This document shows positions 1 through 56,452 of a DNA stretch of 56,452 nucleotides, in pieces. Positions within the stretch are counted from its first letter, which is position 1. Each line of letters opens with the position of its first letter. A program made the position numbers and the translations under genes. Source of the DNA: Oscillospiraceae bacterium (GTDB taxonomy: Bacteria > Bacillota > Clostridia > Oscillospirales > CAG-272); assembly GCA_015063585.1 (NCBI GenBank), contig SVTW01000009.1, positions 1 to 56,452 of the forward strand, read 5' to 3'. The notes below the pieces were generated by a model, which was not told where the DNA came from, did no database searches, and saw nothing but the letters and a program-made list of their open reading frames with translations.

Positions 1-143
1 GTACTCACCCCCGACGTTTTTGCTTTGCGGCTAAACACCGCAATTTTCGACTGCTTTGCAGTCGAAAACCGCAAATTCCGCGCTACAAAAAAGCCTACCG
101 TCGGCTTTTTTGAGCAGAGGCTGCGCCTATGACGCAGCCTCTT
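1..143. repeat. Dispersed structured repeat, copy 1 (5' end cut by window edge)
   Basis: Matches 30791-30933 at 141 of 143 positions; the differences are at 50 and 128. The first 12 bases are the right arm of the CAAATGC hairpin that opens the full copy at 30761, so the left arm lies outside the window. Inside are a perfect 11-bp hairpin (44-54 with 58-68), an AAAAAAGCC/GGCTTTTTT hairpin and a final 10-bp hairpin (116-125 with 133-142). It ends 3 bp from the stop of the leftward gene that follows and probably supplies its terminator. See 37061-37180 for a diverged relative. Confidence 0.9.
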
Positions 144-145
144 GT

Positions 146-1021
146 TCATTCAATATAGTGCTTCAGATTGTTTCTGCCGCGTGTGATTCCCGCGATGCAG
201 TCCTCAACCCCTTCATATTCAATCGAAAGATATCCGTCGTAACCTGCGCGCTTCAAAATTGCCACGCACTGCTCCACCGGAATATCGCCTTCACCCACCG
301 CGCATGCGAACAAATAGTTACAGCCGCGTGTGGTGATATATTTTTCACCCTCCGCAGGATGCGCATGATACGGACGTACACGAAAATCCTTTGCGTGTAC
401 GAGGAAAGCATAGGGCGCCAGCCTGGAAACCGCATACGCGGAGCTTTCGTCAACACACGCAAAATTTCCGATGTCAACCAAAAGACCGTAATTTTCATGT
501 CCTACAGCATTGTAAAGCGCGGCAACGCGGTCGCTGTCCTGCGCTACGAAGCCGTGATTCTCGCTACAGGTGCGAATACCGAGCGTGACGGCATATTCGG
601 TCACGCGGCGCACGTTTGCGGCAAGTGTTGGCAGCATGGAAGCAAAGCTGACAACCCGCCCGTTTACCCGCTCCGAGCTGCATACGTCATGTCGCATCAG
701 CTTGGTACCAAGCGCGGCGGCAACCTCAACCTGCCCCTTCAATCGCGCCACCTCACGGTCGTCGGCTTCCTCGGAACCCTGATAGAGGTTTGCACCGACG
801 GTATATGCCACGATCTCGATTCCGGCTGCCTCGGCAGCGGCACGGATCTGCTTGGCGTAGGCAATCTGATCTGCCTGCGTTGCCCCCTCAAAGGGATGCA
901 GATCGGTAAATTCCACACCGTCAAAGCCCATCTCAGCGGCCTTTGCGATCACGTCAAGCTGGGTCATTTTTCCGGCGCGGATCAGTTGACGGTAGGAATA
1001 GGAACTCACAGAAAGTTTCAT
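146..1021 (-). CDS. Sugar phosphate isomerase/epimerase-like TIM-barrel protein (xylose isomerase-like)
   Basis: The 291-residue protein is the length of the AP-endonuclease-2 / xylose-isomerase-like TIM-barrel family. These cytosolic enzymes isomerise or epimerise sugars using a divalent metal. Visible signatures are MGFDGVEF near the N-terminus, SENHGF in the middle, DIGNFACV and HAKDF as metal and substrate strands, and IEYEG at the last strand; no signal peptide. The ATG follows GAAGGGAG. It lies 17 bp downstream of a paralogue with which it is surely cotranscribed, and the divergent AraC regulator probably controls both. The substrate cannot be read from the sequence. Family assignment is firm, specific activity unknown. 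Confidence 0.85.
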   Translation of the reverse strand: MKLSVSSYSYRQLIRAGKMTQLDVIAKAAEMGFDGVEFTDLHPFEGATQADQIAYAKQIRAAAEAAGIEIVAYTVGANLYQGSEEADDREVARLKGQVEVAAALGTKLMRHDVCSSERVNGRVVSFASMLPTLAANVRRVTEYAVTLGIRTCSENHGFVAQDSDRVAALYNAVGHENYGLLVDIGNFACVDESSAYAVSRLAPYAFLVHAKDFRVRPYHAHPAEGEKYITTRGCNYLFACAVGEGDIPVEQCVAILKRAGYDGYLSIEYEGVEDCIAGITRGRNNLKHYIE

Positions 1022-1038
1022 GTGCTCGCTCCCTTCGG

Positions 1039-1893
1039 TCAGTTGTTTGCGATGGTGTTCAAAAGGTGATTTTTCGCGGTGAGAATATCTGCCGCTGGAT
1101 TGGCACCTGCCTCGCGTTCGATCGTGAGGAATCCACGATACCCGACCTCCTCAAGTGCCTTAAGGTAGGTCGCAAAGTTTACGCCGCCCTCTCCGAGCGG
1201 AACCTCTTTGAAGAAGGTAATGTCCTTGATATTTTCGGGCTTCGGCGTAACGTGATAAATATATTCGGGATTCGTGCGCTCAAGCATGATGCCGTCCTTG
1301 GCATGCGTGTGAACGATATAATCCTTCAGCGTGTGTACCGCATCCACGGGATCGTCTCCAACCACCATTACAAGATTTGCAGGGTCAAGGTTGACCGCAA
1401 CACCGGTGGAATGCAGTCCGTCCAAAAAGGTCTTCAGAACCGCCGCGGGTTCGGGACCCGTTTCAATTGCGAAATGTGCGCCCACGCTGTCGGCGTAGCG
1501 GCTCAGCTCAAAGCAAGCCTCCTGCATAATGCCGTAACGCTCCACCGTGGGATCGGTGGGAACCACACCGATATGGGTGGTTACAACGTCGGTTTCCAGC
1601 TCCTTTGCCAGATCGAGGATCCGCTTGGACTGCTCGATCAGAGAAGGATTGAGCTCACGGTTTCCAAAGCCGCGACCCAGATCGCCGCAGATTGCCGAGA
1701 AACACAAGCCGTTCGACTTTACAAAATCCAAAAGCTCGCGGCGCTTTGCCGGTGTCAAATTCTCCGGGGTGTTTTCACCTCTGCTGCTGTACATCTGAAT
1801 TCCCTGCGCGCCAAGCTTTGCGGCTTGCAGGATCGCGGAGCGCGTGTCGGTACGGAAAGAATCAATGATAACGCCGATCGGGAAAGAATACAT
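1039..1893 (-). CDS. Sugar phosphate isomerase/epimerase-like TIM-barrel protein, first gene of pair
   Basis: A 284-residue xylose-isomerase-like TIM-barrel protein, paralogous to its downstream neighbour but clearly diverged. Motifs include KLGAQGIQMY (strand 1), VVTTHIGV, FAIETGPEP, VNLDPANLVM, VHTHAKDG and a final LTIEREAG. The strand-end Glu, Asp and His residues are those that usually bind the catalytic metal in this family. AGAAAGGCAGGT precedes the ATG. It is first in a two-gene operon read from the promoter at 1947-1975. Paired paralogues under an AraC regulator are common in Clostridia for uptake-linked sugar conversion; the actual sugar is an open question. Confidence 0.85.
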   Translation of the reverse strand: MYSFPIGVIIDSFRTDTRSAILQAAKLGAQGIQMYSSRGENTPENLTPAKRRELLDFVKSNGLCFSAICGDLGRGFGNRELNPSLIEQSKRILDLAKELETDVVTTHIGVVPTDPTVERYGIMQEACFELSRYADSVGAHFAIETGPEPAAVLKTFLDGLHSTGVAVNLDPANLVMVVGDDPVDAVHTLKDYIVHTHAKDGIMLERTNPEYIYHVTPKPENIKDITFFKEVPLGEGGVNFATYLKALEEVGYRGFLTIEREAGANPAADILTAKNHLLNTIANN

Positions 1894-1927
1894 AAAAAAT
1901 ACCTGCCTTTCTTTTTTTCAAAAGAGA

Positions 1928-1956
1928 TTGCTTTTTCCTTTCTTTTATTGTATAAT
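1928..1956 (+). promoter_or_regulatory. Sigma-A promoter of the divergent AraC regulator
   Basis: -35 TTGCTT (1928-1933), 17-bp spacer, perfect -10 TATAAT (1951-1956). Lies across the leftward promoter at 1947-1975. Confidence 0.75.
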
Positions 1957-1975
1957 AAATAAAAGGAATCGTCAA
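1947..1975 (-). promoter_or_regulatory. Sigma-A promoter of the isomerase pair
   Basis: Read leftward: -35 TTGACG (1975-1970), 17-bp spacer, -10 TACAAT (1952-1947). Its -10 overlaps the -10 of the divergent araC promoter by two bases, so the two polymerase footprints exclude each other. Confidence 0.75.
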
Positions 1976-2027
1976 GCCCACATTTTTGCCGAATTTTAAC
2001 ACAATCTTGCTATTTTGAGGTGTCAGT

Positions 2028-2852
2028 ATGAGTACATATGAAACACATATCATGAAGGACCCTACTCTGCCCTTTATTTTGCATAAAAGCACACGCCTGC
2101 GCGCGACGAACCGCAATCGGATCCACGCCAATTGGCACGAAAATATTGAGATCCTGTATATTACGCAAGGAAGCGGTGTGATCACGTGTGACACGCATCA
2201 CTATGAGGTGTGTGAGGGCGATTTTTTTGTGGTCAACGCCAATTCGATCCATTCCTTCCATACCGAAGCACCGCTTTTCATCTATCACTGTCTCATTGTG
2301 GATCGTTCCTTTTGTCTTACCAATCATTTTGACACCAATCAGATCCGTTTTCAGCCCGTATTTCAGGACCCCGAGCTAGCCGAGCTGATGCAACGTCTGC
2401 GCGATGAGTATTCCCCGCCCTATCGCACCGCCTTTCGCGTGCAAATGATCCGCGCGATCGTGTTGCAGATCATGGCACGTCTTTGTTGCGCGCACAGTCT
2501 CCCCGACGAGCCGGTCCGCGCGGACACCCACCTGCTTGCCTGCATCAAGCAAGCGATCGGCTATATTCACTCGCAGAGCCACCGCGATCTTCCGCTGGAG
2601 GAGGTTGCCGCCTTTGTAGGGCTGAGCAAGTTCTATTTCGCGCGCGAATTTCGACGCATTACCGACCACACCTTTGTTACCTACGTCAATCTCGTGCGCT
2701 GTGAGCGCGCCAAGCGTCTGCTTGCCGAAAACAACATGCAGATCGGTGAGATCGGTCGAGCGTGCGGCTTTGAAAACCAATCCTACTTTACGCGTTTGTT
2801 CCGAAAATCGGTGGGCATGCTCCCAAGCGAATACCGCCACCGTCACAGTTGA
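2028..2852 (+). CDS. AraC-family transcriptional regulator with N-terminal cupin domain
   Basis: The 274-residue protein has the standard two-domain AraC plan. Residues about 20-90 form a cupin-like ligand-binding barrel (HANWHENIEILYITQGSG, then YEVCEGDFFVVNANSIHSF); residues about 170-272 carry two helix-turn-helix motifs (LPLEEVAAFVGLSKFYFAREF and IGEIGRACGFENQSYFTRLFRK, ending VGMLPSEYR). Such proteins usually activate an adjacent sugar-utilisation operon when a sugar binds the cupin. The divergent, promoter-overlapping isomerase pair is the obvious target. TGAGGTG lies just before the ATG. No signal or membrane segment. Confidence 0.92.
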   Translation: MSTYETHIMKDPTLPFILHKSTRLRATNRNRIHANWHENIEILYITQGSGVITCDTHHYEVCEGDFFVVNANSIHSFHTEAPLFIYHCLIVDRSFCLTNHFDTNQIRFQPVFQDPELAELMQRLRDEYSPPYRTAFRVQMIRAIVLQIMARLCCAHSLPDEPVRADTHLLACIKQAIGYIHSQSHRDLPLEEVAAFVGLSKFYFAREFRRITDHTFVTYVNLVRCERAKRLLAENNMQIGEIGRACGFENQSYFTRLFRKSVGMLPSEYRHRHS

Positions 2853-2900
2853 CCAAAGCCGCGCGAAAATCAGAATAAATAACGGTATTATCACAAAAAA

Positions 2901-2945
2901 TACGCTTGAGGCGCAAATGCGGGTTGCATTTGCGCCTCACACGTA
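2901..2945. terminator. Bidirectional terminator with a CAAATGC-type hairpin
   Basis: Perfect 14-bp stem (2907-2920 with 2926-2939) around loop GGGTT, extended outward by TACG/CGTA pairs, with A-rich left and T-rich right flanks. It separates the convergent araC and trkH genes. The stem core CAAATGC/GCATTTG recurs in the hairpins at 14801, 30761 and 37061. Confidence 0.85.
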
Positions 2946-2947
2946 TT

Positions 2948-4405
2948 TTATCGGTTCGATTTCCAGGTGCGCGCGGAAAACAGCACGAGGATCGGAAAGA
3001 TCTCCAATCGTCCCGCAAGCATATCCACGATCAGGACAAGCTTGGAAAACACACTGTATAATGAAAAATTGCAAGCCGGTCCCACCGCCTCAAAGCCGGG
3101 ACCGATATTGTTAAAGCAAGCAAGTACAGCCGAGAAATTGGTCATTACCGAAAAACCGTCTGCGGAAAGCAACAGGAAGCTGACAACCAGAATCAGCGCA
3201 TAGGCGCACAGATAGGCGTTTGTGCCCGCGCTGATCCGCTCATCTACCGTTCTGCCGTTCATGCGAATGACCTCAACACGGCGCGGATTGAGCACCTGCG
3301 CGATATTTCGTTTCACACCCTTGATCAAAAGCAGGATGCGCGCGCATTTGATTCCGCCGCCCGTACTGCCGGCACAGGCACCAATCATCATCAGGGTGAG
3401 CAGTATTCCCTTGGAAAAGCTCGGCCACAAATCAAAATCGGTGGTGGAAAAGCCGGTGGTCGTGATGATACTCGAAACCTGGAACGCCGCGTGACGGAGC
3501 GCGTCCCAAATCGTATCGTAAAGGCCTCTGATATTCAGCGAGATCAGCAATACCGAGCTTACAACAATCCCCACGTACAATCGCAGCTCCTCGTCGCCGA
3601 ATACGTCGGCAACACGGCGTAGGAGTAAAAGATAGTAGCAACCGAAGTTGATTCCAAACAGGAGCATAAACACCGTTGTTACGTTTTGCAAATAGGGGGA
3701 ACAGCTCGCCATGCTATCGTTTTTAATACCGAATCCGCCCGTTCCGGCAGTTCCGAAGGCGGTGCAGAGCGCCTCAAAAAAGGGCATGTCACCAATCAGC
3801 AGGAACACAAGATTCAGCAGCGTGAGCGCAAGATAAGTAACGTAGAGCACCGCCGCCGTTTGGCGCATTTTGGGAACCAGCTTTCCAACGTTCGGTCCCG
3901 GGCTTTCGGCGCGAAGCAGATGCATGGTAAAGCCCTCGCTTTTTCCGCCGGCAGGAATCAGCGCCAGCAAAAAGACCAACACACCCATGCCGCCAACCCA
4001 ATGGCTGAAGCTGCGCCAATAGAGTGTGGCACGCGAAAGAGCCTCTATGTCGGATACCACCGACGCGCCTGTTGTGGTAAAGCCCGACACAATTTCGAAA
4101 AGAGCGTCCACAAAATGCGGGATCTCCCCCGAAAGGCAAAACGGCAGGCACCCAAACAAACTCATCAGGATCCAGCTGATTCCAACACAGAACAAGCCCT
4201 CCTTTGCAAAAAAGCCGCGCGGTGCGCGCCGCCCATAGAGCGCAAAAAGCCCCGCAACCGCAAGCATGAGCAATATGCTGATCAAAAAGGCTTTCACAAC
4301 GGAATAGGTGCGGTCGTAAAACCCGATCGCCAACGACGGGATCATAAACACGGCTTCCACCGCGAGGATCTGCGAGAGGAAGCGGCTCATCATTTTATAA
4401 TTCAT
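2948..4405 (-). CDS. trkH: TrkH/KtrB-family potassium channel subunit
   Basis: A 485-residue polytopic membrane protein forming the K+-conducting pore of a Trk/Ktr uptake system. All four selectivity-filter loops are visible in order: FTTTGASV, GTAGTGGFG, ITTTGFST and FNNIGPGF, each with its conserved glycine, between pairs of hydrophobic helices. The N-terminus (FLSQILAVEAVFMIPSLAIGFY) is the usual first helix. Length is typical of TrkH, longer than most KtrB. It follows trkA by 18 bp in the same operon; TrkA gates it through its RCK ring. The TrkH/KtrB boundary is loose, but the transport role is secure. Confidence 0.95.
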   Translation of the reverse strand: MNYKMMSRFLSQILAVEAVFMIPSLAIGFYDRTYSVVKAFLISILLMLAVAGLFALYGRRAPRGFFAKEGLFCVGISWILMSLFGCLPFCLSGEIPHFVDALFEIVSGFTTTGASVVSDIEALSRATLYWRSFSHWVGGMGVLVFLLALIPAGGKSEGFTMHLLRAESPGPNVGKLVPKMRQTAAVLYVTYLALTLLNLVFLLIGDMPFFEALCTAFGTAGTGGFGIKNDSMASCSPYLQNVTTVFMLLFGINFGCYYLLLLRRVADVFGDEELRLYVGIVVSSVLLISLNIRGLYDTIWDALRHAAFQVSSIITTTGFSTTDFDLWPSFSKGILLTLMMIGACAGSTGGGIKCARILLLIKGVKRNIAQVLNPRRVEVIRMNGRTVDERISAGTNAYLCAYALILVVSFLLLSADGFSVMTNFSAVLACFNNIGPGFEAVGPACNFSLYSVFSKLVLIVDMLAGRLEIFPILVLFSARTWKSNR

Positions 4406-4423
4406 CGGATACCGCCCTCCGCA

Positions 4424-5782
4424 TCATTCAAAAATGTCATTGAGCTGACCGATCACCGTATCTCCGCTCGCTACCACCACAACACTGTCTCCAAGACCGA
4501 AGCAGGAATCGCCGTTCGGGATCTCGGTTCCCTGCTTATTTGTGATGCTGACAAGACGCACGTTTCGGCGAAGCCTGATCTTGCGAAGCGGCTCCCCGCA
4601 ATGCTGTGTCGTCTCGTCCACCAAAAATTCCATTGCCTCGGCTTTTCCGTCCGCGATGGAGTGGATCATCACCGCCGCGCCCGCTTGATTCTGCATAGCG
4701 CGAACATAGCGTACGATATTGTTACAGCAAAGGCGGCGCGGACAGATCACACTTCCAATCATCATATTCTCGACAATTCCCGTGTCGCCCAGCGTATCCA
4801 AGCGCGTTACGATCTGCGGCACCTCGCGGCTCTGTCCGTAAAGTGAGAGCACCATGTTCAGCTCGTCCACGTTGGTCAGCGTCACGAGTGCGTCGGCAGA
4901 ATCAATATCCTCGCTTTCCAGCAAACTCTGCTCGCGCACGTTGCCCTCGATCACATTTACGTAGGGCAAAAGCGACGCAAGCTCCACGCATCTCTCATGG
5001 CTCGACTCCAGAATCGTGATATCCATTGCGGCGGTTTTGAGCTGTTCGGCAAGATAATAGGAGAGGGTTCCGCCTCCCACGATCATCACACGGCGCACCT
5101 TATGGGTGACAATGCCGAGGTTCTTCAAAAGCGTGGCAAGATTATCGGAGGGTGCCGTAACAAAGATACGGTCGCCTGCCTGCAGACAAAACTGTCCGTC
5201 CGGCGTGATCGCCTTTCCGTCGCGCACGACCGAGCAGACCAACACCTTACATTTTACGATACTGTAAAGGATATTCAACGGGATATTGCAGATCTTGCTG
5301 TCGGCATCCACGCGCAGCTCAACGATCTCCACGCGTCCCTTTGTAAAGCTCTCGCGTTTGAGAAAGCCCGGCATCTTCAAAAGCCGCTCGATCTCAAGTG
5401 CCGCCTGCATTTCGGGGTTGAAGGTCATGGATACACCGTATAGGCGGCGCATTTCATAGGCAAGCTCGGTATATTCCGGATTGCGCACACGCGCGATCGT
5501 ATGCAAATTCGGATTGATAATATGTGCCGTTACACAACAAAGCAGATTCAACTCATCGCTTCCTGTGCATGCAATCAAAAGATCCGCTTTTTCAATGCCC
5601 GCTTGATGAAGCGTTTGCACCGAAGCACAGTTTCCCTGCAACGCGATCACGTCGTACCGCTCCATACCGACCTCAAGCACACGCGGATCGGAATCCAAAA
5701 TGGTTAGATCATGCCCCTCGGCAGAGAGCTCCTCTACGAGTGTTTCTCCTACCTGACCGCACCCTGCAATCAATATATTCAA
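4424..5782 (-). CDS. trkA: Trk potassium uptake regulatory subunit TrkA (two RCK domains)
   Basis: Cytosolic NAD(H)/nucleotide-binding gating subunit for TrkH, about 452 residues, with tandem RCK_N-RCK_C repeats. The first Rossmann motif is GCGQVGETLVEELSAEGHDLTILDSD; the second begins RVMIVGGGTLSYYLAEQL near the middle. Each is followed by an RCK_C module (VEIVELRV... and VRLVSITN...). The frame is open nine bases further to a GTG at 5791, but GAGGTGA lies six bases before a TTG at 5782, giving MNILIAGCGQVG, the usual TrkA N-terminus, so I use that TTG. First gene of the trkA-trkH operon. Confidence 0.93.
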   Translation of the reverse strand: MNILIAGCGQVGETLVEELSAEGHDLTILDSDPRVLEVGMERYDVIALQGNCASVQTLHQAGIEKADLLIACTGSDELNLLCCVTAHIINPNLHTIARVRNPEYTELAYEMRRLYGVSMTFNPEMQAALEIERLLKMPGFLKRESFTKGRVEIVELRVDADSKICNIPLNILYSIVKCKVLVCSVVRDGKAITPDGQFCLQAGDRIFVTAPSDNLATLLKNLGIVTHKVRRVMIVGGGTLSYYLAEQLKTAAMDITILESSHERCVELASLLPYVNVIEGNVREQSLLESEDIDSADALVTLTNVDELNMVLSLYGQSREVPQIVTRLDTLGDTGIVENMMIGSVICPRRLCCNNIVRYVRAMQNQAGAAVMIHSIADGKAEAMEFLVDETTQHCGEPLRKIRLRRNVRLVSITNKQGTEIPNGDSCFGLGDSVVVVASGDTVIGQLNDIFE

Positions 5783-5839
5783 TCGTGTCACCTCATTTTC
5801 TGAAAAGCTTATATCATACTGTCTTATCGCTACCCTTAT

Positions 5840-5868
5840 ATTTTATCATACCTCAGCACTTTTGTCAA
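5840..5868 (-). promoter_or_regulatory. Promoter of trkA-trkH
   Basis: Leftward -35 TTGACA (5868-5863), 17-bp spacer, -10 TAAAAT (5845-5840) with an upstream TGA extended element. Confidence 0.75.
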
Positions 5869-5914
5869 CCGATCATGCGCATTTCCCTCCGCGTATACCG
5901 CCGAGAAAAAAGGA

Positions 5915-5943
5915 TTGACAAAGGCTTTTTCCTATGCTATAAT
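5915..5943 (+). promoter_or_regulatory. Consensus sigma-A promoter of the phosphoribosyltransferase gene
   Basis: Perfect TTGACA (5915-5920), exactly 17 bp, perfect TATAAT (5938-5943). The predicted leader is only about 15-20 nt, so control by a 5' RNA element is unlikely. Confidence 0.9.
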
Positions 5944-5966
5944 AGAAGAAAAGGGGGTTATGACCT

Positions 5967-6608
5967 ATGCCAACGATTAACAGCTATAAAATTCGCACAA
6001 AACAAAAAAACCTGTTCCTGCGCGTCTCGCCCGGACATTTTGCAACCAGCCACAGCCACATCAATTATTATATTGACGTTACCACGCAGAAAACCCGTCT
6101 TTCTGAGGCAGCCGCGGTGGCAAAGGAGCTGGTTTCCTACTATAAGTTCAACACCGTTGTGGACACCATTCTCTGCCTTGACGGCACCGAGGTGATCGGA
6201 ACCTGTTTGGCGGAGGAGCTGACGCGCGGAGATTACGTAAACCTCAACGCGCACCAAACGATCTATATCGTAACCCCCGAGCATACCTCGGGCAGTCAGT
6301 TGATCTTCCGCGACAACATGGTTCCCATGATCCAAGGCAAGCACGTTTTAATTCTTGCCGCATCGGTAACCACGGGCTACACTGCCGGCGCGGCGATCGA
6401 GGCGATCAAATACTATAACGGTACGGTTGTGGGCGTTTCCTCGATCTTCTCCACGGTTGACGAATGCATGGGATATGAGGTCCGCTCGGTATTTGATACA
6501 AAGGATCTGGACGGTTATGCATCCTATCCTTCGCATGAATGTCCTTTCTGCCGCGAAGGCAAACGGATCGATGCGCTCGTAAACAGCTTTGGATATTCCA
6601 AGCTTTGA
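5967..6608 (+). CDS. Orotate phosphoribosyltransferase-like protein with altered PRPP motif
   Basis: A 213-residue type I phosphoribosyltransferase-like protein, of a kind often labelled orotate phosphoribosyltransferase in Clostridia. The N-terminus (INSYKIRTKQKNLFLRVSPGHFATSHSH) and C-terminus (NSFGYSKL) are typical of that subgroup. The PRPP loop is VLILAASVTTG at 127-137: the two acidic residues of the canonical motif (hydrophobic-x-x-x-D/E-D) are alanines 131 and 132, which casts doubt on ordinary PRPP chemistry. A CPFC pair near residues 192-195 could bind metal. RBS AAGGGGGT is well placed. Transcribed alone, with a strong promoter and terminator. The fold is likely; the activity is uncertain. 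Confidence 0.75.
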   Translation: MPTINSYKIRTKQKNLFLRVSPGHFATSHSHINYYIDVTTQKTRLSEAAAVAKELVSYYKFNTVVDTILCLDGTEVIGTCLAEELTRGDYVNLNAHQTIYIVTPEHTSGSQLIFRDNMVPMIQGKHVLILAASVTTGYTAGAAIEAIKYYNGTVVGVSSIFSTVDECMGYEVRSVFDTKDLDGYASYPSHECPFCREGKRIDALVNSFGYSKL

Positions 6609-6618
6609 ACGAAAAAAC

Positions 6619-6663
6619 AATCAAAAAGAGGAGCCAAAAAGCATTTGGCTCCTCTTTTTGATT
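6619..6663. terminator. Perfect 20-bp bidirectional terminator
   Basis: Arms 6619-6638 and 6644-6663 pair without mismatch around loop AAGCA, with A-tract and T-tract inside the arms, so it can end transcription both ways. Its right arm overlaps the stop codon of the leftward gene at 6662. Confidence 0.93.
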
Positions 6664-8167
6664 ATGAAAACGCGCGAATATAATAATCCGAGAACTTATT
6701 CACCTCGGCATTGAGATAGGCATATCCAAGCTGCTCGGCAAGCGTTGCCTCGGCGGAAAACATATTGACACCAAGTCCCAAGCGGTTCCCTTCAATTGCA
6801 AAGCCCATTGCGGCAAGTGTGGTTGGGAACATATCAAAGCTCGTCCAAACCCGCCCCTTCGTGGAGCTCAAGGGCTCTACGGCGGAATTGAGAATGCAGT
6901 TGTAGATCGTGCGGTTATAATAGCTCGTATCGGAAACCAGCGTGGTATCCATGCGCGGATGGTCTCCCGTGATCACAATGACGGAATCTTCATAGAAATC
7001 CTGCGTCTTACACCATTCGACAAATTCTGTTACCAAGCGGTCGGTGCAGGCAACCACGTTTGGTAGCTGCCCCTCGTAGGTATTGTCACAAACCGAGCAG
7101 ACGTAGCCGTCCACATGGTGCGTGTCCACCGTGAGCATCGTGAAATTAAAGGGCTGATCGCCCGCGGCAAGCTCGTTAAGCTCGTCCTTGGCAATATCAA
7201 AGAGGATCCGATCCTCATAGCCCCACCAAACGTAATAATCCTTTGGAATATAGCCTTCCTCGCGTGCCGTATATAAATCGAAGATCTCGTAATTGCCGTG
7301 CTGCTCAAAATAGCTTTTGCGTCCTCCGAAGACCGCATTGGAACCGCAGAGGAATTCCTGACGGTAGCCCTTGTCCCGAAGAATATCACCAAGCGTTGTA
7401 AGCCCCGTGGCAAATTGCTCCCGATCCGACATGGAATTGTGTCCGTTTTCTCCAACCGGGAAGGAAAACGGGATTCCCGACGTGGTGGAAAGAAGCGCCG
7501 CCATAGTCCACGTGGTGCCGTTTGGCGTATGAAAGCCGCCTAATGAGCCGTCGGTTTTGTCGGTAAAGCTGATGTGCTCCTTTGCAAGCGCGGTCAGCTT
7601 TGGCATATAGTTGTAGACGGGCTGTGAGCCGCCGTCCGCAACCGACGCATAGGTCGTTTCCATGCTTTCAACGTAAATATAGATCAGATTTTTCGTTTTT
7701 CCATCCGCCGTGATCGCAACGTGATCGGGATCCACGTAATAATCCTCGTAGATCCGCGTTTTCTCGTGAAGCGCCTTGAGATACGCAGGAATGCGGAAGG
7801 CAAACAGCGCAAGCACGAGGGAGCCAAGGAGGATCAGAACACAGAGGATCGCGCCGACGCGGCGGCAGAGACGGTAGGACCATCCCTTGGGGGAGAGGCA
7901 GACGGCAAAGGCTATATAGATCACTGCCGCGCCGCAAACCCAAGGCAGGCAAGAGCACAGGATCAATGAGATCGTGCTCTGCCCGGTTCCCTTCAAGGGC
8001 GATGCCAGCGTATATAACAGCTCTTTAAATTCCAGATCGTAGGTCACGCGATACCACAGCGAGAGTACGGTTACGGTCATTCCAAGCAAAAACAGAATGC
8101 CGAAAACCACACTCCAAAGGACCACGCGCCCCTTTCGATAGGCTTTTTTTTGCGTTTTTTCCTTCAA
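6662..8167 (-). CDS. LTA synthase-family membrane sulfatase / phosphoglycerol transferase
   Basis: Integral membrane enzyme of the alkaline phosphatase/sulfatase superfamily, about 501 residues. Three N-terminal membrane segments (VVLWSVVFGILFLLGM, STISLILCSCLPWVCGAAVIY, AILCVLILLGSLVLALFAF) precede an extracellular sulfatase domain. Metal-site motifs are IYVESMETTY, TTWTMAALLSTTSGIP (which supplies the catalytic Thr) and ITGDHPRM. Relatives transfer glycerol phosphate from phosphatidylglycerol to lipoteichoic acid or glycans. The longest frame starts at 8212, but that start falls in the promoter -10 region. A TTG at 8167 sits eight bases after GGAG and is the likely start. Single-gene unit; the acceptor is unknown. 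Confidence 0.85.
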   Translation of the reverse strand: MKEKTQKKAYRKGRVVLWSVVFGILFLLGMTVTVLSLWYRVTYDLEFKELLYTLASPLKGTGQSTISLILCSCLPWVCGAAVIYIAFAVCLSPKGWSYRLCRRVGAILCVLILLGSLVLALFAFRIPAYLKALHEKTRIYEDYYVDPDHVAITADGKTKNLIYIYVESMETTYASVADGGSQPVYNYMPKLTALAKEHISFTDKTDGSLGGFHTPNGTTWTMAALLSTTSGIPFSFPVGENGHNSMSDREQFATGLTTLGDILRDKGYRQEFLCGSNAVFGGRKSYFEQHGNYEIFDLYTAREEGYIPKDYYVWWGYEDRILFDIAKDELNELAAGDQPFNFTMLTVDTHHVDGYVCSVCDNTYEGQLPNVVACTDRLVTEFVEWCKTQDFYEDSVIVITGDHPRMDTTLVSDTSYYNRTIYNCILNSAVEPLSSTKGRVWTSFDMFPTTLAAMGFAIEGNRLGLGVNMFSAEATLAEQLGYAYLNAEVNKFSDYYIRAFS

Positions 8168-8202
8168 TCTTGTTTCTCCGTTTCGTTTTGTTTCCAAACA
8201 AC

Positions 8203-8231
8203 AGTATAGCACCGCACGGCATCCGACACAA
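8203..8231 (-). promoter_or_regulatory. Promoter of the LtaS-like gene
   Basis: Leftward -35 TTGTGT (8231-8226), 17 bp, -10 TATACT (8208-8203) with TGC extended -10. Confidence 0.6.
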
Positions 8232-8261
8232 GTGGCTTCACGAAAAATTCATTCGCTTTTC

Positions 8262-8284
8262 GGCAAAAAAACGCACTTATGCGA
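8262..8284 (-). terminator. Weak terminator after the CobW-type pair
   Basis: Leftward CGCA-TAAG-TGCG mini-hairpin followed directly by seven T. The stem is only four pairs, so this is a tentative call. Confidence 0.35.
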
Positions 8285-8291
8285 GAATACC

Positions 8292-9227
8292 TTAATAAAA
8301 GGTTGCAACCTCCTGCGCGGGCTTTACGGCAAACTCGGTGGATTCCACGTAAAGCACGGGGCCCATGCCGCGGTAGAGCTTATGCTTCTCCACACGGATC
8401 TTGCCCGTGAGCGTGACCCAATCGCGTGTTTTGAGTGAGGTGGATTCACGGAAGATACAAACCAGCGGATGATACGCGATATCATCGGCACAGCAGGTCA
8501 TTACGTGTCTGCCCGCGAGAATGTTCGCGCCGTCACGCGCCACAATTCCCTTGAAACGGATCGTTTTTCCGGCGTATTTGCTCATATCCTCGGAAAGATC
8601 GCGATAGAATACGGCATAGTCCTGATCCGCAATGTTTACCACGTCGGCATCCAGATCATACGGCAGAGGATCTTCGATGTCGTCGTATTCCACGTGTCCG
8701 TCGGGATAATCGTAGGTAATGGCGGCACTGCGGGAAACACCGCGCACGACCTTGTGGATCTCGTCCTTGTCAATTCCCTCGGGGGTGCGATTGAGAACAA
8801 GCATCTCACAGCCCTGCAGCTTGTCAACCATCAGCTGACGCATATTGGCGTTGTAGGAAAGGAAGGTATTGGCATCCGCAAACATCATCTCCTGATACAC
8901 CGCCCAATTATCGGGCAGATTTTCATAGAGTGTGCTGAGCATCCACATACCGTTGTACTCGATGATCACGCGGTCGAGCTTGTGTTTTTTCGCAAGCGCG
9001 GTAAGCGTTTCCTTGGTGAAATCCGCCTCGTCCTCAATGCGCTCCAGATAAACGTTTTGACCCCAGAAGCGGGACAGATCCAGCTCATCTACCCCTTCCT
9101 CGCATTGAATGATCAGCGTTTTTTCACCGGAATTGAATTTCTGATCCTCCATCGACTCCTGAATGATGTGGGTTTTTCCGCCCTCCAAAAAGCCGGTGAA
9201 AAGATATACGGGTAATTTGGCAGCCAT
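8292..9227 (-). CDS. CobW-like GTPase fused to a YcgQ/TIGR03943-like C-terminal domain
   Basis: The 311-residue protein starts with a G3E GTPase-like domain: Walker A GFLEGGKT (residues 12-19), IIEYNGMW as a Walker B-like strand and VLNRTPEG as a base-recognition strand. It lacks the CxCC metal motif of true CobW/ZNG1 proteins. From about residue 215 (YAGKTIRFKGIVARDG, then RHVMTCCADD, DWVTLTGKI) it resembles the C-terminal OB-like domain of YcgQ/TIGR03943 proteins, which are commonly encoded beside CobW permease pairs. It follows the His-rich GTPase gene by 18 bp, so both likely work in zinc or other metal handling. The domain assignments are by eye. Confidence 0.7.
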   Translation of the reverse strand: MAAKLPVYLFTGFLEGGKTHIIQESMEDQKFNSGEKTLIIQCEEGVDELDLSRFWGQNVYLERIEDEADFTKETLTALAKKHKLDRVIIEYNGMWMLSTLYENLPDNWAVYQEMMFADANTFLSYNANMRQLMVDKLQGCEMLVLNRTPEGIDKDEIHKVVRGVSRSAAITYDYPDGHVEYDDIEDPLPYDLDADVVNIADQDYAVFYRDLSEDMSKYAGKTIRFKGIVARDGANILAGRHVMTCCADDIAYHPLVCIFRESTSLKTRDWVTLTGKIRVEKHKLYRGMGPVLYVESTEFAVKPAQEVATFY

Positions 9228-9245
9228 ATTCTCAGTCCTCTTTCA

Positions 9246-10538
9246 TCAAACACCGAAAAGCTTTGCCAGCTCGGCTTTGTTCAGGTGCGAGCCAATCACG
9301 CAAAGTCTGCCGATCACCGCCGCCGAGCCGACACGTACGTCGCCCTCTCCGGGAACGTAGTCAAAATGCAGCCATTTGCCGCACTCGCAGGCAACAATCC
9401 CCTTTGCACGCAGAACCGTGCCGTAGGTCTTTTCCTCAACCAATGCCTCAAGAATGCGCTCCAGCTCCTCGCGGGCAAACTTCTTTGTCGTTTCCACGCC
9501 CCAGCTTACGAACACATCGTCGGCATGGTGGTGGTGATGGTGGTGATGGCAGGCACAATTGGGATCGTCGCACTCGTCCTCATCGTGGTGATGATGGTGA
9601 TGCTCGTGTTCGTGCTCATGCTCGTCGTGATCATGGTGATGGTGGCAGGCACAATTGGGATCGTCGCACTCGTCCTCATCGTGATGATGATGGTGATGCT
9701 CGTGTTCGTGCTCATGCGCATGCTCGTCGTGATCATGGTGATGGTGGCAAGCACAATCGGGATCGTCGCACTCGTCCTCATCGTGGTGATGATGGTGGTG
9801 CTCGTGTTCGTGCTCATGCTCATGCTCGTCGTGATCATGGTGATGGTGGCAAGCACAATCGGGATCGTCGCACTCGTCCTCGTCGTGGCGATGATGGTGA
9901 TGCTCTGCCGCCTTTGCAAGACGCGCGAGCTCCTCCTCAATGGTGTCGCGGCGTTCCATTGCCGCCAGAAGCTGTGTTCCGTCGAGCTCCTCCCACGGTG
10001 TGGTCACAATGGTTGCCGTTGCGTTATGCTCACGGAGAAGCGCGACCGTTTCGGCAATTTTTTCCGCCGAGGCACTTTGGGTGTGAGACAGCACGATGCA
10101 GCCCGCGTTTTCAATTTGGTCATTGAAGAACTCGCCAAAGTTCTTCATATACATCTTGCACTTTTTCACGTCCGCCACGGTGGTAAAGCCGTTGAGCAAA
10201 ACGTCCTCTGCCTGTAGCCCCTGCACAGCACGGATAATATCCGAAAGCTTGCCGACACCCGACGGCTCGATCAGGATACGGTCGGGGTGGAATTCATTCA
10301 AGACCTTGCTCAGTGCCTTGGAAAAATCACCAACCAGCGAGCAACAAATGCAGCCGCTGTTCATTTCGGTAACCTCAATTCCCGCGTCCTGCATAAAACC
10401 GCCGTCAATGCCGATCTCACCAAATTCATTCTCGATCAGCACCAGCTTCTCGCCCGCATAGGCTTCTTTGAGCAGCTTCTTGATCAGCATGATCTTACCC
10501 CCACCGAGAAAACCCGAAAAAATATCAATTTTTGTCAT
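9246..10538 (-). CDS. CobW/ZNG1-type metallochaperone GTPase with four His/Cys-rich repeats
   Basis: The 430-residue G3E GTPase has an N-terminal domain with GFLGGGKI (residues 9-16), IENEFGEIGID, the metal-binding triad GCICC (62-66), LIEPSGVGK and a C-terminal CobW_C domain (GTVLRAKGIV...WLHFDYVPG). Between them, about residues 210-335, is a run of His, Asp and Glu carrying four DEDECDDPxCAC modules, a very large metal buffer. Family members deliver Zn2+ or Co2+ to client enzymes on GTP hydrolysis. Oddly, the Walker A Ser/Thr that binds Mg2+ is Ile16, while the neighbour's Walker A keeps Thr. First gene of the pair, behind a strong promoter. Confidence 0.85.
   Translation of the reverse strand: MTKIDIFSGFLGGGKIMLIKKLLKEAYAGEKLVLIENEFGEIGIDGGFMQDAGIEVTEMNSGCICCSLVGDFSKALSKVLNEFHPDRILIEPSGVGKLSDIIRAVQGLQAEDVLLNGFTTVADVKKCKMYMKNFGEFFNDQIENAGCIVLSHTQSASAEKIAETVALLREHNATATIVTTPWEELDGTQLLAAMERRDTIEEELARLAKAAEHHHHRHDEDECDDPDCACHHHHDHDEHEHEHEHEHHHHHHDEDECDDPDCACHHHHDHDEHAHEHEHEHHHHHHDEDECDDPNCACHHHHDHDEHEHEHEHHHHHHDEDECDDPNCACHHHHHHHHADDVFVSWGVETTKKFAREELERILEALVEEKTYGTVLRAKGIVACECGKWLHFDYVPGEGDVRVGSAAVIGRLCVIGSHLNKAELAKLFGV
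9530..9905 (-). repeat. In-frame tandem repeats coding the His/Cys modules
   Basis: Four near-identical units start at about 9548, 9644, 9746 and 9848, spaced 96, 102 and 102 bp (32, 34 and 34 codons). All periods are multiples of three, so copy-number slippage keeps the frame. The high identity at DNA level suggests recent expansion or homogenisation. Confidence 0.9.
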
Positions 10539-10576
10539 TCAAAAATCATTCCTTTTCAAAAAATTTTAACTTATAT

Positions 10577-10605
10577 ATTATACCCTCATAAAACCGAAAA
10601 GTCAA
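10577..10605 (-). promoter_or_regulatory. Promoter of the CobW-type pair
   Basis: Leftward -35 TTGACT (10605-10600), 17 bp, perfect -10 TATAAT (10582-10577). The sequence up to the -35, TGGGCTTGAC, is the same as at the isomerase promoter at 1971-1980. I see no clear Zur operator. Confidence 0.8.
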
Positions 10606-10650
10606 GCCCACCATGCAAAAATCTTATCAAGGCATCAAAAAAAGCAGTTT

Positions 10651-11469
10651 TTATCCCCGTCGCTTGTATTGAAGCGGTGTAATGCCGTACGCTTTTTTAA
10701 ACAGCGCGATAAAATTGGAATAATCCGCAAAGCCGCTCGCCTCGCATGCCTCCATAACCGACGCGCCGCCGTAGAGCAGCTCCGCCGCCACACCAAGGCG
10801 TTTTTTTCGCAAGTAGACGGTAGGTGACATGTGAAGCACGTCGGAAAAATGCCGCTCCAAGGTGTTCACACTCACGTGTGCCTGCCGCGCAAGCTCCGAA
10901 ACCGTGAGCGCATCGGCATAATGAAGATCGAGATACTCCAACGCAAAAACGACGTCCTGTGGGTACGCACCGACCGAAGGTGCAAAGACGTCCGCGTCCT
11001 CAAGCAGATGCATCAGCTTGAAAAAGCGATATTGACGGCCGATCGCGCCCTCCTCACAGTCCACCATTTTATGACAGAGCGCAAAAAGCTCTTTCTGGCG
11101 GTCGGCGGGCAGGGTGAGCAGATTGTTTTCGCCTGCCGCGCGGTTAAAAAAGCGCGGAAAAAGATGCTCGTTTCCATTTGCCGAAAAAAGAATCCAAAAG
11201 TGACTGTGCAGGCTATCCCCATGATAAATACAGTGGTGATATTCAAATGGGCGCGTAATTACAATGCTCCCCGGGAAAATAGGATAAATGCGCTTCTCCA
11301 CCATAAAAGATACGTCACCCGTTAAGTTGATATAGATCTCACATTCGGGGTGTACGTGGGAATCGGTTTGATTGTAGGAGACATCCCGACTGACCTCCGC
11401 ATAGGATATTTGCATATGAAACGGTAAAACCGCCTCATGATCAATGGAGCGCTTTTGTATCAGATCCAT
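10651..11469 (-). CDS. AraC-family transcriptional regulator
   Basis: A 272-residue regulator with an N-terminal cupin-like sensor (HVHPECEIYINLTGDVSFMVEKRIYPIFPGSIVI, about residues 38-72) and a C-terminal AraC HTH pair (LTVSELARQAHVSVNTLERHFSDVL and VMEACEASGFADYSNFIALFKKAYG, ending ITPLQYKRRG). The ATG follows GAAAGGAGAG. Its promoter is back to back with that of a DMT transporter gene. The transporter, the GH36 remnant and the GH28-like gene beyond it form a plausible carbohydrate regulon, but that link rests only on position. The sensed molecule is unknown. Confidence 0.9.
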   Translation of the reverse strand: MDLIQKRSIDHEAVLPFHMQISYAEVSRDVSYNQTDSHVHPECEIYINLTGDVSFMVEKRIYPIFPGSIVITRPFEYHHCIYHGDSLHSHFWILFSANGNEHLFPRFFNRAAGENNLLTLPADRQKELFALCHKMVDCEEGAIGRQYRFFKLMHLLEDADVFAPSVGAYPQDVVFALEYLDLHYADALTVSELARQAHVSVNTLERHFSDVLHMSPTVYLRKKRLGVAAELLYGGASVMEACEASGFADYSNFIALFKKAYGITPLQYKRRG

Positions 11470-11510
11470 GCCCGCTCTCCTTTCTCGTTTTTGGAAGGCT
11501 TCTTTTGGTG

Positions 11511-11540
11511 ATTATACCACGTTTTTCGGTGAAAAGTCAA
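11511..11540 (-). promoter_or_regulatory. Promoter of the second araC-type gene
   Basis: Leftward -35 TTGACT (11540-11535), 18-bp spacer, perfect -10 TATAAT (11516-11511). Confidence 0.75.
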
Positions 11541-11560
11541 TAGAAAAGCAGGAAAAAATG

Positions 11561-11569
11561 TGATATAAT
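11561..11569 (+). promoter_or_regulatory. Extended -10 promoter of the DMT transporter
   Basis: TGATATAAT is a perfect extended -10. No recognisable -35 lies 17 bp upstream (TAGAAA), which fits a promoter that needs an activator such as the divergent AraC protein. Confidence 0.65.
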
Positions 11570-11610
11570 GAAAAAAACAAAGGAAAGGGGACGGTGCCTC
11601 CGCCCCTGTG

Positions 11611-12507
11611 ATGTACATGAAGGATTATTTGATGTTAGTGATTGCCGCCATTTTATTGGCATTTGATTTTGCGTTGAGCAAGCTCTATCAAAAGCGGGCG
11701 GGAACCTCGCTCAAGGCAGGCTTTTTCTTCAATGCCCTGCTCGGTTTTTTTACCGCCTTGATCTTCTGGGGCATGAACGGCTTTGCCTTTCATGTTTCCC
11801 CTTTCTCACTTGCAATGGCTGTTATGATCTCGGTGATCGGAATGTCCTACAGCTTTTTCGGTTTCCGGATCCTCAAATCGGGAAGCATGGCGCTCTACAC
11901 GCTCTTTCTGATGGTTGGCGGTATGGTGATCCCCTACGTGTGGGGGCTGCTCTTTCTTGACGAGCCCTTTTCGATCCTGCGCACCGTCGGTCTTGCCCTG
12001 CTGATCTTTGCCGTTGCATGCTCGAACCTCCCGCAAAAGGGGCATCGAATCGGGCGTACGGTTCTTCTGATGTGTATCACCGTCTTTTTCCTCAACGGCT
12101 TTGTCAGCGTTTTCTCCAAGCTTCACCAAATCGAGGCAACGCAGCCCACCGTGAACACCACCGAGTTTGTGCTGCTGACCGGAATCATCAAGTTTTTCTT
12201 GGCCGGAATTGCCTACACCGTTCTCTCCCTGCGTGATCGCAAAAGCGGAAAGGAGGAGGTACTCAAACCGCGCCTCTTGCAGGTTTTGCCCTTGATCGTG
12301 CTCTCAACCGTACTTTCGGGCGGATCCTATCTGCTTCAGCTCACCGGTGCCGCAAATCTCCCCGCAACCCTGCTCTACCCCTTTATCACGGGCGGCAGCA
12401 TTATCTTTTCGGCGATCGTGGGAGTGATCGCCTTTCGCGAAAAGCTCTCCCGCAATCTGATTCTGAGCATTGCGCTCTGCTTCATCGGTACACTTTTGCT
12501 TCTCTGA
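11611..12507 (+). CDS. DMT-superfamily (EamA-like) transporter
   Basis: A roughly 298-residue membrane protein with ten hydrophobic helices in two five-helix halves, as in EamA/drug-metabolite transporters. The repeated signature appears as MALYTLFLMVGGMVIPYVWGLLFLDEPFS in the first half and LPATLLYPFITGGSIIFSAIVGVIAFREKLS in the second. Likely substrates are metabolites or sugars; none can be assigned. A GTG at 11608 and an ATG at 11617 are alternative starts. The only strong Shine-Dalgarno-like run (AGGGG, 11586-11590) is 20 bases upstream and can pair with CCCCT at 11603-11607, so translation may be structure-dependent. It is followed closely by a decayed glycosidase gene. Confidence 0.85.
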   Translation: MYMKDYLMLVIAAILLAFDFALSKLYQKRAGTSLKAGFFFNALLGFFTALIFWGMNGFAFHVSPFSLAMAVMISVIGMSYSFFGFRILKSGSMALYTLFLMVGGMVIPYVWGLLFLDEPFSILRTVGLALLIFAVACSNLPQKGHRIGRTVLLMCITVFFLNGFVSVFSKLHQIEATQPTVNTTEFVLLTGIIKFFLAGIAYTVLSLRDRKSGKEEVLKPRLLQVLPLIVLSTVLSGGSYLLQLTGAANLPATLLYPFITGGSIIFSAIVGVIAFREKLSRNLILSIALCFIGTLLLL

Positions 12508-12538
12508 CATTTTTTCCAAACAGAAAGGACCGCTGAAC

Positions 12539-13169
12539 ATGGAATTTCTCAAACAGAATCCACGTCTCTCATTTTTATATGGAAACCGCCAAGCGCAGCT
12601 TCCCCCTTTGGCGAAGCGATGCGCAATGCCCCGCCGACCCCACCCCCGAGATCGCACAGCTCCACAACATGAACTTTTCACTCTGGCTTCCCTACACGGG
12701 TACGGGCTGCGGCAGACTTTACGATACCTACCGCATGCGCAGTGCCTACGCAACGGGACTTTCCACCAACTACGCCTATTCCGACACCGAGCATTTCGGG
12801 AGCGATATGGCACAGGTGCAGTGGTTCCGTGATCGGTGCAAGGAATTTCTTCGCGTGCGGCCCTATTTCGATGGGGATCTCTATCATTTAACAGCACCCG
12901 TCAAGGACAACACCGCGTGGTGCGCCGTTCAATGGAATCGCCCCGAATCGCAGGACGGCATGGTGCAGGTGTTCAAGCGCGCCGAAAGCCTCTACACCGA
13001 GGCGTATTTGCCTTTGCGTCGGATCGATTCCACCAAGACCTATCGTTTTACCGACATCGACGGCGGTGCATTCACGGTTTCGGGCGCAGAGCTTGCCGAG
13101 TGTGGCTTGCACCTGACGATCCCCGAGCACCGCGTGGCAAAAATTTATTTCTACCGAGTGGACAAATAA
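12539..13169 (+). pseudogene. GH36 alpha-galactosidase remnant (internal deletion)
   Basis: A good RBS (AGAAAGGAC) and ATG at 12539 open a plausible N-terminus, MEFLKQNPRLSFLY, then the frame shifts. From 12579 the next frame encodes only the C-terminal fifth of a GH36 alpha-galactosidase: SFPLWRSDAQC, LHNMNFSLWLPYTGTGCGRLYDTYRMRSAYATG, and the GH36 C-terminal beta-sandwich (YRFTDIDGGAFTVSGAELAECGL). The catalytic barrel with its nucleophile and acid/base Asp is missing. An internal deletion joining start to tail near 12580 explains this. The frame from the ATG runs out of register to a stop at 12830-12832. No active enzyme is expected. Confidence 0.8.
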
Positions 13170-13199
13170 AAACACACGGTGTAAAACAGAGGAGGCATT

Positions 13200-14714
13200 A
13201 TGTTTTCTTATTCCGAATTTTATCACGAATGGACGAAATCACAATTCCCGATCGAAGTACAGCGCTCTGCGGACTACAAGGTGTTTGCGGGAGATGCGGA
13301 GATCCCCGTTTATACCTGCCGCATCTCAAAATACCCCTTTAACACCTGGTGGCCCGGGCATCAGCGCCCCGTGGAGCAGAGCGAGGTGGTGTCCTATATC
13401 AATCTGGTTGCAGACGAGGCGGTAACGCTAGAGGTGGAACCGCTGACGAAGTCCGCCGACGGCAGAGTGATGATCAAGCCCTATTCCAAGGGAGTCGAGC
13501 CGCGCACGGTTGGCGGCAGGATCGTGTTTACGATCCCCGAAAACGGCGGATACGTGCTGGAGATCAACGATTACCACGGTCTGCTCTATATCTTTCACAA
13601 CAAGCCGCGCCCCTGCGCCGATCCCGAACACGTGACGCATTATTTCGGCAAGGGAGTGCATTTCCCCGGAAAAATCGTACTGCATTCCAACGAAAGCGTA
13701 TACGTTGACAAGGACGCGCTGGTTTACGGTTGCATCTATGCGGAAAATGCCGAGAATATCCACATCTATGGCAACGGTATCCTCGACGATAGCGGCGAGG
13801 AACGCATCTCGGAGCCTTGTTATGAGCCGTACGCAAACGGAAACCTCAAGTTCTACGACTGCAAGAATCTGCGCATCGAGGGCGTGGGAGTTGTCAATTC
13901 CGCCATCTGGTGCGTCAACCTCTTCCATTGCTTTGACGTTTTGATCGACGGCGTCAACGTGTTTGGTCAGTGGCGCTACAACACCGACGGCATCGATATC
14001 GTCAACTGCGCGAGGGTGACGGTCAGAAACTGCTTTGTACATTCCTTTGACGATACGGTGACCGTCAAGGGCGTCGACCGCTATGACTTCGAGAGCAACC
14101 GCGACATTTTGGTCGAGCATTGTGTGCTCTGGTGCGATTGGGGCAAAACATGCGAGATCGGACTGGAAACGGCGGCTCCCGAATACGCAAGGATCGTCTT
14201 CCGTGACTGTGATCTTCTGCGTGCGGGCAATACCGCATGCGATATTCAGAACGGCGACTATGCCCTTGTGCGGGATATCACGTTTGAAAACATTCGCGTG
14301 GAGCTGGAAAGCTTCTATACCCGTCCGCAAATGCAACGCTCGGACGACGAGGTCTATTCCAGACAGAAGGAAGTTGAAATTGCTTATATTCTCAACATTC
14401 GAAACCGCCGTTTTCGCGAAGCATACGCCTTTTTGAACCTCGAAAAGGAAAAACGCGTCTATCCGGAAGGCGACCCACGCTATGCAAGCGTTTGCGGCGT
14501 CACAGCAAAGGATATCACGGTCTACTGCGACGACGCACTTCTGCAAAGCAAGGGAACCCAATGTGTTCGTTTATACGTAGAAAACAGCATTCCGACCACC
14601 GAATACCGCAATATCGTTGTGGAGGGCATCACCCTGAACGGGCAAAGACTCCAAAAAGCGGACATGGAAATGACACTTGCGGGAATCTCTCCCGACGTGC
14701 TGTCCGTGAAATAA
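13200..14714 (+). CDS. GH28-like right-handed beta-helix glycosidase (atypical active site)
   Basis: A 504-residue protein with a beta-sandwich-like N-terminus (about 1-150) and a right-handed beta-helix of the pectin-lyase/GH28 type. The helix shows repeated short strands (HIYGNGILDDS, LRIEGVGVVNS, VLIDGVNVFG) and the GH28-like motifs YNTDGIDI and HSFDDTVTVKG. The usual third and fourth polygalacturonase motifs (GHG and RIK) are not seen, so ordinary polygalacturonase activity is doubtful; a GH49-like or other beta-helix glycosidase is an alternative. No signal peptide, so an intracellular role on imported oligosaccharides is likely. GAGGAGG precedes the ATG, and the GH36 remnant is 30 bp upstream. 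Confidence 0.75.
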   Translation: MFSYSEFYHEWTKSQFPIEVQRSADYKVFAGDAEIPVYTCRISKYPFNTWWPGHQRPVEQSEVVSYINLVADEAVTLEVEPLTKSADGRVMIKPYSKGVEPRTVGGRIVFTIPENGGYVLEINDYHGLLYIFHNKPRPCADPEHVTHYFGKGVHFPGKIVLHSNESVYVDKDALVYGCIYAENAENIHIYGNGILDDSGEERISEPCYEPYANGNLKFYDCKNLRIEGVGVVNSAIWCVNLFHCFDVLIDGVNVFGQWRYNTDGIDIVNCARVTVRNCFVHSFDDTVTVKGVDRYDFESNRDILVEHCVLWCDWGKTCEIGLETAAPEYARIVFRDCDLLRAGNTACDIQNGDYALVRDITFENIRVELESFYTRPQMQRSDDEVYSRQKEVEIAYILNIRNRRFREAYAFLNLEKEKRVYPEGDPRYASVCGVTAKDITVYCDDALLQSKGTQCVRLYVENSIPTTEYRNIVVEGITLNGQRLQKADMEMTLAGISPDVLSVK

Positions 14715-14800
14715 GAAGATACAATGCAGCAAAGATCAAATTACAAAAATCGCAGATTTCCTTCTTTGAAAGGTTCTTGAAAAAGACAAAGGTATGGAAA

Positions 14801-14850
14801 AAAGGGGTGTCTCAAATGCAACGGTGCATTTGGTCGACATCCCCTTTTTT
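14801..14850. terminator. CAAATGC-type terminator hairpin
   Basis: AAAGGGGTGT pairs with ACATCCCCTTT (one bulged T) outside an inner CAAATGCA/TGCATTTG stem, followed by a T run. It separates the convergent beta-helix and trxB genes and shares its inner stem with 2901, 30761 and 37061. Confidence 0.85.
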
Positions 14851-14861
14851 CATATAAAAAA

Positions 14862-15770
14862 TTATCCAAGATATTCTATAGCCGAGAGTGCGGCAACGGT
14901 ACCGTCGGCGGTGGCAGTGGTCAACTGTCGCACGGCTTTTTGGCAACAATCTCCCGCCGCGAAAATCCCTTCGCACGAGGTACGGCAATCGCGATCGGTG
15001 ACGATATAACCGTCGGGATCCAGCGCAACAAGATCGGAGAAAGCGGCATTACGCGGCAAATTTCCAACCGCCTCAAACACGCCTGCCACGAAAAGCTCAC
15101 GCGTCGCATCGGTTTTGACGTTGCGCAAAAGCAAGGATTCGAGTCGCCCGTCCCCCTTCATTTCACTCACTACCGTATTGGTAAGAAGCGTGACGTTTTC
15201 GGTATTCCGCAAGCGCTCCATCAACCGCTCCTCGGCACGAAAACCGTCGCGGCGGTGGATCAGGTAGACCTTTGCGCACAATTCGGACAGCACCAGCGCG
15301 TCCTGCACGGCGGTATTGCCGCCGCCTACAACCGCAACCTCCCGACGGCGGAAAAACATGCCGTCACAGGTGGCACAAAACGACACGCCGCGTCCGATCA
15401 ACGCTTCCTCACCCGCAACCCCAAGCTTGCGGTGTCCAACACCCGTGGCAAGGATCACAGTGCGAGCCTCGTAGGAATCCGCGTCGGTCTTGACCAAAAA
15501 GTCGCCGTCCGCGTTCTTTTCGATCCCCGTTACGTTCCCCGCAACCAGCTTCACCCCAAGCGCGCGAATCTGATTCATCATCTGCTCGGCAAGCTCCCAA
15601 CCGCTTATGTCGGGCGCACCGGGGTAATTTTCCACCTTTTGGGATTGCACGATCTGTCCGCCGTAGGCTTGCCCCTCGATTAAAAGCAGACTTTTTCCGG
15701 CACGGAGCGCATAGAGAGCCGCCGTCATACCGGCAGGTCCCGCACCAACTACGATCATATCATATTTCAT
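14862..15770 (-). CDS. trxB: Thioredoxin-disulfide reductase
   Basis: NADPH- and FAD-dependent flavoenzyme that reduces thioredoxin; 302 residues, normal for TrxB. Signatures are the N-terminal FAD motif VVGAGPAGMTAALYALRAGK, the redox pair CATC (Cys132, Cys135), the NADPH motif VAVVGGGNTAVQDAL and the C-terminal GIFAAGDCCQKAVRQLTTATADG. Cytosolic. It lies 21 bp after rqcH and is probably read from the same promoter. The LxxLxxYDR-type substitutions of ferredoxin-NADP reductases are absent, which supports the TrxB call. Confidence 0.93.
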   Translation of the reverse strand: MKYDMIVVGAGPAGMTAALYALRAGKSLLLIEGQAYGGQIVQSQKVENYPGAPDISGWELAEQMMNQIRALGVKLVAGNVTGIEKNADGDFLVKTDADSYEARTVILATGVGHRKLGVAGEEALIGRGVSFCATCDGMFFRRREVAVVGGGNTAVQDALVLSELCAKVYLIHRRDGFRAEERLMERLRNTENVTLLTNTVVSEMKGDGRLESLLLRNVKTDATRELFVAGVFEAVGNLPRNAAFSDLVALDPDGYIVTDRDCRTSCEGIFAAGDCCQKAVRQLTTATADGTVAALSAIEYLG

Positions 15771-15791
15771 ACTGTATTCCGTCCTTCCAAA

Positions 15792-17561
15792 TCATTTTTT
15801 CTCACGCATTGCCATCACGCGTTCTTCATTCGGCGTCACAACACAGGACCAATTCGTGTGGTAGATCACAAAGCCGGGCTTTGTACCCGCGGGCTTTTTC
15901 ACGTGGCGCACCAAGGTATAGTCAACTTCAACGTTTGTCGCGTCCGCTCCCTTCGAAAAGAACGCGGCAATTTCGGCGGCATCGGTGAAATCACGCACGT
16001 CGGGCTCCTCACCGTTACATACCATCACAGTGTGCGAGCCGGGCAGATTCTTGACGTGAAACCAATAGTCATTCTTTTCCGCCAGCTTGTGCGTGATGTA
16101 TTCATTTTGCAGGTTATTTTTTCCGCAAAGCACCAAAAAGCCGCCCGTTGTGCGAAAACGCGCCACGGTAGGCGTGCTCGGCTTACGGGAGAGCGCGTAG
16201 TTTTTCATACGGGACGCATAGCCCGAACGATAAAGCTCGTCGCGGATCTCGGCAAGATCGGCGGCGGTTTCGGCATGGGAAAGAGAGTCAAACACCGAGT
16301 CGATATAAGCAAGCTCGGCTTCCCCAAGATCGATCTGTCGAGTCAGCTCAATCCGCGCGGTTTTGGACTTATTGTAGCGCTTGTAGTAGCGTTGCGCGTT
16401 GGCGGCAGGTGACAGGCGGCTGTCAAGCGTGATCGTTACCGTTCCAAAGGTGCCGTCCTCGTGATAATCCTCATAATCGATCAGCTCCGCGCGCGACATA
16501 CCGCGTGTCAGCTGGTAAAGATTTGCCGTGATCAGATCGGCAAACTTTTTATATTCCTCTCCGCGCTCGCAATCGGCAAGCTCGGCGCGTTGGAGCGCAA
16601 GCTTTTTGCGGATTCGAGCGTCGGCATTGGTAAGGATTCGTAAAATATCGGCGGCACGCTGTTTGATATGCTGCTCGCGGTCACGCGTATGGAAAAACGC
16701 GTCGAGAAGCTGTCCCGCACTCTCAAAATACTGTCTTTCAAGGCTTTCACCGTAATGTGTCAGATCGCAAAAGGCATATTCGATCGGTTTGCCGCGGTCA
16801 AGAATCATGCAGGGGGTGTAGGTGTTGGTTTGGATCGTGTCGATCACCGCAAAAAATGCGTTGGACACCGCCTCCGCATCTGCGTCGCCAACCATGGCAT
16901 CGCTCTTATTTGCCGCACGGTAGGCGATCTCTCTTGCAACCGATGCCGAAATGCCGAGAAAGCTTGCCGTGATCCACTTGTCCAGAGCACGTTCCCGCGG
17001 TGCGACGGCATACAGCGCAGCAAACGTCTCACGCGTCAATGTCAGCGGATCGGTCTTTTCCTGCTTGGGTGGGAGCTCATAGGTCATGCCCGGCAACACC
17101 TGCCGCAGGCTTGACGTGGAAAAATCAACCGTTCGAAGTGCCGCCACAACCTTCATATCCGCATTCGCAAAAATGAGATTGCTGTACTTTCCCATCACCT
17201 CGGCAATGAGATAGCGCATACAGGAAAAGCCCATCTCGTCGCGCGTTTCAAATTGCAGAATCGCCACGCGCTCAAAGCCCGCCTGACGCACGTCGGTCAG
17301 CTTCGCGCCCTGCAAATGCTTACGCAAAAGCATGCAAAGCATGGGCGGAACAGCGGGATTCTCCTTCGTTTCGGCGGTAAAGCAGAGGCGCGGATTATTT
17401 GAGCCCGCATTGATGAGAAGTCGTTTTCCGCCCTCGAGACTGCGCATTTGCAAAACGATCTCATCGCGTTCGGGCTGAAAGACCTTTTCCACACGGGCAC
17501 CGAGAGATTTTTCGCGGATCTCGGCGATCACGCATGCAAGCATTCCTGCATCAAAAGCCAT
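15792..17561 (-). CDS. rqcH: RqcH (NFACT family) ribosome-associated quality control protein
   Basis: Homologue of Rqc2/RqcH, which binds stalled 50S subunits and recruits tRNA-Ala to add C-terminal alanine tails; often misannotated as fibronectin-binding protein. About 589 residues. The N-terminal NFACT-N domain starts MAFDAGMLACVIAEI; a helical coiled-coil middle includes DILRILTNADARIRKKLALQRAELADCE; and NFACT-R begins about residue 460 (RFRTTGGFLVLCGKNNLQNEYITHKLA, then DYWFHVKNLPGSHTVM). The frame opens at a TTG at 17573, but that TTG is part of the GGAG Shine-Dalgarno for the ATG at 17561. First gene before trxB. Confidence 0.93.
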   Translation of the reverse strand: MAFDAGMLACVIAEIREKSLGARVEKVFQPERDEIVLQMRSLEGGKRLLINAGSNNPRLCFTAETKENPAVPPMLCMLLRKHLQGAKLTDVRQAGFERVAILQFETRDEMGFSCMRYLIAEVMGKYSNLIFANADMKVVAALRTVDFSTSSLRQVLPGMTYELPPKQEKTDPLTLTRETFAALYAVAPRERALDKWITASFLGISASVAREIAYRAANKSDAMVGDADAEAVSNAFFAVIDTIQTNTYTPCMILDRGKPIEYAFCDLTHYGESLERQYFESAGQLLDAFFHTRDREQHIKQRAADILRILTNADARIRKKLALQRAELADCERGEEYKKFADLITANLYQLTRGMSRAELIDYEDYHEDGTFGTVTITLDSRLSPAANAQRYYKRYNKSKTARIELTRQIDLGEAELAYIDSVFDSLSHAETAADLAEIRDELYRSGYASRMKNYALSRKPSTPTVARFRTTGGFLVLCGKNNLQNEYITHKLAEKNDYWFHVKNLPGSHTVMVCNGEEPDVRDFTDAAEIAAFFSKGADATNVEVDYTLVRHVKKPAGTKPGFVIYHTNWSCVVTPNEERVMAMREKK

Positions 17562-17595
17562 TTTTTTCTCCAAAATCTTGAAAACTTTAAAAATA

Positions 17596-17624
17596 TTATA
17601 TCACATGGTTGCATTTTTTACAAG
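17596..17624 (-). promoter_or_regulatory. Promoter of rqcH-trxB
   Basis: Leftward -35 TTGTAA (17624-17619), 17 bp, extended -10 TGATATAAT (-10 at 17601-17596). Confidence 0.7.
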
Positions 17625-17638
17625 TAAATGTTATAATA
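17610..17638 (+). promoter_or_regulatory. Promoter of the pantothenate kinase operon
   Basis: -35 TTGCAT (17610-17615), 17 bp, perfect -10 TATAAT (17633-17638). Interleaved with the leftward rqcH promoter, so only one can be occupied at a time. Confidence 0.7.
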
Positions 17639-17675
17639 AAAAGGCAAAAAATGTTTTTTGGAAGGATGAACCATC

Positions 17676-18527
17676 ATGAGCAAGACCGTAATTGGTATCG
17701 ACGTTGGCGGAACCACCACAAAGATCGTGGGCTTTCGCTTTCAGGAGAACGGCAAAAAAGAGCTGATCGCGCCGCAATTTGTACGCGCAACCGATCCGTT
17801 GACCTCAATCTACGGCGCATTCGGAAAATTCACCGCTGAAAATGAGTTGGAGCTCTCCGAGATCGACCGCATTCTGATGACGGGTGCGGGTGCCTCTTTT
17901 ATTACCAAACCGATCTATAATCTGACCTGCCGCCCCGTTCCCGAATTTTCCAGCATCGGCATTGGAGGTCTCTATCTGTCGGGGCTGAATGAGGCGATCG
18001 TGGTAAGCATGGGAACCGGCACAGCGCTGATCCATGCCAAAAAAGAGGGCGAGAAATACGACATCGAATACCTCGGCGGCACGGGCATTGGAGGCGGTAC
18101 GCTGATCGGTCTTTGCCGTAAAATCCTGGGTGTGGACAGCGTGGAGCATATCGAACAGCTCTGCGCGGAGGGGGATCTCAACAATGTAGACCTTCGCATC
18201 AAGGATCTTTCGCGCAAGCGCTCGTACGACGGCATGAACGAAAATCTCACAGCCGCTAACTTTGGCAAGCTTTCGGACCTTGCAACGCCCTCCGATATTG
18301 CGCTGGGTGTGGCAAACATGGTTGCGGAAACCATTTTTATGCTTTCTGTTTTTGCGGCGCGGAACTATGGATTGAAAAATATTGTTCTGATCGGAAACCT
18401 CACCACCATTGAGCCGATCCGCAGTGTATTTGAAAACCTTTCGGTCAGCTTCGGTGTAGACTTTATAATCCCCGAAAACTCACAGTTTGGCACCGTGATC
18501 GGCGCGGCACTCAACGAGATCAAATAA
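17676..18527 (+). CDS. coaW: Type II pantothenate kinase (fumble family)
   Basis: A 283-residue ASKHA-fold kinase that phosphorylates pantothenate, the first step of coenzyme A synthesis. The phosphate-1 motif is GIDVGGTTTKIVGF (residues 7-20); ILMTGAGAS is the connecting strand; VVSMGTGTALIHAK and EYLGGTGIGGGTLIGLCR are the characteristic fumble motifs; IVLIGNLTTIEPIRSVFENL is the adenosine motif. Length matches the staphylococcal type II enzyme. GGAAGGATG precedes the ATG. It heads a two-gene operon with a DMT transporter 15 bp downstream, raising the possibility, inferred only, that the transporter handles a CoA precursor. Confidence 0.88.
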   Translation: MSKTVIGIDVGGTTTKIVGFRFQENGKKELIAPQFVRATDPLTSIYGAFGKFTAENELELSEIDRILMTGAGASFITKPIYNLTCRPVPEFSSIGIGGLYLSGLNEAIVVSMGTGTALIHAKKEGEKYDIEYLGGTGIGGGTLIGLCRKILGVDSVEHIEQLCAEGDLNNVDLRIKDLSRKRSYDGMNENLTAANFGKLSDLATPSDIALGVANMVAETIFMLSVFAARNYGLKNIVLIGNLTTIEPIRSVFENLSVSFGVDFIIPENSQFGTVIGAALNEIK

Positions 18528-18542
18528 GGAGGGAGCCCCGAT

Positions 18543-19424
18543 ATGCCCTATTTTTATCTGATCACCACGCTCTTTCTCTCCACCACCATCAGCGTCTGCG
18601 GCGGCTTCTTTAACCAGAAAAATGCCGACAAGACCGATCCTGCCCCCATTTATAATCTCACCTACTGCCTGACCTGTCTTGTTTGTTGGGTGATCCTGTT
18701 CTGCACCGATCTCTCCTTCGATCCGCGCGTGCTGCTCTACTCCTGCGGCTTCGGTTTTTGCTACGCGTTCTGCCAGCTCGGTTATATCGGCGCGTTGAGC
18801 TGCGGCTCCCTGCTGCTCACCAATCTGATCCTGCAGCTTTCGCTGATCGGCACGTCGATCTGGGGCTTCTTCTTCTGGAATACCAGCTTTACGCCGGCTG
18901 TAGGCATCGGGCTTGTGCTCGTGGTCATCTCGCTTTGGCTCTGCCTCTACACCAAAAATGAAAAGAACGGTGAGACAAAGGCCGAAAAATTCTCGTTCAA
19001 ATGGCTCTTCTTCGCGCTCCTCGCCTTTGCCGGAAACGCGGGGTGCTCCATCATTCAGCGCACACAACAGATGCACTTTGAGGAACAATACGGCAACCAG
19101 CTCATGGCTTTTGCGATGATCTTTGCGGTCATCTTCACGCTTGTGATCTATCTCCGCAGCAACAAAACGCAAACCCGTGCGATCCTGCGCGGCTCGGCGG
19201 TCTTCCCCATCATTGCAGGTGCTTCCAACTTCCTGCTCAATCTCTTCGTCATTCTGCTTGCGAGCACATCGCTCTCGCCAAGCTTGATTTACCCCGCGAT
19301 CGCGGTTGGCGGAATCGCGCTCGTCAGCATCTTTTCACTCGTGGTATTCCGCGAAAAACTCCGCCTCACGCAGTGGATCGGCATTGCGATCGGCACGGTG
19401 GCTGTGCTGCTGCTTTCGATTTAA
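18543..19424 (+). CDS. DMT-superfamily (EamA-like) transporter
   Basis: A 293-residue protein with about ten hydrophobic helices in two repeats, the EamA/DMT plan. It begins YFYLITTLFLSTTISVCGGFFNQK, has LSCGSLLLTNLILQLSLIGTSIWGFFFW in the first half and SLIYPAIAVGGIALVSIFSLVVFREKLRLTQWIG in the second. Distantly similar to the transporter at 11611, though not a recent duplicate. GGAGGGAG lies before the ATG, and the short gap to the pantothenate kinase gene indicates cotranscription. Substrate unknown. Confidence 0.85.
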   Translation: MPYFYLITTLFLSTTISVCGGFFNQKNADKTDPAPIYNLTYCLTCLVCWVILFCTDLSFDPRVLLYSCGFGFCYAFCQLGYIGALSCGSLLLTNLILQLSLIGTSIWGFFFWNTSFTPAVGIGLVLVVISLWLCLYTKNEKNGETKAEKFSFKWLFFALLAFAGNAGCSIIQRTQQMHFEEQYGNQLMAFAMIFAVIFTLVIYLRSNKTQTRAILRGSAVFPIIAGASNFLLNLFVILLASTSLSPSLIYPAIAVGGIALVSIFSLVVFREKLRLTQWIGIAIGTVAVLLLSI

Positions 19425-19440
19425 AATAAAACGGAATATA

Positions 19441-19488
19441 AAAAACGGGTCTGTCTCCTGTGCCGTAGCCTGAGACAGACCCGTTTTT
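19441..19488. terminator. Bidirectional terminator, 17-bp perfect stem
   Basis: Arms 19441-19457 and 19472-19488 pair fully around a 14-nt loop, with A and T tracts at the ends. It separates the convergent DMT and HAD genes. Confidence 0.92.
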
Positions 19489-19512
19489 CCGAACGCACAA
19501 TCTCTTTTATGC

Positions 19513-20196
19513 TTACATTTCGAACAGCGGGATCAGCTTTTCCATCGATTCCCCGCGATCCACATAAACCGTTGCCGTTTGCTTCATTTCGTCATAGTGT
19601 GATTCCTGCGCTTCATAAATGCCAACCGTGTGAAATCCTGCCGCCGTTGCCGTGCAAATGGCACGGTAGGCGTCCTCAAATACCCACGTGGATTCCATGG
19701 GTGTGCCCAGCGTGTTGCGTGCCGTGTAATAGATGTCGGGGTAGGATTTGCTCTTTCCAACCTCGGTACAGGTAAAGATATGTGAAACAAACCGATCCAG
19801 CCCGCAACAAGCAAGCGCGATTTCAACATTCTCACGCTCGGACGCCGACGCCACACAGATCGGGATTCCCTTTTGATGCAAATACGACAGGAATTCGGGC
19901 ACCCCGCGTTTGGGCTTGAGGCGGTTGCGGTACAAATCGTCAATGTCATCGTTCAGCGTGCGCTCCAGATCAGCCGCGTCGATCACAACGCCCATCTTTT
20001 CCGCGTAGTATCCGCACAAAAGCTTTACACTCTCTCCAACTGCCAAGGTGTGTAGCTTCTCCTCGGTCTCGCGGTCGGGACGGCAGGGCTTTCCATCAAA
20101 ATGTGCTCGGCTCACAACATCCCAAATCGTCTCCCACCAAATCATAGAATCCACAAGGGTTCCGTCCAAATCAAAAATGGCTCCGTTGATCTTCAT
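19513..20196 (-). CDS. HAD-family phosphatase, beta-phosphoglucomutase-like subfamily
   Basis: Cytosolic haloacid dehalogenase-fold hydrolase of about 227 residues. Motif I is FDLDGTLVDS with the Asp nucleophile and Asp acid/base, a helical cap follows (about 20-85), motif II is ICVASASE, motif III is the Lys in VGKSKSYPDIYY, and motif IV is WVFEDAYRAICTA. The cap type is that of beta-phosphoglucomutase and sugar phosphatases; whether it is a mutase or a phosphatase cannot be decided. A TTG opens the frame at 20202, but AAAGGCGG is better spaced for the ATG at 20196. Single-gene unit with its own promoter. Confidence 0.87.
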   Translation of the reverse strand: MKINGAIFDLDGTLVDSMIWWETIWDVVSRAHFDGKPCRPDRETEEKLHTLAVGESVKLLCGYYAEKMGVVIDAADLERTLNDDIDDLYRNRLKPKRGVPEFLSYLHQKGIPICVASASERENVEIALACCGLDRFVSHIFTCTEVGKSKSYPDIYYTARNTLGTPMESTWVFEDAYRAICTATAAGFHTVGIYEAQESHYDEMKQTATVYVDRGESMEKLIPLFEM

Positions 20197-20235
20197 TTTC
20201 AAAAATCCGCCTTTCCCTTTTCTCTAACGCTTACC

Positions 20236-20264
20236 ATTATACTATCCAAACGCGAAAAACGCAA
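20236..20264 (-). promoter_or_regulatory. Promoter of the HAD phosphatase gene
   Basis: Leftward -35 TTGCGT (20264-20259), 17 bp, perfect -10 TATAAT (20241-20236). Confidence 0.72.
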
Positions 20265-20310
20265 TATCTTTTTCATAAAAAGACAATCGACCTTTCATTT
20301 TTAAAAATAC

Positions 20311-20339
20311 TTTACAAATCGGTTCTACTGTGATATAAT
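20311..20339 (+). promoter_or_regulatory. Promoter of the BspA-like lipoprotein gene
   Basis: -35 TTTACA (20311-20316), 17 bp, extended -10 TGATATAAT (-10 at 20334-20339). The -10 overlaps an upstream in-frame ATG at 20338, which excludes that codon as the start. Confidence 0.8.
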
Positions 20340-20379
20340 GAAATCATACAACGGCAAAAACGTATTGGAGGAAAAAGCA

Positions 20380-22188
20380 ATGACAAAATTAAACAAAATT
20401 TTTGCCCCGCTTCTGTGTTTGATGGTACTGATGATCGGGCTGATATCCTGCGACGAAATAAAGGGGCCAAAAGAAGATACACAAACAGAACAATCAGAAG
20501 GAGAAAGCGATCGTCTGTGTCAACATTTATTTGGTGATTGGACAGAAATAAAAGCCGCCTCTTGTGTGGAAAGCGGAAGCGAATACCGCGAATGCAACAA
20601 TTGTGACTATACGGAAACCAGAGAAATCCATGCCCTGGATCATAACTACAGTACGGAATGGACAGTCGACGTTCAGCCAACAAGCTCCACAGGGGGCATT
20701 CAATCGCATCACTGTACTCGTTGTGACGATAAAATTGATATCACAGAAATACCGGCAACAGGCTCTATAGGGCTTGCTTATCAAAAAAACCCGGACGGAA
20801 AAACCTGCACAATTGTTGGTATGGGAACCTGTAAAGATACGGAGCTTTATTTTCCAAATGAAATAGATGGTTTATTCGTAACGGGGATTTGTACGGGTGC
20901 ATTCTCCCGTCGTCAAGACATAACCGGAATTGTGATCCCCGAAAATATAACGTATATTGGTTGCGATGCGTTTTATGGTTGTTCTAAGCTGAAGACCATT
21001 GCTGTTAAAAACGGAAACGAAACCTATTGTGCTGTCAATAACTGTCTGATTGAAACAGCTACTAAAAAATTGGTTTTAGGATGCAAAACCAGCGTAATCC
21101 CTAACGACGGTAGCGTGGAGAGTATTGGTGAATTCGCATTTGCCGGCAGCGATTTGAAAGCCCTATCCATTCCGAATAAAATAACAAGCATTGGGTACAG
21201 CGCGTTTATCTTTTGCGACGATTTAAAAAAACTTGAAATTCCCAACTCCGTGACCCAAATTGGTCCGTTCGCATTCGGTCAATGCAGCAGCTTAGAGGAA
21301 CTTATAATTCCCAACAGTGTAACTTCTGTTGGAACAGGTGCGTTTAATAATTGTTCTGCCCTGTCAACCGTTACAGTTGGGAACGGTGTAACCGCAATTA
21401 GCGATCAAATGTTCCAACTCTGTACCAGCCTGACATCCATATCACTGCCTGCAAATCTTACGGTTATCGGTGACGACGCGTTTGCAAGTTGCCACAAACT
21501 GAACACCGTCGTAATTCCGCCCAATGTAACCCATATTGGAAAATCCGCGTTCAGCGGTTGCAATAATTTTACAAGCATTTCGATTCCCGCAAGCGTTGCG
21601 AGCATTGGAGAGGGTGCATTTAATTTTTGTTATAAAATCGAAACGGTTTATATTGCAAATTTAGAGGCGTGGCTAACCGGAAAATATCCTGCATTACATA
21701 ATACCTGCCAGAATTACCACATCCTTGATGATAGCAAGCAGGAAGCTACCAAGCTAATTGTACCGGAAGGAATCACCTCTATCCGCGACTATGCATTCTC
21801 TTATTTTGAAAATATAGAAAGCATTGTAATCTCCGATCGTGTAACGGACATTGGAGTATCCGCGTTTCAATGGTGCAGTCGTTTAAAAACGCTCACGTTT
21901 GGAAACAGCGTAAATACAATTGGATGTGACGCATTTTACGCTTGCAAAGAGCTGACGAGCATCATTCTGCCCGGCAGTGTAAAAACAATCAATGACTTTG
22001 CATTTATGAGTTGCGAAAATTTAACGCATGTTTTTTATGACGGAAATGCAGATGATTGGTCAAATATTTATATCGGTGATTGGAATGATCCCCTCGACTC
22101 TGCTACCATCTTTTATTTTTCCGCCAACACCCCTATCGAGGACGGCAACTTCTGGCACTATGTCGACGGTGTTCCAACTCCTTGGTAA
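20380..22188 (+). CDS. BspA-type leucine-rich repeat surface lipoprotein
   Basis: Predicted cell-surface lipoprotein of about 602 residues. The signal peptide MTKLNKIFAPLLCLMVLMIG ends at lipobox LISC, followed by an acidic linker, then a Cys-rich module (CQHLFGDWTEIKAASCVES...CNNCDYTETREIHALDH) common in clostridial surface proteins. From about residue 130 come at least ten BspA/TpLRR (LRR_5) repeats of about 23 residues, such as ITSIGYSAFIFCDDLKKLEIPNSV. Such proteins bind host or bacterial surfaces. TTGGAGG lies before the ATG at 20380. The gene is clearly richer in A+T than its neighbours, suggesting transfer. Monocistronic, with its own promoter and terminator. Confidence 0.9.
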   Translation: MTKLNKIFAPLLCLMVLMIGLISCDEIKGPKEDTQTEQSEGESDRLCQHLFGDWTEIKAASCVESGSEYRECNNCDYTETREIHALDHNYSTEWTVDVQPTSSTGGIQSHHCTRCDDKIDITEIPATGSIGLAYQKNPDGKTCTIVGMGTCKDTELYFPNEIDGLFVTGICTGAFSRRQDITGIVIPENITYIGCDAFYGCSKLKTIAVKNGNETYCAVNNCLIETATKKLVLGCKTSVIPNDGSVESIGEFAFAGSDLKALSIPNKITSIGYSAFIFCDDLKKLEIPNSVTQIGPFAFGQCSSLEELIIPNSVTSVGTGAFNNCSALSTVTVGNGVTAISDQMFQLCTSLTSISLPANLTVIGDDAFASCHKLNTVVIPPNVTHIGKSAFSGCNNFTSISIPASVASIGEGAFNFCYKIETVYIANLEAWLTGKYPALHNTCQNYHILDDSKQEATKLIVPEGITSIRDYAFSYFENIESIVISDRVTDIGVSAFQWCSRLKTLTFGNSVNTIGCDAFYACKELTSIILPGSVKTINDFAFMSCENLTHVFYDGNADDWSNIYIGDWNDPLDSATIFYFSANTPIEDGNFWHYVDGVPTPW

Positions 22189-22200
22189 ATCAATCCCATC

Positions 22201-22232
22201 AACAAGGCTCCTTTAAAAAAAGGAGCCTTGTT
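22201..22232. terminator. Terminator of the BspA-like gene
   Basis: 14-bp perfect stem (22201-22214 with 22219-22232) around AAAA, followed by TTGTGT. Confidence 0.88.
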
Positions 22233-22290
22233 GTGTCTGATATATATGACGTATTTTTTCACAAAAAAACAAGGAATTGCGCCAAGATGA

Positions 22291-22319
22291 TTGACAGTCC
22301 GCTTTTTTTGTGTTATACT
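22291..22319 (+). promoter_or_regulatory. Promoter of alaS
   Basis: Perfect -35 TTGACA, 17-bp spacer, -10 TATACT. The leader before alaS is only about 45 nt, too short for a T-box. Confidence 0.82.
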
Positions 22320-22369
22320 AATATGAATGGATTTTTTGGAATGTAAACCGAAAGGACATAGAAAACATT

Positions 22370-25003
22370 ATGAAATGGACTTCTCTTAACGACCTGCGGG
22401 AAAAATATCTTTCCTTTTTTGAGTCGAAGGGTCACCTTCGCCTCCCCTCTTACCCGCTCGTTCCCATCAACGACAAATCCCTCCTTTTGATCAACTCGGG
22501 TATGGCACCCATGAAAAAGTTCTTCACGGGAGAGGAAGAACCGCCGCGCAACCGTGTAACGACCTGCCAGAAGTGCATCCGTACGCCCGACCTCGAGCGC
22601 GTGGGACATACCGCTCGTCACGGCACCTTCTTTGAAATGCTCGGCAACTTCTCCTTTGGAGACTACTTTAAGGACGAAGCCATTCCGTGGGCATGGGAAT
22701 TCCTCACCGAAACGCTGGAGATCCCGAAGGATCTGCTCTGGCCCTCGATCTATGAGGAGGACGAGGAAGCATATGAGATTTGGGTCAACAAGATCGGCGT
22801 AGACCCCGCGCACGTTGTGCGTCTCGGCAAGGCCGACAACTTCTGGGAGCACGGCACAGGTCCTTGCGGTCCCTGCTCCGAGATCTATTTTGACCGCGGC
22901 CTCAAATACGGCTGCGGCTCCCCCGACTGTAAGCCCGGCTGCGATTGCGACCGCTTCATGGAAATTTGGAACAACGTATTCTCGCAATTCAACAACATGG
23001 GTGACGGCACCTACACCGAGCTGGCACAGAAAAATATCGACACGGGTATGGGTCTGGAGCGTCTCGCATGTGTAATGCAGGGCGTGGACAACATGTTTGA
23101 GGTGGATTCGATCCACAAGGTGATCGACAACGTTTGCGCCATTGCAGGCAAGGAATACGGTAAGGACAAAAACGACGATATTTCGATCCGTGTTGTAACC
23201 GACCACATTCGATCGGCAACCTTTATGATCTCGGACGGCGTAATTCCCTCCAACGAGGGACGCGGATACGTGTTGCGCCGTATTCTGCGCCGCGCTTGCC
23301 GTCACGGAAAGCTGCTGGGTATCAACCGTTCCTTCCTGCCCGAGCTCGGCTTGGTTGCGATCGGAGAATCCGACAAGGCATATCCCGAGCTTGCCGAAAA
23401 GAAGGATTATATCCTTAAGGTAATTGCCATGGAGGAGGAGCGTTTTGACGCAACCATTGATGCAGGTCTCTCGATTTTGAACACCATGATCGAAGACGCG
23501 AAGAAGAACGCAACCGACACGCTGTTGGGTGAGGATGTGTTCAAGCTTTACGATACCTTTGGATTCCCGATCGATCTGACGCGTGAGATCGCTGAGGAAG
23601 CGGGACTGAAGATTGATGAAGATGGATTCAGCACCCTGATGCAAGAACAGAAGGTACGCGCGAGAGAGGCAAGAGCCAATATCAGCGGCTGGTCAAACGC
23701 TTCCAAAAATCTGTTGAACGATATCGCGAAAACCGAGTTTACAGGATATGACGAATGGAAGAGTGAGGCAAAGGTTCTGGCGATCCTCACCGACGATATG
23801 CTGGTGGATGAGGTCTCCGAGGGCGAATGCTCCGTGATTTTGGATAAGACTCCCTTCTACGGTGAGGGAGGCGGACAGGTGGGCGACACGGGTATCCTCC
23901 GCGCCGGCAACACCGAACTGACCGTTACCGACACCAAAAAGGCAGACGGCGTCTACATTCATCTTTGCACCGTGGAAAGCGGCTCATGCAAGGTTGGCGA
24001 CACCGTCAGCGCAGAGATCGACGGACTTCGCCGCGCGGCGATCATGCGAAACCACTCGGCTTGTCACCTGCTTCAAAGCGCGCTTCGCCGTGTGCTCGGA
24101 AGCCACGTAGAGCAAGCAGGCTCCTACGTTTCCGAAACGGTTTGCCGCTTCGACTTTACCCATTTCGCGGCAATGACAGCAGAAGAAACAGAGCAGGTGG
24201 AAGCACTTGTCAATGCCGATATCTTTGCGGGTCAGATCGGTTCTATGACCCCCATGGAGCTTGAAGAAGCAAAGAAGCTCGGCGCAATGGCGTTGTTTGG
24301 CGAAAAATACGGCAAGATCGTGCGCGTGGTCCGCATGGGTGAAAACTCCATCGAATTCTGCGGCGGTACGCACGTTGACAATACCGCTAAGATCGGTATG
24401 TTCAAGATCCTTTCCGAATCCTCGGTTGCCGCAGGTGTTCGCCGCATTGAGGCGACTACGGGCGAAGGTATTTTGAAGCTGCTCGCCGACAAAAACGCGC
24501 TGATCAGCGAGACCGCAAAGGAGCTTAAGGTACAAAAGCCCTCCGATCTTGCAAAGCGCGCCGCACAGGTGCAGGCTGAGGTTGCCGCCATGAAGAAAGA
24601 GATCGAGACGCTCAACGCCAAGATCGCGGCTTCCAAGCTCGACGGCATCATGGCAGATGCGATCAACGTGAAGTCGGTACGCCTTGTAACCGCAAAGCTT
24701 GACGGCATGCAGATCGACGCGGCTCGCTCGCTTGCGGATGAAATCAAAGCGCGTTATACCGACGTTGTTGCCGTCCTTGCGATCCATGCCGACGGCAAGC
24801 TCAACTTCCTTGCGGTGGCGGGTAAGGACGCGGTTTCCGCGGGCGCACATGCAGGCCGATTGGTTGGCGCGGTTGCGGCTGTAACCGGCGGAAAAGGCGG
24901 CGGACGCCCCGACAACGCGATGGCAGGCGGACGTGACGCCGACAAGATCGTGGAAGCATTGGGCGCGGCACAGGCAACGCTCGACGCAATGATCAAGGCA
25001 TAA
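22370..25003 (+). CDS. alaS: Alanyl-tRNA synthetase
   Basis: Class II aminoacyl-tRNA synthetase, 877 residues, full length. The catalytic domain starts WTSLNDLREKYLSFFESKGH, with NSGMAPMKKFFTGEE, RHGTFFEMLGNFSFGDYFK and the tRNA-recognition region to about 450. The editing domain has zinc ligands in HSACH and CGGTHVDNTA, which clear Ser- and Gly-tRNA-Ala. A coiled coil and the DHHA1/C-Ala domain (GGKGGGRPDNAMAGGRD) end the protein. The ATG is preceded by AAAGGA at a slightly long spacing. Monocistronic. One unusual element is a cysteine-rich segment, CGSPDCKPGCDCDRF, about residues 183-197, in the catalytic half. Confidence 0.97.
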   Translation: MKWTSLNDLREKYLSFFESKGHLRLPSYPLVPINDKSLLLINSGMAPMKKFFTGEEEPPRNRVTTCQKCIRTPDLERVGHTARHGTFFEMLGNFSFGDYFKDEAIPWAWEFLTETLEIPKDLLWPSIYEEDEEAYEIWVNKIGVDPAHVVRLGKADNFWEHGTGPCGPCSEIYFDRGLKYGCGSPDCKPGCDCDRFMEIWNNVFSQFNNMGDGTYTELAQKNIDTGMGLERLACVMQGVDNMFEVDSIHKVIDNVCAIAGKEYGKDKNDDISIRVVTDHIRSATFMISDGVIPSNEGRGYVLRRILRRACRHGKLLGINRSFLPELGLVAIGESDKAYPELAEKKDYILKVIAMEEERFDATIDAGLSILNTMIEDAKKNATDTLLGEDVFKLYDTFGFPIDLTREIAEEAGLKIDEDGFSTLMQEQKVRAREARANISGWSNASKNLLNDIAKTEFTGYDEWKSEAKVLAILTDDMLVDEVSEGECSVILDKTPFYGEGGGQVGDTGILRAGNTELTVTDTKKADGVYIHLCTVESGSCKVGDTVSAEIDGLRRAAIMRNHSACHLLQSALRRVLGSHVEQAGSYVSETVCRFDFTHFAAMTAEETEQVEALVNADIFAGQIGSMTPMELEEAKKLGAMALFGEKYGKIVRVVRMGENSIEFCGGTHVDNTAKIGMFKILSESSVAAGVRRIEATTGEGILKLLADKNALISETAKELKVQKPSDLAKRAAQVQAEVAAMKKEIETLNAKIAASKLDGIMADAINVKSVRLVTAKLDGMQIDAARSLADEIKARYTDVVAVLAIHADGKLNFLAVAGKDAVSAGAHAGRLVGAVAAVTGGKGGGRPDNAMAGGRDADKIVEALGAAQATLDAMIKA

Positions 25004-25013
25004 TCATATAAGA

Positions 25014-25048
25014 ATCCCCCCGAAAAGTCGAACGGCTTTCGGGGGGAT
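25014..25048. terminator. Terminator between alaS and the liv operon
   Basis: 12-bp stem ATCCCCCCGAAA/TTTCGGGGGGAT followed by a T-rich run. It serves alaS and probably also the leftward ABC operon. Confidence 0.88.
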
Positions 25049-25083
25049 CTTTGATTGTTTTTTGTAAGATTTCGATTCTGGAA

Positions 25084-25794
25084 TCAACCGCCAAGGTATG
25101 CGCGGCGAATGCTGTCATCGGCAAGAAGCTCCGCACCCGTTCCGGTCTGCGCGATCTTTCCGATCTCCAACACGTACGCGCGGTCCGCGATCGACAGTGC
25201 CTTTTTCGCGTTCTGCTCCACGAGCAGGACCGTTGTGCCTTCCTCGTTGACCTGCTTGATCATATCAAAAATCGTATTCACGTACAAGGGTGAAAGTCCC
25301 ATGCTCGGCTCGTCCAAAAGCAAGAGCTTGGGGTGCGACATCAGCGCGCGGCTCATGGCAAGCATCTGCTGCTCGCCGCCCGAAAGCGTGCCCGCGATCT
25401 GCTTGGAACGCTCCTTGAGGATCGGAAAACGCTCGTACATATTCGCAAGCGTATCATCAATCTCCGACTTGTTTTTACGTGTGTAGGCACCCAAGCGAAG
25501 GTTTTCCACCACCGAAAGCTCCTGAAAAATCTTTCTCCCCTCCGGCACCTGCGCAATTCCCATGGGAACAAGCTTGTGCGCCGCAACGTTGGTCACGTCC
25601 TGATCGGAAAAGCTGACCTTCCCCGCCTTCTTGGGGATCAGATTACACAGCGCATGCATGATCGTTGTTTTTCCGGCACCGTTTGCACCGATCAGGGCAA
25701 CGATCTCCCCTTCATTTACCTGAAAGCTGACCCCCTTGATTGCTTGGATCAAGCCGTAGCAGACCTCCAGATCGTGTACTTCCAATAACGCCAT
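25084..25794 (-). CDS. livF: Branched-chain amino acid ABC transporter, ATP-binding protein LivF
   Basis: A 236-residue ABC ATPase, the last gene of the livK-H-M-G-F operon. Walker A is GANGAGKTT, the Q-loop follows near MGIAQVPEGR, the signature is LSGGEQQ, Walker B is LLLLDEPSMGLSP and the switch is VEQNA. The phrase GIAQVPEGRKIFQELSV separates LivF from LivG. It powers uptake of branched-chain or related amino acids together with LivG at the inner face of the membrane. 20 bp from livG. Confidence 0.95.
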   Translation of the reverse strand: MALLEVHDLEVCYGLIQAIKGVSFQVNEGEIVALIGANGAGKTTIMHALCNLIPKKAGKVSFSDQDVTNVAAHKLVPMGIAQVPEGRKIFQELSVVENLRLGAYTRKNKSEIDDTLANMYERFPILKERSKQIAGTLSGGEQQMLAMSRALMSHPKLLLLDEPSMGLSPLYVNTIFDMIKQVNEEGTTVLLVEQNAKKALSIADRAYVLEIGKIAQTGTGAELLADDSIRRAYLGG

Positions 25795-25814
25795 TTCTCT
25801 GTCTCCTTTCGCGA

Positions 25815-26582
25815 TCAGTCGTCTCCGAGATATGCTTTTACAACCTCGGGATTGTTCAGCACCTCGGATACCGATCCGTGTGCCAGAACCGTGCCGAAAT
25901 TCAGCACCGTAAGCTCGTCGCAGATACCCGATACCAAGCTCATATCGTGCTCGATCAAAAGAATGGTCATATCAAAATGATCACGCACAAAGCGGATCGT
26001 TTCCATCAGCTCGGCAGTTTCCTGCGGGTTCATGCCCGCGGCGGGCTCGTCCAACAGCAAAAGCTTGGGATTGGTTGCCAAGGCGCGCGCGATCTCCAGC
26101 TTTCTCTGCTTACCGTAGGGGAGATTCGATGCCACCGTGCGGCGTTCCTCGTCGAGTCCAAACACGCGCAACAGCTCTCTCGCCTTTGCACGCAGCTCCT
26201 TTTCGGTCTTCCAATAGCGCGGCAGGCGGAAAATGCTTTCAAAGAGGTTGCATTTCGACTGATTTCCCATGCCAACCAACACGTTGTCGATTACCGACAT
26301 ATTGGAAAACAGGCGGATATTCTGGAAGGTGCGGGCAATGCCGCGCTTATTGATTTCAATTGCGCTCTTTCCCGTCAGGTTCTCGCCGTCCAGATAAAAG
26401 CTTCCAAAAGTAGGTCTGTAAACGCCCGTGAGGAGATTGAAAACCGTGGTTTTTCCCGCTCCGTTGGGTCCGATCAGACCGTAGAGCGTATTCTTCTTGA
26501 TTTTCAGATTGACGTCCTGTGCCGCCTTCAGACCACCAAAGGAGATTCCGAGATTTCGCGTTTCTAACATATATTCGCTCAT
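25815..26582 (-). CDS. livG: Branched-chain amino acid ABC transporter, ATP-binding protein LivG
   Basis: A 255-residue ABC ATPase with Walker A GPNGAGKTT, the LivG-type insertion (GIARTFQNIRLFSNMSVIDNVLVGM), a degenerate signature region around LPYGKQRKLEIARAL, Walker B LLLLDEPAAGMNP and switch IEHDMS. The C-terminal BCA_ABC_TP tail (PEVVKAYLGDD) is typical. Its start overlaps the livM stop by four bases, indicating translational coupling. Confidence 0.95.
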   Translation of the reverse strand: MSEYMLETRNLGISFGGLKAAQDVNLKIKKNTLYGLIGPNGAGKTTVFNLLTGVYRPTFGSFYLDGENLTGKSAIEINKRGIARTFQNIRLFSNMSVIDNVLVGMGNQSKCNLFESIFRLPRYWKTEKELRAKARELLRVFGLDEERRTVASNLPYGKQRKLEIARALATNPKLLLLDEPAAGMNPQETAELMETIRFVRDHFDMTILLIEHDMSLVSGICDELTVLNFGTVLAHGSVSEVLNNPEVVKAYLGDD

Positions 26583-27769
26583 TGCTTGTCTCCTTTCGAA
26601 GGCTTATCTGCCTCAAAGCTGTGGTCGGGCTTGATATCGGTGGAAAGCACCGCATCCATAGGGATCTTGGTGGGGATCTTATCCCAAGCCGCATTGGTGG
26701 GAGGCTCCACACCGCCCTCGGGGGTCTTGCGTGCTCTGCGCAGGACCAAGCGATGCAGCCAATCCGCAAAGCGGCGCATGTTGACGCGCTCTCTCAGATT
26801 GCGCAATGCAGGTGCGTTGTTCCACATAACCATCAAGATCAGGATCAGGGCATAGATCAGGAATTTGAGTGCCGCCATATCACCCGAGAGCTGGGTGGTG
26901 AGCTTGACGTTGATAAAGGTCAGAATTGCGGCGGCGATCAGCGAGCCGCTGATATTACCCATACCGCCGAGCACGACCATAACGAGGATCTCGATGGAAT
27001 AGTTATAAGAGAAGAAGGAGTTTGTAACCAGCGAGTTGCTCTGCGAATAGATCACGCCCGCAATTCCCGCAAAGAATGCGGCGATCACAAAAACAACAAG
27101 CTTGTAATACGTGACGTTAACACCCATTGCGCGTGCCGCGATCTCATTGTCGCGAATTGCCTGAATGGCGCGTCCGTGCTTGGAGCGCATCAGATTTTGC
27201 GAAACAAACACCGTTACAAGTGCCATTACCAAGGCAACCAAGGCGGGAATATAGCGTTCCTTGGGCATATACGCGCCCGTGGAAAGACCCATCGCGCCGC
27301 CAAAGATCTCCTGATTTCGGAAAACCGTTCGAACGATCTCACCAAACGCGAGTGTAACGATGGCAAGATAGTCACCCTTCAGACGCAAAGTGGGCAGACC
27401 GATCAGGAAACCGAACAGTGCCGCGAGCAGACCGCCAACCAACATGGAAATGGCAAATACAAGCAGATGCGATCCGATGAGCGTTGAGAGCCAATTGGCA
27501 AACAGACCGCCAATATAAGCACCCACGCACATAAAGCCTGCATGTCCCAAGCTCAATTCGCCCAAAAAACCAACCACGAGGTTAAGCGACACGGCAAGGA
27601 TCATACTGTATGCGATCTTTACAAAAAGGTCCGAGGTAGATGCCTTTACCGAACCGGTCAGAACACTGATCAGGAACGGCACCAACACCAGCAGCACCAG
27701 CACGTAGTTAATATAATATTTCGGTTTGAGCACCTTCCGCTCGGATGTGCTCTTTTTCTGATTTTTCAT
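26579..27769 (-). CDS. livM: Branched-chain amino acid ABC transporter permease LivM
   Basis: A 396-residue inner-membrane permease with about ten helices. It carries the LivM hallmarks VGFLGELSLGHAGFMCVGAY, GFLIGLPTLRLKGDYLAIVTLAFGEIVR, IQAIRDNEIAARAMGVN and VVLGGMGNISGSLIAA. The protein runs about 60 residues past the last helix with a charged, Pro-rich tail (RKTPEGGVEPPTNAAWDK...PSKGDKQ) that is unusual for LivM. AAGGAGG precedes the ATG. 12 bp after livH. Confidence 0.95.
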   Translation of the reverse strand: MKNQKKSTSERKVLKPKYYINYVLVLLVLVPFLISVLTGSVKASTSDLFVKIAYSMILAVSLNLVVGFLGELSLGHAGFMCVGAYIGGLFANWLSTLIGSHLLVFAISMLVGGLLAALFGFLIGLPTLRLKGDYLAIVTLAFGEIVRTVFRNQEIFGGAMGLSTGAYMPKERYIPALVALVMALVTVFVSQNLMRSKHGRAIQAIRDNEIAARAMGVNVTYYKLVVFVIAAFFAGIAGVIYSQSNSLVTNSFFSYNYSIEILVMVVLGGMGNISGSLIAAAILTFINVKLTTQLSGDMAALKFLIYALILILMVMWNNAPALRNLRERVNMRRFADWLHRLVLRRARKTPEGGVEPPTNAAWDKIPTKIPMDAVLSTDIKPDHSFEADKPSKGDKQ

Positions 27770-27781
27770 GTTCGTTCCTCC

Positions 27782-28645
27782 TTAAACCTTCTCACGGCGT
27801 TTCTTTCCAAGAAGACCCGTGGGTTTTACCAGCAGGATCACGATCAGCAATCCGAACTCAATTGCAACGGTATAGGGTGCCAGTGCGGGGATGCTGAGGG
27901 AGATCTTTTCGATCACGCCAAGCAAAATGCCGCCGATCATAGCGCCGGGAATGGATCCGATACCGCCGATAACCGCCGCGGTGAACGCCTTGATACCGGG
28001 CATGGAGCCAAGTGTGGGCGTAACGCTGGGGATCTGCATGAGATAGAAGGTACTTGCAAATGCCGCAAGCGCCGAGCCGATCGCAAAGGTGAGGGTGATG
28101 ATCATATTGACGTTGATTCCCATGAGCTTTGCCGCGTCACGGTCCTCGGAAACAGCCAGCATAGCGCACCCCACCTTGGTCTTTTTGACAAAGAGCGTCA
28201 AGCCGATCATGATGACCACACAAAGGAGCAGTGTGATGATGGAAGAAATGCTTATGGTCAGATTGAAAACGGTTACGGTTCCGATATTTCCGATGGATAC
28301 CGACTGCGACTTGGTTCCGTAGATCAGCTGTGCGATACTCTGGAGCAGGTAGCTGACACCGATTGCCGTGATCAGAACGGCAAGAGGCGACGCGCCGCGC
28401 AAAGGACGGTATGCCACGCGCTCGGTCAAAAGGCCCAAAAGCGTGCAAACAACGATCGCCACGATCACTGCGGGAATCGGATGCCCCATGAGTGTCAGCG
28501 TGGAGAAAATCGCATACGCGCCAACCATGATGATATCACCGTGCGCAAAGTTCAGCATTTTTGCAATGCCATATACCATTGTATAGCCCAGCGCGATCAA
28601 AGCATAGATTCCGCCCAGACATAACCCGTTTATCAATGTGTTCAT
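27782..28645 (-). CDS. livH: Branched-chain amino acid ABC transporter permease LivH
   Basis: A 287-residue permease of eight or so helices. Signatures are the N-terminal NGLCLGGIYALIALGYTMVYGIAKMLNFAHGDIIMVGAY, the cytoplasmic loop AVSEDRDAAKLMGINVN and GSMPGIKAFTAAVIGGIGSIPGAMIGG. It forms the translocation channel with LivM. AAGGAG lies before the ATG. A hairpin at 28710 separates it from livK. Confidence 0.95.
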   Translation of the reverse strand: MNTLINGLCLGGIYALIALGYTMVYGIAKMLNFAHGDIIMVGAYAIFSTLTLMGHPIPAVIVAIVVCTLLGLLTERVAYRPLRGASPLAVLITAIGVSYLLQSIAQLIYGTKSQSVSIGNIGTVTVFNLTISISSIITLLLCVVIMIGLTLFVKKTKVGCAMLAVSEDRDAAKLMGINVNMIITLTFAIGSALAAFASTFYLMQIPSVTPTLGSMPGIKAFTAAVIGGIGSIPGAMIGGILLGVIEKISLSIPALAPYTVAIEFGLLIVILLVKPTGLLGKKRREKV

Positions 28646-28709
28646 AAATACTCCTTCTGAATTATCTCACCGGAAGGTTGAAATTCAAGTGACTATAATA
28701 GCAAATAGG

Positions 28710-28734
28710 GGTTGGGCTCACTCGGAGCCCAACC
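28710..28734 (-). terminator. Intercistronic hairpin between livK and livH
   Basis: Perfect 10-bp stem GGTTGGGCTC/GAGCCCAACC with a 5-nt loop and AAATA/TATTT outer pairs. Read leftward it lacks a strong U run, so it is probably a partial terminator or mRNA stabiliser giving more binding protein than permease. Confidence 0.7.
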
Positions 28735-28755
28735 GTATTTGTTATGCAAAAAGAA

Positions 28756-29904
28756 TTATCTGTCAAGAACGACGATGTTTGCGTCCTTGTTGCAGGAGCC
28801 GGTCTCGTCCCAAGTCATGTTCTTACCGGTAATACCGGAATACTTGAACTCTCCGCCGTTGAGGATCGGGATCAGCTTGTTCGTCAGATCGGATGCCGAA
28901 ATGTTAACATCGTTGATGCCTGCTGCCTTCATAGCCTCAAAGAGGATCATAACTGCGTCGTAGCCGTCAGCCGCGAACTGGTCGGGCGTTTCGTTGTACT
29001 TTGCCTTGTATGCATCAACGAAAGCCTTTACGTCTGCATCGGTGCTGTTCACGTCGAAGGGCGTGATATAGCTGATCTTTGCGGTAACGGTGTTGTCGAG
29101 CTGACCTGCAATACCGTCCAGGCCGTCGCATCCGAAGATATCAACGTTGTAATCAATCTGAGCCGCCTTCTTTGCAACAAGACCTGCCTGCGTGTAGTAG
29201 AAGGGCAGGAAAAGAACGTCACAACCGGCTGCCTTGATGTCGCCAACCTGACCGGAGAAGTCGGTGTTGTTCTCTGCGTCAAAGGTCTTTACAACGTAGT
29301 CGGTGTTCTCAACCTTTTCAAGCGCGGTCATCTGTGCAACGAACGCATCGAAGATTCCCTTGGAATAGGTGTCGCTGGTATCGTAAATTACGCCGATCTT
29401 CTCGTATTTCTCGGTCAACTCGTCAGCAGCGATGGTTCCCTGCTGAGGGTCACCGAAGCATACGCGGAAGCCGTTGTTGCCAACTGCGATTACGTCTGCA
29501 GCGGATGCGGAGGGGGTCATGAAGAGCACGTTCTCGGATTTTGCAGCCTCACCGAATGCCTTTGCGGCACCGGAGGTTACCGAACCGATCGAGAGCTGCA
29601 TACCCTTTTCGAAAAGGGTTACAAAGCCCGTGGTTGCCTTGTCGGGAGCTGCAACGTCGTCGATCATCTCAAAGGAGAATTTAACACCGTTGAGACCGCC
29701 GTTTTCGTTGATCTCTTCAATTGCGAGCTGTGCGCCCTGCTTCACCGAGGTGCCGTAGGAAGCGTTGTCACCGGTCAGAGGACCCGTGCAGCCGATCTTG
29801 TAGGTGTCGTCCGTAAAGCCGTCCTTTGCGCCGCAGGAAGCAAGTCCCACTACGCAGAACACCAATGCGAAAACGAGACATGCGATTTTGGTAAACTGTT
29901 TCAT
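28756..29904 (-). CDS. livK: Branched-chain amino acid ABC transporter substrate-binding lipoprotein
   Basis: A 382-residue periplasmic-binding-protein-type receptor. The signal peptide MKQFTKIACLVFALVFCVVG ends at lipobox LASC, so it is anchored to the outer face of the membrane. The mature part shows the LivJ/K fold: YKIGCTGPLTGDNASYGTSVKQGAQLAIEEINENGG, VLFMTPSASAADV, IGVIYDTSDTYSKG and FAADGYDAVMILFEAMKAAG. The ligand could be Leu/Ile/Val or another amide-type molecule. First gene of the operon; the leader is about 110 nt. Confidence 0.94.
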   Translation of the reverse strand: MKQFTKIACLVFALVFCVVGLASCGAKDGFTDDTYKIGCTGPLTGDNASYGTSVKQGAQLAIEEINENGGLNGVKFSFEMIDDVAAPDKATTGFVTLFEKGMQLSIGSVTSGAAKAFGEAAKSENVLFMTPSASAADVIAVGNNGFRVCFGDPQQGTIAADELTEKYEKIGVIYDTSDTYSKGIFDAFVAQMTALEKVENTDYVVKTFDAENNTDFSGQVGDIKAAGCDVLFLPFYYTQAGLVAKKAAQIDYNVDIFGCDGLDGIAGQLDNTVTAKISYITPFDVNSTDADVKAFVDAYKAKYNETPDQFAADGYDAVMILFEAMKAAGINDVNISASDLTNKLIPILNGGEFKYSGITGKNMTWDETGSCNKDANIVVLDR

Positions 29905-30023
29905 TGTCGTTTTACCTCTTTCATAAATTTATTTTTAGTCCTTCGGACATAAAAACCGAAAACAAGACGTTCCGTTGCTTGGATCCGTTTTTCTACAGAA
30001 TGTTCCAAAAAAATGATACCTAT

Positions 30024-30052
30024 ATTTTATATCAAACGTCGCGTTTTGTCAA
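30024..30052 (-). promoter_or_regulatory. Promoter of the liv operon
   Basis: Leftward -35 TTGACA (30052-30047), 17 bp, -10 TAAAAT (30029-30024). The roughly 110-nt leader has only a 4-bp hairpin (29938-29948); no riboswitch recognised. Confidence 0.8.
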
Positions 30053-30236
30053 TTATTTATTCAACATAATTTTTGAAAAAGAGGCAGCATGAAAATAGCA
30101 TATCTGCACAAATCCACAATTTACACGCCAAAAATCCCCCACGTTTGGAAAAAGCTTTCGTTAAAAAGCGACCGCCCCCTTAACACAGTCATCACGTTTT
30201 GATCACAATTTCTTTACAAAGTTTATCCGCTCGCCC
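30053..30236. other. Divergent intergenic region, nothing recognised
   Basis: AT-rich DNA between the liv promoter and the small-lipoprotein promoter. No coding frame with an RBS and no strong hairpin seen. Confidence 0.6.
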
Positions 30237-30265
30237 TTGACAAATTCTTAGAAATATGCTATAAT
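30237..30265 (+). promoter_or_regulatory. Consensus promoter of the small lipoprotein gene
   Basis: Perfect TTGACA, 17-bp spacer, perfect TATAAT; one of the two best promoters in the window. Confidence 0.9.
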
Positions 30266-30317
30266 CTATTTTGGATCACAAATCCGAAAACACACACCTA
30301 AAAAAGGAGAAAAAACA

Positions 30318-30737
30318 ATGAAAACCATGAAACGCATTCTTGTAATCTTTACCGCTGTTATCCTGCTTCTTTCCATGGTAAGCTGCGGCGACAAATCCGG
30401 TGCTATCAAAAAGGCATTTGAGGACGATGGTTGGACCGTAAAAACCGTAAAAGCGGACGATACCGGCGTAAAGGCTATCCTTGAGCTCCTGCTGACCGAC
30501 GAGCAGATCGAAAAGGCTGCAGATTATGAGATCATTCTCTGCAACAAGAACATCATCAAGAACGCTGTTGTAATTAAGTTCCCCTCTTCCGGCGATGTGA
30601 AGGATTTCCTCACCGTTGAAGATGAAGACGGCAAGAAGAACACCGAGGCATATGAGAAGGCTAAAGAAGACGGCCTGATCAACGGCAACTGCCTGCTGAT
30701 CACCGTTGATGCCGACGCAAAGAAGATTTTCAAATAA
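30318..30737 (+). CDS. Small predicted lipoprotein of unknown function
   Basis: A 139-residue secreted lipoprotein: signal peptide MKTMKRILVIFTAVILLLSM with lipobox MVSC, cleaved before Cys23. The mature part is small, soluble and acidic, with an alpha/beta pattern (AIKKAFEDDGWTVKTVKADD, then EIILCNKNIIKNAVVIKFPSSGDVKDFL), like short clostridial lipoproteins with no assigned role. GGAG lies before the ATG. The near-consensus promoter suggests high expression. Followed directly by the structured repeat, whose first hairpin probably ends the transcript. Confidence 0.85.
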   Translation: MKTMKRILVIFTAVILLLSMVSCGDKSGAIKKAFEDDGWTVKTVKADDTGVKAILELLLTDEQIEKAADYEIILCNKNIIKNAVVIKFPSSGDVKDFLTVEDEDGKKNTEAYEKAKEDGLINGNCLLITVDADAKKIFK

Positions 30738-30760
30738 GATCAAGCGATCAAACCTGAAAA

Positions 30761-30933
30761 GGGGGTGAGTCAAATGCAAAAATGCATTTGGTACTCACCC
30801 CCGACGTTTTTGCTTTGCGGCTAAACACCGCAATTTTCGCCTGCTTTGCAGTCGAAAACCGCAAATTCCGCGCTACAAAAAAGCCTACCGTCGGCTTTTT
30901 TGAGCAGAGGCTGCGCCAATGACGCAGCCTCTT
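30761..30933. repeat. Dispersed structured repeat, complete copy
   Basis: Opens with a strong hairpin: GGGGGTGAGT (30761-30770) pairs with ACTCACCCCC (30793-30802), enclosing CAAATGCA/TGCATTTG with loop AAAA and a 2-nt bulge. Then come a GCGG/CCGC stem, an 11-bp stem with one mismatch (30834-30858), an AAAAAAGCC/GGCTTTTTT stem and a final 10-bp stem. Positions 30791-30933 match window bases 1-143 with two changes. It lies between convergent genes and can terminate both. No coding potential and no obvious target-site duplication. Confidence 0.9.
30878..30932 (-). terminator. Paired terminator hairpins inside the repeat
   Basis: Leftward, the 10-bp stem AGAGGCTGCG/CGCAGCCTCT (30906-30932) is followed by a GCC/GGC stem that ends in TTTTTT. 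Both end transcription from the heparinase-like gene. Confidence 0.75.
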
Positions 30934-30944
30934 TTCTATTTGTA

Positions 30945-33692
30945 TTACATCTCGCACCAACGGCTCATGGGAACGAGCTCGTAGGTCTTTTTCGAAATCA
31001 TATCCTCTTCGCCGAACATGCGACAAACCACCGCCATGCGGAGTTTTTCCTTGTCACTTACACGCACGGTCAACGCGGTCAATCCGCTCTCTCCGAACGA
31101 AACCGCCTCAAAGCGGGCGGGCGAGCCGACACCGCACAAACGGCAGAGCAGGGTTTTTTGGTTTTGCGTCAGCTTCACCGACCGTCCGCTCGGCATGATC
31201 TGAACCTGTGCGCGGGTCCATGCTCTCCACACAACCGTTGCGGGTTGGTAGAAGGTCATTTCATCTTGAATCACGGCAACGCTTCGGTTTTCGGTGAGCA
31301 GTACACCGCGTTTTGCGCGCTGGATCGCGTCGGACGTATCGGTCATATCCACCACAGCATACGCGCGGTCTGCCGCCGATCGCATTTCGGTCAGCTTCGC
31401 AACCGCCCCGAAATTCTGATCGGGTGCCGATGCATCGGTCGATTCAACCGCAACGGTGTTCTGACCTTCCGCACGACGGTACAGGAGCGCGGGGAGTGTT
31501 CCGTCTCGCTCAAGCTCCACAAAGAAACGCTCGCCTGCCATATCGAGCACTACACTGCCCGCATCCAGATCGCCGTTGATCTCATGATTGCTTCCGCCGT
31601 GCAAGCCGACAAACGCCGCGCTGTCATTCCAGCCGGAACGCATAGTGGCAAGCCCCGCGCGTCGCCACGCGGCATCCAAGGGAAGCGACGGGATCATTCC
31701 GTCATCAACCGGCACATAGAACAGGAGATCGAAAGGATGTACGTCCTGTTGGCTCGAAAGAATCTGTTGGCGGCGCATCCACGCGGGAACGTTGTCGCCC
31801 GTCAGCTTCGCAAAGCAAAATGCCATGGAAGTATCGGCACGTCTTGCCTCGGTACCGTGGAAATTCCACGCGCCGACCGATGAACCGACGTGGATCGGGA
31901 AATAAACGGTAGACATAAAGCCGGGGGCCGATGCAAAGCCGTAATCCTCACCGCATGCGGTTTTCAGCATCGAAACAGTGAGTGCCAACGCGCGGCTGCT
32001 CTTCTCCCATGCACGCATGCTTTCCGCATATCCGCCATCGGGCGCGTAAGCGGTAAAGCAGCTCTCCAAGTTTCGCAAAATACGGTCCAAAAGATTATAT
32101 GCGGTTTGCGGATAAACGTCGGCAAGAGCCAACACAAGTGCCAGCAAGCCCGCGTTTGCGGTTGCGGCGGCAGCACTCCCCGCAATCCACATATTGCGCT
32201 TGCCGTCATAGGTCTCAAGCCCTGGACGCAATGCGTTTCGAAGCATCGCACGCTCAATGAGTGCCTTTCTGCCCTCGCTCCAGACGTGTCGGCACCAATC
32301 GTAACCGATCGCAAGTCCAAGCGACACGGTCCCTACGGTTGCCATCGAGCCGCCCGCAGTCCAATCGGCAAGAGCAGACAGTGCCTCTGCCTCCAGAGCA
32401 GTACGCTCGGCATAAGCCTTGTCCCCCGTTACGCGGTAGAGCATAGCGAACGCGATCACGTTTTCTGCGGCGTCGGTCAGAGCGGCGGCGTCAAGCGCAC
32501 CGCAGAGCGGTGTTGCGGCAAAGCGTTCGGTTTTCGTGCCGAAACGTGCTTTGAGCCGATCAACGTAATCCTTGAGTGCGGGATCGGTCTTTGCGTCACG
32601 GCGGAGCTGCATCAATTCATCAAAGGAAGCAAGCAATCTGCCGCGCGCGGGGTTAGGAAATCTGCGGTGCAGGTCGTTCAGCACACGCTCCGCGGAGGGG
32701 CGGACAAAGGTACAATCGGCGATCAGATTCCAGATCACCTCGGCATCGCGCACGCTTTCAAAAACATTTTTACGGTTTGAAAGTACCACAAGCCCCATCG
32801 GATCGACAAAGATCTGCCGCCAATGGAAAAAGCTGCGCACAAATTCGGCGGGGAAAAAGAGCGTTCCGCTGACAGCAGCGGGAGTAAAGCCGAGTGCGAT
32901 CGATTCTTCGCCCACCTGCATGCGATCGCAGTCGGCAGAAAAGAAATATTTCTTTCTGCGGTACGTAAAGGACAGCGTAAGCGCGCGATTATCCACCACG
33001 GCGGAGTGCGCGATCCCTGCTGCCACGGGAGCCATGGGGAGCCACAGCACGCCATCACGTTCAAAGGGCTTGGCAAGCGCGCCGTCGGGCGTGTTGCAAA
33101 TCCGTTTGCGATCGACGATCGAATAGTTTCCCGTCCGCGAAAATACAGCCGCGCCCTTGAGCTCGGGCATGGTCATATAGATCGGCGGTGCCGCGTCCTC
33201 CCAAACGAAAAGATTATCAAAATACAAAACGGTATCGGTGCGGTTGGCCTGTCCGCCCGCCACGCAGTCAAACGCAATGCGCAAGATGCGATCCCAACCG
33301 GCAGGCGTTCCCATCGCACGCATGAACGGAAGCTCTACGCGATATGCGTTCCAGCCGTCGCGCGTGATCGGGAGCGTACACTCATAGCCATCAAGTGCCC
33401 CATCTTCTGCCGAATTGCAAAATTGCAGACTGAACGAGCCGCCAACACCGTTTACGGCAAACGCAGAGAACGTGAGATAACGGAACCCCGAAAGATCGCC
33501 GCCCCCCATTCGTACGCTGACGTTGGTACGGTCCGCAAAGCGCCACTCTGCCGACATGTGCGCGCTTTTCTTATGGTGCGGATCAGGCCGCATACCTGCC
33601 GCCTCGATCACGTCGTATTGATTCATATCGATCAAAACCTGTGCTTGGCCGACCTCGATCCGCTCCACACAACCCTTGAGATTCTTTTTCAT
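30945..33692 (-). CDS. Heparinase II/III-like polysaccharide lyase family protein, multidomain
   Basis: A 915-residue protein without a signal peptide. Residues about 45-165 look like a carbohydrate-binding beta-sandwich (FRYLTFSAFAV..., WNAYRVELPF, TDTVLYFDNLFVW). About 210-305 resembles a copper-amine-oxidase N-terminal-like module (LWLPMAPVAAGI...FFPAEFVRSFF). From about 330 is an alpha/alpha toroid (AMLYRVTGDKAYAERT, YDWCRHVWSEGRKALIE, YAPDGGYAESMRAWEKSSRAL). The last third is the heparinase II/III beta-sandwich with GGSNHEINGDLDAGSVVLD, matching the family's conserved NHxxxDxGS region. The substrate is probably a uronic acid-containing oligosaccharide. Last gene of the galT operon, 33 bp after the SGNH gene. 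Confidence 0.85.
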   Translation of the reverse strand: MKKNLKGCVERIEVGQAQVLIDMNQYDVIEAAGMRPDPHHKKSAHMSAEWRFADRTNVSVRMGGGDLSGFRYLTFSAFAVNGVGGSFSLQFCNSAEDGALDGYECTLPITRDGWNAYRVELPFMRAMGTPAGWDRILRIAFDCVAGGQANRTDTVLYFDNLFVWEDAAPPIYMTMPELKGAAVFSRTGNYSIVDRKRICNTPDGALAKPFERDGVLWLPMAPVAAGIAHSAVVDNRALTLSFTYRRKKYFFSADCDRMQVGEESIALGFTPAAVSGTLFFPAEFVRSFFHWRQIFVDPMGLVVLSNRKNVFESVRDAEVIWNLIADCTFVRPSAERVLNDLHRRFPNPARGRLLASFDELMQLRRDAKTDPALKDYVDRLKARFGTKTERFAATPLCGALDAAALTDAAENVIAFAMLYRVTGDKAYAERTALEAEALSALADWTAGGSMATVGTVSLGLAIGYDWCRHVWSEGRKALIERAMLRNALRPGLETYDGKRNMWIAGSAAAATANAGLLALVLALADVYPQTAYNLLDRILRNLESCFTAYAPDGGYAESMRAWEKSSRALALTVSMLKTACGEDYGFASAPGFMSTVYFPIHVGSSVGAWNFHGTEARRADTSMAFCFAKLTGDNVPAWMRRQQILSSQQDVHPFDLLFYVPVDDGMIPSLPLDAAWRRAGLATMRSGWNDSAAFVGLHGGSNHEINGDLDAGSVVLDMAGERFFVELERDGTLPALLYRRAEGQNTVAVESTDASAPDQNFGAVAKLTEMRSAADRAYAVVDMTDTSDAIQRAKRGVLLTENRSVAVIQDEMTFYQPATVVWRAWTRAQVQIMPSGRSVKLTQNQKTLLCRLCGVGSPARFEAVSFGESGLTALTVRVSDKEKLRMAVVCRMFGEEDMISKKTYELVPMSRWCEM

Positions 33693-33725
33693 TCCAAATT
33701 ATATTCCTTTCCTTGCAGTTGGTTA

Positions 33726-35411
33726 TTACGTGCCAAACAGCCAATACAGATAAGATCTGATCACTGCCGCCTCTTTGTTATATCCCGCATAGCCGAGATG
33801 GATCACGTCGGTGATCCGTTCCGCAGTTCCGTCCGCAGTATCCACAACCGCACGCGTCCAATCGCCCCATGCGTTGATCGAAAGATGCACGGGTATCAGA
33901 TAGATTTTTTCACTCTCGCGTTCCTCAAAGGTCTCGCGAAGATACGAAAAATAGCGCGTTTGGCGAATGCGCATTGCCGTGACGTTGAAATTGGTGCTTT
34001 GCTTGAGCGCATACCCGTTGGCGGGTGAGACGTACTCGGTCAGAACCAGAACACGGATATCCTTCGAATAGGCATGGATCGAATCGATCATACGGTCGAT
34101 ATTCTCTACCGAATCACGCGAGAAGGAATCGTTTGCTCCGAGATGGATCACGATAAAATCAAGCCCTGCCGCGGCGGGATTTTTTTGTACGTAGTATGAA
34201 AAATCAAACGCTTGGGTGTTAGGGTTGTAAAATGCGTTCGGAACAACCGTTCCGCCAACCGTGAGCGAGGCATTGCCAAGATAGTGTGCCGTGCTCCATG
34301 CGCCCCTTCCCTCATGTAAAACGCCCGAGCTTTTGACCGAACGGGTACCGATCAGCGTCAGATTCGGCATTTTGGATTCCATTGTGGTAACCATTGTGCC
34401 GTCCGAAATACGGCTGTCCCCAAGGAACATGCCCGTAAGTGACAGAGATGCGGCGGAGTCGACCACGGTTACGTTTATCCGCTCCTCTCCGATCGTGCGC
34501 AGATCCCCGTCCAGGTATGCCTGGATCCGAACAGTCAGCGTAGCCGTGCCGATCGAGGACGGCGTGAGCGCAAAGGCATCGTCACCGTCGTACACGCGCT
34601 CCCCTGTCCCGCTGTAAGAATAGGAAAGCGACATGCCGTCGGGCAAAGTGGGACAGATCTGAGCGGTATAGAACCACCGCGTCTCCCCCTTTGTCAAAAC
34701 GGTATGCTTGGGAAGATTGAGCGTGGGAACACTGCCCTCGTATATATACTTCAATTCAAAAAATTTGGACCGCGCGTAGCAATACGTACCCTCGCAGAGG
34801 AAACGGCTGAAGCCGTCCTCGGTTTTTTGATCGCCCACGCGTAACAGCTCGGTTCCCCGCGCGATCGACTTGAATATTTCTCCATTGGTGGTATCGGGGG
34901 TGAGGCGGAGGTTGAGCGATTGCTCTACGTTTTCGAGCACAACGGTCTCATAAACCGGATAAAAGCCGTCCTCGTCGGGCTCGTCCGAAACGAAGCCGTC
35001 ACCGCCCACGTAGCCTGCGGTGACCGAGCTGCCGTCGGTCAGATAAACGATCAGATAGCCCTCGGCATTGATCTTGACGTCCTTGACGCCAACACCGTCC
35101 GCACCGGGCTTTCCGTTCGCGCCGTCACTGCCGCGCACGGCAAGCGACAGAAGCCACTCGTGAAGCGTGCCGCGAAATCCGTTTTCGCAAGCAAGCTCAT
35201 ACGCGCTTTTTCCGTCCGTGCCGTTGATGCCGTTGGTCCCGTTGATGCCATCGATGCCGTCTACACCGTCTACACCGTCCTTACCGTCCTGCCCGTCCTT
35301 GCCGTTCAGCCCTTGGATCACCCAAACGCCGTCCAGCGTGAGATTGAGCACCAACAACGCAAGGATCAGGAGTGATACCAGCAAAATTGCAATTTGTAAT
35401 GCTTTTTTCAT
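33726..35411 (-). CDS. Membrane-anchored collagen-like SGNH hydrolase
   Basis: A 561-residue exported protein. An N-terminal helix (residues 5-28) anchors it; residues 34-66 are 11 Gly-X-Y triplets (GLNGKDGQDGKDG...), followed by the KSAYELACENGFRGTLHEWL motif common after bacterial collagen stalks, and a second short Gly-rich stretch. About 165-220 is SH3-like, about 230-318 Ig-like. The SGNH/GDSL hydrolase begins at 325: GDSR with Ser333, HLGAND (block III) and DVIHLGYAG with the Asp-x-x-His pair. It likely deacetylates or de-esterifies a surface glycan. AAAGGAATCT precedes the ATG. The collagen-stalk and SGNH combination is noteworthy. Confidence 0.87.
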   Translation of the reverse strand: MKKALQIAILLVSLLILALLVLNLTLDGVWVIQGLNGKDGQDGKDGVDGVDGIDGINGTNGINGTDGKSAYELACENGFRGTLHEWLLSLAVRGSDGANGKPGADGVGVKDVKINAEGYLIVYLTDGSSVTAGYVGGDGFVSDEPDEDGFYPVYETVVLENVEQSLNLRLTPDTTNGEIFKSIARGTELLRVGDQKTEDGFSRFLCEGTYCYARSKFFELKYIYEGSVPTLNLPKHTVLTKGETRWFYTAQICPTLPDGMSLSYSYSGTGERVYDGDDAFALTPSSIGTATLTVRIQAYLDGDLRTIGEERINVTVVDSAASLSLTGMFLGDSRISDGTMVTTMESKMPNLTLIGTRSVKSSGVLHEGRGAWSTAHYLGNASLTVGGTVVPNAFYNPNTQAFDFSYYVQKNPAAAGLDFIVIHLGANDSFSRDSVENIDRMIDSIHAYSKDIRVLVLTEYVSPANGYALKQSTNFNVTAMRIRQTRYFSYLRETFEERESEKIYLIPVHLSINAWGDWTRAVVDTADGTAERITDVIHLGYAGYNKEAAVIRSYLYWLFGT

Positions 35412-35445
35412 AGATTCCTTTCAAGATGTATGGCAAGCGCCAAGG

Positions 35446-36945
35446 TCATACCGTTGCAAGAAAGCGCGCAAATGCCGCTCTTCCCTCGGCTGTGCATTTG
35501 TAAACGCCTGCGTCCTCAAGCACCGCCTCAAAAACCTTTCCGATCTCACGGTAGAGCACCGTGTAAACGGTTTCGGCTGTCAAAGTTTCCTTTGCGGCAA
35601 AGCCCGCCACCCATGCGGCATGCTTTGCGATCCGCTCATCGGCGGAAATATCTCTGCCCGCGACCAACGCGTCTGCAAGCAGCTCGATCTCGCCCTTCAG
35701 GCGCGACGGCAGAACCGCCAAGCCCATGACCTCGATCAAGCCGATGTTTTCCTTTTTGATGTTGTGCTTATCGGCGTGCGGATGGAAGACACCGAGCGGA
35801 TGCTCCTCGGTGGTCAGATTATTACGAAGCACCAGATCCAGCTCGTAATCGGTGCCGCGGCGGCGCGCGATCGGCGTGATCGTGTTATGCGGCTCCCCGT
35901 TCGTTTCGGCATAGATCCCCGCGTCGGGATCGGAATACCCTCTCCACGCAGTGAGAATGCGATCGGCAAGCGCAATGAGCGCGTCGCGATCCGACGAGGT
36001 GATACGGATCACCGACATCGGCCAACGAACGATCCCCGCGCGCACGTTATCAAAGCCCTCAAAATGCAACTCTTGCTCAAGCGCGGCACGCTCCATCGCA
36101 AAGGTGTAGTGTCCGCCCTGCATGTGGTCGTGCGTCAGGATCGATCCGCCAACGATCGGCAGGTCGGCATTGGAGCCGAGGAAATAGTGCGGGAACAGCG
36201 TAACGAAATCCAGAAGCTTAACAAAGCTGTCGCGGTCGATCTTCATGGGTGTGTGCGAGGAGGAAAGTGCGATGCAGTGCTCGTTGTAGTAAACGTAGGG
36301 AGAATACTGCAAAAACCAATCCTGCTCTGCCATGCGGATCGGGATCAGTCGGTGCGATTGACGTGCTGCCTGCGTCATACTTCCCGCAAAGCCCTCGTTT
36401 TCGCGGCAGATGGCACACTTGGGATAGCCCGTTTGCTTTTGCGTTTTCGCAGCGGCAATCGCCTTGGGATCCTTTTCGGGCTTGGAGAGATTCACCGTGA
36501 TATCCAGCTCCCCGTATTTTCCGCTGTAGACCCATTTCAGATCCTTTTTCACGCGGTAGGTACGGATATAATCCGATGCGCAGCTCAGGTGATAGTAATA
36601 ATCGGTTGCCGCCTCGGGAGAGATGGCATAAAGGCGCTCAAACTCACGCACGACCTCGGAGGGACGGGGGGTCAGAATTCCCATTAAACGTGTATCGAAC
36701 AGATCTCTGCCCGTGATGCCGCAATCGGGAATGATCTCGGCTTCGATTGCCGCGTCGCAAAGCGCGCCGAGGATCTCCTCCAGCGGTTTTTCCTCAGCAA
36801 CAGGCGAATCGGGCGTGTAATCCGAGACCTGCATCTCGTCCATCAATCGATTGATGTAAAACACACGGTCAAAGGGGTCGGAAAGCCCCTCGCGCTCCGC
36901 ATAGGCTACCAGATCCCGAATCAAATTGCATACGTTTTGTTTCAT
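35446..36945 (-). CDS. galT: UDP-glucose--hexose-1-phosphate uridylyltransferase (class II GalT)
   Basis: Leloir-pathway enzyme exchanging UMP between UDP-glucose and galactose-1-phosphate; about 499 residues, the length of Firmicutes class II GalT. Motifs are PDCGITGRDLFDTRLMG near the N-terminus, YVYYNEHCIALSSSHTPMKI, and the active region SNADLPIVGGSILTHDHMQGGHY, with GIVRWPMSVIRI after it. Upstream ATGs exist at 36966 and 36957, but GGAG is best placed for the ATG at 36945, giving the usual MKQNVCNLIRDLVAYA start. First gene of a three-gene operon with the SGNH and heparinase-like genes, so galactose release and glycan trimming may be coupled. Confidence 0.93.
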   Translation of the reverse strand: MKQNVCNLIRDLVAYAEREGLSDPFDRVFYINRLMDEMQVSDYTPDSPVAEEKPLEEILGALCDAAIEAEIIPDCGITGRDLFDTRLMGILTPRPSEVVREFERLYAISPEAATDYYYHLSCASDYIRTYRVKKDLKWVYSGKYGELDITVNLSKPEKDPKAIAAAKTQKQTGYPKCAICRENEGFAGSMTQAARQSHRLIPIRMAEQDWFLQYSPYVYYNEHCIALSSSHTPMKIDRDSFVKLLDFVTLFPHYFLGSNADLPIVGGSILTHDHMQGGHYTFAMERAALEQELHFEGFDNVRAGIVRWPMSVIRITSSDRDALIALADRILTAWRGYSDPDAGIYAETNGEPHNTITPIARRRGTDYELDLVLRNNLTTEEHPLGVFHPHADKHNIKKENIGLIEVMGLAVLPSRLKGEIELLADALVAGRDISADERIAKHAAWVAGFAAKETLTAETVYTVLYREIGKVFEAVLEDAGVYKCTAEGRAAFARFLATV

Positions 36946-36994
36946 TTTCGTCTCCATTCCGTCCATTCGGACACACTCTTTATCATCACTTTAT

Positions 36995-37023
36995 ATTATA
37001 TCATGTGTTTCATTTTTTGTAAA
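36995..37023 (-). promoter_or_regulatory. Promoter of the galT operon
   Basis: Leftward -35 TTTACA (37023-37018), 17 bp, -10 TATAAT (37000-36995) with TGA extended element. Confidence 0.8.
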
Positions 37024-37060
37024 TGGTGATTTTGTCTTTTTTTCATTTTTTTGCAAAAAA

Positions 37061-37180
37061 AGGGGGGACTCAAATGCGATCGTGCATTTGGTCGCCCCCT
37101 GCGTTCTTGGCTTTGACGGCAAAATCGCCGCCGCGATGTCGCTTCGACGGTGAAAACCGCAAAAGCCCGCCGTCGCTTTT
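37061..37180. repeat. Diverged third copy of the structured repeat
   Basis: Same order of elements as 30761-30933 but different sequence: opening hairpin AGGGGG...GAC with CAAATGC/GCATTTG core (37061-37100), a GACGGC/GCCG stem, a CGAC/GTCG-type stem, and AAAAGC-CCGCCGTC-GCTTTT (37160-37179), which corresponds to AAAAAAGCC-TACCGTC-GGCTTTTTT. The stems are kept while bases change. It follows the stop of the TIR-NB-ARC gene; 37181-37266 holds nothing recognisable. Confidence 0.7.
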
Positions 37181-37266
37181 AAAAAGTGAGTGAAAAACGG
37201 TTTTTGTTTTTTCCTGTGCGAACAATTTCGACAGTGGTCGGAGACGTGCGGTCCCCAAAAGTGCAA

Positions 37267-40200
37267 TCAGTGCAGATTGACCTTGATCGGATTGTTGGAG
37301 TAGGCCTCGTATAAGGAATCCGAAAGCCTTTCGATCGCCAGCTTATAGAAGGCATCTTCCGAACGCAGCTTCAAAAACTCCTTGCCGCTGATATTCAAAT
37401 TTCTTTCAAGCAACGCCTTGGCTGTTTTGGGTAACACGTTGCATAGAACTGCCGAATAGATCTCGTTCCGCTTCTCAAGATCCAAGTTTTCGGCTTTTTC
37501 AGCAGGCTCAAACTTGATTCCGCAAAGATAAAAGCCGAGGAAAGTGCTGTCGCTCTCCTCCCATGCGGCAGGAGACAGCAGATATTGGAAGGGATTGTTT
37601 TTTTCCTTGGCACACAGATGGGCAAGCATCAACCAAAGCGTTGTCGTTGCCATCGATTGTAAGGTCCTTCGGCGGATCGCAGTGTGAACGACCGCCTTGC
37701 CGCGCGCAACAAGATCGTCGTCACGGCGGTGGTAGGAGATGTAGAAGCGGATAAACCGATCGTAGACCTCGGCTAATTTACGCACGTTTGCCCGTCGGCT
37801 TCTCAAAAAGGGCTTGAGGAAATCCCTGAGCGCGTCGGCAAGCTCAAATTGCCCTTGGTTGACCAAACGGCTGGTAGAGTCGTCAAGGATCCGAATGACG
37901 GTGCTTTGCGCCACAAAGCTCATTGCATTGCGTTTTTCACCGCCTTTTTTCAGAGCCCCCCAAAGCGGCTCAAAGGCAGGATCGTCGTACAGGATCTCTT
38001 TTTTTGCCATTTTTTCAAGGAGACGGCGCGCGTAATTCCAATACACCGAATAATATTCGACCGTCGTATCGACCTTCCCCGTCAACGCGACCTCCAGAAG
38101 CGAGCCGATTGCCGAGGTGCTGTAGGACGCGACTGCAGGAAGTCCCAAAAGCTTTTCGGCAAGCTGGATATAGGTTGTTGAGTCTACCCCCACCGTCTTC
38201 ATCTTCTCGTACACCTCGGCGTATGCGGTCAGTGCCGCACGATCGGCGCCGAAATTCGCGCAGGTATCGCCGTAGGCGATCATGGCGGCAAGGATATCGT
38301 GGTGTCCTTCCGGCCGTAGGCGACGCAAAACCCGCACCACATCGCGTGCCTGATCGATCGCCTCACGGTTCCGGAACTGATTGTTGATCAGCACGGCGAC
38401 CTGTAGGTTGGACAGCGACTGCACGGAGATCGCGTTCATGTCTACGTGTTCCACCAGCTCTCCCGCGCTCTTGCGAACGGTTGCCTCGGGGAAAAGGCGC
38501 AACACCTGCAAAACACCGCTCACAGCCTGACCCGCGGAGGTCAGCGTGGTCTGATTTTCAAGCCGCGCCTGATAGAGCCGAACTGCCGCCTCAATAACCG
38601 ATTCGGCACTCAACTGCCCGTCGGTGACGTAGCGATCCGCCTCACCGAAGATCAACCGAAGCGACAGTGCCATCGGGTCGTTGTCGGGCAGTTGCTCGGC
38701 AAGTGACGAAAAACGAGCCGCACGCATTGCGAGAATCGGGTGGAAGATCTGACTTCTGAAAATGGATCCATAGCGATCCTCGTTGATATCGGAGACTAAA
38801 TTTTTCGTTTTTTGGTAGTAATCGTTCGCGTTTTTGACAGAAAGCATGGACGAGGCGCTCAAAACGACCTCCAGATACAGGAGCGCGCCGTTTGCGGCAC
38901 CCTCGCGTCGCCGCATGCGGAGATAGGCTTTGGCACGACGATACATGGTTTTCGCATTTTCGCTGGCGTGCATATAATACGTGCAAAGATCGAGCATCAC
39001 GGCGTCGTCCTTTTGCGCGATCGCCGCGTCCATCGCCTTATCCAACGCACGCAACAGGAAGGGACGGTATTTTTCAATTCCCATAATATGGCCAAGCGTT
39101 ACCGAAAGCGAGCGCATGACCCACTTGTAATCGCGGGCATTGCTCTCCAGCGTACCAAGATACTTGTCCAGAATATCGGTGCGCGTGGGATATTGCTCCA
39201 AAACGATCATATCCGCGTGTGCCGCAATGAGAGAGCGTTCGCTGTCATTGTCGATCCGTTCTGCCAAAGCGGTCACTTTTTCGGCAGTTCGCTCAACGCT
39301 TCCAAGCAGGTGGTTGATCTCAACAAAACGGTTCCAGAGCACGTGCGAAAGCTGACGGCTTCCCCCCGCCAGAACGTAACAGGCATAATAAAGGGCGTCC
39401 TCCAGATCCGATGCGTCGGCATAGGTCATACGCGTGCGGAGCGATTCGGCGGAGCTTGCCAGATATTCGATCATCTCGGCTGTGTTCTCCTCGGTTGGCA
39501 CAAGCAGGCTCGCAACCAAGCGCGAAAGAATGGGGTGCAGATACAAATATTCGCGGATCTCGCCGTCACATTGCTTTTTTTGCAACTCGACCCAACCGCT
39601 CGCCGTGAGCGTGAGGATCTCGTTTCGGTTGCGCAGTCCGAGAATCCGCATCAGATCGTCCAGCGGAACCGTGCCGTTGCCAAGCAAGGACATGGAACGC
39701 AAAATGCGGCAACAGCCCTCGTCAAAGCCGCTGATGTCGAACAGCTTTTTCAGATGCCCCAGAACCGTGTCGGCATCGCCGTATTCATTGTGTCGAAAAT
39801 CGACCTTGGCATCAAAGCTCTCCAGCTCACCGAGTGAATCCATCAGCTCTCGGAACGACAATCGGTGAAGTGCCATCATTCGCGCCATGATGCAAAGAGT
39901 GATGGTATGTCCGCCCACAAGCGTGTAAAGCGGTTCGAAGGAAGCGACATCAACCGATGCCGCGCTGATCTCGCAAAACATTTCGTGCGCCTGCTCCCTC
40001 GGAAGACAGCCGATCGGAATCACGGCAACCGACTCCGATACCCGGTCGAGGCGCGCGCGAGTGGTGATCAGGAGACGGCACTTGAGTTTGGAAAGGATCT
40101 CGGCAAGCGCACGCTCGGAGAGCGCGTTGTAGTTATCCACGATCAAAAGCACCGTTTCGGGAAGTGCCGCCAAAACCGCCAGCTTGCGCTCATATTTATC

Positions 40201-41043
40201 GCGTTCGGACAAGGACGCTAAGCTGTCGTACACACTTTTTTCGTAGCTTACGGAGGATACAAGCGCACCAAGCCCGCTCTCCCCTCCGCCAAGCTCGCGA
40301 ATATGCACCGTCTGCGGACAGTGCAAAAAGCCAAGCTCCTCGCACCTGCGCGCGATCTCACCTGCAAGCACCGTTTTTCCGATGCCGCCAAGTCCCGACA
40401 GCACCACCGCGCGTTTTCCTGCCGCAAATGCCGCCAACACCGTTTCGATCTCGCACTCACGCCCCTTGAAAACGTCGCGCTCCAGCAATTTTTCGGTGGT
40501 GATCTCAAGCCGCGGTGCCTGCGAGATCTCGGGGGTCCCCGCCAAACGCTTCTCCACAAACGAGCCGCAACGCGAGCAGACCTCCTCCAGCGTTTTCTCG
40601 CTCAGTCCGCCATCGGCATTCACAACACCGCGCACCTGCGAAAAGCCGCGCGTGTGCGTATAGAAAAACCACCCCACGGTGTCGTGATAATCATGGAACG
40701 GCTGATCGAATGCAAAAAAGTCGGACAAGCAAAGGATCACAATATTCAGCTCATTCCTTGCCTCCAGCTCGCACGCGAGCGAACACTCGCGGCGCACCTC
40801 TGTCAAGGTCCCCACTCCGCTGACCGTGGGATTATTGCGCAAATGATCGCTCAGGATCATCAGATAAACGCGGCTTTCGTCCAGCGCCTCGCAAAAATCG
40901 TCGCGAAAATGGCCCTTGCAATACAGATCGCTGTCATAGCATCGCAGTCCCATCTCCTCAAGTCTTACACGAATGCTGTTTTTCAACTCGCGGTCGGCTC
41001 CTGTGAAACTCAGAAACACGTCATATAAATAGTCTTTCATCAT
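37267..41043 (-). CDS. TIR-NB-ARC (STAND) protein with C-terminal helical repeats; candidate immune sensor
   Basis: A 1,258-residue NLR-like protein. Residues about 5-140 form a TIR domain (YDVFLSFTGADRELKNSIRVRL, LMILSDHLRNNP); Glu82 or Glu86 in LTEVRRECS is the candidate NADase glutamate. Residues about 190-520 are an NB-ARC ATPase: Walker A GLGGIGKT (217-224), Walker B VLLIVDNYN (298-306), LLITTRAR as sensor (324-331), VGGHTITL as the GLPL-like motif and LHPILSRL in the MHD position. The remaining 700 residues are alpha-helical TPR-like repeats that would sense a trigger. Bacterial TIR-STAND proteins commonly kill infected cells by degrading NAD+. Own promoter; AAAGGAGG precedes two consecutive ATGs (41043, 41040). 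Confidence 0.88.
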   Translation of the reverse strand: MMKDYLYDVFLSFTGADRELKNSIRVRLEEMGLRCYDSDLYCKGHFRDDFCEALDESRVYLMILSDHLRNNPTVSGVGTLTEVRRECSLACELEARNELNIVILCLSDFFAFDQPFHDYHDTVGWFFYTHTRGFSQVRGVVNADGGLSEKTLEEVCSRCGSFVEKRLAGTPEISQAPRLEITTEKLLERDVFKGRECEIETVLAAFAAGKRAVVLSGLGGIGKTVLAGEIARRCEELGFLHCPQTVHIRELGGGESGLGALVSSVSYEKSVYDSLASLSERDKYERKLAVLAALPETVLLIVDNYNALSERALAEILSKLKCRLLITTRARLDRVSESVAVIPIGCLPREQAHEMFCEISAASVDVASFEPLYTLVGGHTITLCIMARMMALHRLSFRELMDSLGELESFDAKVDFRHNEYGDADTVLGHLKKLFDISGFDEGCCRILRSMSLLGNGTVPLDDLMRILGLRNRNEILTLTASGWVELQKKQCDGEIREYLYLHPILSRLVASLLVPTEENTAEMIEYLASSAESLRTRMTYADASDLEDALYYACYVLAGGSRQLSHVLWNRFVEINHLLGSVERTAEKVTALAERIDNDSERSLIAAHADMIVLEQYPTRTDILDKYLGTLESNARDYKWVMRSLSVTLGHIMGIEKYRPFLLRALDKAMDAAIAQKDDAVMLDLCTYYMHASENAKTMYRRAKAYLRMRRREGAANGALLYLEVVLSASSMLSVKNANDYYQKTKNLVSDINEDRYGSIFRSQIFHPILAMRAARFSSLAEQLPDNDPMALSLRLIFGEADRYVTDGQLSAESVIEAAVRLYQARLENQTTLTSAGQAVSGVLQVLRLFPEATVRKSAGELVEHVDMNAISVQSLSNLQVAVLINNQFRNREAIDQARDVVRVLRRLRPEGHHDILAAMIAYGDTCANFGADRAALTAYAEVYEKMKTVGVDSTTYIQLAEKLLGLPAVASYSTSAIGSLLEVALTGKVDTTVEYYSVYWNYARRLLEKMAKKEILYDDPAFEPLWGALKKGGEKRNAMSFVAQSTVIRILDDSTSRLVNQGQFELADALRDFLKPFLRSRRANVRKLAEVYDRFIRFYISYHRRDDDLVARGKAVVHTAIRRRTLQSMATTTLWLMLAHLCAKEKNNPFQYLLSPAAWEESDSTFLGFYLCGIKFEPAEKAENLDLEKRNEIYSAVLCNVLPKTAKALLERNLNISGKEFLKLRSEDAFYKLAIERLSDSLYEAYSNNPIKVNLH

Positions 41044-41073
41044 GCGTCCTCCTTTGTCACTCTCACTGAGGTT

Positions 41074-41102
41074 ATTGTATCATATTTCTGCTTTTTTTGC
41101 AA
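41074..41102 (-). promoter_or_regulatory. Promoter of the TIR-NB-ARC gene
   Basis: Leftward -35 TTGCAA (41102-41097), 17 bp, -10 TACAAT (41079-41074). Shows the gene is transcribed independently of the cluster upstream. Confidence 0.72.
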
Positions 41103-41119
41103 GACCTTTTTCAGTTGCA

Positions 41120-41169
41120 AAACAGGACCGGACACCGAGGACCTCCCCCCGCGTGATCCGCTCCTGTTT
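41120..41169 (-). terminator. Likely terminator of the 41-50 kb gene cluster
   Basis: AAACAGGA/TCCTGTTT plus CGGA/TCCG after one mismatch, with a 24-nt loop; leftward it ends in TTTT. Confidence 0.6.
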
Positions 41170-41176
41170 CCGCGTT

Positions 41177-42184
41177 TTATTTGTATTCCTCCAGCACTTG
41201 CTTCAAAAGCTCGGGATCATCGGTCATGATACAATCGCAACCGAGCTCGATCAGCCGCCGCATCTCATCGGCGTCATTGATCGTCCAATATTGCACCGCA
41301 ATGTTACGGCGGTGCGCACGGTCGATCAAAGTCTTTTTATCCAGACTCAATTCAAATCCGATGTCATAGCGCATCGGAATTTGCAGGCAGGCAAAATCGC
41401 CGCTATCGAACAGATTGACTCCCAAAAATTGTGTCAAGATAAACTTTGCCGCACTGCCCGTGGGCGCGCCGCGCATCAGGTCGGGATACTTTTCGCGCAA
41501 TTCCCGCTCAATCTCATCGTGAAAGGTTCCCACAACGATGCGGTCACGGTAGAGAGGATACGAATTCAGCACGTCGTTCAGAATTTCGCATGCACGGTAT
41601 CCCATTTCACCCGCGTTTTTGATTTCAACGATAAAGAGCAGATCGGGGTGACTCTCATAAAATTCGGCAAAGAGCTGATCCACGGTGGCAATCTGCAAGC
41701 CCATAGCCTCCAGCTCGGTTTCATCGCGGTAAATGCGCTCACCCTCGTCATTTTCAAAATAATAGCCGAAATTGTACTGTTGCAGCTCGGCAAGCGTCAT
41801 ATCCGAAATGTAGTGGCGGCGCGACGGTTCCTCGCAAAGCGTCTCCACCGCCTCCCGTGTCAGGTCGCCGTTGACGTTGCAGGTCTCGTCAACGTACGCA
41901 TCGTGGTTATACACCAGATATCCGTCACTTGTGAGGTAGAGATCGCTCTCAATGATCTGCACGCCCACGTCCTGCACGGCATGACGGAAAGCGCGCATCG
42001 TGTTTTCAGGCTCATTCGCACCGCCTCCGCGGTGTGCCGCGATCATCGGCAGTTCCCCACCCTCGACAATAAAGGGATTCTCCGCCACGCTTTTCTTCGG
42101 CGGGATCAGATTGATCGCAAGCATAAACAGCAGAACCGATGCCAGCACGATCCCCAAAATTTTCAATGCCCTGTGTTTTTTCAT
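41177..42184 (-). CDS. Membrane-anchored glycerophosphodiester phosphodiesterase
   Basis: A 335-residue GDPD-fold TIM barrel, tethered by one N-terminal helix (residues 8-26) and therefore extracytoplasmic. Catalytic motifs: HRGG (His51), EPENT (Glu60), ESDLYLTSDG (Glu79, Asp81) and the second His in VYNHDAYVD (His94). It hydrolyses glycerophosphodiesters to glycerol-3-phosphate and an alcohol, from deacylated lipids or teichoic-type polymers. A 30-residue insertion (EGERIYRDETELEAMGLQ region) follows the core. AAGGAGC precedes the ATG. Last gene of the long leftward cluster that also encodes a second, fused GDPD. Confidence 0.9.
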   Translation of the reverse strand: MKKHRALKILGIVLASVLLFMLAINLIPPKKSVAENPFIVEGGELPMIAAHRGGGANEPENTMRAFRHAVQDVGVQIIESDLYLTSDGYLVYNHDAYVDETCNVNGDLTREAVETLCEEPSRRHYISDMTLAELQQYNFGYYFENDEGERIYRDETELEAMGLQIATVDQLFAEFYESHPDLLFIVEIKNAGEMGYRACEILNDVLNSYPLYRDRIVVGTFHDEIERELREKYPDLMRGAPTGSAAKFILTQFLGVNLFDSGDFACLQIPMRYDIGFELSLDKKTLIDRAHRRNIAVQYWTINDADEMRRLIELGCDCIMTDDPELLKQVLEEYK

Positions 42185-42207
42185 GATAAAGCTCCTTCTA
42201 TGATAAA

Positions 42208-42981
42208 TTATCCGAATACCTCTGCCGCCGCGATTACCTCAATGGCATCGGGGTTGATCCGATCGCGCCCGTAAGCGTCAAAAAAGAGATCGCGATAGGC
42301 GTCGGTATGCAGGTTGAAGCCAAGCGTCCAAGCCCCCCAAAAGAGGTCAACGTGGCGATCTCCTACCCCCGCGTTTCCAAGGTCGATAAAGCCGCTGGGA
42401 CGCCAATCGTCCAACAGGAAATTCGGCAGGCAGTAATCACCATGGATCAAGGTATCGTTGCGCAAAAGCGACGCGCCCTCGATTGCAACGCGATATGCCT
42501 CCTCGGCGGTGGCATATTTGGCAAAAGACAGATCAAACTGCCTCTTTTCAAAGTTCTGTCGAACGGTTTCAAAATAGGTATGCATGCGATCCGGAACAGG
42601 ACAACCGTCATGCGGCAGCTCATGCAAGCTGCGCAAAAGCTCCCCCGACAGCCGCGCGAGACGCCGGGGATCGGCAAGATAGCGTGCCGCGGTTGCGTCC
42701 TCCCCGCGCACACGGCGGGTCAGAAGCCAATCGCGCTCAAGAGAACGATAGGAAAGCACCTCGGCGGTCAGTCCGCGCCGATGAAAATAAGCTGCCAGCT
42801 CGGCTTCCCGCGCAAGCGTATGGCGCGCGGCACACTTGAGAAACAAGCCGCCGTCACGTTCGATATAAAACACACGTGCCTCGGGAGAACAACTGCTGTC
42901 ATAAACGTCCGCGCCCGATAGGAGCCCGCGAAATTCCGCGGGAAACAGCGATGGATCGGGCTTGATCTTGACTCGTGTCAT
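42208..42981 (-). CDS. APH-family small-molecule phosphotransferase (aminoglycoside 3'-phosphotransferase-like)
   Basis: A 257-residue protein-kinase-like phosphotransferase. Catalytic motifs are LIHGDYCLPNFLLDD (Brenner-type loop with catalytic Asp) and GFIDLGNAGVGDRHVDLFWG (metal Asp); the N-lobe has LFLKCAARH with the ATP-binding Lys. The C-terminal LFFDAYGRDRINPDAIE recalls APH(3')-type enzymes, and length is close to their 264. The chromosomal setting among glycan genes leaves room for a natural sugar-kinase role, so resistance is only a possibility. The frame opens at a TTG at 42993, but GAGGTG fits the ATG at 42981, 8 bp after the GH43-like gene. Confidence 0.8.
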   Translation of the reverse strand: MTRVKIKPDPSLFPAEFRGLLSGADVYDSSCSPEARVFYIERDGGLFLKCAARHTLAREAELAAYFHRRGLTAEVLSYRSLERDWLLTRRVRGEDATAARYLADPRRLARLSGELLRSLHELPHDGCPVPDRMHTYFETVRQNFEKRQFDLSFAKYATAEEAYRVAIEGASLLRNDTLIHGDYCLPNFLLDDWRPSGFIDLGNAGVGDRHVDLFWGAWTLGFNLHTDAYRDLFFDAYGRDRINPDAIEVIAAAEVFG

Positions 42982-42989
42982 CGCACACC

Positions 42990-43817
42990 TCAATATGGGA
43001 AAAACTGCGCGCGCTCCCGCCCCGCCTTATTGGGGGAATGCAGAGAGATCATGCGCGTGCCGTCCAAGCGCTCAAACAGCATGGCGTGTCCGCCGTCGAA
43101 GGCAAAACGACTTCCGAAATGCGTCCACGGTGCAGTTATTCCGTCACTTTCCGCCTCCAATACAAGATATCTGCCCTCATAAAAGCTCGACCAGATCATC
43201 TTCAGCTTGCCGCCCTCCGAGAACAGGAAGGGGCCGTCGGTCACGTAGCACGCGGGGCGGCATTCGGTGACGTATGGATTGTCCGAAGCGCGGAACAGGA
43301 GAAAAGGTGCCCCCTTAGGAGCCGCGAGATCCTCGGTCATGGGCATTGCCCATATCTCACCGTCCCGGACCTGCAGCCATTCGTGGCAGAACACAAAATA
43401 CGGTACCCCATCCTCAATCCAGAGCGTGCCGTCCAAGCACTCCCAATCCACGGGAGTGCGCGCGGTTTCGGAAAGCGGCAGGAACGCGCCGGTTGGCGTA
43501 TCGCTGACAAAAATCTGCGTGGCACGGCATTTGTCCTTTGCCTTGCAGCTTCCAAACAAATAGTACTTGCCCCGATAAATATGTACCTCGGGTGCCCAAA
43601 AATCATATTCGCCCCAAAAACCGCACGTGTCGGGATCCATTACAACGATCGGATCCTCAAAATTTTCCAGATCGTAGGTCTTATACACCGAAAACGTGTT
43701 GGTTGCCGAAATTGAGCCCTCCTTGAGCGCTGTTGTTCCGTACATATAATAGCAGTTGTTGGCGGGATCGGGGAGAATAAACGGATCTCGGATGCGGATC
43801 TCTTCACGTTTTAACAT
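42990..43817 (-). CDS. GH43-like five-bladed beta-propeller glycosidase
   Basis: A 275-residue protein matching the single-domain GH43/GH117-like beta-propellers. RIRDPFILPDPANNCYYMYGTT supplies the catalytic-base Asp11, DFWAPEVHIYRGKYYLFGS is the second blade with the classic WAPEV motif, GTLWIEDGVPYFVFCHEW is the third and TECRPACYVTDGPFLFSEGGKLKMIWSS carries the likely general-acid Glu. GH43 enzymes act on arabinosyl, xylosyl or galactosyl links. No signal peptide, so it probably acts on imported oligosaccharides. AAAGGAG precedes the ATG; 20 bp from the PHP gene. Confidence 0.85.
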   Translation of the reverse strand: MLKREEIRIRDPFILPDPANNCYYMYGTTALKEGSISATNTFSVYKTYDLENFEDPIVVMDPDTCGFWGEYDFWAPEVHIYRGKYYLFGSCKAKDKCRATQIFVSDTPTGAFLPLSETARTPVDWECLDGTLWIEDGVPYFVFCHEWLQVRDGEIWAMPMTEDLAAPKGAPFLLFRASDNPYVTECRPACYVTDGPFLFSEGGKLKMIWSSFYEGRYLVLEAESDGITAPWTHFGSRFAFDGGHAMLFERLDGTRMISLHSPNKAGRERAQFFPY

Positions 43818-43837
43818 AATCGGTCTCCTTTTTTTAT

Positions 43838-44644
43838 TTACAGCATAAACTTATCGTTCTCATTCAGATCCAAAAGATCAATCGCGCGTGTAAAAATATC
43901 ACGCGTTTTGGAAAATGCCTTTGGATGGTGCGCGTCACTGCCAAGATAGAATTTGCATCCGCATGCCTTCGCGATATGGAACATCCGAAGCACCGTGTCG
44001 GCTTCATGATCCGCAAAGCTCATGTCGGATTGATTCAATTCGATTCCGCACCCGCGCTCCGCCGCTTTGGCAAACAAACGTGCCATTTCGTCCTCCGGGA
44101 TTCGGCTGAGCGTTTCGAGATACGCGTCACGCGAAATATTGCAGAGCAAGGAACAGGCAAGGTGCGCGATTCCAACCTTATGAAATGGCAGAGGCATGTC
44201 AAGAACCGCGTCCAAACGGCGCCCCCAGAGGGCAGAACGCTTGGCGATCTGCTCTTTGGGACTCTCGTCTCCCACAAGATCAATCATATTTTTCATGTGC
44301 AGATGTGTTGTGGGAATGATTATAAAATCAAAATCATCGGCGCGCGAGAGCGGCATGCCGAGCGTGAAATGCTTGTCCATGTCGGTCTCACACCCAAACA
44401 GAAATTGCACTCCGTCCGCCTGCGGCAGAGGCAGAGATTGGCTGACGTGCGCAAAATCCTGCGGCTGATACCATGAGGACGCCCCCGCAACGGCGGTGTC
44501 CCAATAATGGTCGGTCACACAGATGCGCGAGAGCTGATTTTCACGTGCGTACTGCAAAATGCGCGCGGTCGTTTGCTCGGGATCGCGTGAGCAGGACGAA
44601 AGCTGTGAATGGATATGATAATCATGATCGATCTGAAATTTCAT
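43838..44644 (-). CDS. PHP-domain phosphoesterase (histidinol-phosphatase-like)
   Basis: A 268-residue metal-dependent TIM-like barrel of the PHP superfamily. Metal-ligand motifs are DYHIHS (His10, His12), VTDH (Asp45, His46), FGCETD, IIPTTHLHMKN, VGIAHLAC and the final YLGSDAHHP. It resembles class II histidinol-phosphatase, but no his genes are near, so a sugar- or polyol-phosphate substrate is more likely. Soluble; GAGGGC precedes the ATG. 16 bp after the nitrilase-GDPD gene; a role dephosphorylating a product of that enzyme is a plausible inference. Confidence 0.85.
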   Translation of the reverse strand: MKFQIDHDYHIHSQLSSCSRDPEQTTARILQYARENQLSRICVTDHYWDTAVAGASSWYQPQDFAHVSQSLPLPQADGVQFLFGCETDMDKHFTLGMPLSRADDFDFIIIPTTHLHMKNMIDLVGDESPKEQIAKRSALWGRRLDAVLDMPLPFHKVGIAHLACSLLCNISRDAYLETLSRIPEDEMARLFAKAAERGCGIELNQSDMSFADHEADTVLRMFHIAKACGCKFYLGSDAHHPKAFSKTRDIFTRAIDLLDLNENDKFML

Positions 44645-44660
44645 GTTGCAGCCCTCTTTT

Positions 44661-46292
44661 TCATAAATATTTGTATGTCAAAAGATCGTCCACGGCATTT
44701 CGAACCGCCAAATAATCGTTGGTGAGCACCGTGTCGATGCCCATTTCCAAATAACGGCGCGCCTCATCGGGATCGTCTGCCCAAAAAACATTGCAGCGGA
44801 TTCCGTGCGCATGCGCCCGATCCACGCTTTCCTGATTGAAATAGGGCTTGAAAAGCTGGACCTTATCCGCTCCCAACGCAATGGCGCGGTCAACGATCGA
44901 CAAGGGCTCGCGGTTTCCGTCCCAGCCCACGCAAACGGCAATGTCGGGGGCGTACGCGCGCACACGGACAATCATAGCATCGTTCGTTGTCATAAAATAC
45001 ACGTGATCCGCGCAATCGTATCTGCGAATCAACTCCACGATCTGCTCCATCATCGGATCCTCGGCATTTCGATCCCAGATCTTGACGTGAATGTTCATGA
45101 TCACACGTCCCGCAAATTTTTGCAGGATCTCCTCAAAGGTGGGAATTTTCAGACCCTTGAACGTTTCGGCATGCTTTTCGCCAAAGTCAAGCGCCTGTAA
45201 TTCCGCATACGTATGGTCGTAAATTTTTCCGCTTCCGTTGCTGACGCGGTCAAGCGTGCTGTCATGGCAGGAAACCAGCACCCCATCCTTGGTTGCCCAC
45301 AGATCCAATTCGATCTCCTCAGCCCCCAGTGCAACCGCCGCGCCAAACGCGGGCATGCTGTTTTCGGGCGCAACGGTATTAAAGCCGCGATGCGCGCAAA
45401 GACGCGGATATGGCATGCGTGTGTCGGGCAATACCACCGATGCGCCGCCGTTTCGATAGAGCCAAGGACGGCGCCCCTCCTCCACGTAGGCATAGTGCGA
45501 TTTCGGCACGCCCATATGCCCCGCGGGCTTGTAATATTTTTCGTGCGGATCGATCTCACAAATTCCCAATCCAACACGGCTCTTCATGTTGAGCAGCTCC
45601 TCCCCGCGCGGTGAAACGACCATGCTGCATCCGCAAAGCGGAGAATCCTCGGCAAGCGAGACCGACGCGCGCACCAGATACGCGTTGGTGTTGTAGCAAA
45701 GAAAGCGATTGATGATGGAAAGTGCCTCGTGCGTATCGGTACGTTGCAGCGAACAGCCCACGATCACGTCCACGTTCTCCCGCGCGATCCTTGCGAAATT
45801 CTCATAGAAATAAAAATCGTAGCAGGTCAGAAAAGCGAAGCGAAGCCCTTCAAGCTCCAGAATGTAGGGAGCAGCTACGTCATAGCTGTATGCCACGTCG
45901 AGCTCGTGTCCGCCCTCCGCGTCGGTTTTGACCTCACTCGGAGCCGGATGCGCCTTGAAATATTTGCCAACGATCTCACCCTCGCGGTTGATCGCATACG
46001 TCGTGTTGCGCACACCGTTGGGCATAACACAGCCCGCATTGACAAAAACCAATGCACGACAGCGCATTGCCGTTTCCCGCGCCTTTTGCAGCAGGACGGC
46101 ATTGTTTTTCTCAACCGCCGAATAAAAGCCATCCTTACCCTGCACGTCAGCAGGGGCATCGCTGTACTCGGGCAGAACGATCATGTCCATGCTCTCGTCA
46201 CAGCGATCCAGCCACGACAGCAGAGCGGCAAAGCAGGCATCAAGATCACGCGCATCAAAGGAATAGTGCGGCTGAATCAAACAAATTTTCAT
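44661..46292 (-). CDS. Fusion protein: carbon-nitrogen hydrolase (nitrilase) + glycerophosphodiester phosphodiesterase
   Basis: A 543-residue soluble protein made of two enzymes. Residues 1-275 are a nitrilase-superfamily amidase with catalytic Glu42 (VLPEYSD), Lys113 (GKYFKAHP) and Cys157 (FLTCYDFYF). Residues 295-543 are a GDPD barrel with His301 (HRGFNTVAPENS), Glu328 and Asp330 (EIELDLWATKDG) and His343 (CHDSTLDR). Both active sites look intact. I do not know this fusion from characterised proteins. It may cleave an amide and a phosphodiester of one N-acylated glycerophospho compound. The frame stays open to 46403, but AAAGGAG fixes the ATG at 46292. Confidence 0.88.
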   Translation of the reverse strand: MKICLIQPHYSFDARDLDACFAALLSWLDRCDESMDMIVLPEYSDAPADVQGKDGFYSAVEKNNAVLLQKARETAMRCRALVFVNAGCVMPNGVRNTTYAINREGEIVGKYFKAHPAPSEVKTDAEGGHELDVAYSYDVAAPYILELEGLRFAFLTCYDFYFYENFARIARENVDVIVGCSLQRTDTHEALSIINRFLCYNTNAYLVRASVSLAEDSPLCGCSMVVSPRGEELLNMKSRVGLGICEIDPHEKYYKPAGHMGVPKSHYAYVEEGRRPWLYRNGGASVVLPDTRMPYPRLCAHRGFNTVAPENSMPAFGAAVALGAEEIELDLWATKDGVLVSCHDSTLDRVSNGSGKIYDHTYAELQALDFGEKHAETFKGLKIPTFEEILQKFAGRVIMNIHVKIWDRNAEDPMMEQIVELIRRYDCADHVYFMTTNDAMIVRVRAYAPDIAVCVGWDGNREPLSIVDRAIALGADKVQLFKPYFNQESVDRAHAHGIRCNVFWADDPDEARRYLEMGIDTVLTNDYLAVRNAVDDLLTYKYL

Positions 46293-46327
46293 TTCAATCT
46301 CCTTTACAATGTTCCATTCCTGCGGTT

Positions 46328-46996
46328 TTAGCCGAATCGCTTTTCGTCGGCAAAATCCTCGCCCTGCCCCGTGGCAGCGCGGCGGTGTTGCGACAGGAGC
46401 CAACGAAAGACCTCATAATTGCGATAGGTGGGAGTCCACGCATTGTGCTTGGTGTCGGGATAGATCGTCAAGCGCGCGTGTCCGCCCTTTTGATTGACAC
46501 CATTGACCATTTTTTTCGACTCCTCCGCGAAAACAACGTGATCGTCCTCGCCGTGGAACGCCCAAATGGGGAGCTCGGTAAGAGTGCCCGTATTCCAATA
46601 CATACCACCGCCGCAGATCGGAACGACCGCCGCAAAATAGGTGGGCATACTCATCGCGAGCTGCCAGGCGCCGTATCCGCCCATACTGTTTCCCACCAAA
46701 TAAAGGCGGTCTCGGTCGGTAAATGCGGCGTCGGCGATCATTCGCACAAATGCCTGCAAGCGCTCGAAGCAGTCAAACCACGTGCCGCTCGCGCAATGCG
46801 GTGCAACCGAGATAAAGGGGAACTCGGCGTGCTCGTCGGTAACCACAAAAAACGCGTTTTGCTCCAACACGCCAATGTCGTTGCCGCGCGTGCCCGCACC
46901 ATGCAAAAAGAGGATCACGGGATAACGATTCCCCTTTTCATAGCCTGCGGGATAGCGTACCAAATATTGCAGTCCTTCAAAATTCAAGCATTCCAT
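46328..46996 (-). CDS. Alpha/beta-hydrolase esterase (dienelactone hydrolase / prolyl oligopeptidase-like)
   Basis: A 222-residue single-domain serine esterase. The oxyanion region is PVILFLHGAGTRGND, the nucleophile elbow GNSMGGYGAW, the acid GEDDHVV and the His TKHNAW near the end, a complete Ser-Asp-His triad. Similar small proteins remove acetyl or feruloyl groups from glycans. No signal peptide. The frame extends to 47026, but AAGGAGA is well placed for the ATG at 46996. The preceding oxidoreductase gene ends 58 bp upstream and the fusion gene starts 35 bp downstream, within one probable operon. Confidence 0.85.
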   Translation of the reverse strand: MECLNFEGLQYLVRYPAGYEKGNRYPVILFLHGAGTRGNDIGVLEQNAFFVVTDEHAEFPFISVAPHCASGTWFDCFERLQAFVRMIADAAFTDRDRLYLVGNSMGGYGAWQLAMSMPTYFAAVVPICGGGMYWNTGTLTELPIWAFHGEDDHVVFAEESKKMVNGVNQKGGHARLTIYPDTKHNAWTPTYRNYEVFRWLLSQHRRAATGQGEDFADEKRFG

Positions 46997-47054
46997 CTCA
47001 GCGTCTCCTTCTCTATGTCGAATCAAAATTTATTTCTGTTACAAGTCGCGCGGA

Positions 47055-48233
47055 TCAAACAAGATCCTTTTCATGTAAGACCACGCCCCGACTTTGCAAA
47101 ACGCTTTGCAGTGCCGACACGTCCAACGCCGCAAAATCGTCGGTCATTGCCGCCGCGGTTCCAGCCGCTTCGCCTGTGACCGCACAACACGGGATCACGC
47201 GCATGACGTCCCACAGCGTTTCATTGACCGAGGTGCAACGCCCCGCCACAATGAGATTTTTCACGGTTTTGCTGTAAAGCGTTCGGAAGGGTACCTCATA
47301 CACGGGACCGCGCCTTTTCCAATTGGAGACCATTCCAATCGAATCCTCGAAATAGGTATGCGCTTCGGTATCCGACAGCTCATATTCGCCCACGAGCTTA
47401 CGCGTCATTCGGATTTGCGGAACCGTTGCAAGCGTGGAAAGGACCGCACTCGGATCGGTTTCGCGTTTTTTAAGCCAATGCTCAAGCGTGGCTTTGTGCG
47501 AAAGGCAGACCATTTCCGAAAGCTCCTTGCCGTCAATGCCCGTAAAGCGGCGATCGATCAGGGGCTTTTTCTCTTTTCCTGTTTTTTCGGCATCGGGTAT
47601 ATCGGACGCGCCCACCGGCTGCAAACGATACCCGCTCTCATCGGTGTAATAATACCATGCCGCAAGCACGTTTCCCTGACGGAAGGTCTCGGTAGGAGCG
47701 TTTGCGAATTTCGCAACGTCACAATCTCCCGTTGCATCCACAACCGATCCAACCGCATACGCAAGCCTTCCCGTTTTGTTTTCTACGTAAAGCGTTTTTA
47801 TCTTTTCCTCGCACATCGCCACGTCCACCACGTACGTGCCGTAAAGGATCTCCACGCCGTGCTCCAAGAGCAAACGCTCGGCTAAAATGGCAAACAGCTG
47901 CGCGTTGTACTGCACCATGAAACGCGGGTCCGTTTCTCCGCGCCCGCCTTTCCCGTCCAGCCAATTTTCGGGATAGCGCGCCTCGGCACCGTAGCGGATC
48001 GAAAGCCGCAAAAGCTCCTCCGCGATTCCAAATGAGACCTGATGCCCATAACCGTCACAAAGCGGCAGATAAATGGTGATCAGCCCCGCCGTGCCAAGTC
48101 CGCCGAGCAGATATTGCTTTTCAAACAAGACGACTCGTTTTCCCGCGCGCGCGGCAGCCAATGCCGCGGAAATTCCCGCAAAGCCGCCGCCACAAACGGC
48201 AACGTCATAGATACGGTCGTGCATAGTATCCAT
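47055..48233 (-). CDS. FAD-dependent oxidoreductase (FAD_oxidored family)
   Basis: A roughly 392-residue flavoprotein. The dinucleotide motif is VAVCGGGFAGISAALAAARAGKRVVLFEK near the N-terminus, followed by YLLGGLGTAGLITIYLPLCDGYG and the FAD-contact strand GSVVDATGDCDVAKFANAP. Near the C-terminus, LIVAGRCTSVNETLWDVMRVIPCCAVTGEAAGTAAAM closes the cofactor site. Such proteins often sit in polysaccharide-use loci, where they are thought to oxidise sugars or polyols. The start is uncertain: ATGs at 48233 and 48224 and a GTG at 48251 are possible, with only weak purine-rich sequence upstream. Confidence 0.85.
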   Translation of the reverse strand: MDTMHDRIYDVAVCGGGFAGISAALAAARAGKRVVLFEKQYLLGGLGTAGLITIYLPLCDGYGHQVSFGIAEELLRLSIRYGAEARYPENWLDGKGGRGETDPRFMVQYNAQLFAILAERLLLEHGVEILYGTYVVDVAMCEEKIKTLYVENKTGRLAYAVGSVVDATGDCDVAKFANAPTETFRQGNVLAAWYYYTDESGYRLQPVGASDIPDAEKTGKEKKPLIDRRFTGIDGKELSEMVCLSHKATLEHWLKKRETDPSAVLSTLATVPQIRMTRKLVGEYELSDTEAHTYFEDSIGMVSNWKRRGPVYEVPFRTLYSKTVKNLIVAGRCTSVNETLWDVMRVIPCCAVTGEAAGTAAAMTDDFAALDVSALQSVLQSRGVVLHEKDLV

Positions 48234-48273
48234 CTTTTCTCTCTCTTTCACCTGTAATCCAAAATCAACGCTC

Positions 48274-48648
48274 TCACCCTGCCAAAAGGAAGCTTATAAC
48301 GCGCCCATCGGTTACCGTTAACGTTCCGACCTGTCCAACCTCAAAGCCGCCGTACAGATCCTCTTCAACCTCTATTTCGCGTATTTGTCCGCCGTCGTCT
48401 TGAAAAGCCACAACGAAATGCTTCACCGCAATCGGGATCTTGGTTTCGGTCCGCGTGATAAAACAGCGTTGCTCCACCACCCTCGCACGGTAGGTCAATG
48501 TGGACGGCGCAAGCTCCGCATTCGGAACCTCTGCCGCACCGCCCGAAGCGTTTCGTTTTCGATGCCGTATCAGCACAGACAGTACAGCCGCCAACAACAG
48601 GGCAAACAAAAGCCCCAAGACGAGCCACATTTTTTGAATTTCTGTCAT
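48274..48648 (-). CDS. Small membrane protein, DUF2500-like
   Basis: A 124-residue protein with one N-terminal membrane helix (WLVLGLLFALLLAAVLSVLI), a short basic and Ala-rich linker, and a beta-rich soluble domain. LTYRARVVEQRCFIT, KHFVVAFQDDGGQIREIEVEEDLYGGFEVGQVGTLTVTDGRVISF follows the DUF2500 pattern of a small modified beta-barrel. Function unknown in the family. AAAGGAGG is perfectly placed before the ATG. It is separated from the gene upstream by 103 bp, in which I see no clear promoter or terminator. Confidence 0.75.
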   Translation of the reverse strand: MTEIQKMWLVLGLLFALLLAAVLSVLIRHRKRNASGGAAEVPNAELAPSTLTYRARVVEQRCFITRTETKIPIAVKHFVVAFQDDGGQIREIEVEEDLYGGFEVGQVGTLTVTDGRVISFLLAG

Positions 48649-48751
48649 AGTGGACCTCCTTTGATGATCGCGTGAAAAGCAGTCTGCTCATGGCAAGGAC
48701 ATGCGTAAAAAGCGTAAAAAACGCGATCCATCACGCTCGAACGCATTGTAT

Positions 48752-50623
48752 TTACGGTTTTACCTCAAACGCTACGAAACCGAATGGCGGAATATCCGAA
48801 AGATACGCTTGGTTGCCGTCCAGATGCCCTTCACAGTTGATGCATCGAATGGCAGAATATGCTTTATCCAATTGCACCGTGGGGGAGAACACCGTATCCG
48901 CAAAGAAATTCCATAACCCAACCGCCAACGCGCCGTCCCCTTGCTTACACTGGATATACAAAGAGGGGGACCCGTAAACGTATGCCGGTAACGCACCGCC
49001 TCCAAGCCAAGCTGCCTGCTCTGCATATTGGCGGCCTCTTGCATAGTGCTTGAGAAGATTATCGTTCATGGAACGCGTGTTTAGGTTTATGATCAAAAAG
49101 CGCTGACGGTTTGCATTTTCATAGCGGTATGATACCGGAACCGTCCCGCTTGCCGTGTCGAGCACACTCAATACCTCGGCGGATTTTCTGAGCTTGAGGG
49201 GATAGCTGATCGCACCATTTGTCAGAATTCGATTGCCGTCCTCTAAAAACCGCTCACAGTCACCGCTCACCGCATCCCCAATCGATTCGATTCCCACGTC
49301 GATTCCGCGTTCGGTGAGAATTTCTGCCGCAGCCACGTCAAGAATCAACCCCTTGCGAAACGCTTCTGCAGGGAGGTTTCTTGCGTTCTCGTCAAATACG
49401 ATGCCACATACGCCTTCCCCCTCATAGGTTGTCGGAATGGAATTATACGCCAACGTTCCGGCGGCTTTTGAAAAGAACAGTTTTTCGATATTGACATCGC
49501 TGTTCACCTTCGTCGGCATCACCATATTGCTGATTTTTTTCATCGATTCATAAACCCGGATACCGCAAGGGACTTTGCCGCCAAACAGGCTGTCAATTGC
49601 CTTGTAGGTTTCGCGGTTTCGCTCGTGAAACTGCGCATATCCCGTTTCGTATTCGATATTGGAGAAATAATCAATACCGTACTTTAAAATGCCGTCCGTA
49701 CAGCCGGATGCTCGGATCGCAGTGTCAAAGCCCTCAAGATATGCGGCGGGACATAGGATTCGGGGTCTGGGATAGACATCACCTTCTGCCATAATTTCGA
49801 TGCCCTCAGCCCGTGTCCAGGAGCTTTCCATACGCTCAAGCTCAATCACGTCCTGTAAGGAATTGCCCCAGCTCTTTTTCACCGCCCAATAGGGCGCGCC
49901 GATTAAACGCAGCAAGGGCTTTGTTCCGCCTGCCAAAATGGTGGCAAGCTCTTTTGCGTTGGTTCCGTCAATATCCCACGAGGACATACAGGTACACAGA
50001 CTGATTCGGATATTTGGATTTACCTCATCCACAGCACGCCTGACCGCCGCCGCAAAGCTTCTGAAAGCATCGCCGTTTGCTTTTAAAAACGCATCGCGAA
50101 ACTTATTTTTCGCGCCGGACGTAATATATTTCTCCAGCTCTTGCCGTGTGGAGTGCTCACCGGTGATGCGGTTGATGGCGGCAATGTGACCGTCACAAAG
50201 GCAGGCGGGAGAATCGCTTAAAAATCCATACCGAAAATCATCGTCAAACTGAATGATATCCACACCGCACTCGGCAATGTCTTTTATGTAATCGGTGGCA
50301 AATGCAACAAAGCGTTCGTCGGTGGGACACATAAACTTTTTAATTTCCGTGCCTTTGATGGAACGCATGTTTCGAAACGTTGTGTTGTTATGGATCCAAA
50401 AAGTCCAGATCCATGCGCCAACTTCAAAGTTGTGGTCTTTGAAAAATTGACAATTGTCTGCCAAAGCTTCCAGCGCGATCCTTCTTTTATCCGGATCAAG
50501 CTCATACGTACCAAGTGCCAAAAACACACGGTTTGCATCAAATCGTTTTATTTCTTTCAGTACTTTTTCTCTGTCATTTTTTGTTGTGTTGGCGTTCATG
50601 ATCGGAACCGAAATCTTGTACAT
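48752..50623 (-). CDS. Uncharacterised TIM-barrel glycoside-hydrolase-like protein
   Basis: A roughly 623-residue soluble protein I cannot place in a numbered family. The first 350 residues look like a glycosidase barrel: FEVGAWIWTFWIHNN, CGVDIIQFDDDFRYGF, NPNIRISLCTCMSSWDIDGTNAKEL and GIEIMAEGDVYPRPR, with acidic residues at strand ends. A middle GH42-like dimer or glutaminase-like domain (YLEGFDTAIRASGCTDGILKYGIDY to about 450) and a C-terminal beta-sandwich (SYRYENANRQRFLIINLNTRS...DIPPFGFVAFEVKP) follow. AAGGTGAT supports the ATG at 50623; a TTG lies further upstream. It is the first gene of the leftward cluster. Confidence 0.7.
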   Translation of the reverse strand: MYKISVPIMNANTTKNDREKVLKEIKRFDANRVFLALGTYELDPDKRRIALEALADNCQFFKDHNFEVGAWIWTFWIHNNTTFRNMRSIKGTEIKKFMCPTDERFVAFATDYIKDIAECGVDIIQFDDDFRYGFLSDSPACLCDGHIAAINRITGEHSTRQELEKYITSGAKNKFRDAFLKANGDAFRSFAAAVRRAVDEVNPNIRISLCTCMSSWDIDGTNAKELATILAGGTKPLLRLIGAPYWAVKKSWGNSLQDVIELERMESSWTRAEGIEIMAEGDVYPRPRILCPAAYLEGFDTAIRASGCTDGILKYGIDYFSNIEYETGYAQFHERNRETYKAIDSLFGGKVPCGIRVYESMKKISNMVMPTKVNSDVNIEKLFFSKAAGTLAYNSIPTTYEGEGVCGIVFDENARNLPAEAFRKGLILDVAAAEILTERGIDVGIESIGDAVSGDCERFLEDGNRILTNGAISYPLKLRKSAEVLSVLDTASGTVPVSYRYENANRQRFLIINLNTRSMNDNLLKHYARGRQYAEQAAWLGGGALPAYVYGSPSLYIQCKQGDGALAVGLWNFFADTVFSPTVQLDKAYSAIRCINCEGHLDGNQAYLSDIPPFGFVAFEVKP

Positions 50624-50669
50624 TTTGATCACCTTACCCTTCAAATCAGATATCCATACATTATACGGA

Positions 50670-50675
50670 TCCGTT
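50670..50675 (-). promoter_or_regulatory. Possible -10 for the 41-50 kb cluster
   Basis: Leftward TATAAT without a recognisable -35 at 16-18 bp (GGTAAC). If real, it would need an activator. Confidence 0.35.
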
Positions 50676-50683
50676 GCTTTCGG

Positions 50684-53068
50684 TTACCCGATAAACAAAT
50701 TGTTTTCCCACCGACCAAACTTACAGAATCCGTGGTTGACCTTCATTCCGTAGCCGTTCATTTGACTGTTTTCAAACATACCGACGTAAAAAGAGCCGTC
50801 GGGATACAAATAGATGCCTGCTCCTTTGGCATATCCGTTTTCGTACTGTCCGATATATTTCACGCCGCTGGCATAGCACTGCACACCCGCATAATGAAAA
50901 TATCCGTTGCATAGCGGTGCAAAATAGACCGAGCCATTGAAGGTACCCATCTGCAAAGGATCGGTCATGCGCTCGGCAAGGAAGCGGTAATCGAGATTTT
51001 CAGTGTTCCCGAGCGGTTGCTTCCGTATGCCATTTTCAAACACGCCAAAGCACGCGTTACGGTTCGAATCGATCTCCATGCCGTAGCCGTTCAGATTGCG
51101 GTCGAGGAACTGCCCCGCATAAACGCGTTTGGCATCAATTGCAAAATGCAGCCCCCATCCACTGCGCCGCCCGTCCCGAAATTGCCCGACATAAACATCG
51201 CCATTGGGATACAGAGCGTATCCGAATCCGTTGGGAATGTCAAGGATAACCTCACCTGCATAAAACCAATCCTGCAGGTTCAAGCCCTTTGACTCGCGGA
51301 ACGGATAGAGCTTCGACGTTTCTTTTTCATCCAGCAGCCTTTTTTCCACCAAAACGTTCTGATCATAGACCTGCTCCTCAATCTCTCCGCCGATATAATA
51401 CAGCAGCGAACGCCCCTGCCATTTTCCCTCTACACAAGTGCCCTCCAAGCGGTTGCCGATCACGTAATAGAAGGTTCCCTTTCCGTGAAACAGACCGTTC
51501 TCGAATTCCCCCTCATAGTGGTTGCCGTTCATAAAATAAAGCGCTCCGCGTCCGGTTTTTTTGTTGTCTACGAAATCGCCCTCGTATCGGTCACCGTTGG
51601 GATAGGTGTAAACGCCTTTTCCGTGGAAGAAGCCATTTACGAAGTCACCTTCGTATCTGCTGCCGTCCGAATAGATATAAATGCCTTTTCCGTGGCATTT
51701 TCCATTCACAAACGTGCCTTCACAGCTCTCTCCACCATAATAAGTCCATTTTCCGTAGCCATTCCAGTCATCATTTTTAAATTCGCCCTCATATTCAAAG
51801 CTGTCGTACCAATAATGCCCATGCCCCTCGCACCTGTCGTTTACAAAATTGCCCTCGTAGACCTTTTTGCCGTTCACATCGTATCGAATACCGAAGCCGT
51901 GTTTTTTTCCGTTTTGGAAGTTCCCCTCATATCGCCCATAAGAGGTCTCGCGAACACCGTATCCGTCAAACTGACCGTTTTTAAATTCGCCCTCATAACG
52001 GCTGTCTGCGTCCGTGAGAATACCGGTCCCGTCATACTGACCGTTTTTAAATTCGCCCTCATAACGGCTGTTTGCGTCCGTGAGAACACCGGTCCCGTGA
52101 AATTTTCCCTTTTGAAAAGAACCCTCGTAGACGTTCCCATTGGCAAAATACAGCTTTCCGGCCCCCGTCATTTCATCATTACGGAACTCACCCACGTATC
52201 GGTCACCGTTTTTGTAGCGGTACTCACCCTTGCCGTCACGTTTTCCGTTCTTGAGGGGACCGATGTAGGTATCCCCGTTTGGAAGGACAGGGCTACTGTT
52301 GCCGGCGGCTTTGGGTGCTTCCCTTTTGGGCTCCTCACGTTGAGACACAACCGACGGTCTCAAAGACGGGCGCGCGGACACAGTCGTCTTTCTTGGCTCC
52401 GTGGAAACGGGAGTCTGTTTGGGCTCCGTGGAAACGGAAGTCCGCTTCGGCTCCGTGGATATAGTAGTCCGCTTCGGTTCTGTGAAAACGGCGCTCCCGA
52501 CATACGTTGAGGTTCCGCTCGAATACGAACTTGTAGTTTGGGGAGCAGACGCCTTTGGAGGCGGTGCCGCGGTCACGGGCGGCTTTTTTTCTTCGTCCTT
52601 GTATTGGCTCAATTCCGCGCCGTAGGTTTGCAAGCATTCGTCAACGTAACGCTGTTCAATGCTCGGATAGTCATACAAAACAGAATCCACGGTCCAATAG
52701 TGGCACAGACCGTCCAGCACACCCGTGGAGGTTTGGAGTGCCTCATACGAATGGCGGTAGTCGACCAGCTTCGACAAATGATACCGCGTGACCCTGTAAT
52801 CCGCAAAGCTGGTTCCATTCAGCTCTTCTTGATCATAGTAGCGGTTCCAATGGGACGAGATCGTCACCTTAAACAGCACGTAGCAATCGTCGGTGTCATT
52901 TACAACGAAATCGCAGGTTCTTGTGCACGTATATTCCAACGTACGCCCCTTCACTCTCGCCTCAACGTTCGGATATTCTTTTCTCAGGTTGGCGTATTCT
53001 TCAATTGCCAGGTTTCTGTTCACGTTGACGTCAAGCTGCAACTTATATTTCCCGGGCTTTAAGGACAA
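50684..53068 (-). CDS. Large MORN-repeat protein with N-terminal beta domain and Thr/Pro linker
   Basis: A 794-residue protein. Residues 1-110 are a beta-rich domain (PGKYKLQLDVNVNR, LEYTCTRTCDFVVNDTDDCYVLFKVTI); 110-160 are helical. About 165-260 is a disordered linker containing four 9-residue repeats (TEPKRTTIS and variants). From 265 to the end are about 20 MORN repeats (YEGEFKNGQxDGTG type), interrupted near 600-640. MORN arrays in bacteria bind lipids or scaffold proteins; no catalytic domain is seen. The start is a TTG seven bases after the stop of the gene before, with no Shine-Dalgarno, so translational coupling is likely. An in-frame stop upstream and no early ATG leave no better start. 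Confidence 0.85.
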   Translation of the reverse strand: MSLKPGKYKLQLDVNVNRNLAIEEYANLRKEYPNVEARVKGRTLEYTCTRTCDFVVNDTDDCYVLFKVTISSHWNRYYDQEELNGTSFADYRVTRYHLSKLVDYRHSYEALQTSTGVLDGLCHYWTVDSVLYDYPSIEQRYVDECLQTYGAELSQYKDEEKKPPVTAAPPPKASAPQTTSSYSSGTSTYVGSAVFTEPKRTTISTEPKRTSVSTEPKQTPVSTEPRKTTVSARPSLRPSVVSQREEPKREAPKAAGNSSPVLPNGDTYIGPLKNGKRDGKGEYRYKNGDRYVGEFRNDEMTGAGKLYFANGNVYEGSFQKGKFHGTGVLTDANSRYEGEFKNGQYDGTGILTDADSRYEGEFKNGQFDGYGVRETSYGRYEGNFQNGKKHGFGIRYDVNGKKVYEGNFVNDRCEGHGHYWYDSFEYEGEFKNDDWNGYGKWTYYGGESCEGTFVNGKCHGKGIYIYSDGSRYEGDFVNGFFHGKGVYTYPNGDRYEGDFVDNKKTGRGALYFMNGNHYEGEFENGLFHGKGTFYYVIGNRLEGTCVEGKWQGRSLLYYIGGEIEEQVYDQNVLVEKRLLDEKETSKLYPFRESKGLNLQDWFYAGEVILDIPNGFGYALYPNGDVYVGQFRDGRRSGWGLHFAIDAKRVYAGQFLDRNLNGYGMEIDSNRNACFGVFENGIRKQPLGNTENLDYRFLAERMTDPLQMGTFNGSVYFAPLCNGYFHYAGVQCYASGVKYIGQYENGYAKGAGIYLYPDGSFYVGMFENSQMNGYGMKVNHGFCKFGRWENNLFIG
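51971..52102 (-). repeat. Recent 66-bp tandem duplication inside the MORN array
   Basis: Units 51971-52036 and 52037-52102 match at 62 of 66 bases, whereas other MORN repeats in the gene differ widely. The array has expanded recently by one 22-residue repeat. Confidence 0.85.
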
Positions 53069-53075
53069 TGAGAGC

Positions 53076-53324
53076 TTATCGCTGAAAGATCTTCACCCTC
53101 TGACCGTTGATGTAGATCGCCCCGAAGGAAACCGTGCCGTCGTAAGAACTGAATGGCATGTATTTGCTGTCATTGATACCTGCCAAGGGGATCAGATGAA
53201 AATTGTATTTTTGGTCTTTTCTTCTCAACCGATCAATATAGGCAAGCGCAATATTTTTTTCATGCTCGGCTTTTTGCATGATCCTCTGATATTCTGCTTC
53301 CTGTTTCTTTTTTGAACCAAACAT
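53076..53324 (-). CDS. Small protein coupled to the MORN gene
   Basis: An 82-residue protein of unknown function: a basic, Lys/Gln-rich N-terminal helix (MFGSKKKQEAEYQRIMQKAEHEKNIALAYIDRLRRK) that may be a coiled coil, then a short beta-rich part (YNFHLIPLAGINDSKYMPFSSYDGTVSFGAIYINGQRVKIF). GGGAG before the ATG at 53324 decides the start over an upstream GTG. It ends seven bases before the MORN start and probably makes a partner or assembly factor for it. No similar protein recognised. Confidence 0.7.
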   Translation of the reverse strand: MFGSKKKQEAEYQRIMQKAEHEKNIALAYIDRLRRKDQKYNFHLIPLAGINDSKYMPFSSYDGTVSFGAIYINGQRVKIFQR

Positions 53325-53399
53325 TCTGTTCTCCCTCACAATTCAGTTAATCATTCTGTAAATACGAACCTGCTGTAACATAAACTTTCGAGTTTTGTC

Positions 53400-53416
53400 A
53401 AACTCACATTTGTCCC
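53400..53416. repeat. 17-bp direct repeat shared by two accessory segments (copy 1)
   Basis: Identical to 55171-55187; on the coding strand it reads GGGACAAATGTGAGTTT and both copies are followed about 22 bases later by TTACAGCAG. Each lies about 100 bp before a leftward accessory gene, downstream of an RlmD-tail copy. Confidence 0.75.
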
Positions 53417-53458
53417 TACTGAAAAAATTGAATCATTTTTTGATTTAAGCATCTATTT

Positions 53459-53536
53459 TTGTAGGGATCGGCGTCCTCGACGGGCTACAATAACGGCTTG
53501 TATTTTTTGGACCGTCCGGGAGGCCGGTCCCTACAA
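53459..53536. repeat. 78-bp palindromic intergenic element
   Basis: Ends in inverted copies of TTGTAGGGA (53459-53467 and 53528-53536), with a second arm pair GGACCGTCC/GGCCGGTCC-like sequence near the right end. Resembles short TIR-bounded (MITE- or REP-like) elements of Clostridia. The surrounding 53340-53456 is AT-rich without genes. Confidence 0.6.
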
Positions 53537-53556
53537 ATTATTGCGATTTTCGCGTC

Positions 53557-53626
53557 AGACAAAGGACACTCTCAACGTGGGTCAAGACGACAAAAGGTAT
53601 AAAAATCGGCTAAAAATGGGGGTTGT
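53557..53626 (-). repeat. RlmD C-terminal-tail copy A with preceding 37-bp sequence (candidate attachment site)
   Basis: Matches 54111-54180 at 66 of 70 bases. Read leftward it holds the shared sequence ACAACCCCCATTTTTAGCC..., then codons LTHVESVLCLTRKSQ and a TAA, the last codons lying just past this span. HVESV[V/L]CLTR is the C-terminus of the rlmD product at 55384. An in-frame stop upstream means it is only a tail, not a gene. Confidence 0.85.
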
Positions 53627-53640
53627 GAAAGCAAAAAGTC

Positions 53641-54093
53641 TCACTTTTCAATCTCTCCCGACCAAAAGGTACGCAGAAAAGTAAGATTATTCTTGTTCTT
53701 TCGAAAACAAATATAACTGTCTTTCCTAAAGCGATCAAATTTATGTATGCTACTATCTACCAAATATATAAAATTGCCCTCACGCCAAGCATGCTGAATC
53801 TTTACTTTTCCAATGGATTCAATAGGACATTCTTTATAAAAGCCGCATATCAATCCCTTGCGTTTCACAACATCATCTTCGATCCAAACCACGCATGCTG
53901 ATCTATTCAAAAACCATAAGAAAAAGCAGGAAAGAAAAAGAAACACACAAAAGTCCAAATATCCCGCTCCCTTTTCCTCAACAAAGCCGAACATCTCAAA
54001 CCCGATAGCAATAATCGAAAATGCGAAAAAAAGAATACACCAAAAGGATAGTATTATTAAAGCAAGCAAACTTGAAGAAATAATTCTTTTCAT
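53641..54093 (-). CDS. Small membrane protein of unknown function in rlmD-end segment 2
   Basis: A 150-residue protein with two N-terminal membrane helices (SSLLALIILSFWCILFFAFSIIAIG and YLDFCVFLFLSCFFLWFLNR) and a soluble C-terminal part of beta strands (ACVVWIEDDVVKRKGLICGFYKECPIESIGKVKI), reminiscent of bacterial PH-like domains. AT-rich codon use differs from the main chromosome. AAGGAGGTGA precedes the ATG at 54093; those bases are also the TRR-stop codons of RlmD-tail copy B. The gene is flanked on both sides by tail copies, so it forms a one-gene cassette. Confidence 0.75.
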   Translation of the reverse strand: MKRIISSSLLALIILSFWCILFFAFSIIAIGFEMFGFVEEKGAGYLDFCVFLFLSCFFLWFLNRSACVVWIEDDVVKRKGLICGFYKECPIESIGKVKIQHAWREGNFIYLVDSSIHKFDRFRKDSYICFRKNKNNLTFLRTFWSGEIEK

Positions 54094-54106
54094 TGTGTCA
54101 CCTCCT

Positions 54107-54180
54107 TGTGAGACAAACGACACTCTCGACGTGGGTCAAGATTACAAAAGGTATAAAAATCGGCTAAAAATGGGGGTTGT
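54107..54180 (-). repeat. RlmD C-terminal-tail copy B with preceding 37-bp sequence (candidate attachment site)
   Basis: Read leftward: the same 37-bp sequence as copy A, then codons LTHVESVVCLTRR and TGA. The 27 bases 54107-54133 match the true rlmD end (55402-55428) at 24 positions. The AGG-AGG-TGA codons double as the Shine-Dalgarno of the next gene. Confidence 0.87.
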
Positions 54181-54222
54181 AAAGCCAAAAGGTATATTTT
54201 TAAAGAATATTCTATACACAGT

Positions 54223-55104
54223 TCAACTCATATCATACGTTGTAAAACCAAACGATTCTATTTGCTTTTGTAAATCGTGAAAACGTTGAACGGTATTTCT
54301 CTTTGAGAAAAACTCCTTAATTTTGCTATTTGGCAAGAAGACTATATGAGTGGTTTTAGGTGCTGTGTAAAATCCAAACGACGGGTTCGTTCCTGTTATG
54401 TCTCGTTCCGCCACACAAGTACCTTTACCACCATGAACTTGTTGAAAGTTGTAGGCACATTCCCTGAAATTAATGAATTTCATATTCTTTAGCGATATGC
54501 CGTTTGGAGAAATGCCTGCAATCTCATTTTCGGTATAAGAATCGTAATCATCAAATGCAACTGTTGGTGTTTGAGGAATGCAATCACCTAAATCGGTGGC
54601 TTTGTCTGTGAGACTATACCATTCGTTACAAAAGGCAGAAAAACCGTCTTGGTCAAATTGGTCTTCAAATTGTCTTGGCGGATTTTGATGATAAAAATCT
54701 TCTATCTGCTTTGCATAAGAGAGAACGGACGCTTTATAATCTTCAAAGGTTACTGCATATGTAGTGCCGTCCTGTGTGCGAATGATAATATTGTTATCTT
54801 CATGTATGATGTCAAAATCTATTCCATTTGGACAACCGCTGATGGTCACACTCGTTTTATCTTGTGATGGAATTAAAAAGTGTCCGCAACAAGGAATCAT
54901 TTGTTCTTCAGCACCAAGAAAATGATTTTCAAATAACGAGCGTAAAAAGCGATATGCAGAAGCACTTACACACCAATCCGAATCGTCGTTTGACAGATTG
55001 CAACCATCAATTTTGAAAATCACTTTTCCGTGTACGCAATAGTCATAAACCTGATCTTTTTGTGTGTCGCCTAAAAAATGCAAATCTGTTGCATATAGCT
55101 CCAT
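54223..55104 (-). CDS. Unknown accessory protein in rlmD-end segment 1
   Basis: A 293-residue soluble protein with no family I can name. It starts with a beta-rich half (GKVIFKIDGCNLSNDDSDWCVSASAYRFLRSLFENHF, VTISGCPNGIDFDIIHEDNNIIIRTQDGTTYAVTFEDYKASVLSYAKQIEDFY), then an acidic stretch (FDQDGFSAFCNEWYSL) and a Cys-containing C-terminal half. The first 130 residues look like a small stand-alone protein domain of the kind seen in immunity or accessory genes, but that is only an impression. GAAAGGAAGTG precedes the ATG. AT-rich composition and bracketing by RlmD tails mark it as acquired. Confidence 0.7.
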   Translation of the reverse strand: MELYATDLHFLGDTQKDQVYDYCVHGKVIFKIDGCNLSNDDSDWCVSASAYRFLRSLFENHFLGAEEQMIPCCGHFLIPSQDKTSVTISGCPNGIDFDIIHEDNNIIIRTQDGTTYAVTFEDYKASVLSYAKQIEDFYHQNPPRQFEDQFDQDGFSAFCNEWYSLTDKATDLGDCIPQTPTVAFDDYDSYTENEIAGISPNGISLKNMKFINFRECAYNFQQVHGGKGTCVAERDITGTNPSFGFYTAPKTTHIVFLPNSKIKEFFSKRNTVQRFHDLQKQIESFGFTTYDMS

Positions 55105-55170
55105 TTGATCACTTCCTTTCTCGATATGTTATATTAAACTGCTGTAAAACGAATTTTTGAATTGCGCTCG

Positions 55171-55187
55171 AAACTCACATTTGTCCC
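55171..55187. repeat. 17-bp direct repeat shared by two accessory segments (copy 2)
   Basis: Exact match to 53400-53416; see that entry. Precedes the 293-residue gene by about 70 bp. Confidence 0.75.
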
Positions 55188-55195
55188 AACGAATT

Positions 55196-55369
55196 AGTGA
55201 AGTTTTTGCTTCGCAAAAGTGAAGTTGTTCGTTACGCTCACAGTGAAGTTTTGCTCGTTCCACTCGCAAAGTGAAGTTAAGTTCGCCCTAAACTACTATT
55301 CACTTGCGCCGTAAGCGGCGCAAACTTCACTTTGGCGATAGTCAAAACTTCACTGCTTGCAACTTCACT
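55196..55369. repeat. Array of seven AGTGAAGTT units, four direct and three inverted, with palindromic spacers
   Basis: AGTGAAGTT starts at 55196, 55218, 55242 and 55270; the inverse AACTTCACT at 55323, 55346 and 55361. Spacers are often small palindromes, such as TTTTGCTTCGCAAA and TTGCGCCGTAAGCGGCGCAA. The whole can fold as one large cruciform or hairpin directly after the rlmD stop. Confidence 0.85.
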
Positions 55370-55383
55370 CGCCGTAGGCGAAC

Positions 55384-56452
55384 TTAGTTGTCGAGTCGTC
55401 GTGTGAGACACACGACAGACTCGACGTGCCCCGTCCTCGGGAACATATCGACAGGCGTCACCTCGCCAATTTCATATCCCAGCTCCTTGAAGATCCCGCA
55501 GTCACGTGCCAACGTGTCGGGATTGCAGGAAACGTATACCACGCGGCAAAAATCACGCTTGGAGATGTATTCGATCAACGCCCTTGTGCTTCCCTTTCGG
55601 GGCGGGTCAAATATAACGGTCGTGTTTTTCGAATCCAGCGCGCCATGCATACGCTCGGCATTTTCCAACAGCTTTTCAGCATCCGATGCGTCTCCGCAGT
55701 AAAACGAGGCATGTGCGATCGCATTCCGCTCGGCGTTCTCCGCGGCGCGCTTCACCGCCTCCTCCACGATCTCGATCCCGATCACTTCCTTTGCGCGATC
55801 CGCCATCGAAAGTCCGATCGTGCCGATCCCGCAATACAGATCCAAAAGTGTTTCCTGCCCCGTGAGGGCAGCTTTCTCCTTCGCAATGCCGTACAAAAGC
55901 TCGCAGGCATCGTGATTGACCTGATAAAACGCGCCAGCCGAGATTCGGAAACGCAAACCGCACAGCACGTCCTCGATATAGTCACGTCCGCCAAGCAACC
56001 GATCGGTATCCCCCAGCACGACGTTTGTATTTTCGCGGTTGCAATTGAGCATCACGCTCACCACCGTGGGGTAGCGCGCCATCACCGATTCGGCAAGCTC
56101 GCGCTCGTGGGGCAGGCGATCCCCGTTGACCACAAGGCAGAGCATGATCTCGCCCGTCGATTGTCCGCATCGCAGATAGATATGACGGAGCAATCCGTCC
56201 CCACGCTCTTCCTCGTAAGCCGAGATCCCGTAACGGTTACAAAAATCACACACGAATCGCGTCAATTCGGCAAACACGGGCGGTTGCAGATTGCAGGCGT
56301 CGGCAGGCACGATGCGATGTGTTCCCGTGGCAAAAAAACCGACCTCCATGCCGTTCTTTCCGCGTCTGACGGGATACTGCGCCTTGTTGCGGTAGGCATT
56401 CAACTGCCCCGTATGGCGGACCGACTCCACAGCCACGTCAGCAAGCCCTGCC
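55384..56452 (-). CDS. rlmD: 23S rRNA (uracil-5-)-methyltransferase RlmD/RumA-type, C-terminal part (start outside window)
   Basis: SAM-dependent methyltransferase making 5-methyluridine in 23S rRNA. The visible 355 residues are the TrmA/RumA catalytic part; the frame is still open at the window edge, so the N-terminal TRAM domain and start lie beyond. Motifs: YRNKAQYPV, ISAGAFYQVN, the SAM loop LLDLYCGIGTIGLSMA, VIFDPPRKGS and the catalytic-Cys motif VSCNPDTLARD, ending VDMFPRTGHVESVVCLTRRLDN. RlmD versus RlmCD cannot be decided. Its 3' end appears to be a target for accessory DNA, leaving tail copies at 54.1 and 53.6 kb. Confidence 0.93.
   Translation of the reverse strand, partial: AGLADVAVESVRHTGQLNAYRNKAQYPVRRGKNGMEVGFFATGTHRIVPADACNLQPPVFAELTRFVCDFCNRYGISAYEEERGDGLLRHIYLRCGQSTGEIMLCLVVNGDRLPHERELAESVMARYPTVVSVMLNCNRENTNVVLGDTDRLLGGRDYIEDVLCGLRFRISAGAFYQVNHDACELLYGIAKEKAALTGQETLLDLYCGIGTIGLSMADRAKEVIGIEIVEEAVKRAAENAERNAIAHASFYCGDASDAEKLLENAERMHGALDSKNTTVIFDPPRKGSTRALIEYISKRDFCRVVYVSCNPDTLARDCGIFKELGYEIGEVTPVDMFPRTGHVESVVCLTRRLDN
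55402..55428 (-). other. Candidate integration core in the rlmD 3' end
   Basis: These 27 coding bases (HVESVVCLT) recur with three changes at 54107-54133 and more loosely at 53553-53579. Duplication of a gene's 3' end with restored stop codons is typical of site-specific integration. Confidence 0.7.

Follow-up and report, generated by a model that had tools for sequence, protein, structure and literature searches.

Integrons are the textbook route by which bacteria collect and shuffle single genes. Their cassettes mostly hold one gene and stand in one orientation at a fixed site, every gene having a recombination site at its 3' end; common cassettes recur in changing order and many of the genes are unknown. 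All these traits are shared by the arrays reported here. In SCC (Ccr recombinases, 3' end of rlmH) the end of an rRNA methyltransferase gene is the anchor, elements stack serially and those lacking a recombinase are moved in trans. The same features, i.e. methyltransferase-gene anchor, stacking and recombinase-less elements, are found in our arrays. A third group, ICEs and IMEs with a single serine integrase, targets the end of rumA/rlmD. According to PMC4701971, the 3' parts of rumA and of the integrase gene are reciprocally swapped by such elements. Finally, in the Enterococcus cassette chromosome large serine recombinases insert variable cargo SCC-style (PMC6222049). By this description it consists of genetic islands with conserved ccrAB, which sets it apart from one-gene arrays. 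In the titles and abstract openings of the best-ranked matches in the open-licence literature we found no description of one-gene cassettes at rlmD.

The window analysed here is a contig of 56,452 nucleotides from an Oscillospiraceae bacterium. The anchor gene is rlmD, coding for a 23S rRNA uracil-5-methyltransferase (55384..56451, minus strand; ORF and Pfam PF05958, 1.1e-22). Its 5' end lies outside the contig, its stop codon is at 55384 and its product ends with HVESVVCLTRRLDN. The landing site in this end is a core of 26 bp coding for HVESVVCLT, delimited by sequence comparison (55403..55428, minus). By eye, this core and the first bases of the following cassette form an imperfect inverted repeat. 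As originally noted, the rlmD tail exists in three copies, the true end, copy B (THVESVVCLTRR plus stop; 54098-54136, minus) and copy A (THVESVLCLTRKSQ plus stop; 53538-53582, minus). The core part (27 bp) of the true end is matched by copy B at 89% and by copy A at 85%. Copies A and B have 86 bp in common at 90% (53554-53639 and 54108-54193). The repeat is beyond chance because copy A as a query retrieved copy B at E 2.9e-28. At E ≤ 1 the 86-bp unit was present in only two places of the source genome (86.5% complete). A different stretch (53503-53536), when included in a query, is an interspersed repeat and gave 15 more matches.

Cassette 1 (54108..55402, minus; 1,295 bp) consists of a leader, one gene and an att unit. 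The leader has a promoter-like module, TTACAGCAGTTTAATATAACATATCGA (55121..55147, minus), the sole match in the source genome at up to 2 mismatches. By Pfam and sequence comparison the gene (54223..55104, minus; 293 aa) is of unknown family. Att unit B follows (54108..54195, minus), with a precore at 54134-54195 and a core at 54108-54133. Cassette 2 (53554..54107, minus; 554 bp) starts with a ribosome-binding-like sequence, AAGGAGGTGACACAATG, immediately behind the core. Its 150-aa gene (53641..54093, minus) codes for a probable membrane protein, judged by eye from hydrophobic stretches. The stop codon sits at the edge of att unit A (53554..53641, minus; precore 53580-53641, core 53554-53579). 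The AT-rich one-gene segments noted originally as about 1.3 and 0.55 kb have a GC content of 0.39 (1,295 bp) and 0.36 (554 bp), and in each core-to-core segment a single main gene, of 293 and 150 aa respectively, runs on the same strand as rlmD. The array at this locus is indeed without a recombinase, and movement of its cassettes in trans is plausible.

Across genomes the att unit comprises 88 bp, a non-coding precore of 62 bp followed by the 26-bp core. The 37-bp sequence first noticed in front of the extra tails is non-coding as was claimed; it is, however, only a part of this precore, which holds two direct repeats. A model of the unit gave matches in 109 of the family's 395 genomes and in 27 of its 71 genera, some weak matches possibly being bare rlmD ends. 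Outside the family it matched 7 genomes from 4 other families (among 345 genomes of the order). Units are mostly 72-92% alike. The cassettes are conserved at their 3' ends and vary at their 5' starts, extend over 0.3-7.4 kb with a median below 0.9 kb and mostly contain one gene, some several; their GC content is 0.38 compared with 0.52 for rlmD. The longest ORF ran in rlmD sense in 101/103 intervals of a first set and in 119/121 of a larger one (limited to intervals of 150-4,000 bp which contain an ORF of 50 aa and whose terminal unit has a precore). The distance from gene stop to cassette end was 75-100 bp in 66/119 and 40-74 bp in 18 more. A common promoter-like module (TTACAGCAGTnnnnTATAACATATCGA) was present in 38 of 74 longer leaders. 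Exact-pattern searches with att patterns and promoter module gave no match in viral contigs, nor did one att unit match plasmid and phage records.

The arrays are anchored. Not counting the end of rlmD itself, 162 internal att units were located in 99 loci. In 59 loci the units follow rlmD, the first one at a distance of 203-3,913 bp. In 4 further loci they follow the serine recombinase gene of an element that targets rlmD, and in the remaining 36 the contig stops within 2.1 kb; the array genomes inspected were drafts throughout, many of them broken at the array. Thus, all 63 loci with visible context have their units behind rlmD itself or behind such an element. Strand mixing within a locus was seen in none.

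The presence of an array is accompanied by a different rlmD end. A VES[VLI][VIM]CL tail was found in 50/61 rlmD ends that had a unit no more than 5 kb away compared with 4/60 without, many of these 60 from other families; the exceptions are thus 11 ends with another tail despite a nearby unit, and the 4 with the array-type tail but no unit. Within one genome set, in which RlmD divergence was similar in both groups, the array-type tail was present in 49/60 with arrays versus 3/18 without (p = 8e-7). Core identity was 0.75 with a unit and 0.53 without, and for the 60 bp further upstream the values were 0.52 and 0.54. The common tail is carried by RlmDs which are only 33-50% alike. By the tail counts, the 3' part of rlmD appears swapped as is the case for rumA/rlmD ICEs and IMEs. 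Among 98 distinct internal cores 218 synonymous and 88 nonsynonymous codon changes were counted (random single changes, 17:55); the precore had no coding-type period. The internal cores thus bear a coding signature as if each had once been an rlmD tail.

Cassettes are shared and shuffled. We distinguished 66 cassette gene families, 30 of which were found in at least two loci. Cassette genes are common to different genera, the encoded proteins being up to 100% identical. In 54 of 63 pairs, which are not independent of each other, cassette proteins were more similar than the host RlmDs, for example 100% with RlmD at 57% and 96% with RlmD at 37%. The 50 adjacent cassette pairs came in 49 distinct orders; one pair occurred in two loci. 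Two observations had been named in advance as speaking against the idea that small cassettes inserted serially at the 3' end of rlmD, a conserved order in relatives and a repeat occurring away from rlmD. Neither was seen: the order is shuffled, and all loci with visible context are anchored at rlmD or at an element targeting it. Serial insertion is strongly supported.

We consider this locus probably as the start of a cassette array which arose by one site-specific insertion after another at the end of rlmD. A cassette consists of a core, which would serve as the new rlmD tail, an optional leader, often with the promoter-like module, a gene and the 62-bp precore. As a circle it would recombine with the rlmD end inside the His-Val-Glu codons (CAYGTnGA) or slightly deeper in the core. 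RlmD would take its new tail from the incoming core, and the old tail, thus displaced, would form the junction before the next cassette. Because of this displacement cassettes would stack behind rlmD, newest first. The extra tails, originally viewed as bounding the inserted genes, are to be read as cassette junctions; it is probably the incoming cassette that brings the tail at rlmD itself. Expression of a cassette gene may start at the promoter module of its cassette or depend on transcription reading through from upstream.

Which enzyme might act in trans? Our own profiles detected no recombinases within arrays apart from a serine recombinase heading a few of them, and none was among 25 of 65 Pfam families listed for cassette genes. 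Tentatively, and with somewhat less than even confidence, we propose the large serine recombinases of rlmD/rumA-targeting IMEs and ICEs. These elements insert into the very gene end used by the cassettes, at almost the same codons. Against our proposal, they were present in only 12/395 genomes, 5 of which have arrays (3.3 expected). The end of the serine recombinase gene encodes an RlmD-type tail in 12/13 places, and in 5/13 att units (one partial) are located behind it. Among 11 such genomes in which rlmD was found, 6 rlmD carry the tail which marks the other end of the element in genome G112. In contrast to the cassettes, the elements are autonomous, larger and equipped with relaxase and integrase (G112). 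The cassettes have the precore in place of the end of an integrase gene, and no similarity was seen between the precore and the sequence in front of the serine recombinase gene's end. The recombinase of rlmD elements scored 204 bits against CcrB (cut-off 900) and stayed below the Ccr cut-offs. The arrays also differ from SCC by rlmD (PF05958) instead of rlmH as anchor, by the lack of a serine recombinase inside the cassettes and by their small, mostly one-gene cassettes. Serine recombinases in general were rejected: a Resolvase-domain match was absent from 5/14 array genomes checked and present in 7/7 array-less ones, which also counts against our proposal.

Alternatively, a dedicated, so far unrecognised recombinase, either a host tyrosine recombinase of the Xer type or one from another element, moves the cassettes, and the serine-integrase elements merely use the same landing site. 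This is a realistic option, about which we are nevertheless more doubtful than confident. An Xer-like protein of about 340 aa was the sole tyrosine recombinase present in all 8 array genomes tested, yet this says little because almost any bacterium should have an enzyme of the Xer type. The rarity of the rlmD-type serine integrase and a precore unlike the end of its gene fit a dedicated enzyme, as does a weak palindromic symmetry of the modelled cassette circle, centred just before GTnGA. By contrast, no dif-like site was seen in the att unit by eye against the consensus, and a common 280-aa tyrosine recombinase was discarded for lack of association (32 shared genomes, 30.1 expected). A tyrosine recombinase near the array of genome G325 had its closest counterparts, within the comparison set, among phage-type integrases.

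Shuffling could also be due to homologous recombination of the RecA type acting on the 88-bp repeats, together with DNA uptake or conjugation, any site-specific step being ancestral. The similarity of the units speaks for it. Nearly identical cassettes may carry att units which differ in several places and look mosaic, and two leaders give the impression of having recombined; differing units of this kind are not expected from one fixed crossover, which counts against our main reading. On the other hand, every locus seen has a single orientation and a single anchor, and rlmD shares about 26 bp with the unit, which is short for RecA. Overall, RecA-driven shuffling is unlikely. One-ended or rolling-circle transposition beside the rlmD tail (IS91- or IS200-like) would agree with conserved 3' ends and variable 5' starts, but is very improbable: cassettes enter at a single coding site and replace the tail, and the 25 of 65 Pfam families listed for cassette genes included no transposase of this kind. 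A tandemly duplicated rlmD end that gained genes later and was inherited vertically would explain why the extra tails resemble the local one, but can practically be dismissed in view of shuffled order, near-identical genes across genera and one tail on divergent RlmDs.

The arrays also differ from integrons. An integron integrase was not found, nor was any tyrosine recombinase inside the arrays, and 8 folds (4 units, both strands; z -1.5 to 0.9) gave no attC-like hairpin signal. The anchor is rlmD, part of the site codes for protein and takes the place of the tail of the anchor gene, and many longer leaders have the promoter-like module in common. We lean slightly towards an independent, non-integron gene capture in gut Clostridia. 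It would collect single genes, many with the common promoter module, by a serine or other recombinase in trans at a partly coding site, and each insertion would rewrite about the last ten residues of RlmD. If true, animal-gut Clostridia possess a second, unrelated solution to the task of integrons, and a pool of mostly unknown genes, including restriction systems, is visibly moving between genera.

Behind cassette 2, ORFs, Pfam and similarity point to a possible third, eroded cassette (50684..53553, minus). Its leader (53362-53419) partly resembles that of cassette 1 and its MORN-repeat gene is split in two frames; a search of the far end gave no att unit. The 150-aa gene of cassette 2 is 91% identical to one in genome G032, and the 293-aa gene of cassette 1 recurs in genomes G023 (94%) and G012 (85%). 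The predicted structure of the 293-aa protein is poor (mean pLDDT 41). Sequence searches gave no close solved structure and no relatives in phages; partial relatives are present in Leptospira and Adhaeribacter plasmids.

Two extra RlmD-like tails lie downstream of rlmD in the window, just as the original prediction had stated; rlmD itself, a 23S rRNA uracil-5-methyltransferase gene, runs on the minus strand at the window end, and the contig stops inside it. The unit shared by the cassette junctions is 88 bp long. Its 62-bp precore holds a pair of direct repeats that read approximately AAATATACCTTTTGG-cTTtacaACCCCC and ATACCTTTTGG-tcTTgACCC; a 26-bp core, which codes for HVESVVCLT, completes it. 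In the window's genome (86.5% complete) the unit was found at this one locus only. We regard the stack of cassettes behind rlmD as a cassette array of a new type, for whose catalyst there is only a candidate. The array works like an integron and is placed like an SCC or rumA element, yet does not pass defining tests of any of the three. A separate interspersed repeat of ~34 bp is present at window 53503-53536 and at 15 other places in the genome; several cassette leaders open with a similar sequence (GTAGGGGC...). At window 53068-53339 a gene start, MRENRMFGSKKK, and a MORN-repeat ORF look like a single gene with a frameshift or assembly error between them.

Anchoring was examined in 123 pieces: the window itself, four recombinase loci and 118 pieces retrieved from the surroundings of rlmD or of units (L253 and L256 were left out as duplicates of longer pieces). 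They contained 203 units in 107 pieces, some of them rlmD ends, and strands were mixed in no piece. Leaving out rlmD ends and recombinase-gene ends, 162 internal units were counted in 99 pieces. The units follow rlmD in 59 pieces, and in four they follow the serine recombinase that belongs to an rlmD element; in the other 36 the contig ended within 2.1 kb on the anchor side. The longest ORF had the rlmD sense in 101/103 intervals of an initial set, whose lengths were 287-7,352 bp with a median of 860, and in 119/121 of a larger set restricted to 150-4,000 bp (median 872 bp, GC 0.38). A stop codon was positioned 75-100 bp ahead of the cassette end, at the precore edge, in 66/119. The distance from the core to the ORF start was at most 40 bp for 41 ORFs, and a permissive pattern picked out a ribosome-binding-like sequence for 36 of these. 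A promoter-like module around TTACAGCAGTnnnnTATAACATATCGA was present in 38 of 74 longer leaders, and all seven matches in the three genomes searched (G000, G108, G174) fell in the rlmD array. Some junctions carried long inverted repeats formed by the core and the first cassette bases, the sequence of which changes together (stems of at least 12 bp in 12/224 vs 0.4 with shuffled partners; e.g. L237:278, L414:156 and L242:8021 in rlmD-sense coordinates).

The rlmD tail itself differs with the presence of an array. The 187 rlmD matches yielded 160 ends after removal of three not reaching the end, one without recognisable motif and 23 duplicates. The tail VES[VLI][VIM]CL was present in 50/61 ends that have a unit no more than 5 kb away, and in 4/60 ends for which 3 kb or more of sequence showed none. 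Another 39 ends, ten of which bear this tail, could not be classed for want of sequence. Because many unit-less ends came from other families, the count was repeated on genomes of the compared set only: 49/60 with a unit vs 3/18 without (p = 8e-7). Mean identity of RlmD to that of the window was similar in the two groups (54 vs 56%). Downstream of the His codon, 24 bp were 75% identical among array-bearing ends and 53% among others. The 27 bp directly ahead showed 71 vs 74%, and a stretch of 60 bp upstream of these 52 vs 54%. Internal cores, although detached from rlmD, vary mainly at third codon positions of its frame: 98 distinct cores had 218 synonymous and 88 nonsynonymous changes (17:55 for random single changes). 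A codon-like period was looked for in the precore and none was found. On the simplest account of these sequences, most internal cores would be former working rlmD tails, pushed out by the next insertion. Two RlmD paralogues were seen in each of L225, L246, L247 and L443, in L225 both with array-type tails.

The 119 cassette genes fall into 66 families, 30 of which occur in at least two loci. Among 87 cross-locus pairs 29 were at least 90% identical, and the cassette protein was closer than the host RlmD in 54 of the 63 pairs with both RlmDs known (e.g. 100% over 92 aa vs 57% for RlmD, or 96% over 228 aa vs 37%). The 293-aa gene of the window was found again in G023 (94%) and G012 (85%), its 150-aa gene in G032 (91%). 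Cassette order was not kept: 50 adjacent pairs represented 49 distinct combinations, one of which occurred in two loci. At E <= 0.001, a search model built from the sequences of 35 units matched 109/395 same-family genomes, spread over 27 of 71 genera; some of the weakest matches may be bare rlmD ends, for instance in G003, where no internal unit was seen. In an order-wide draw 14 of 345 genomes matched at E <= 1e-5, seven of them from four other families. Nearly all of the 80 named relatives of the window rlmD come from assemblies of uncultured Clostridia, Oscillospiraceae or Ruminococcus, and many of these carry titles that refer to animal gut samples.

What moves the cassettes? The leading candidate is the serine recombinase of rlmD elements, because the cassettes use nearly the same codons as rumA-type elements. 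This enzyme, with Resolvase, Recombinase and zinc-ribbon domains, was found at 13 places in 12/395 genomes. Its gene itself ended in an RlmD-type tail at 12 of the 13 places (one loosely), and att units followed downstream at five (one partial). Eleven of these genomes had an identifiable rlmD; six had one whose tail reads VETVCLLSKL..QxHIE or nearly so. One contig of G112 holds both such an rlmD and the recombinase, 13.5 kb apart and with a MobV-type relaxase in between; therefore, we take this tail as the element's other end. According to PMC4701971, rumA and the integrase gene swap their 3' ends when a rumA-targeting ICE/IME inserts, and the elements here are of this known class. In L393, L394, L395, L402, L406 and L408 RlmD continues for 103-118 residues past the cut point as a long C-terminal extension; at these loci a serine-integrase element seems to have inserted. 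Against the recombinase as mover stand its rarity, the lack of a clear association with arrays (5 shared genomes vs 3.3 expected), the absence of a Resolvase-domain match from 5/14 array genomes checked, and the lack of resemblance between the precore and the end of the integrase gene. Near-identical cassettes may bear differing att units; thus, in addition to the candidate recombinase, homologous exchange between units at a later stage is likely.

The cargo, analyzed with 85 cluster representatives, was mostly of unknown kind. The best 25 of 65 Pfam families included restriction enzymes, a methyltransferase, GIY-YIG and HNH nucleases, GDSL esterase, glycerate kinase and glycosidases; the best 25 of 81 defence-model matches were to restriction, methylase and methylase-like models. 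The multi-gene cassettes L235:6109-9462 and L252:6490-9832 carry a regulator, a C5 methyltransferase and a restriction endonuclease gene. An ORF cluster from 17 array loci (among others L069:15106-15684 and L449:450-851) is represented by a 23S rRNA intervening-sequence protein (PF05635). Its ORFs often sit behind hairpin-rich leaders, and some members probably are mere translated leader repeats.
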